26,568 nucleotides of DNA from Tieghemiomyces parasiticus (Eukaryota; Kickxellomycota; Dimargaritomycetes; Dimargaritales; Dimargaritaceae), in contig JANBPT010000673.1 of assembly GCA_027575765.1 (NCBI GenBank), forward strand, positions 1 to 26,568, in the 5' to 3' direction. Below the pieces are notes generated by a model, which saw only the letters and a list, made by a program, of their open reading frames with translations, was not told where the DNA came from and made no database searches. Both the position numbers and the translations under genes were made by a program. The stretch's first letter is position 1. Every line of letters begins with the position of its first letter. Shown one piece after another: positions 1-26,568 of the stretch.

Positions 1-204
<204 letters not shown>

Positions 205-627
205 ACCGCCACCCGTTCATGTTATTAGTTCCGTCGGTCATTTGAGGCCGACCAGGTTGGCCTAGCTGTACCTTTTTTTACCCTTGCACCACACTTTGCT
301 TGACTCAATAAATTCCCCTCTCTCCCCGCAGTACATCCGCATGGCCACGTGGAGTTCATTATCGTGTCTTCTTGGTCAGCATTAAATATCACGCCCTTCA
401 TCCTAGATTCCCCCCGACGTTGGACTTACCGCCGAAGGATGTGCTGGTGTTGTGTACGGCACATTCCACAGCAGACTGGGATGGTTTCTTATTGTATTGT
501 ACATATGCTACAGGCTACATTTCCATTTTTACCTGTCAGAAATATATAAAAAGTCATAACGACATGCCATAAATCAACTTGCCTAGGCGCTTCCCATTTC
601 CTGCACAACCGTCGCCTATTTTATGAA
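205..627. other. Convergent 3' intergenic region
   Basis: This 423-base space separates the 3' ends of two convergent genes. It holds the AATAAA candidate at 307-312 and an A/T-rich stretch near 541-552. Short open frames here (349-549, 372-572) overlap one another and show no recognisable protein features. Confidence 0.6.
307..312 (+). promoter_or_regulatory. AATAAA poly(A) signal candidate for the dioxygenase gene
   Basis: A canonical AATAAA hexamer sits about 100 bases after the stop codon at 204, on the same strand, in pyrimidine-rich sequence. Position and motif fit a 3'-end processing signal; there is no transcript evidence. Confidence 0.5.
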
Positions 628-3600
628 CTACCAATCCGTCGGCCGCAACAGCTTATGCAACTCGTCGTTTTCACCGACCAGTGACTTGACCAGCACCATA
701 AGGGCCTCTAAATCCTCGATTACCTCTTCGAGGGCGGCCGAGTAGGCGTACCAGTAAAATGTGCTCAGCATGAAGCCAGACTTTCCCATAAGCAGTTTCT
801 GGAGGGAGCCATCTTCACCTCCTGCATCCGACGGGGCGGGTTGGTCAGCGCTGGTGCTGCTGCTGGGTTGGTTGGATGTAGTGCGGGGGCCGGGCAGGTG
901 AGGCGCGGACGTGCCGGTCGACGACACCCTTGTGGTGGTGTCCTGACCACTACTACTGGCCGGAAGTAAAGACGGGTGGGGCACGGGTTTGGCGTCCTGT
1001 CGCATATGCAAACCGTGGTCACCATCCTCATATTGATCGTCTCCTTCGTCGTCACCATCGCGCGCGTCGTCGTCCGATGGCGGGGGTATAGATGGACTAG
1101 GGGCTATCCCTCCGCGCGGGGCGCTCGACCCCGGTATAGCCTGGGACAGCTTGGGGGCCGTGGCTAGACGCAACCCATTCTTATTGACCGTCAGATCAGA
1201 CGACACTAGTGACTCGTACGTAATGGGGCTCCAGGCAGTCAGATACGGCTCGTACTGCCCCGTTGGCGCTGTAGAACTCCCCGCCTTTCCCCCACCACCA
1301 CCACCATCTACCTGATCCCGCAAATCCGATTCGGAGGCCAACTTGGGCTGGTGCGACATAAGGTACGCCCGAATATGATTAATCAATCGCAAACGGGCCG
1401 CCCGGGCGGACGGTAAGAACGGAGGCAGGGGCGTCTTACTCCTCAACGCTCCAGCGAGGGAATACGCGTTGATCAGGATGGCAGCCGTTACGTCGCGACG
1501 GCCGTGGTGGTTGAACGGTGAAATGATGGCGTTATGTACGCGTGGTGAGATATAGTTGGTAGCGACGCCCATGGAGATGATGCGATCGACAATGTTTTGG
1601 AGGTGGCCGAGGATCGCGGCGTAGACCGCGGAACGGAAGGGACCCTGGAGACGGGGTTCGAGTTGGGCGTCCTTTAAAAATTGTTGGCAGCGGCCTAGGA
1701 GGTCTTGGAGCTGGCGAATGGACTGGTTAAAATCCCGGTTGAGCCGTGCGTGGGCTTTAAGGATCCGGCTGGGCGGGGGAAATTCGGAGTACGGGTAACG
1801 GTGGTCATTCATGATGGAACGCGGTACAGGAGTGGCGTGGACGGAAGTGGTGGTGCGGGGTTGGTCAGTCACAGAGGTCGACGCAGAAGCTGGAATGGGC
1901 ACCCGAAGGTCATTTAACGACTTGGAACGCAACGGAGCTCGGGTCGATTGGGAGGTAGCCCGCGATACCCTGCCAGCCGATGGCCGACGAGGGCTGTGGC
2001 CGCCGCGGATAGTATCAGGTACACTTCGGCGCCGGTCGGCCGAGTTTCCCTGGGGTCGTTCAGCCGCCTCTTGAGCTTCGAGCTCGCCTAAATCAACATT
2101 GCCCGTGCCCAGTACGGCATGGCGCGGTGCGTGATGGTTAAGCGCCACGATGGGCGCCGAGGGTACCCGTCGGAGAGAGGGGTGGTGGCCAGCGGCGGTG
2201 ACCTTCAATCTAGCAATCTCGGCCTCGGCCTCGACAGTACGTACGTGTTCAAGGTACAGCTTGAAATAATGATTGTCTGGGTTAAGCAGCGGATGAATCA
2301 CTAATCTGGCCACCAGTTTCGAGAACACGACGCCAATGCTATCAAGGCCACGGGCTGCCAGTCGGCGTACCTCAACATGAGCAATCATAGGCCAGAAACA
2401 TAGTCCGGCGATGAGGGAGGCCAGGATTCCGGCGATGGAAGTCCAGAGTCGCTTATAAGCTAAGGTCAGTACAGTGTCTGCGTTCACCTGGCCGTGGCGA
2501 GGATATATAATGAAGACGGTGACGGCGTAGAGCGTGATTGAGAGGTAACCGACGCTCTTGTGTGGGGTGAAAATTACAATATAGAAAGCCGGAGTCACGA
2601 AGAACATGGTCACAAAGAAGAGGCCGTAGCTATTGGCCTGGGTCATGTACCAGCTGGCGATGGATACGCTGACGGCATAGAAAGTGGCAATCAGACGATA
2701 CACGCTCATGGTTAGCGTGCGGCCGACCGTCGGGGCCAGGGCAATAAGGATCTGAAATTGGAGGGAAGAAGGGAGGAGGGGGGGTTTGGCAGGAAATACC
2801 AAGGTGACACAGGCAGGTGGTAAAGTTCAACATGGATGGGCAGTGGTTAATGATAACACTTCTGAACGCTGGGGCGGCGGGGTTAAGCTGCGTGAAACTT
2901 AACTTTCCCTCCCCCATCGGCCAGGCCCTCTACCTCTTTACTCCGAACTTACGGTGATGGTAATCCACTGCATCTTTTGTGAGCTGTAATAATACATGGA
3001 ATGGTCGAACCATGCTGGAAAGCTGATGAGTGTGATGGCCAGTGAGATCTTGAGGGCGTAGCGCACAGGTGGGCTGCGGAACCAGCACAGAATGTCCCAC
3101 AGCCGACGCTGGAGCCACCGGGAAAGACCCTTGGCCGGGAGCTCCCGGAATGGGGAGAGGGTAGAGGTGACGGGTGAGGCCCCGGTGGCGATGTAGGCCA
3201 AGTTATCGATGGGTTCGTTGGCACTAGAGCGGGATTCTCGGTCGGTGAACGTCTCCTCGAAGGTAGTATTATCGTCACTAGAGTCGCTGACGAAGGTAGC
3301 CCGACCACGGCGGTGGGGCTTTACGCCCGTGCGCCGGGCTCTCGGTTCACGAGGGTATCTAGCCGACGGCGAACTAGTCGCATCGGAGGCGCCATCTTCA
3401 GGATTATCACACTCACTAACCGACACTTGCTGCCTGTCGCGGCCCAGCAGCCCCTGCCGGACAGACTGCGCCGCATCCGATGTTGCCGGCCTATCAGAGT
3501 CATCTGCTGATTCTGAACCGTTTGATAGTGCGGTATAGCCCCCAGGCAGTTTGCCATACTCTCGGTCCCTTCGCCAGCGCGTCCTCCGCTGCTGTCGGCG

Positions 3601-6171
3601 CCGTTGGGACCACCAGTGCCTAGGACCTTTCGCCGTCTCCAACCCATGTCCAGCCCTTCGTTCGGGTGATTCTGGCCCTGGTCGTGGGTCCGGGGGCTCA
3701 TCCACAGAGACGGGGATGCCCGGTACGCGTCGAGCCACTCGCCGCCGTACCCGACGAAACAGGCGGGTAAAATCCTGATTCCAGCGCACCCGCAGTTGTT
3801 GGGACTTCGACCGAGATATCTGCAAGGCATGGATCTGCTCTACCATGGTGGAGAGCAGCAGCGCAATCTCGCGAAGACTGAATAGAAAGAAGAAAATGAG
3901 GAAGGCCTCCTCGCGGGGTTCCTGGAACTGCGCGGCATGGCCCGGAACGTTCGAGCGAGGATGCAGGGAATCCTCAGCAATAGAGTCACGTTCGACCCCA
4001 GGTTCGACATGGTGGTAGGCCTTGTAGAGTGTCGTGACCTCAAGGGAATCGAACCGTGTAATCGCCTGTTGGATCCGGCGCACGAAGGCTTCCATATCGG
4101 CCTCCGATAATGGCTCGTTTGACAAAACGTGGCGGCACAGGTTATCCATGTCGGTGCCAATATGGGAGGAGGCGGTAGAGTGGAGCCGGTGCACGTCTGA
4201 GTTCGAGGACGTGGAGGCAGTGGTCGTTGCGGACGGGTCTACAGGATTGAAGGGCGATGGCCGTGAAAGCGGGACCAGGGCAGGCGGGGACACGGTTTGT
4301 TTGAGCGGAGTGAACAGGTCGGTCATTCGACGGAGCGGGACCCGAGAACCAAACGGTACGGGGCGCGGTTGGTTGTCGGCCCGCGGGGTCCCGGCGACCG
4401 GGGTGGTCGTGTTCGTCTGCTGATGATCTGCCGCGTCCCCTCTACCTGGCTGCGTCGGCACCGAATTGGGCGGGGCATGCCGCGTCCGCAGACCGAGGAG
4501 GTTACGGTACAAGTTGGCGAAAATCCCTTGCGACCGGTCGTTGCGATATTCCTGGTAGTGGGCCTCGATAGCAGAATAGAGGTGGATCAGGAGGTTGTCC
4601 GGGACGTCGTTGACGATGCGTGGCAAGGCTGAAGAGCGCTCTAGGTGGCGACAGTTCTTGATGAATTGATGGACACAGCGGTCGAGGGTGAGCTCACATA
4701 GATATGCCATTTCGTGGATGGACGGGCCAAAGGTGTCCAGGAGGCGGAGGAACACGGCCGGGTCGGCCCTCTGCAGTTCTTTGGTGACGACTCCGACCCG
4801 ACCCAGTGGCGACGGATCGGCGCTGCGAGTGGCCGAAGCCGCCGTGGGCGGGGCGGTTGCGTAATTCCCGGTATTGCACGGGCCGTAGACGACGAACCGT
4901 TCGTTCTGCACTGACAGCGTCATACTCCCAAGGTGCTGTGAGATCTTGAGCAGGGTGAGTTGGATGGCCGCGAAATCTTCGGGCTTATGACTCGAATACG
5001 TGATCTCGTACTTGGCCTCCAAGAACGTCCGTTGGAGGACGGTCATGGCGGCGCGCACTTGGCCCATCTGGGCGTTCAATTCCTGCGCGGTTGGTAACCT
5101 GGTTGACCCGTCCAGTAGGAACGACTTGGTAGTGGTGTCGATCACCGTCATTACGTGACACATGACCCGCAGGACCTGCTTCTCGAGGTTGAAGGTGGCC
5201 GAAACCGGGAGCAGACAGGTTCCGACCACCAGGGCAAAGAGCGCCCCAAAGACCAACGGTTTGACCAGGGACCAGACCAGCTGCACTGCGCCGGCCTGGC
5301 GGTCCACGTGGTAGGTGGTGGCGATAATTAACGGCAGGCCAAAAAGGATACCGGGGTTAAAGTAGCGCTGATCACGGACGCGGATCAAGCTCATCCAAAA
5401 GATGCCGAGGAAGAGCCACACTCCCAAGATGGCGCGGCCGCCGTGGTCCCCGTCACCTTGGTCGTTGAGATAATGCTCGTTGCACTTCTCGGCGGCTAGT
5501 CGCCCAAGCCAGGTGTACCCGAAGGTGGCGGCTAGGGCAGATAAGGCCAAGATAACCCCTTCCAGGTGGGCGCCAAGGGTTGGGGCCGTCGAGCAGAACG
5601 CGGACGAGAAGGGAAGAATGTAGGCGTAAGGTCCTAGCCAGCGGTCAATGGCGGAAACCAGGATGAAGAGTGTGGACAAGCTAAAGACCAGGACGGCCCG
5701 TACGAGGTGGGTGAGAGACCCTGGGGTGAGCAGTTGGTCCTTGACTGACTTGACTCCGGCAAAGGCAAAGTTGCGCAGACGGACCCTAAAGCTGGGCGGG
5801 GTTTGGAGCCAAGGCGAGGGTTGGTTAGCGAACGTCGGCGGGGGTGCTGTGGGCGCGGGGGTGTCGGAGGGGCTCCAGCCGGAGCTCGCCGCTGCGTCAT
5901 TCGTGCCATTGGTCACCGGAATGCGCACACTATCAACGGAGGAGGAGGACGGCTTGGGGCTGTTTACAGGATATGAAACGTCCGGGTCTTGCGGCCGGTG
6001 CTGTCGGTTGGCATGGTGGTGCGTAAGCCGCAACTGGTCGTCATGCGTCGAGCTAGAAAAACGGGGCGACGGTGACGGGTGCGGAGCTTGGCTGCTGGTG
6101 GACGACATGGCCTCGTCCGGGCGGCCGGGCGTCAAGAGGGGAAGGCTCGACAGCCTGGACTTTGGGCCCAT
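628..6171 (-). CDS. BRE4/ArAE_2-type (FUSC-like) multi-pass membrane protein, two exons
   Basis: Predicted 1780-residue protein from exon 1 (6171 down to 2953) and exon 2 (2751 down to 628). The first in-frame ATG is at 6171; the open frame runs 6 bases further to a TTG, which I do not use. About 150 disordered residues precede a first hydrophobic domain of roughly six membrane segments (residues ~155-325). A cytoplasmic region with a long S/P/R-rich stretch follows. A second set of membrane segments begins at ~1035 (ALKISLAITLISFPAWF) and continues through ITILIALAPTVGRTL into exon 2. This double 6TM layout with APTVG matches the putative ER transporter N-terminal / ArAE_2 / DUF2421 families (brefeldin A sensitivity-related) and the FUSC fold. 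The substrate is unknown; it probably exports aromatic or other organic anions from an internal or plasma membrane. Polar tracts before the conserved C-terminal helix (ALEEVIEDLEALMVLVKSL) are low complexity. Confidence in the family is good and in the function low. Confidence 0.8.
2752..2952 (-). other. Intron of the ArAE_2-type gene
   Basis: This is a 201-base phase-0 intron. The donor reads ACC|GTAAGT and the acceptor TTTCAG|ATC on the minus strand, after a long C/T tract. Without splicing the upstream frame stops 12 bases in (V-S-S-E-stop). With splicing it reads QWITIT|ILIALAPTVG, which restores a continuous membrane helix and the conserved APTVG motif. Confidence 0.85.
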
Positions 6172-6269
6172 GGACAAAGTGACTAGCTGGGGTCCTGGGA
6201 AGTCGCCGGAAGCTGCTGGCGTACTGAGTGTGCCCCACGGTGGCCTAGGTCAGAGTGGTCAATCGGTAG

Positions 6270-6275
6270 CACGTG
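6270..6275. promoter_or_regulatory. CACGTG E-box
   Basis: Palindromic CACGTG about 100 bases upstream of the ATG at 6171. This is the classical site for bHLH factors (for example the Cbf1 or Pho4 type in yeasts). A single hexamer is weak evidence on its own. Confidence 0.35.
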
Positions 6276-6889
6276 ACCGTTAAGAGCACCACGCACTGCC
6301 AGGTGGTCAAGGTGACTGAACGACAACGATTGCCAGGGAATGGTACGTCGCGACGACGGTCTATAAATTGAAATCACTGAGAGGGAAGGGACTAGCAGGA
6401 GGGTAGGTGGTGTATTGGTTGCATGGACGCTTCTAGTGCGCCTGAGAGGCCCGAAAGCTGCTCAGTAAGTCGAATGGTAAATGCGATGGAATAATAATGC
6501 AGAGAGGTGCAAAGAGGCTGTACATCCACAGTCTCCATAAGCATCGACTCCAGGGTGGGCCACGGACACTAGAGCGCGGTCTGTGCTAAGACGATCGTTG
6601 ACGCTGAAACCTCAGCACTGGGTACAGGGGTGATAGACACTCACCAAGGTCCAGCCACTGTGTCTGGCAAGGAACAGGTCGGGCCGAACCGCTTGAGAAG
6701 ACTACCATCATGAAACCAGGAGCTGAGGAGCAGTGCAGACGGATAAAGACGTCTGCCCGAATGTCGAACGTGAAGGGGTCGTGGCCAGTGGATCTGAGCT
6801 ACCGTTCCCTTGCCTGTAGGTAGCAGTCCTACGACTATTTACCAACCTCGGTAAATCAATCTGCGATCGGCTCCAAAGGCAGCGTACGG

Positions 6890-6895
6890 CACGTG
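6890..6895. promoter_or_regulatory. CACGTG E-box
   Basis: Second CACGTG in the same divergent intergenic region, embedded in GGCACGTGCT, about 720 bases upstream of the ATG at 6171. The functional assignment is only by motif. Confidence 0.3.
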
Positions 6896-7190
6896 CTACG
6901 GCCCAAACAGTTTGCCTGCGTCGCGCTCTAGAGTCTACCGTTTCCCTCCTAAGCCAGGAACGGCCATGGCCGCGGTCCAGGCCAATCGGCCTTAACCTGC
7001 GCACAGCGATGGACGCGCGAGAGTAACACACCTATTGTCGATTAGAGCTAGGAGGCGGTGATGATTTTAATACCCAGGAGGGTAACATTAGGCTTTCCCA
7101 GGTCGACCATACACCTGACCTGCCCAGCGGTTGGATCGAGCCCTGATTATAGTCTCCTCCCCCCTCCCTTGCACTTTCCCGCCTATCCCT

Positions 7191-7219
7191 CCCTACCCCC
7201 TACCCCGTACCCCCCCCCC
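7191..7219 (-). other. Predicted G-quadruplex / i-motif tract
   Basis: Four C runs of 3, 5, 4 and 10 bases are separated by TA, TA and GTA on the plus strand. The minus strand therefore has four G runs with 2-3 base loops, a textbook G-quadruplex pattern whose middle resembles TAGGG telomere-type units. It lies about 320 bases before the ATG at 7539. Confidence 0.6.
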
Positions 7220-7275
7220 TCCACCTCCCCACTTCTCACGCGACACTTTGGGATTAAGTCCCCTTCAAGAGGAGT

Positions 7276-7286
7276 GGGGGGGGGGG
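7276..7286 (+). repeat. G homopolymer (11 G)
   Basis: An uninterrupted run of 11 G on the plus strand lies 56 bases after the C10 run at 7210-7219, to which it is complementary. It is prone to length error in assembly. Confidence 0.8.
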
Positions 7287-7538
7287 AGTTGTGTACTATT
7301 GCTCACGGTTCCTCTGGACCGGGCAAGGCACAAACTAGACCCGCTACGCCGAAGTCGCATTTCTCTCTTCGCGTACACCACCTGGAATATTGTTGGCGAG
7401 AGCTGGGGTTGAAAGTCCTTTCGCTGCATTCGGTCCCTTCAAGTCCCTACCCTCTCCCATACTTTGCCCTGCTACGTCTACTTTCCCATCACCAAGCATT
7501 TCTCCTCCGCCCCTCCCCATTTCCCCCCAGCGTACGGT

Positions 7539-8882
7539 ATGCCCCGCTCAAAGACCTCGTCGGACGAGGTAGCGACCCCCAAACCTTACCGGCGCAAACC
7601 CTCCCATACCAACCGGTCCCGGCCGACTGCCTTCCGGCCCTCTGGAGCGGCCATAGCGTCGCACCTAAAACTGGACGACGAGGCCACCGACGTAAGCGCA
7701 GTACCTTCACCACGGTCGGCCGTATCCATCAGTCCCGGCCCACCCCCAGCGGGCCCCACCGCTCCTTGGCGGTTCCCGGCTCCTCCTGAGGGCGAAGTCC
7801 GCCGAGCACCGTGGACGTCCGAAGAGCTCCAGGCCATTTTGGAGACTCTTACGGAAGGCGTCTTCTCGGCTGAACACGCGACTAAGAACGCGGTCGAGGT
7901 ATCCCCCATCCTGGCCGTCTCGTTTCCCCTAAGGTCCTGGCGCCAGATTCATGGTAAGCTTAGCTCGGTTGTGCAAAAGTACCGTGCCCAGGTGCGCCTG
8001 ACTCCGACCGACGAAGTACCCGCTGAGTTGCCTAACGAGACGGCTGAGCGGTTGGCTGCAGACATGGGGCTGCCCAGCCATTTGATACGACGCTTCTATG
8101 CTATTTACCGGGCGACGTGGAATCTGGTTGGTGATAAACCGGCGTCCACGGCACCCCAGTTGGTGTTCCAACTCCCTGTCAGCAGTCCATCCCATCCGCC
8201 GACCCCGCTTCCGGGCCTATCCAACGTACTGTGGCACCGCGGTGAGCGGCCGCCATCCCCCCGACCAGCCCAACCACCGGCGTCCGTATCCTCGACCCGA
8301 CCGACCCCGATATCTCCGCGAGTTTCCGACCACCATTCGGGAACGTTGCCCAGGTCCGCGTCACCCGACGTGGCGGCGCCGCCGCCCCGCGCCCATCACT
8401 TGTACTACCGGCCCTCCACTCCAAGGGGCACCCCGTCAGCCGCTGAGAACAACTCGGAACACCGCATGAAATGGTTACCCGAGACCCCCCTCAACGGCGG
8501 GTCCACTACTCAGCAGCACCCTAACAGCGCGGCCGCCCCTGCACACTTGCCCGTCTCGCCGACCTACCAGCCCGCTGCCCATGTCGAGTGGTACTCCCCG
8601 GCACCACCCCCTCACCATCATCGACCTTACCACCGCCCGGAAACCCAAGTCTGGGACAATTCAGGAACCTACCCGCCGGATCTCGAGATCTCACCACATT
8701 TACCACCACCACCGCCAGAACCGCTCGGGCGGGAGGAATACTATCGTCGCAAGCTGGCCCTGAAACGGACGCAGTACGACCGTATCTACCGCCTCATGGT
8801 GTGGGAGGCTGAGACCCGGATCCAGTTGGTACGGGAAGGCAAACCGTCGGATCCACCGCGGCCGCCGTCACAATACATATGA
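7539..8882 (+). CDS. Proline-rich protein with a possible Myb/SANT-like domain
   Basis: Predicted 447-residue protein of unknown function. I chose ATG 7539 (MPRSKTSSDEV); the frame extends upstream only to a TTG at 7464 through pyrimidine-rich, non-coding-looking sequence. Residues ~88-155 form the only compact block: APWTSEELQAIL, then about 40 residues on, RSWRQIHGKLSSVVQKY. The spacing of Trp92 and Trp134 and the helical pattern resemble a Myb/SANT-like or trihelix DNA-binding fold, an inference from pattern only. A helical stretch follows to ~190 (LPSHLIRRFYAIYRATWNLV). Residues ~200-390 are disordered and rich in P, S and H. A charged helix (residues ~396-436, EEYYRRKLALKRTQYDRIYRLM) ends the protein and could be a coiled coil. 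It is divergent from the membrane-protein gene and convergent with PGK. A chromatin or transcription role is possible but unproven. Confidence 0.7.
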   Translation: MPRSKTSSDEVATPKPYRRKPSHTNRSRPTAFRPSGAAIASHLKLDDEATDVSAVPSPRSAVSISPGPPPAGPTAPWRFPAPPEGEVRRAPWTSEELQAILETLTEGVFSAEHATKNAVEVSPILAVSFPLRSWRQIHGKLSSVVQKYRAQVRLTPTDEVPAELPNETAERLAADMGLPSHLIRRFYAIYRATWNLVGDKPASTAPQLVFQLPVSSPSHPPTPLPGLSNVLWHRGERPPSPRPAQPPASVSSTRPTPISPRVSDHHSGTLPRSASPDVAAPPPRAHHLYYRPSTPRGTPSAAENNSEHRMKWLPETPLNGGSTTQQHPNSAAAPAHLPVSPTYQPAAHVEWYSPAPPPHHHRPYHRPETQVWDNSGTYPPDLEISPHLPPPPPEPLGREEYYRRKLALKRTQYDRIYRLMVWEAETRIQLVREGKPSDPPRPPSQYI

Positions 8883-9254
8883 CCAGTTGGAGGTTGTCCG
8901 TCAAGTCGGCGCCAGTGGTGCTTTTGGCTCATTTACTTTATAATAATCGCCGGGCCCCAAAGCCTCTTAATGAACAGCCTAGTTAAATCTCCGTCAGGGA
9001 CATCTTAGTGAGCAATCGCAACGCACCGATTCCGAAAGAGGTTGATTGCTGCCTATAAAAGATGGAAAAAGCTTTACTTAGCCAACTAGTTGGAGATGGT
9101 GAGATACTGACGAGCAACGGGCATCCTTGGTTGAGGAATAATATATATATATATATATAAATGTATATATAACAACCTCACTGCAGGAGTAGTACTAGCA
9201 GTGGTCTATATGGCCCGTTGGATGCAAACTATAGCGAGACCGGAGCCCTGCAAC
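8883..9254. other. Convergent 3' intergenic region with AT microsatellite
   Basis: Short space between the 3' ends of two convergent genes. It is A/T-rich compared with the flanking genes and holds the AT repeat at 9141-9172. No gene is visible. Confidence 0.6.
9141..9172. repeat. (AT)n microsatellite
   Basis: An uninterrupted AT dinucleotide run from 9141 to 9159, followed by an imperfect AT-rich extension to 9172. It lies just downstream of the PGK stop codon, in its probable 3' UTR. Confidence 0.9.
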
Positions 9255-10511
9255 TTATTGAGAGGAGAGGGCGGCGACACCGGGCAGAGTCTTGCCCTCG
9301 AGCAGCTCGAGGCTGGCACCGCCGCCAGTACTGACGTGGCTGACATCGTCCTCCATGCCCCACTTGGCACAGGCGGTGGCGGTATCACCGCCACCAATGA
9401 TGGTGGTGGCGCCCTGCTTGGTGGCCTCGACGACGGCCTGGAGAGCATCCTTGGTACCAGTGGCGAACTTGTCAAACTCAAACACGCCGAGGGGCCCGTT
9501 CCACACGATGGTCTGGGCGCGCAGGATAGCCTTACGGTTGGCCTCGTTACTCAGCTTACCGCAGTCCAGACCCTCCCAGCCGTCGGGGATACCATCCTGC
9601 TCGGTGGCGTAGCCGGTGTTGGCCTTGGGGCTAAAGTCGTCGGCAGTGATGAAATCTGTGGGCAGGATGAGCTCCACGTCATTGTCCTTGGCCTTCTTGA
9701 CCAGGTTCTCGACAATCTTGGCGCCCTCCTTGTCGAAGAGCGAGCTGCCAATCTTCATCCCGTCGAGGGTCTTCTTGAAAGTGTAGGCCATGCCGCCGCC
9801 AATGATCATCATGTTGACCCGATCCAGAAGGCTGTCGATGAGCTGAATCTTGTCCGACACCTTGGCGCCGCCCAGGATGGCCAGGAAGGGGCGGGCGGGC
9901 TTCTCAAGGACCTGGGCAAAGTAGTCGAGTTCCTTCTTCATCAGGAACCCGGCGGCACGCACCGGCAGGTTGATGCCCACCATGGAGCTGTGGGCGCGGT
10001 GGGCGGTGCCGAAGGCGTCGTTGATGTACACGTCGCCCAGCTTGGTCAGCGAGGCCCGGAACTTCTCGACCGAGGCCGGGTCAGCCTTGACCTTCTCGCC
10101 GCTCGAGTTCTTGGCACTGCCCTCCTCCTCAATGTGGAAGCGCAGGTTCTCCAGGAGAATGACCTGGCCGTCGGTGGCCTGGGCGCAGGCGCGCTCGGTC
10201 TCGGCACCCACGCAGTCGGGCAGGAAGGTGACGGGCCGGTCTAGCAGGCGGCTCACCTCCTCGGCCACGGGGGCCAAAGTGTACTTGGGGACAGCCTCGC
10301 CGTTGGGGCGGCCCAGGTGGCTCATAAGCACCACGGACTTGGCGCCCTGCTCCAAGGCATACTTGATGGTAGGCAGGGCGGCGGTGATGCGCTGGTTGTT
10401 GGAGATCTTGCCATCGGCAAAGGGCACGTTAAAGTCGACGCGGATCAGCACGCGCTGGCCGTCGAGGTCAACGTCGGTGATGTTGAGCTTGTTGCTGAGC
10501 TTGTTGGCCAT
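9255..10511 (-). CDS. PGK1: Phosphoglycerate kinase
   Basis: Complete, intronless 418-residue phosphoglycerate kinase, the cytosolic enzyme of glycolysis and gluconeogenesis that moves phosphate between 1,3-bisphosphoglycerate and ADP. The length is typical for the family (about 415-420). Visible signatures are RVDFNVPF (residues 24-31), with Arg41 following in [11 protein letters not shown], and SHLGRPNG (64-71). Further on are [14 protein letters not shown] (163-176), GGAKVSDKI (214-222), GGGMAYTF (238-245), WNGPLGVFE (337-345) and [13 protein letters not shown] (373-385). The start is ATG 10511 ([10 protein letters not shown]). The frame extends to a TTG at 10658 through a hydrophobic leader, but only the ATG gives a normal N-terminus. 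The sequence is strongly biased to C/G-ending codons, consistent with high expression, and this produces a long antisense open frame (9201-10244) that should be ignored. Confidence 0.98.
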
Positions 10512-11680
10512 CGTGGTAAAGGTGGTCGGGGCGGGAAGGTAGAAGTGGCGGAAAGTAAGGGCCAGCAAGAAGCAGGCTAAGGAGAAACCGAGGAAGTAGG
10601 GGGGTCGCAGCGAAGACAGGGTGGCTAGATAGGGAATGCGGATGGTACAAACCGGCAACGAGAGGTCTGAGTAGTAGTAATAAGGATGGGAAGGTAGAGG
10701 TTGGGAAAGCGCTGGGGTGACGAAGGCCAGGGCTGGTTCTTATGGGACGAGCGAGGTGGGGCGACGGTGAGGACCCTGGGGGAGGCGGCAGCGGACTGGG
10801 CGGACCTACGCCAACAGCGAGTGACGGGCCTATGACGATTGGCGCCCGTGTAGGGGAACCAGTGGGCGTTAGCGGACCGCCTGGCGTGGAGCGGTGATGA
10901 AACCCCACGGGGTCTCCCCAGCGACAGGCCCCATCACTTTGGTAGCGAGACGTGGGACAAAGGCCAGACCTGTGTGAAACCTAGCTGTGCAAGGAGGCAA
11001 GAGGGGTACGCGGCCGCTTCGTACCCCCGTCCTTCGGTCCATCCGCGCAAGGAACGGGAGCTGTCAATGCAAAACCAAAGCCTCTGAGCAAGCCAAGTAG
11101 CGAGTGTACCAGCACTGGCGGAGACAGGATAGGTGGCACAAGCCGGCTGTTACGTAGGAGGATCTAGACTATCCCCACCTCGCCTCCCTCCTGGACGTGT
11201 GGACTATCCCCGCCAATCTTGAATGATCTGTGCACAAGCCTGGGCCGTTTCCAGTCGCCCATATGGGTGCTATTAGCATTACCGCCGCGCAAACCCTTGC
11301 GAGGGAATGAAGCCATTATCATCAGCGCTCTACAAGTACCAACTCTAGCAAGGCAGCCGGCCGCCGTCGGCCAATGGTCATTGCTCCCAGCCCAGCTTAC
11401 CGTCGGTAACAATGTCAGTGTTATCAGGAGAGGGGCCTCATCGGGCTTGTTTACTGCAACACATGCCCTCCCTATCGCCAGCCGCCTTGGCAGCGTATTG
11501 TAGAGCCGCTAACTATAATTTTCTCAGTGCCTCCAGTCATGTCTACCGTGAATCAGCTCTGCTCACCGCACCGCGAAGGAATATCCCTCCCAAGCTCCTT
11601 CCATAGTGATCTAGTCTGCGCGCTTTCATTCTCCTAAATAACTCATACCCGCCATTCCCTCCAACTCCACCCATTCCCAC
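10512..11680. other. Divergent intergenic region between PGK1 and the next gene
   Basis: This 1169-base region should hold the promoters of PGK (leftward) and the gene at 11681 (rightward). The stretch beside each ATG is C/T-rich on the coding strand. I see no convincing TATA box, repeat or RNA gene. Open frames here are short, overlapping and unconvincing. Confidence 0.5.
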
Positions 11681-13175
11681 ATGTCCTCTCCACACTCCAG
11701 CTGTCCGCCTTCGCCCCCTACCGAGATACCACCGATTCCTCGCCGGGCTCTCCACATTCTGTTCGAATCCCAGGAGAAGCTTACAGGAAAAACTGGTCCG
11801 ATTAACAGCATCACTAGAGCAACGGCACGGTACGACAATCGGTTCCGGTCGCAAGGAACCAGCTCCAATCACCATCCGCTCCCCTACATCTATTTCCAGG
11901 TCGAACGTCGCCGTCTACAGATCCAGGGTGAACGACGGCAACGCGACCGGGTTGTCGCCGCCCGGTTGGCCAATTACGTCCCCGAACAGTTTGACACCTA
12001 CGGGCCGCCCTCCATCGCTGGGCCTTGGGTCGACGTAGTGCCGCCTCCTGCCGGGACGGTAATTATTGATGACTCCTCGTTGGCGCAGGTGTCGGCCAAA
12101 GCAAAAAGGCGAAGGGCGGCAGACGATGCGACTAGTAGCATTTCGATGGGGCTGTCCGGTCGACCGAGGCCTCGGTCGAAATCACGTAACAGGTGGTCCT
12201 CGTCTAACCCGCGCAACTCGGCCCGCTCGCACAACGCACCCGAAACATCCTTGGCCGAGATGGACACATTAGCCCCCGAATCACCGCCTTCGTGGGCGCA
12301 ATTGGCTACCGCGGCAGAAGACGAGGACGAGGACGAGCCTCTCGATGACTCTAGTGCCGACGATATTGACCAAGTCGAGGTGCCTATCAAGGCCGAACCG
12401 GTCACCCCTCTACCCGACTCTCAGTGGCGGCCCGATGACCCTGCCCCATCCGCACCACAGTCCTCCCTGGATGAGATCCACCCGTATCGCTTCCAAAGGA
12501 CCCTCCATGGCCACGAGCACTACGCCGACACCACCGGGCGGCTCATCAACCTTAGCGTGGCCTTCTCGGAGACGGACCCCACTCCATACGAGGCCCCGTT
12601 TGTCGGGGGTACCTGCGGTGAACCAACTTTTCGAATCTTGCGGCCCAAAACGGTTGTTAAAACGGAGGATACCGCCACTTCCACCGACCTGCCAGATGCA
12701 GGGGAATGGGACACGCGCTTTGGTCGACTAATCGATCCGAAGCTGAACAAAACGTTGCCACCAGGCCTGTTTCGCCATGAGCTACCCTTACCGTCTGGTG
12801 TAAGTTACCAGAGGTCACCTCGCAGATACTACGCTTCGTTTCCCCCCTCCCACCACCTTACCCTGTCCTATGCGTGCGATACTTTGGTCGTACCTTTCAC
12901 CTCGGTAAGAGACTAATTCGGATTACATCTAGACTCTAACGCACTCACTTTCCAACCTTCTACGCATCTTTTTCGCCCCTATATGCCGTTAGGACCTGCT
13001 ACACGCCATGAACGGGGCCATATCCGAGTACATTTGCAAGACGAACCAAACCAAGCTCACCAAGGCCCTGGCCCCGACTGCCCTCGTTGCCTTGGGCATT
13101 TTGGCTCAGGAATACACCTACCTACTACTGGATGACGGCGGCGCAGCCCCCAGGCCGGCCCCTCGTAACCCCTAG
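11681..13175 (+). CDS. Unrecognised nuclear-type protein, two exons
   Basis: Predicted 468-residue protein from exon 1 (11681-12904, 408 codons) and exon 2 (12993-13175, 60 residues plus TAG). ATG 11681 (MSSPHSSCPP) is the first ATG of the frame. Residues ~20-110 are basic and helical, including PYIYFQVERRRLQIQGERRQ. A basic S/R-rich stretch with KAKRRR (~141-146) looks like a nuclear localisation signal. An acidic tract (EDEDEDEP, ~212-219) follows, then PIKAEP and VVKTE, which resemble sumoylation sites. The C-terminal ~80 residues are the best folded block. They run from LTLSYACDTLVVPFTS into the exon-2 sequence DLLHAMNGAISEYI and on to ALAPTALVALGILAQEYTYLLL, two amphipathic helices. I do not recognise the family. 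A role in transcription, for example as an RNA polymerase I factor or histone-fold-like subunit, is only a guess. Confidence 0.75.
12905..12992 (+). other. Intron
   Basis: This is an 88-base phase-0 intron. The donor is TCG|GTAAGA, there is a likely branch point in ACTCTAACG near 12930-12940, then a C/T-rich tract, and the acceptor is CCGTTAG|GAC. Reading through would stop after three codons. Splicing adds 60 residues with strong helical character and ends at TAG 13173-13175. Confidence 0.8.
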
Positions 13176-14811
13176 CCACAGGCTAATTGAACGACATTTT
13201 TACCTGCCCATCACTATGACTAGATGGCAGCCTGTACATTGAACCCGATTGGTTGTTATTTTTTTCTAGTGTATCAAAGTTTATTGGCGGTTATAAATTC
13301 CGCTAGAATATTTCTAAAGGTTGATGCTAAAACCGATTGGTAAAGCGGTATAATTTATGAAGGTTGGCGCATAATCGTAAAGAGACGACAAGCTGGCGCC
13401 AAAAAAAGAAAGAATAGATCTATAAGGTGGAGAGAAAATCATACTCAGACTGGGTAAGGACATAATCTGTAACTCTAGCGCCGCTTCATTAAGTCGCTGT
13501 CCAGCCGGGACAAATGGCCGGGTTTCGAGCTTCATGGCGATCCTTGTGGAGAAACGGGCCCGGACTTATTCGCTCTATCATAAACCCAGACGCCATTGGG
13601 AGCCTCACTGGGGCTTAAATTTCGATATACAATAGCCGAGCACCATGCCTTATGTTTGTAGCTGCGGCAGTGTAAGCCGACTGGCAAGGCCAGTACTTAC
13701 ATACTCTTCCAGTGAGGAGCACAATGAACTGGGTGGTTATGTCGAATGGATAGCCTCAAGCTCAACTCGGGCTTTGTGCTACTCGACTCGACACCCACCT
13801 TCACCTCTCTACATTCCCTCCTCGGAGCCATGCGAGAATATCGCCCGGCGGGACAACTGAAGTTATTGCCGCAGCTAGAGCGCTTTCCTCCTTCATAAAT
13901 TACCGCCGCCATAAATACCAATCAGAGCACGGTTAGTCAGATTTCGGGGCTGTTACTTCACAACGAAGCCGACAACCCATGTCTCGCACTTGGCGTAGTT
14001 TCACAGGCCACGCGGTTGCCTAAAGGAAGCGCGAGTGAGTGTGAGCTTCGAACCCTTCAAGGTAAGTCTATCATCTTTAGGGCGGCCCCCTCACTGTCCA
14101 TACTCCCTTTGACAGCCATTGCAATTCTATACAAAGGATATCGCTGATGTATAGCTTCGTTAATCTTGGCGTTGCTCGTTTCTGAGCTCGCTATCCCGCG
14201 TTCCGGATACGGGTGGAGGCCTTTCCAATAGGTGTATGCCATCCTCCACATTGAGACCGCGGCTCCTCCTTTTCACCAGATAAGACGGATGAATGGGTAA
14301 TGGGACTGACAAGATCTTGTGTCCCGGCTCTGTTCTTCTCTGCCGGTTGGTAGTTCTAGACCACTTTACACAGAGGAGACTACCCATTGGTGTTAGCCTA
14401 GATGATGACTATGGAAAGAAAGAAGTAGAAAGGTTGAGTTTACTCCGAGCACCGTATGTGGGTGTAGCTATACTGTTAAATACGTATTTATCAGGTCATT
14501 CGATACGGTACGAGCCAAGCTTCGTTTTCTGTCGCAGTACTCGTGTATTACAAGCCTAAAAGCATAAATAAGGGCTGTAGTGCAGCCTAGACGATGCGAA
14601 GGTGCACTCCATTACAAATCTCAGAAAAGCGCAAAGCGATATAAACGATTGGAACCAGTATTATCTAACATCGGGCCAAACTAAAGAAGGAATAGGAAAT
14701 ACGGTCAATTTATGAGTGTAAAGCAGGCCGCAAATTGGGCGAGAGTAGAAAAGTCACTATAAAAGATAAAGGGCAGACGGCCACGCACTATTGGGGAGGA
14801 AGGTAGAGAAT
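13176..14811. other. Gene-poor A/T-richer stretch
   Basis: About 1.6 kb with no supportable gene, tRNA, rRNA or mobile element. Open frames (13314-13535, 13645-13860, 14293-14559) are short, overlap on both strands and lack recognisable motifs. It marks the change from the gene-dense left half to the sparse right half. Confidence 0.5.
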
Positions 14812-16002
14812 TCAATAGTTATAGTCACACTTACAGGATGAAAGGATACTTGGAATGTAAACAGTTTCAGGCCTATCCCCCTTTACAATGAAATATTGGG
14901 AAGATCGAGCAAGATCAGGGTCCTCGTTAAGGATACTGTCCACATCCCCCTTATTCAACAAGGAATAGGATATACCTGAAGGTGAATTCCTATTAACATC
15001 AAGGCGCAGAACCGCAGTATCTTTGTCCACTGTGAGATGTTCCAGCGATCTGAGATACACGGGGGCCTCTTTTCCGATCAAGTCTTTGACCATACCGGTC
15101 ACGATTTTGAGAGACATGTCATAGGCCGTAACGCGCCTATCTTCTTCTTGACTGAAAGTATTGCCATTGGTGGTCACCTTGGCTTGGCGAGACAGCCTGT
15201 AGGCCGGAATGTCCTCAGATTTTACCTGACTGGGAGTATAGCCATTGGCAGTCACCTCAGCTTGGACATTTAGGTGGGGGAAGGCTGCCTTGCAGATGTC
15301 GAAGTAGTCCTGGTTGACAACAAGCACGTTAGGACTAGAGGACTTGAACAGCATATAATCTTGGACCGGCTTACCGGGGAAAATTGTATTGTACTCGTTA
15401 TCGGACTTTGGGTCATAGCTGGAAGACTGTCGAGAAGGGTTGTATGAGTCCTGGTTCTCCAACGGCGTAAAATGGCTTGGCTGCTGATCAGGTATAGGTG
15501 GGAGGTGCTTGGTCTTCTGACGTGCACCGCCCCCCACCTTGCTGCCCAAAGAGATGCGCCATGGCTCATCACTGGAAGAAATCGGTAAAGGGGATTCGAC
15601 AACCGCCGGCGAATACGCTGGACCAACCAGCGTGTCGGTGTCCTCGTCGTTGGGTGAATTAAAGTTGCCCTGCGTCTCCGTATCCAGCCCAAGCTGGCGT
15701 AGCAGCTCATTGTATATAGCTGGGTTTGTCACAGGCTTCCTTTCAGCAGGCAATCCGGTTCGGATACGAGATGGTAGTACATGGGAGCTGAGGGGATCGG
15801 AGTCGCCAAATGAAGGCCCCTGCGGCGCCTCATCACGGTCATTGGCGGATTGGGTAAGTCCGGTAGCAAGGAGCGCGGGTCGGCCGTTGAAATTCATCCG
15901 GTCCATGTTCAGGGAGGGCGGAGCCAAGGAATCATCATTGCGTGTAGAACCGCTAACCGTGCTGGCGGCAGCAGCAATCCAGACGAGGCAGGTGAGCTTC
16001 AT
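14812..16002 (-). CDS. Secreted protein of unknown family with internal tandem repeat
   Basis: Predicted 396-residue extracellular protein, intronless, start ATG 16002. Residues 1-18 (MKLTCLVWIAAAASTVSG) form a clear signal peptide. Residues ~20-215 are polar, rich in S, P, N and D, and probably disordered. The more compact C-terminal half contains MLFKSSSPNVLVVNQDYFDIC and, after the repeat, helical sequence around YDMSLKIVTGMVKDLIG. Residues 247-271 and 273-297 are two tandem copies of a 25-residue unit (QAEVTANG... and QAKVTTNG..., each ending AY-x2-S). The protein ends CKCDYNY; mature Cys are only C237, C390 and C392. No catalytic motif or known domain is recognised. A secreted, lineage-specific, possibly effector-like role is inferred from the signal peptide and the gene-sparse setting. 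Confidence 0.75.
   Translation of the reverse strand: MKLTCLVWIAAAASTVSGSTRNDDSLAPPSLNMDRMNFNGRPALLATGLTQSANDRDEAPQGPSFGDSDPLSSHVLPSRIRTGLPAERKPVTNPAIYNELLRQLGLDTETQGNFNSPNDEDTDTLVGPAYSPAVVESPLPISSSDEPWRISLGSKVGGGARQKTKHLPPIPDQQPSHFTPLENQDSYNPSRQSSSYDPKSDNEYNTIFPGKPVQDYMLFKSSSPNVLVVNQDYFDICKAAFPHLNVQAEVTANGYTPSQVKSEDIPAYRLSRQAKVTTNGNTFSQEEDRRVTAYDMSLKIVTGMVKDLIGKEAPVYLRSLEHLTVDKDTAVLRLDVNRNSPSGISYSLLNKGDVDSILNEDPDLARSSQYFIVKGDRPETVYIPSILSSCKCDYNY
15112..15264 (-). repeat. Coding tandem duplication, 78-bp period
   Basis: Two adjacent in-frame copies of a 75-base unit are offset by 78 bases. Both copies contain GCCATTGG followed by a related GTCACCT..GCTTGG block on the plus strand. They encode residues 247-271 and 273-297 of the secreted protein. 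Copies have diverged at about half of residues, so the duplication is not recent. Confidence 0.7.
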
Positions 16003-17343
16003 GGCGGGAGGGTGGTTGGGATTAACCGACGGGGAAGGGCAACAACTGCACGATCTTTGGTCGGAAAGTGAGGAACTGGTTGTAGTAAAATTACGAAAGA
16101 GGTTCCAATAAAGGAAGGCAATCGAGAGGGAAGGAGGGAGAGAGGATATTCGATAGTGGCTTGGTTTGAATACGAAATAGGTGGGAGGATGCCGGCCCTT
16201 TTAAATGGCGGAGTAGACGACAAGGGAAGGTGAGTTGGCTGAAACCGTAAAGGGAATATACGTTGCACTGCCGGATCCAACGAAGCAATTGTGGTGCAGT
16301 CCTTGCCTACAACGATACTATCACTGCTCATAGCTGCCGCCGCAATCCAAATGGCTATGGTATTGGAGGGCAGAAAGAAGGGGAAGGGGAAGGGGAGGAG
16401 GAGGAGAAGGTGGGTGTGGCAAGGTGGGCGGAGGATCCAAACCACGGCAGCTCTTCGCTGGTTGGGTGGAGCGGACCCAGGCCGATTTATGAATTCATCT
16501 TTAACGACCGTCCTCCCTTAAATATTATTTCGTTGGAAAGTGTGAATATGAAAGACACGGTAGATAGCCAACCCAATGAGACAATGGTGGTACCCGAATG
16601 CCTCAAAGGATTGCAGCGGAGGAGGTCGGAACCGGGGCTGCTACGGAAGCAAAAATAGGCGTCAACCGGCCACGAACCCCGGCCCATACGGCGGCTTATG
16701 CGCAGGTTGGTTATAATTTCTGTATTTCGGCCCGTGGGGGGGGCGGGTAGGCCATACCGACTATGATACTCTCCCCTTCCTCCCCCACCTGCCCTATCTT
16801 GCTTCTTTGTATATGGTCGCGGTGAAGAATTGGCGCGACACGGGCTCTGCTTTGTGCTAACTTTGGCGATACCGCCTATCCAATAGCCGGCTACCACTTC
16901 GGGCGGATGGATGGAACAGGTGGTGAAACGACACCTCCACATTTACGTGCGAGCAGGTGGAATATGGTGGCTGGTAGGTAGGTCGACCGTCCAGCGCTGG
17001 GCGACTACGAGAGTAAGGGTTGCGAATAATCGCACCGACTTTGGTCAACCACTCGGTGTAAACGCTCCCTCACCGCTACCACCCTCCATCCACATCGCCG
17101 TAGCCAAGCGACCCCTTATCCATCCCCGCACTAGGTTACGGAGCCAAGTGTATATTACCAGCACATGCCAATACCCGCCAGTTAGCGGGCTGGTGAAAGC
17201 AGTGCAGCTCTGGGTATACGAATGGTCTGCGAAGTGAGCACTGTAGTAGGGACAGCCGCGACAGTCGGGCTGATTGAGCAGAGGTAGAGTATAAATGTGC
17301 GTGTCGGTTGCCTAGTAAACGACAACATCCTCTCTCGTGGCCG

Positions 17344-17359
17344 TTTGCGTTGACGCAAA
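17344..17359. repeat. Perfect inverted repeat TTTGCGT-TG-ACGCAAA
   Basis: Two 7-base arms around a 2-base spacer form a near-perfect dyad of the size bound by dimeric transcription factors. It lies in gene-free sequence, so no target is obvious. Confidence 0.6.
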
Positions 17360-17474
17360 TGTAGAGATTTTCCTGACCATCAGGCCTTATGTAGGCTAGA
17401 TCTGGTTATGCTCATGAGGTGACAAGGTGTATCCTTGGTCATTAGTGATCAGTGTGGCTGGTGGGCTATGATAT

Positions 17475-17494
17475 CCAAGTGATAGAATACTTGG
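17475..17494. repeat. Inverted repeat CCAAGT-N8-ACTTGG
   Basis: Two 6-base arms separated by 8 bases. The same half-site sequence recurs in the dyad at 23341-23359. Confidence 0.5.
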
Positions 17495-20237
17495 CAGAGC
17501 CTACGAGCACGGAAGGACATTGGGTGCGCGGGTTCGACTATGCTGTAAGGCGAAATATATGGCCAGTTAGGGGGGAGCTATAATACAGGCGTGGGATGCT
17601 TCCCGCTTGTGGTGGGCTGTCAAGGTGTTGTTTAACCGGGGTGCCGAGATCGGTGGGTGCAGCACCCCTAGTTACGCCTACTGTTCCGCTCTCCTTTGCA
17701 AGGCACGAATGAGAGAAGGAGCCTAGCATTGCCGAAACAGGGAACAAGGAATTAGGTTACCTTTTTTAGCTCGATCGGGGACTTATATTCCCTTTATTCC
17801 TTTGTTTGTTAATCGCGTACATGTTTGTTCCCATTTATTCGCTTACTATCCGACTATTTCATCCTTCGTCCTATGCCATGGTCATCCGCCATCGTCTTTA
17901 CTGTCACTTCAAAAAAAAAGCACAAGGCGTTCTTACCTTCGAAAACTAACGGCAACCCAGGGTTCCTTCTCCGATTTATCGTCTATACTCCATCGCGTAT
18001 GGTTCAGTATTTCGTAGTACTCTGTTCGTCCTTGTTGAAAACCCTCTCCCTTTCGCTCTCTCCAAATTCTTACCTGTTTCCTCTAGTTTCGAGCCTAACC
18101 TTTTATTTATTTAGTAATAGAATCCGATGAAACAGCTCCTGCCGAAATGCCGCCATAATAGACCCGCTAGTGTTGGTTGCCATTTACCAACATGTGTTGT
18201 CCGTAAAAGAGGGGATGAGGGTCGGCGGTGGAATGACGTAGAAGTGGATTTATTAAGGTAAAGAAGTAGAGGGGCCACCCGTAGGTGATAAGTGCTACGC
18301 ACTGTCCAGCAATACAAAGTGTAAGTGACAAAAATAGAGACAAGTTTATTAAGGCGAACTCGGTAGTTCATATAGTAAGTCTGAGTTAGAAGGTTATGTG
18401 GTTTCGGAGGGGGTTCTGGAAGGTAAAAGGTTTTGTCAGTTCGTGCGTTAATAGTGTGAGTTCGAGAGGAGATGCATGAAAGAATCCTGCAGTAGGGGCA
18501 GCAAGTTGGAGGATGGAGTGCTGGTATCGGAGATACTTTGGGCGGTGTAGGCATGCGTTAGCCCTATTTTGGTTTATTTATAGGCACCACACACTGTGCA
18601 AGTGATGTAAGTGAACATTAAATATACAATTTCCCATAGCTAACTATCCCTTCCCATAATAAATGCAAACCGGAGCTATAGCACCATCCGGCATCCCAGT
18701 GAGATCACCGGCTGATGAAATATTAGAGGCAGCACGCTTTACCCCTCAAAGGTATTTTATGCCTACATTCGACACCTTCATCCTCTTCCGTTTTTCTGAA
18801 TTGCCCCAGCGCACACCAGCCCCACCCACTTGTGTCTCTCGACTTTGGCCACAGCACATATCTCACCGACCTTACCAATACGGCGAGTAGCTACTCAGCA
18901 AACCAAGCTCCCTGTTTACAAATAACAAAGCTATTGGGAGTACTGTTGTGGTAGTGACCAAGCCAGGTACTCAAAGAACGGGTGCTTACGTACGCAAACG
19001 CCAGCTATGGGAGCTCCATCCTACCTCTGACAATCCTACTAGCCACTACATATCGGTTTCCAATCCATCCCTTTCCTACTGTCGCCGGATGAGGCAGAAA
19101 GCGTCCCAACGCTATAATTTCCGTAGTCGCCTCAGGGAGGTGACCCCATCTCAGAAGGCAACGGAGGAAACTCCTTCTCTCCTGAGAGGACAAGGAACGA
19201 CAGCTGCCCCCCCCTCTGTGACACACAGGAACCCCTCCCTCCTCCATCTACTAAGATGACCCTCTGCAGCCACCAGCTTTACTTCTGCTTTATTCAGTAA
19301 AAATGGCCATCTACTTAGAGAATTATTCACACCGACCCCTTCAGCGCAGTTATTGACTGCCGCTCTACTTGCCGTCAGGCCCAACAACACCCTGACCCTG
19401 CTCGGCACTAACTGCTACACTAGAATGCTAACTCCTGTTGAAGAGCATAGCCTATACCACAGTTACTGTAATGGGAAAATGTGGCATGGGCTGAAATTTT
19501 GACAGAGGGGACAGAAATAGCAATAAATGGACCATGATTACCGTTTGTATTCGACAGTCTATTTTTCAAAGTGTTGTCAGATGTCCAACGGGAAATCTGG
19601 TCGGACTTCCGTATACAGTGTCGAGTCAAGCCTACGTTGGTTCATGACCATGGTGCACATGGTGGGGTTGGGATACCAGACACCACCAATTGATAGAGAA
19701 GTCAGAAGCACTACCGAGGTAGCACAATTGTGTGGCTCACACTACAACTCTTGGCGATCATGAAAGGATTTACCAAGCTTCGGCTGGCCGCACCAACTTG
19801 TTACAGGACCCGGGGTTGGGAGTTGCGATGTGAATTTTGTCAGGCGATGCATGGCCTTGGTATACATTGGATCAACGCTGTTAACGAAAGCCGAAGCTCC
19901 ACACCATCCACAGGGGAAAAAGTGAAATAGCATTAGCTGCCTTATTAGGCACACTTCTTCAGAGCGGAGGAAGGCCTGTTACCAATGGGTCGCTGTGGGC
20001 AAAGGTTCGATTCAGGCTGCAGTGCCAGTAAACATGTGAAAAATAAAAGGAATGATTGGGCTGATCTCCCGAGGTCGCATCGAGGCTAGTCCAGTGTACA
20101 CCGTTTATCTATCAAGGTATAATTGTTTAGGTGGGTAGTACAGTTAATCTGATTAAAGCGGATCTATATTAGCTAAGTAAGGCCGAGCTATAACTTCTTA
20201 AAATGGAGCAGATGTTAGTGTGCAATGTACGCGAAGT

Positions 20238-20243
20238 TTTATT
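20238..20243 (-). promoter_or_regulatory. AATAAA poly(A) signal candidate
   Basis: Minus-strand AATAAA about 70 bases after the stop codon of the secreted gene ending at 20312. Its paralogue has the same hexamer at almost the same distance. Confidence 0.5.
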
Positions 20244-20311
20244 TAGAAAGGCTGTTCTAGTAGGAATAAAAAGTAGCTACGAGCCAGAAACATTATGTTA
20301 TCCACCCTTGG

Positions 20312-20968
20312 CTATAGAGTCGAGGTCCCAGATTCGTCGACGGTGCTGTGCCAGACATATCTGATCGTCATGAAATCGGCGAGTTTAGCCGGATCGATTG
20401 CAAGGTGCAATTCACAAGTAGGGTAGTTAAAAACGCCAAAGTTCGCGTTATAGCAGATACCCTTGCCATCCGCGGCGCCTCGGATCTGGGAGACAACCAT
20501 CGTGTCAATAGTACGATCATGGGCGCAGCTTATTGTGAAAATGTACGCCTGGAAATTGGCTGCCTGGGCAGCGCATGGGTCTACAGGCGAAGGTGAGGGG
20601 CTCTCTGAAGTAACAGTTTCAATCGTGGCACTGGAGGTCGATTGGACGAGTTCTGGCTCGCTGCTGCTATCCAAGGATGGCTCTGAGGATGAATCGCTAG
20701 GGGGTGTCGACGCGGTCGCAGAATCAGTTGTGCTGGGGACCTCGCTCGATTCAGTAGGAGTTATTGAAGTGAAAATTTCGGTCTCAACACTAGCAGTGGA
20801 AGTGGTAGAAATATCGGTCGAAGAAGCGGGGACGTTCGTCTGAGGGAAGCAGCGCTGAATATCATCACGCTTAGCCAAGCCGTTCTGGCAGTCAGCCACG
20901 GCCGGGTGGGCGAGCACATAGGCTTGGAACGCGACCAAAGCCAGGGTGGCAGTAGCGAACAGTTTCAT
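20312..20968 (-). CDS. Six-cysteine secreted protein, member A
   Basis: Predicted 218-residue secreted protein of an unrecognised family, paralogous to the gene at 22101-22640. I chose ATG 20968, which follows an AAA and opens a signal peptide (residues 1-20, ending YVLA). An in-frame ATG at 21061 would bury that signal. The mature N-terminus has C27 and C40 around LAKRDD, a Kex2-type Lys33-Arg34 site. Residues ~45-129 are a Ser/Thr/Glu/Pro-rich linker likely to be O-glycosylated. The C-terminal domain has C132, C148, C172 and C185, spaced C-x15-C-x23-C-x12-C. It is followed by ELHLAIDPAKLADFMTIRY. No enzyme motif is seen. It is probably exported, proprotein-processed and disulfide-bonded. 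A role in wall, adhesion or host/prey interaction is inference. Confidence 0.85.
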   Translation of the reverse strand: MKLFATATLALVAFQAYVLAHPAVADCQNGLAKRDDIQRCFPQTNVPASSTDISTTSTASVETEIFTSITPTESSEVPSTTDSATASTPPSDSSSEPSLDSSSEPELVQSTSSATIETVTSESPSPSPVDPCAAQAANFQAYIFTISCAHDRTIDTMVVSQIRGAADGKGICYNANFGVFNYPTCELHLAIDPAKLADFMTIRYVWHSTVDESGTSTL

Positions 20969-21004
20969 TTTGATGAAAAGGCGGGGTGAGGGAACTACGT
21001 GGGC

Positions 21005-21010
21005 CACGTG
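21005..21010. promoter_or_regulatory. CACGTG E-box
   Basis: CACGTG between the TATA element and the ATG of member A, within GCCACGTGGC, which is a 10-base perfect palindrome. The motif suggests a bHLH factor site; not otherwise supported. Confidence 0.3.
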
Positions 21011-21076
21011 GCGGGATGGAATAGTAGGAAACTGCAAGTAGTGGAAATAACCATATCGCATTCAAGAAGCCGAGGG

Positions 21077-21092
21077 GTCATTTATATTATCC
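21077..21092 (-). promoter_or_regulatory. TATA-box core promoter of member A
   Basis: The minus strand reads GGATAATATAAATGAC, about 110 bases before ATG 20968. It matches 13 of 16 positions of the element in front of the paralogous gene. Confidence 0.55.
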
Positions 21093-22029
21093 AGGCCATG
21101 GGTAGTCGACCCCCCGCTGCCATTGCAGGTTGGATCGCCCAGTGGTTCGTAGTCTACCTCGTAGCAGCAGGACAAGCTCTCCAGGAGGAAGTGAGCGCTG
21201 AAAGGGTAACACTACAGCTGCGGTCTATTTTTAACTTTAGAGATCGCCGTTGGTCACTTTCGTACGAAAAAAGTAGAAGGCGTGGACGGGTTTCACCAAA
21301 CGCGTCACCTCCATTGACCAAAGATAATGGCCTTCACCATTTCGCCATAAATACTATACTTGGTAGGCATGGCCGGTTGGACGGCGCAAGTCCGGCAGTA
21401 TAGACGAATTTCCCACATGACAATTTTTGCCACTGTGGAGCGCTTCGTGTGAAACTCCGAAATCAGGATCGTCCCTGAATGAAACTAGAGAACATGATAT
21501 TGTGGCAGGATGTACGTTCCGAGGGAGGGGACAGGTAGAGGAAACGACTGAGAGAGATCCGGAGGCGAGCGGGCCAAGTTGGTAATAAAAACGTTTATTA
21601 TTTGCACACTTAGTGCGAACAAGCTGTTATGGGCGCATTGTCCGCTATAAGTATTTTCGCGGCTGGGATGATGCCATATCGTCCGCTGGACTCGTTGGGG
21701 CGGTAGGTGGGCCTTGTCTTTGTCTTGGTTGTTCGCGGGCAATCTCCCTGTTGTGCACACTGTCGGTGTTTCCTGTGGAAGGGTGTGGGCTTCTGTGGAG
21801 TCGTCCTTTGTGGGGCTGGGAGCATCCTGACTGGCCCATCGGTTACAATATGGAACTCTGCGGTGAAGCCTTTACTGACGCCCACCTTAGCTCTAAAGGA
21901 ATTTAGAGGGGATTCTTCACTAGCGTTACTAGGCATTCGCATTTAATATCACGCGGTTTGGTTAGGACATACAGGATGGCATTCAACAACTTCGCGCCCG
22001 TTGTACTATCGTACGTATTCATCAATGAC

Positions 22030-22035
22030 TTTATT
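22030..22035 (-). promoter_or_regulatory. AATAAA poly(A) signal candidate
   Basis: Minus-strand AATAAA about 66 bases after the stop codon of the gene ending at 22101, mirroring the arrangement in its paralogue. Confidence 0.5.
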
Positions 22036-22100
22036 AGTGGGTTATTTTTCAATAACTTGGTAATGAAATGGACGGGTGCCCCAGCCTGGCAGCAATGGTC

Positions 22101-22640
22101 TTACTGTCTGATTACGGTGAAACCACGAACCCCAGGGAATCTGACAACGGTATTTAGATCCTCGGGGCTGAAGCCGACTCTCAGCAGGCAAGTAAAAGGG
22201 TTACCTGAATAAATGACATGGCACAAGTCGCTGTTCCGGAAGATAGCCCCTAGGTTTTCCAGGGCTTGGTTATTGTTCTCGACAGTCGACGTACAAGTGG
22301 TATACAAATCGTAAATGCCATAGTGTGAGCTCTTTACACTACAAGGATCAGTCGGCGGGCTAGCACTGCTAGTGGGTTCGTCGGATACCGACGACGACAC
22401 GTTGTCTGTGGGGCTCGATGTGATCGAAGGTGAAGGAACTGAGGTGTCACTGGGTGTACCCAACGATGAGGTGGATTCAGACAGAGTCGAGGGAGGATCC
22501 GAGGGCTGAACCGGCAGGCAACGGGCCGGGTCGTCCCGCTTCGCCAGTGCATCGTGACAGTTGATACCAGCCGGCACGGCCAAAGCGCCAACCTGAATGG
22601 TGACCAGGACTAGGGCGGTGAGGGTGAAGAGCTTCATCAT
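22101..22640 (-). CDS. Six-cysteine secreted protein, member B
   Basis: Predicted 179-residue secreted paralogue of the gene at 20312-20968, same strand. Two adjacent ATGs (22640, 22637) give MMKLFTLTALVLVTIQ, a signal peptide cleaved near residue 21. The frame extends upstream only to a TTG at 22721. C28 and C41 flank ALAKRDD (Kex2-type Lys34-Arg35), exactly as in member A. A shorter Ser/Thr/Pro linker spans residues ~44-98. The C-terminal domain has C100, C116, C140 and C151 (C-x15-C-x23-C-x10-C) and is followed by FSPEDLNTVVRF, aligning with IDPAKLADFMTIRY of member A. Outside the cysteines, LAKRDD, DPC and a few positions, the sequences have diverged strongly, so the duplication is old or evolving fast. 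No known domain is recognised. Confidence 0.83.
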   Translation of the reverse strand: MMKLFTLTALVLVTIQVGALAVPAGINCHDALAKRDDPARCLPVQPSDPPSTLSESTSSLGTPSDTSVPSPSITSSPTDNVSSSVSDEPTSSASPPTDPCSVKSSHYGIYDLYTTCTSTVENNNQALENLGAIFRNSDLCHVIYSGNPFTCLLRVGFSPEDLNTVVRFPGVRGFTVIRQ

Positions 22641-22763
22641 GTACTCTCGAAGAGGTATCGGTAGTTGGAGGGATAGGGGCAAAAGTTGAAAGTACCTAAG
22701 TATTGGCTGAGTAATTTCCAATAAAGCAGATGGATTAAAAAAAGTCGAGTTCGGACAGGCGAC

Positions 22764-22779
22764 GTGGTTTATATAATCC
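22764..22779 (-). promoter_or_regulatory. TATA-box core promoter of member B
   Basis: The minus strand reads GGATTATATAAACCAC, about 125 bases before ATG 22640. It is the counterpart of the element at 21077-21092. Confidence 0.55.
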
Positions 22780-23340
22780 CTAGTGGCTTACCAGTACTGG
22801 TCAGAAAGAGACGGAGTACGAGAAGACTCGCATCCAATTCTAATTGGCCATCGTTTATAACCCTGGAGGTGATATTGCGTGAGCCTCACCAATTTCGTCT
22901 GGCTATGGAGTCGTCTAAAGAGGGTAAACCAATTTTAATAGTCGTTGAAGGCCTATCTACTTAATTTTCCCATCTGTTTTTTTCGACATTTCTTGTTTAC
23001 TCCCGCATAATACCCTCTCCTCTGCCCATATGAATCGCGCTTATGGATGCAATATGAGGGATGAGACGAATGCAATTAGTCCGAAAAGGGAATAGGATCC
23101 ACGACAACGAGAGTAATACAATAATACTCGACAGGCTGGCGAAGTGGGGGGATCGACGTTGAAATTCAGAGCTACGACTAGCCGGCCCCGACTTCGGACT
23201 ACCAGAATCCGACATTGGTAATCCCTACCGCTATTGAATGTGAAGCACCGCTAATCACAACCTGCTGTATAGTCGAGTAGCTTCATAATTCCCAGAAGGA
23301 ATGGCAATTTAGGCCCGCAGACAGCTGAGGCCTTTGATGT

Positions 23341-23359
23341 ACTTGGCGAAATGCCAAGT
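23341..23359. repeat. Perfect hairpin ACTTGGC-GAAAT-GCCAAGT
   Basis: Two perfectly complementary 7-base arms flank a 5-base loop. It shares the ACTTGG/CCAAGT half-site with 17475-17494. Confidence 0.6.
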
Positions 23360-25074
23360 TCTAATTAAAGCAACCCGTTCACTGCCTGTGTGCCGGATTC
23401 TCACCCGGCCTGGGGTTGAAGAAAAATATACGTGTCATCTCTTTGGTTCGCGTACTTCGGATGTGTCAGTTGGGTGACAATTGACCTATGGACAGTGATT
23501 ATGGTACTAAATTCGTGGCAGAGACATGATTGCACTTAGTGCAGCTGAGTTCCTACATTTCAGATCTCACTTTCCGACATAAAGGTCGCGGAGCTTCCGG
23601 ACATGATGATGTATATCTATTAGTGTACTATGTTACCACCATTTTAAATATCGCTCCAAATGGGCGTTATCAAGTTTTACCGATCTCACCCATGCTCCTG
23701 TTCCCCCGCCACATTCAGCAGCTTCTCACAGTTGTAAGGTACCACAGCCGTTAGGTAATAAACCTCGCCATAAAGGATGTGATATTGTTATTTTTCTGTG
23801 TGAGGAGACTGTGCTAGGTTGGAAACCGGGAGTTGATGGATACAGACAATAAAATAGCAGAAGATAACGATTACTTCATTAAAGAGGTTTTCTTTGACGA
23901 CTTATGGAGCCAGCGGAGCTTGTGGACGTGTGTTAAGGCATTGGTCTGGTCATAGATTATGATGATTCGTGCAATGGAAGGCGGATAGGACGCACTTTGG
24001 TTCGCAAGGTAACGAAGAATTAGGGAGTTGGACCTTTGATGAACCGGTGTAAGGTTTGAGTGAAGTTAGCAAAGGCAGAGATACATTGGTGGTTGAAGCC
24101 ACACTGGTTAAGTGACTTGGTTGGCGGTGACGGTCCGGGGTGTAAGGTGACTGGTGGTGACCGCAAGGTGGTCCTTGGCTACCACAAAGATAGCATTGCT
24201 TGGACTGATAATGCCTCAATACCATTTTTTGTCAGCCACACTGGAACAATCGCCGATCGCATTCAGAACGAGCGTGTACCCTGTGCTATGAGCTCTCAGC
24301 AAGCCATTAGATGCTGATGAAGCAGTAAATAACGTCACGTGGAAATATTGGCCGGCACTAAAGATGACGTAGAAGTCCTGGGGCATTGGGATGGATCGCG
24401 TCCCATTATGGGAGAAAAATCCCAACCGTTTATGGAATCAATGGTTGGTCAGTTCAGCTCCTGCCCCTTATTTTGACCTGCCCTTCGCACTTGTTTTTCT
24501 TGAACATTAGGATGCCCTCTCCTCTTCACAATCTAAAATGGTGTCCAGCAGGTTTCCCCCATCGCTACCAACCTCAACCTACCGGAAGGAGGGGGGTTCC
24601 GGCTTAACTGTTATCGCTTCGTAATAGTATCGTGACGTGCGACGACCAGTGGGGAAGTTTACCAGCCCAGTTAACCCATCACTGCCACCATACAACTGGT
24701 GGAGGATCTCTACCAGCCTTCTTCTATGTTAAGCTTTATCGTATGTCCCGCCAGTTACATCTGACTCCACCTTGGGTTCTTTCCTGATTTCAAATTCCAT
24801 TTTCCCCGTACCACCCACCCCTTCACATTTCAAGATTTTTCCCCCCGTCCTTAACAATTTGGATCGCTCTCCACCTTGAAATCACTCTGGAAGGCGGATT
24901 GAGAAATTGTCCCCGCACCATTCTTCCGCAGTTGGTACACCAGACAAGGCCCTCCACTACGTAAACCACTACGACCTTAGACGACACCCAGCCGGCAGGC
25001 CCGTCAAATTGCGGGGTCGTCACTTTTTCCAAACCACTTTCTCGCGCCCCTCACCCTTCTGCGCCCTTCGTAAC

Positions 25075-25839
25075 ATGAACCTTGACGGCTCCGACTTCCA
25101 AACGACGGCGGCCGACATTGTGGCATTCCCCAACGTGGACGCCGGCGGCGGGCTGCTGTCGGGCGACTTGATGTCAGGCGGCATTGCCAATTCCACTATC
25201 GGCCTCACAGGTACCCCGGCTACAACCCAAGTAGTGGAGGCCTTAGGCGCTGCGGAGGGTAGCCCTACCAATGGCGCCAGTCACCACGGCGCCGATCATG
25301 ACGGCTCCGCGGCCGAACTGACCAAGACGCGCATCCGCGAGCTCATCATTCGAGGCGAGTTCACGCTGCACCCACCGCCGCCGACGCTCAACGCGCCCTG
25401 TTGGGAGAAGTTTTGCCTGGTGCGCCGCAACGATACGGGCGAGTACCTATCGTTTGCAGCCTGCAAGTTCTGCCAGAAAGTATACCGGTACCGTGGCAAG
25501 GACAATAACACGTCATCGATGAACACCCACCGGTGTAAATTGAACAACATTGATGACCCGGACGGTATTAACCTGGCTCTGCTCGCTGGCGCCGCCCCCA
25601 CCCTGACCTATGAGATGCGCCAGGCCCTGCTCAAAAGCTGCGTTAATTTTATCTGCCGCGACGACCGCCCGCTCAACATGGTTGCTGACAACGTGTTCCT
25701 CGAATTGCTGCAAACCGCTGTGACCTTAGGGTCTAAGTACGGTCAATTCAATATCCGCGAGGTCATGAACCCACCTGGCCCTGACGCGTCCAACTCCACC
25801 TTGTTATTCGCCCCGAACACTAACCTCGGCGGTAACTAG
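25075..25839 (+). CDS. BED zinc finger + Hermes-type DNA-binding protein (hAT transposase-derived)
   Basis: Predicted 254-residue protein, start ATG 25075 (MNLDGSDFQT), the only ATG before the domains. Upstream the frame opens with a TTG at 24907. Residues 1-80 are low complexity (G/A/S). Residues ~100-158 form a BED-type finger: Trp110, then C130-x2-C133, and H152-x-C154 in MNTHRCK. Residues ~181-232 match the hAT transposase Hermes DNA-binding domain: MRQALLKSCVNFICRDDRPLN, then VFLELLQTAVTLGSKYGQFN and REVMNPPGP. In a full hAT transposase the RNase H-like catalytic core with its acidic residues follows. Here a 20-residue tail and a stop come instead, and no core is visible downstream. It is therefore either a domesticated DNA-binding protein or an old truncated transposase. 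The intact frame and C/G-ending codons favour domestication. Confidence 0.85.
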   Translation: MNLDGSDFQTTAADIVAFPNVDAGGGLLSGDLMSGGIANSTIGLTGTPATTQVVEALGAAEGSPTNGASHHGADHDGSAAELTKTRIRELIIRGEFTLHPPPPTLNAPCWEKFCLVRRNDTGEYLSFAACKFCQKVYRYRGKDNNTSSMNTHRCKLNNIDDPDGINLALLAGAAPTLTYEMRQALLKSCVNFICRDDRPLNMVADNVFLELLQTAVTLGSKYGQFNIREVMNPPGPDASNSTLLFAPNTNLGGN

Positions 25840-26274
25840 GTTAGAACAATTTCCACCCTCCCTTGTCCCCGGGGAAAGGGGAGGACGTCACTCGCGATCC
25901 TACCTGTCCACCTTTGTTTGCCTCCAACGTCATTCTGTACATTTACTGCCATTAGCCGTGTAGTACCGCAACCAATCCCCTACCATCCTTCTGGACCCGT
26001 CGGTATCCACTTTCCCAGCCCCATATATTGATACGTACACTAAAAGCAAGCTAACCGACCGTCTGTGTGAGTTAAATGTCAGTAACACTAGCCAGAATTC
26101 AAAGTGATTTGCGCTAATCGTGCGGATTTAGTACACAATTCTGATAGACTGTATTGGACCCAAATTGAATATATGTGTGAGAGGGGATACAACGGAGATA
26201 AGGAACTAAAGAAAAGCTGTATGGGGATATGCTGGCTTGAAATTGGGGTATTGGGATATGAAACGGGAGTCGGA
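25840..26274. other. 3' region of the hAT-derived gene
   Basis: It holds a G/C palindrome at 25857-25884 just after the stop codon and A/T-rich sequence beyond. An open frame at 26104-26286 (+) has no recognisable features. No transposase core or convincing terminal inverted repeat is seen. Confidence 0.5.
25857..25884. repeat. GC-rich palindrome after the hAT-derived gene
   Basis: Two 14-base arms, matching at 12 of 14 positions, meet directly at CCCCGGGG (25867-25874). It lies 18 bases beyond the stop codon and would form a stable hairpin in the 3' UTR. Confidence 0.6.

Positions 26275-26568
<294 letters not shown>

Follow-up and report, generated by a model that had tools for sequence, protein, structure and literature searches.

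Two stalked secreted proteins of Tieghemiomyces parasiticus and the possible kinship of their heads to subtilase prodomains

Two neighbouring genes of Tieghemiomyces parasiticus, a mycoparasite placed in the Dimargaritales (Kickxellomycotina), raise the question of whether a shared spacing of six cysteines marks a protein family without known relatives. The window analysed is a stretch of 26,568 nucleotides that holds both genes, here called A and B. A sequence-only reading of this DNA had proposed an undescribed family of six-cysteine secreted proteins with no known domain. The family proved real, but its head does have relatives. The head resembles the prodomain of subtilisin-type proteases, a built-in inhibitor, so A and B may be stalked protease inhibitors.

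The two genes and their family

Genes A and B were found where they had been reported, as two uninterrupted minus-strand frames 1.1 kb apart. Both have the architecture described for them, which consists of a likely signal peptide, a C-x12-C module, a Ser/Thr-rich linker and a C-terminal head with further cysteines (Table 1). The signal peptides were assigned by visual inspection of the hydrophobic run and the alignment. The cysteine gaps are also those first given, with 12, 91, 15, 23 and 12 residues in A and 12, 58, 15, 23 and 10 in B. The start of A was taken at the ATG at 20968 rather than at a further in-frame ATG at 21061, because B and protein C align with the inner start. The linker of A is a candidate O-glycosylated stalk.

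Table 1. Features of genes A and B in the window, and places of family members on other contigs
Feature	Location	Strand	Description or basis
Gene A (P0001, 218 aa)	window 20312..20968	-	signal peptide and C-x12-C module, then an S/T/P-rich linker and the prodomain-like head at the C terminus
A likely signal peptide, residues 1-20	window 20909..20968	-	hydrophobic run and alignment, by eye
A N-terminal module (C27, C40)	window 20849..20908	-	alignment
A Lys-Arg, residues 33-34	window 20867-20872	-	presumably a candidate Kex2-type site
A Ser/Thr/Pro-rich linker, residues 42-130	window 20576..20848	-	61% S/T/P
A C-terminal head from C132	window 20315..20575	-	C-x15-C-x23-C-x12-C, DPAKL helix
Gene B (P0002, 179 aa, from 22640)	window 22101..22640	-	architecture as A
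B likely signal peptide, residues 1-21	window 22578..22640	-	by eye
B N-terminal module (C28, C41)	window 22518..22577	-	alignment
B Lys-Arg, residues 34-35	window 22536-22541	-
B Ser/Thr/Pro-rich linker, residues 42-97	window 22344..22517	-	68% S/T/P
B C-terminal head from C100	window 22104..22343	-	predicted structure
C and 5'-broken D	contig C485		1.3 kb apart
Broken D	contig C1123
D-type copies truncated at contig ends	contigs C50, C1299
E1 and E2	both on C359 and on C351
F	contigs C1176, C1020		about 560 aa, long TTPVENTEVTPVDSAS repeats, stretch of N
G	contigs C1135, C618

Protein C, encoded on another contig, matches A with an E-value of 2.4e-19 and 36% identity, and its cysteine gaps are 12, 107, 15, 23 and 10. 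The pattern shared by A and B is therefore more than chance, since C matches A by sequence and also repeats the spacing. The T. parasiticus protein P0016 has gaps of 12, 107, 15, 23 and 11. The genome that was searched (46.5 Mb in 1,363 contigs, the P0016 contig not being among them) contains 15 family places belonging to eight lineages (A, B, C, D, E1, E2, F and G). The six-cysteine members were joined to lineages E–G through P0004, which matched contig C359 at E 2.4e-6 and contig C351 at E 1.0e-4. Similarly, comparison of the six-cysteine profile with that of its E–G relatives gave a score of 45.7 at a probability of 95%.

Several lineages occur as pairs of diverged copies, which are probably haplotypes. 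Synonymous divergence in the contig pairs L050/L051, L052/L053, L059/L060, L063/L064 and L015/L016 is about 0.06–0.24, and the assembly seems to combine two diverged haplotypes or to come from a hybrid. Decayed D-type copies lie at L015 4619-4966 (+) and L016 752-1183 (-); both have lost their 5' end, and the second contains stops. Together with the D-type starts at the contig ends of C50 and C1299, these copies point to both gain and loss of family members. A frame at L015 8163-9851 (-), about 1.2 kb from gene C, looks by eye like an NRPS-type carrier protein with a condensation-like part. A 575-aa protein on contig C942 (L054 2157-3884, -) has a signal-peptide-like start, Lys-Arg and F-like TTPVENTDVTPAPS repeats, and lacks the cysteine-bearing head.

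A profile search of 5.8 billion proteins, with scoring of the 7,995 candidates that had the most words in common, returned three proteins, all from T. parasiticus. These are IWQ60_011527, IWQ60_004339 and IWQ60_011967, each annotated as a hypothetical protein, and one of them is identical to C, letter for letter. B alone gave no match among 222 candidates at E ≤ 1, and the E1 head, with seven candidates, matched only itself. None of the three protein searches (B, profile, E1 head) returned a relative from another organism. To date, the family has been seen in this species only, and it is absent from the literature searched, in keeping with its description as undescribed. The family profile found no match among PDB sequences. 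A and B had no Pfam match at E up to 1, and over all family rows the best E-values were 0.03 and 0.013 (COA2), which is chance level. A known Pfam cysteine-rich secreted domain was rejected, as no match fell below E 0.001.

Other genes of the window were also noted. A secreted-looking orphan of 396 aa (MKLTCLVWIAAAASTVSGS...) at 14812-16002 (-) ends in SCKCDYNY, has no Pfam match and is single-copy in the genome at E ≤ 0.001. Two frames within 628-6171 (-), which match BRE4 and ArAE_2_N, are perhaps a pair of exons from a single gene resembling a membrane transporter. RNA-family and tRNA matches in the window were considered and rejected.

Cysteines and selection

The fixed ruler of six cysteines (C1 to C6) on which the family had been defined holds in A, B, C and P0016. 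As a definition of the whole family it was rejected, because the alignment shows C4 and C6 missing in four of the eight lineages; it is a subfamily trait only. Both cysteines are present in A–D and both are absent from E1, E2, F and G. C3 and C5 are the only cysteines found in all eight lineages and, with one proline, are the invariant residues of the head over the 11 aligned rows. C1 and C2 are absent from G, the D-type copies at contig edges lack C1 alone and keep C2, and F has x16 rather than x12 between C1 and C2, with three extra cysteines in its stalk. In A, B, C, F and the copies at contig edges, C2 is preceded by Lys-Arg-Asp, which E1, E2 and G do not have at this place.

C1 and C2 are jointly present or absent in seven of the eight lineages and C4 and C6 in all eight, and C3 and C5 are present throughout. 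This joint occurrence faintly suggests the disulfide pairs C1–C2, C3–C5 and C4–C6, few of the events being independent, given the close relationship of E1, E2 and G. In the model of B, strand 1 (108–113) would be tied at its end to the start of strand 3 (152–157) by the C4–C6 pair (C116–C151). Strands 1 and 3 are neighbours in the prodomain-like fold.

Diversifying evolution, also proposed for the two genes, was not supported by the haplotype pairs. Nei–Gojobori (NG86) dN/dS was calculated for four pairs (E1, E2, G and F) from small counts, A and B lying outside this set as they have no second copy in the genome. The values were 0.19 for E1, 0.39 for E2, 0.27 for G, and 0.06 and 0.14 for the two ends of F, all below 1; three control genes gave 0.03, 0.12 and 0.13. 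The E1 head carries seven synonymous and no non-synonymous changes. Selection is purifying, looser than in the controls for E1, E2 and G and not for F, on these small counts, and diversifying selection as a general rule was rejected. The stretch between C4 and C6 is a possible local hot spot in the protein-level comparison of C with P0016, which differ in 40 alignment columns, including 15 of 35 positions between C4 and C6 and 3 of 38 after C6.

Fold and kinship of the head

Structure models of E1 and B, which came after the idea of a subtilase prodomain had been formulated, give the C-terminal domain a fold of a common type. The B model contains helix 99–106, strand 108–113, helix 120–135, strand 141–144, strand 152–157, helix 159–166 and strand 175–178, with a pLDDT of 66–84 over ten-residue blocks starting at residue 101. 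Among 782 Foldseek matches for E1, the top five were subtilase entries with a prodomain (PCSK9 four times and pro-subtilisin E once), two of them consisting of the prodomain chain alone. The best E-value was 0.019 at a probability of 0.99, and none of the five reached E 0.001. VIA-align ranges place the subtilase matches of E1 on the prodomain, and in that search subtilase prodomains were tied with other matches. The fold matches of B belonged to mixed ferredoxin-like families. Matches to Mesd/Boca, NusG, ACT, mevalonate-3-kinase and procarboxypeptidase prodomains were set aside as sharing the general fold; from this set, ACT (as a profile) and NusG (as a single sequence) were the two compared by sequence.

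Peptidase_S8 is matched 38 times in the genome, and contig C1323 accounts for two of these matches as separate pieces. The prodomain family PF05922 (Inhibitor_I9) is matched at only four places, none of which is a family member, which suggests that many of the large subtilases of this genome have a divergent prodomain type. Four large subtilases, on contigs C874, C791, C476 and C795 (L069–L072), were read and show by eye a prodomain-like N-terminal stretch upstream. A profile was built from these four prodomains together with those of C288 and C638, which both pass the PF05922 threshold. The family profile comprised 11 rows from eight lineages. The two profiles aligned in hhalign with a score of 31.4 (P 1.8e-5, probability 78%) over 71 columns, strand on strand. 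This score was reached by none of 300 column shuffles (maximum 13.95), none of 200 shuffles that kept each column in its helix, strand or loop class (maximum 18.15) and none of 200 within-element shuffles (maximum 16.88). Reversed profiles scored 10.7 and 11.3, and an ACT-domain profile from six E. coli proteins, which share the general fold, scored 13.1 over 69 columns.

Against the three large prodomains of C791, C476 and C874, the family scored 25.6, the C795/C288 pair 39.3 and C638, a Pfam-recognised I9 prodomain, 14.8 as a single sequence. The family scored 16.0 against C795/C288 alone and 17.5, in the wrong register, against C638. Single-sequence hhalign of the family with C638 and with C288 was not significant; only the six-prodomain profile was. 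In single-sequence mode NusG scored 17.5, which equals or exceeds most prodomains, over only 20 matched columns, and only C874 (21.3) stood clearly above every decoy. Lineages A–D alone scored 15.5 against the prodomains, which is not significant, and E–G alone scored 29.1; most of the signal is therefore contributed by E and G. The six-cysteine subset is tied to the prodomains via these relatives, through the score of 45.7 given above.

With a maximum E of 10 set, and with HMMER filters that drop most matches above about 0.1, PF05922 matched neither the 11 head rows (eight lineages) nor the 10 full-length or open-piece rows (all but F and the contig-edge copies). As the Pfam match looked for was not obtained, the family is not filed under Inhibitor_I9. 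When the C288 exon was compared with PDB sequences, only chance-level rows came back. The claim of no known domain thus stands as regards significant Pfam matches, and gives way to a common fold and a profile kinship to subtilase prodomains. Judged from the profile comparisons, descent of the heads from such prodomains is probable.

A possible restraint on subtilases

Computed architecture, predicted fold and profile kinship are consistent with a secreted protein in which a stand-alone prodomain-like head, borne on a Ser/Thr/Pro-rich stalk, restrains subtilases. We infer the inhibition, and that the fungus's own enzymes rather than those of a host are most likely its target; the probability of this reading is put at slightly under one half (about 0.47).

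The fungus's own large subtilase prodomains (C874, C791, C476 and C795) share with the family the order of strands and helices, in register over the 71 columns. The C874 prodomain and E1, E2 and G all enter the second helix through a [VI]-D-x-x-Y turn. In the subtilases a Peptidase_S8 domain follows, whereas the family proteins end after the head and carry the stalk in front. Also, the six prodomain pieces contain no cysteine, while the family heads do. To our knowledge, the known stand-alone propeptide-like inhibitors have no such stalk. The family would most likely work like a stand-alone subtilase propeptide.

Stand-alone propeptide-like proteins that inhibit subtilases in trans have been described from fungi, plants and parasites (PMC6993865). 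Like them, the family presents a free-standing propeptide fold with no larger enzyme precursor; compared by description, it differs in its signal peptide, long Ser/Thr/Pro stalk and cysteines, and in lacking a Pfam Inhibitor_I9 match. TgMIC5 and SUB1-ProM are stand-alone parasite propeptide mimics that restrain the parasite's own subtilase (PMC6993865). By description again, the T. parasiticus family differs from these two in its multi-member expansion and mucin-like stalks, and in that its inhibition is only presumed.

In the proposed mechanism, the short N-terminal module could be cut at Lys-Arg in most lineages. The head, freed from the enzyme, would be locked by disulfides, C3–C5 always and C4–C6 in the A–D subfamily. 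It would act in trans by docking its beta-sheet on a subtilase, and in members with a tail the C-terminal tail would be placed in the active-site cleft. A flexible stalk could hold the inhibitor at the surface or shed it there, and secreted subtilases would thereby be restrained at the cell surface or the parasite–host interface.

The foremost alternative, itself unlikely, is that the heads descend from prodomains and no longer inhibit, serving instead for binding or adhesion at the end of a mucin-like stalk in a cell-wall or haustorial surface protein. The tails bear on this reading. With the strand end carried over from the E1 model through the family alignment, at least nine residues follow the last strand in four of the eight lineages (A, with nine, C, E1 and G) and at most four in the others (B, D, E2 and F), probably too few for a cleft-filling tail. 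If these four inhibit, they would do so by surface docking; otherwise the function is lost. Stalks of 24 to about 430 residues and strongly diverged heads (13–26% identity to B) also fit a binding module, but the heads retain the prodomain fold in full and match the prodomains of the fungus itself at profile level, and Pfam shows no adhesion domain.

A convergent ferredoxin-like head unrelated to prodomains, in a lineage-specific small secreted family or an effector acting on the host fungus, ranks next and is improbable. It would account for the spread of Foldseek and VIA-align matches across many ferredoxin-like families, the silence of Pfam, the non-significant A–D score and a NusG sequence as good as most single prodomains. 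However, the profile score lies 13 units above the highest of the 700 shuffles and 18 above ACT, which has the same fold. A trans-acting folding helper for the 38 subtilase matches, instead of an inhibitor that acts on the mature enzyme, is very improbable: propeptides are described as helping their own enzymes fold (PMC6993865), but each of the four subtilases read has its own prodomain-like stretch by eye, so a helper seems unneeded.

Restraint of the fungus's own subtilases thus remains the preferred reading. A bolder version, in which the prodomain of the expanded subtilases was detached, disulfide-locked, put on mucin-like stalks of widely differing length and multiplied into a new class of trans-acting inhibitors in one fungal lineage, is tentative, with the odds against it. 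Dimargaris belongs to the Dimargaritales, the order of T. parasiticus. A distinct, expanded subtilase group is reported for Dimargaris, and a subtilase expansion for mycoparasitic Zoopagomycota (PMC6784888).

The analysis provides a functional guess for the hypothetical proteins IWQ60_011527, IWQ60_004339 and IWQ60_011967, and it illustrates how a well-known fold can lie behind cysteine spacings that suggest a new family. A prodomain-like secreted family in a subtilase-rich genome makes the control of secreted proteases, against harm to the fungus itself or at the interface, directly testable. If the bolder version is true, this family would set the place and time of subtilase action at the parasite–host interface.
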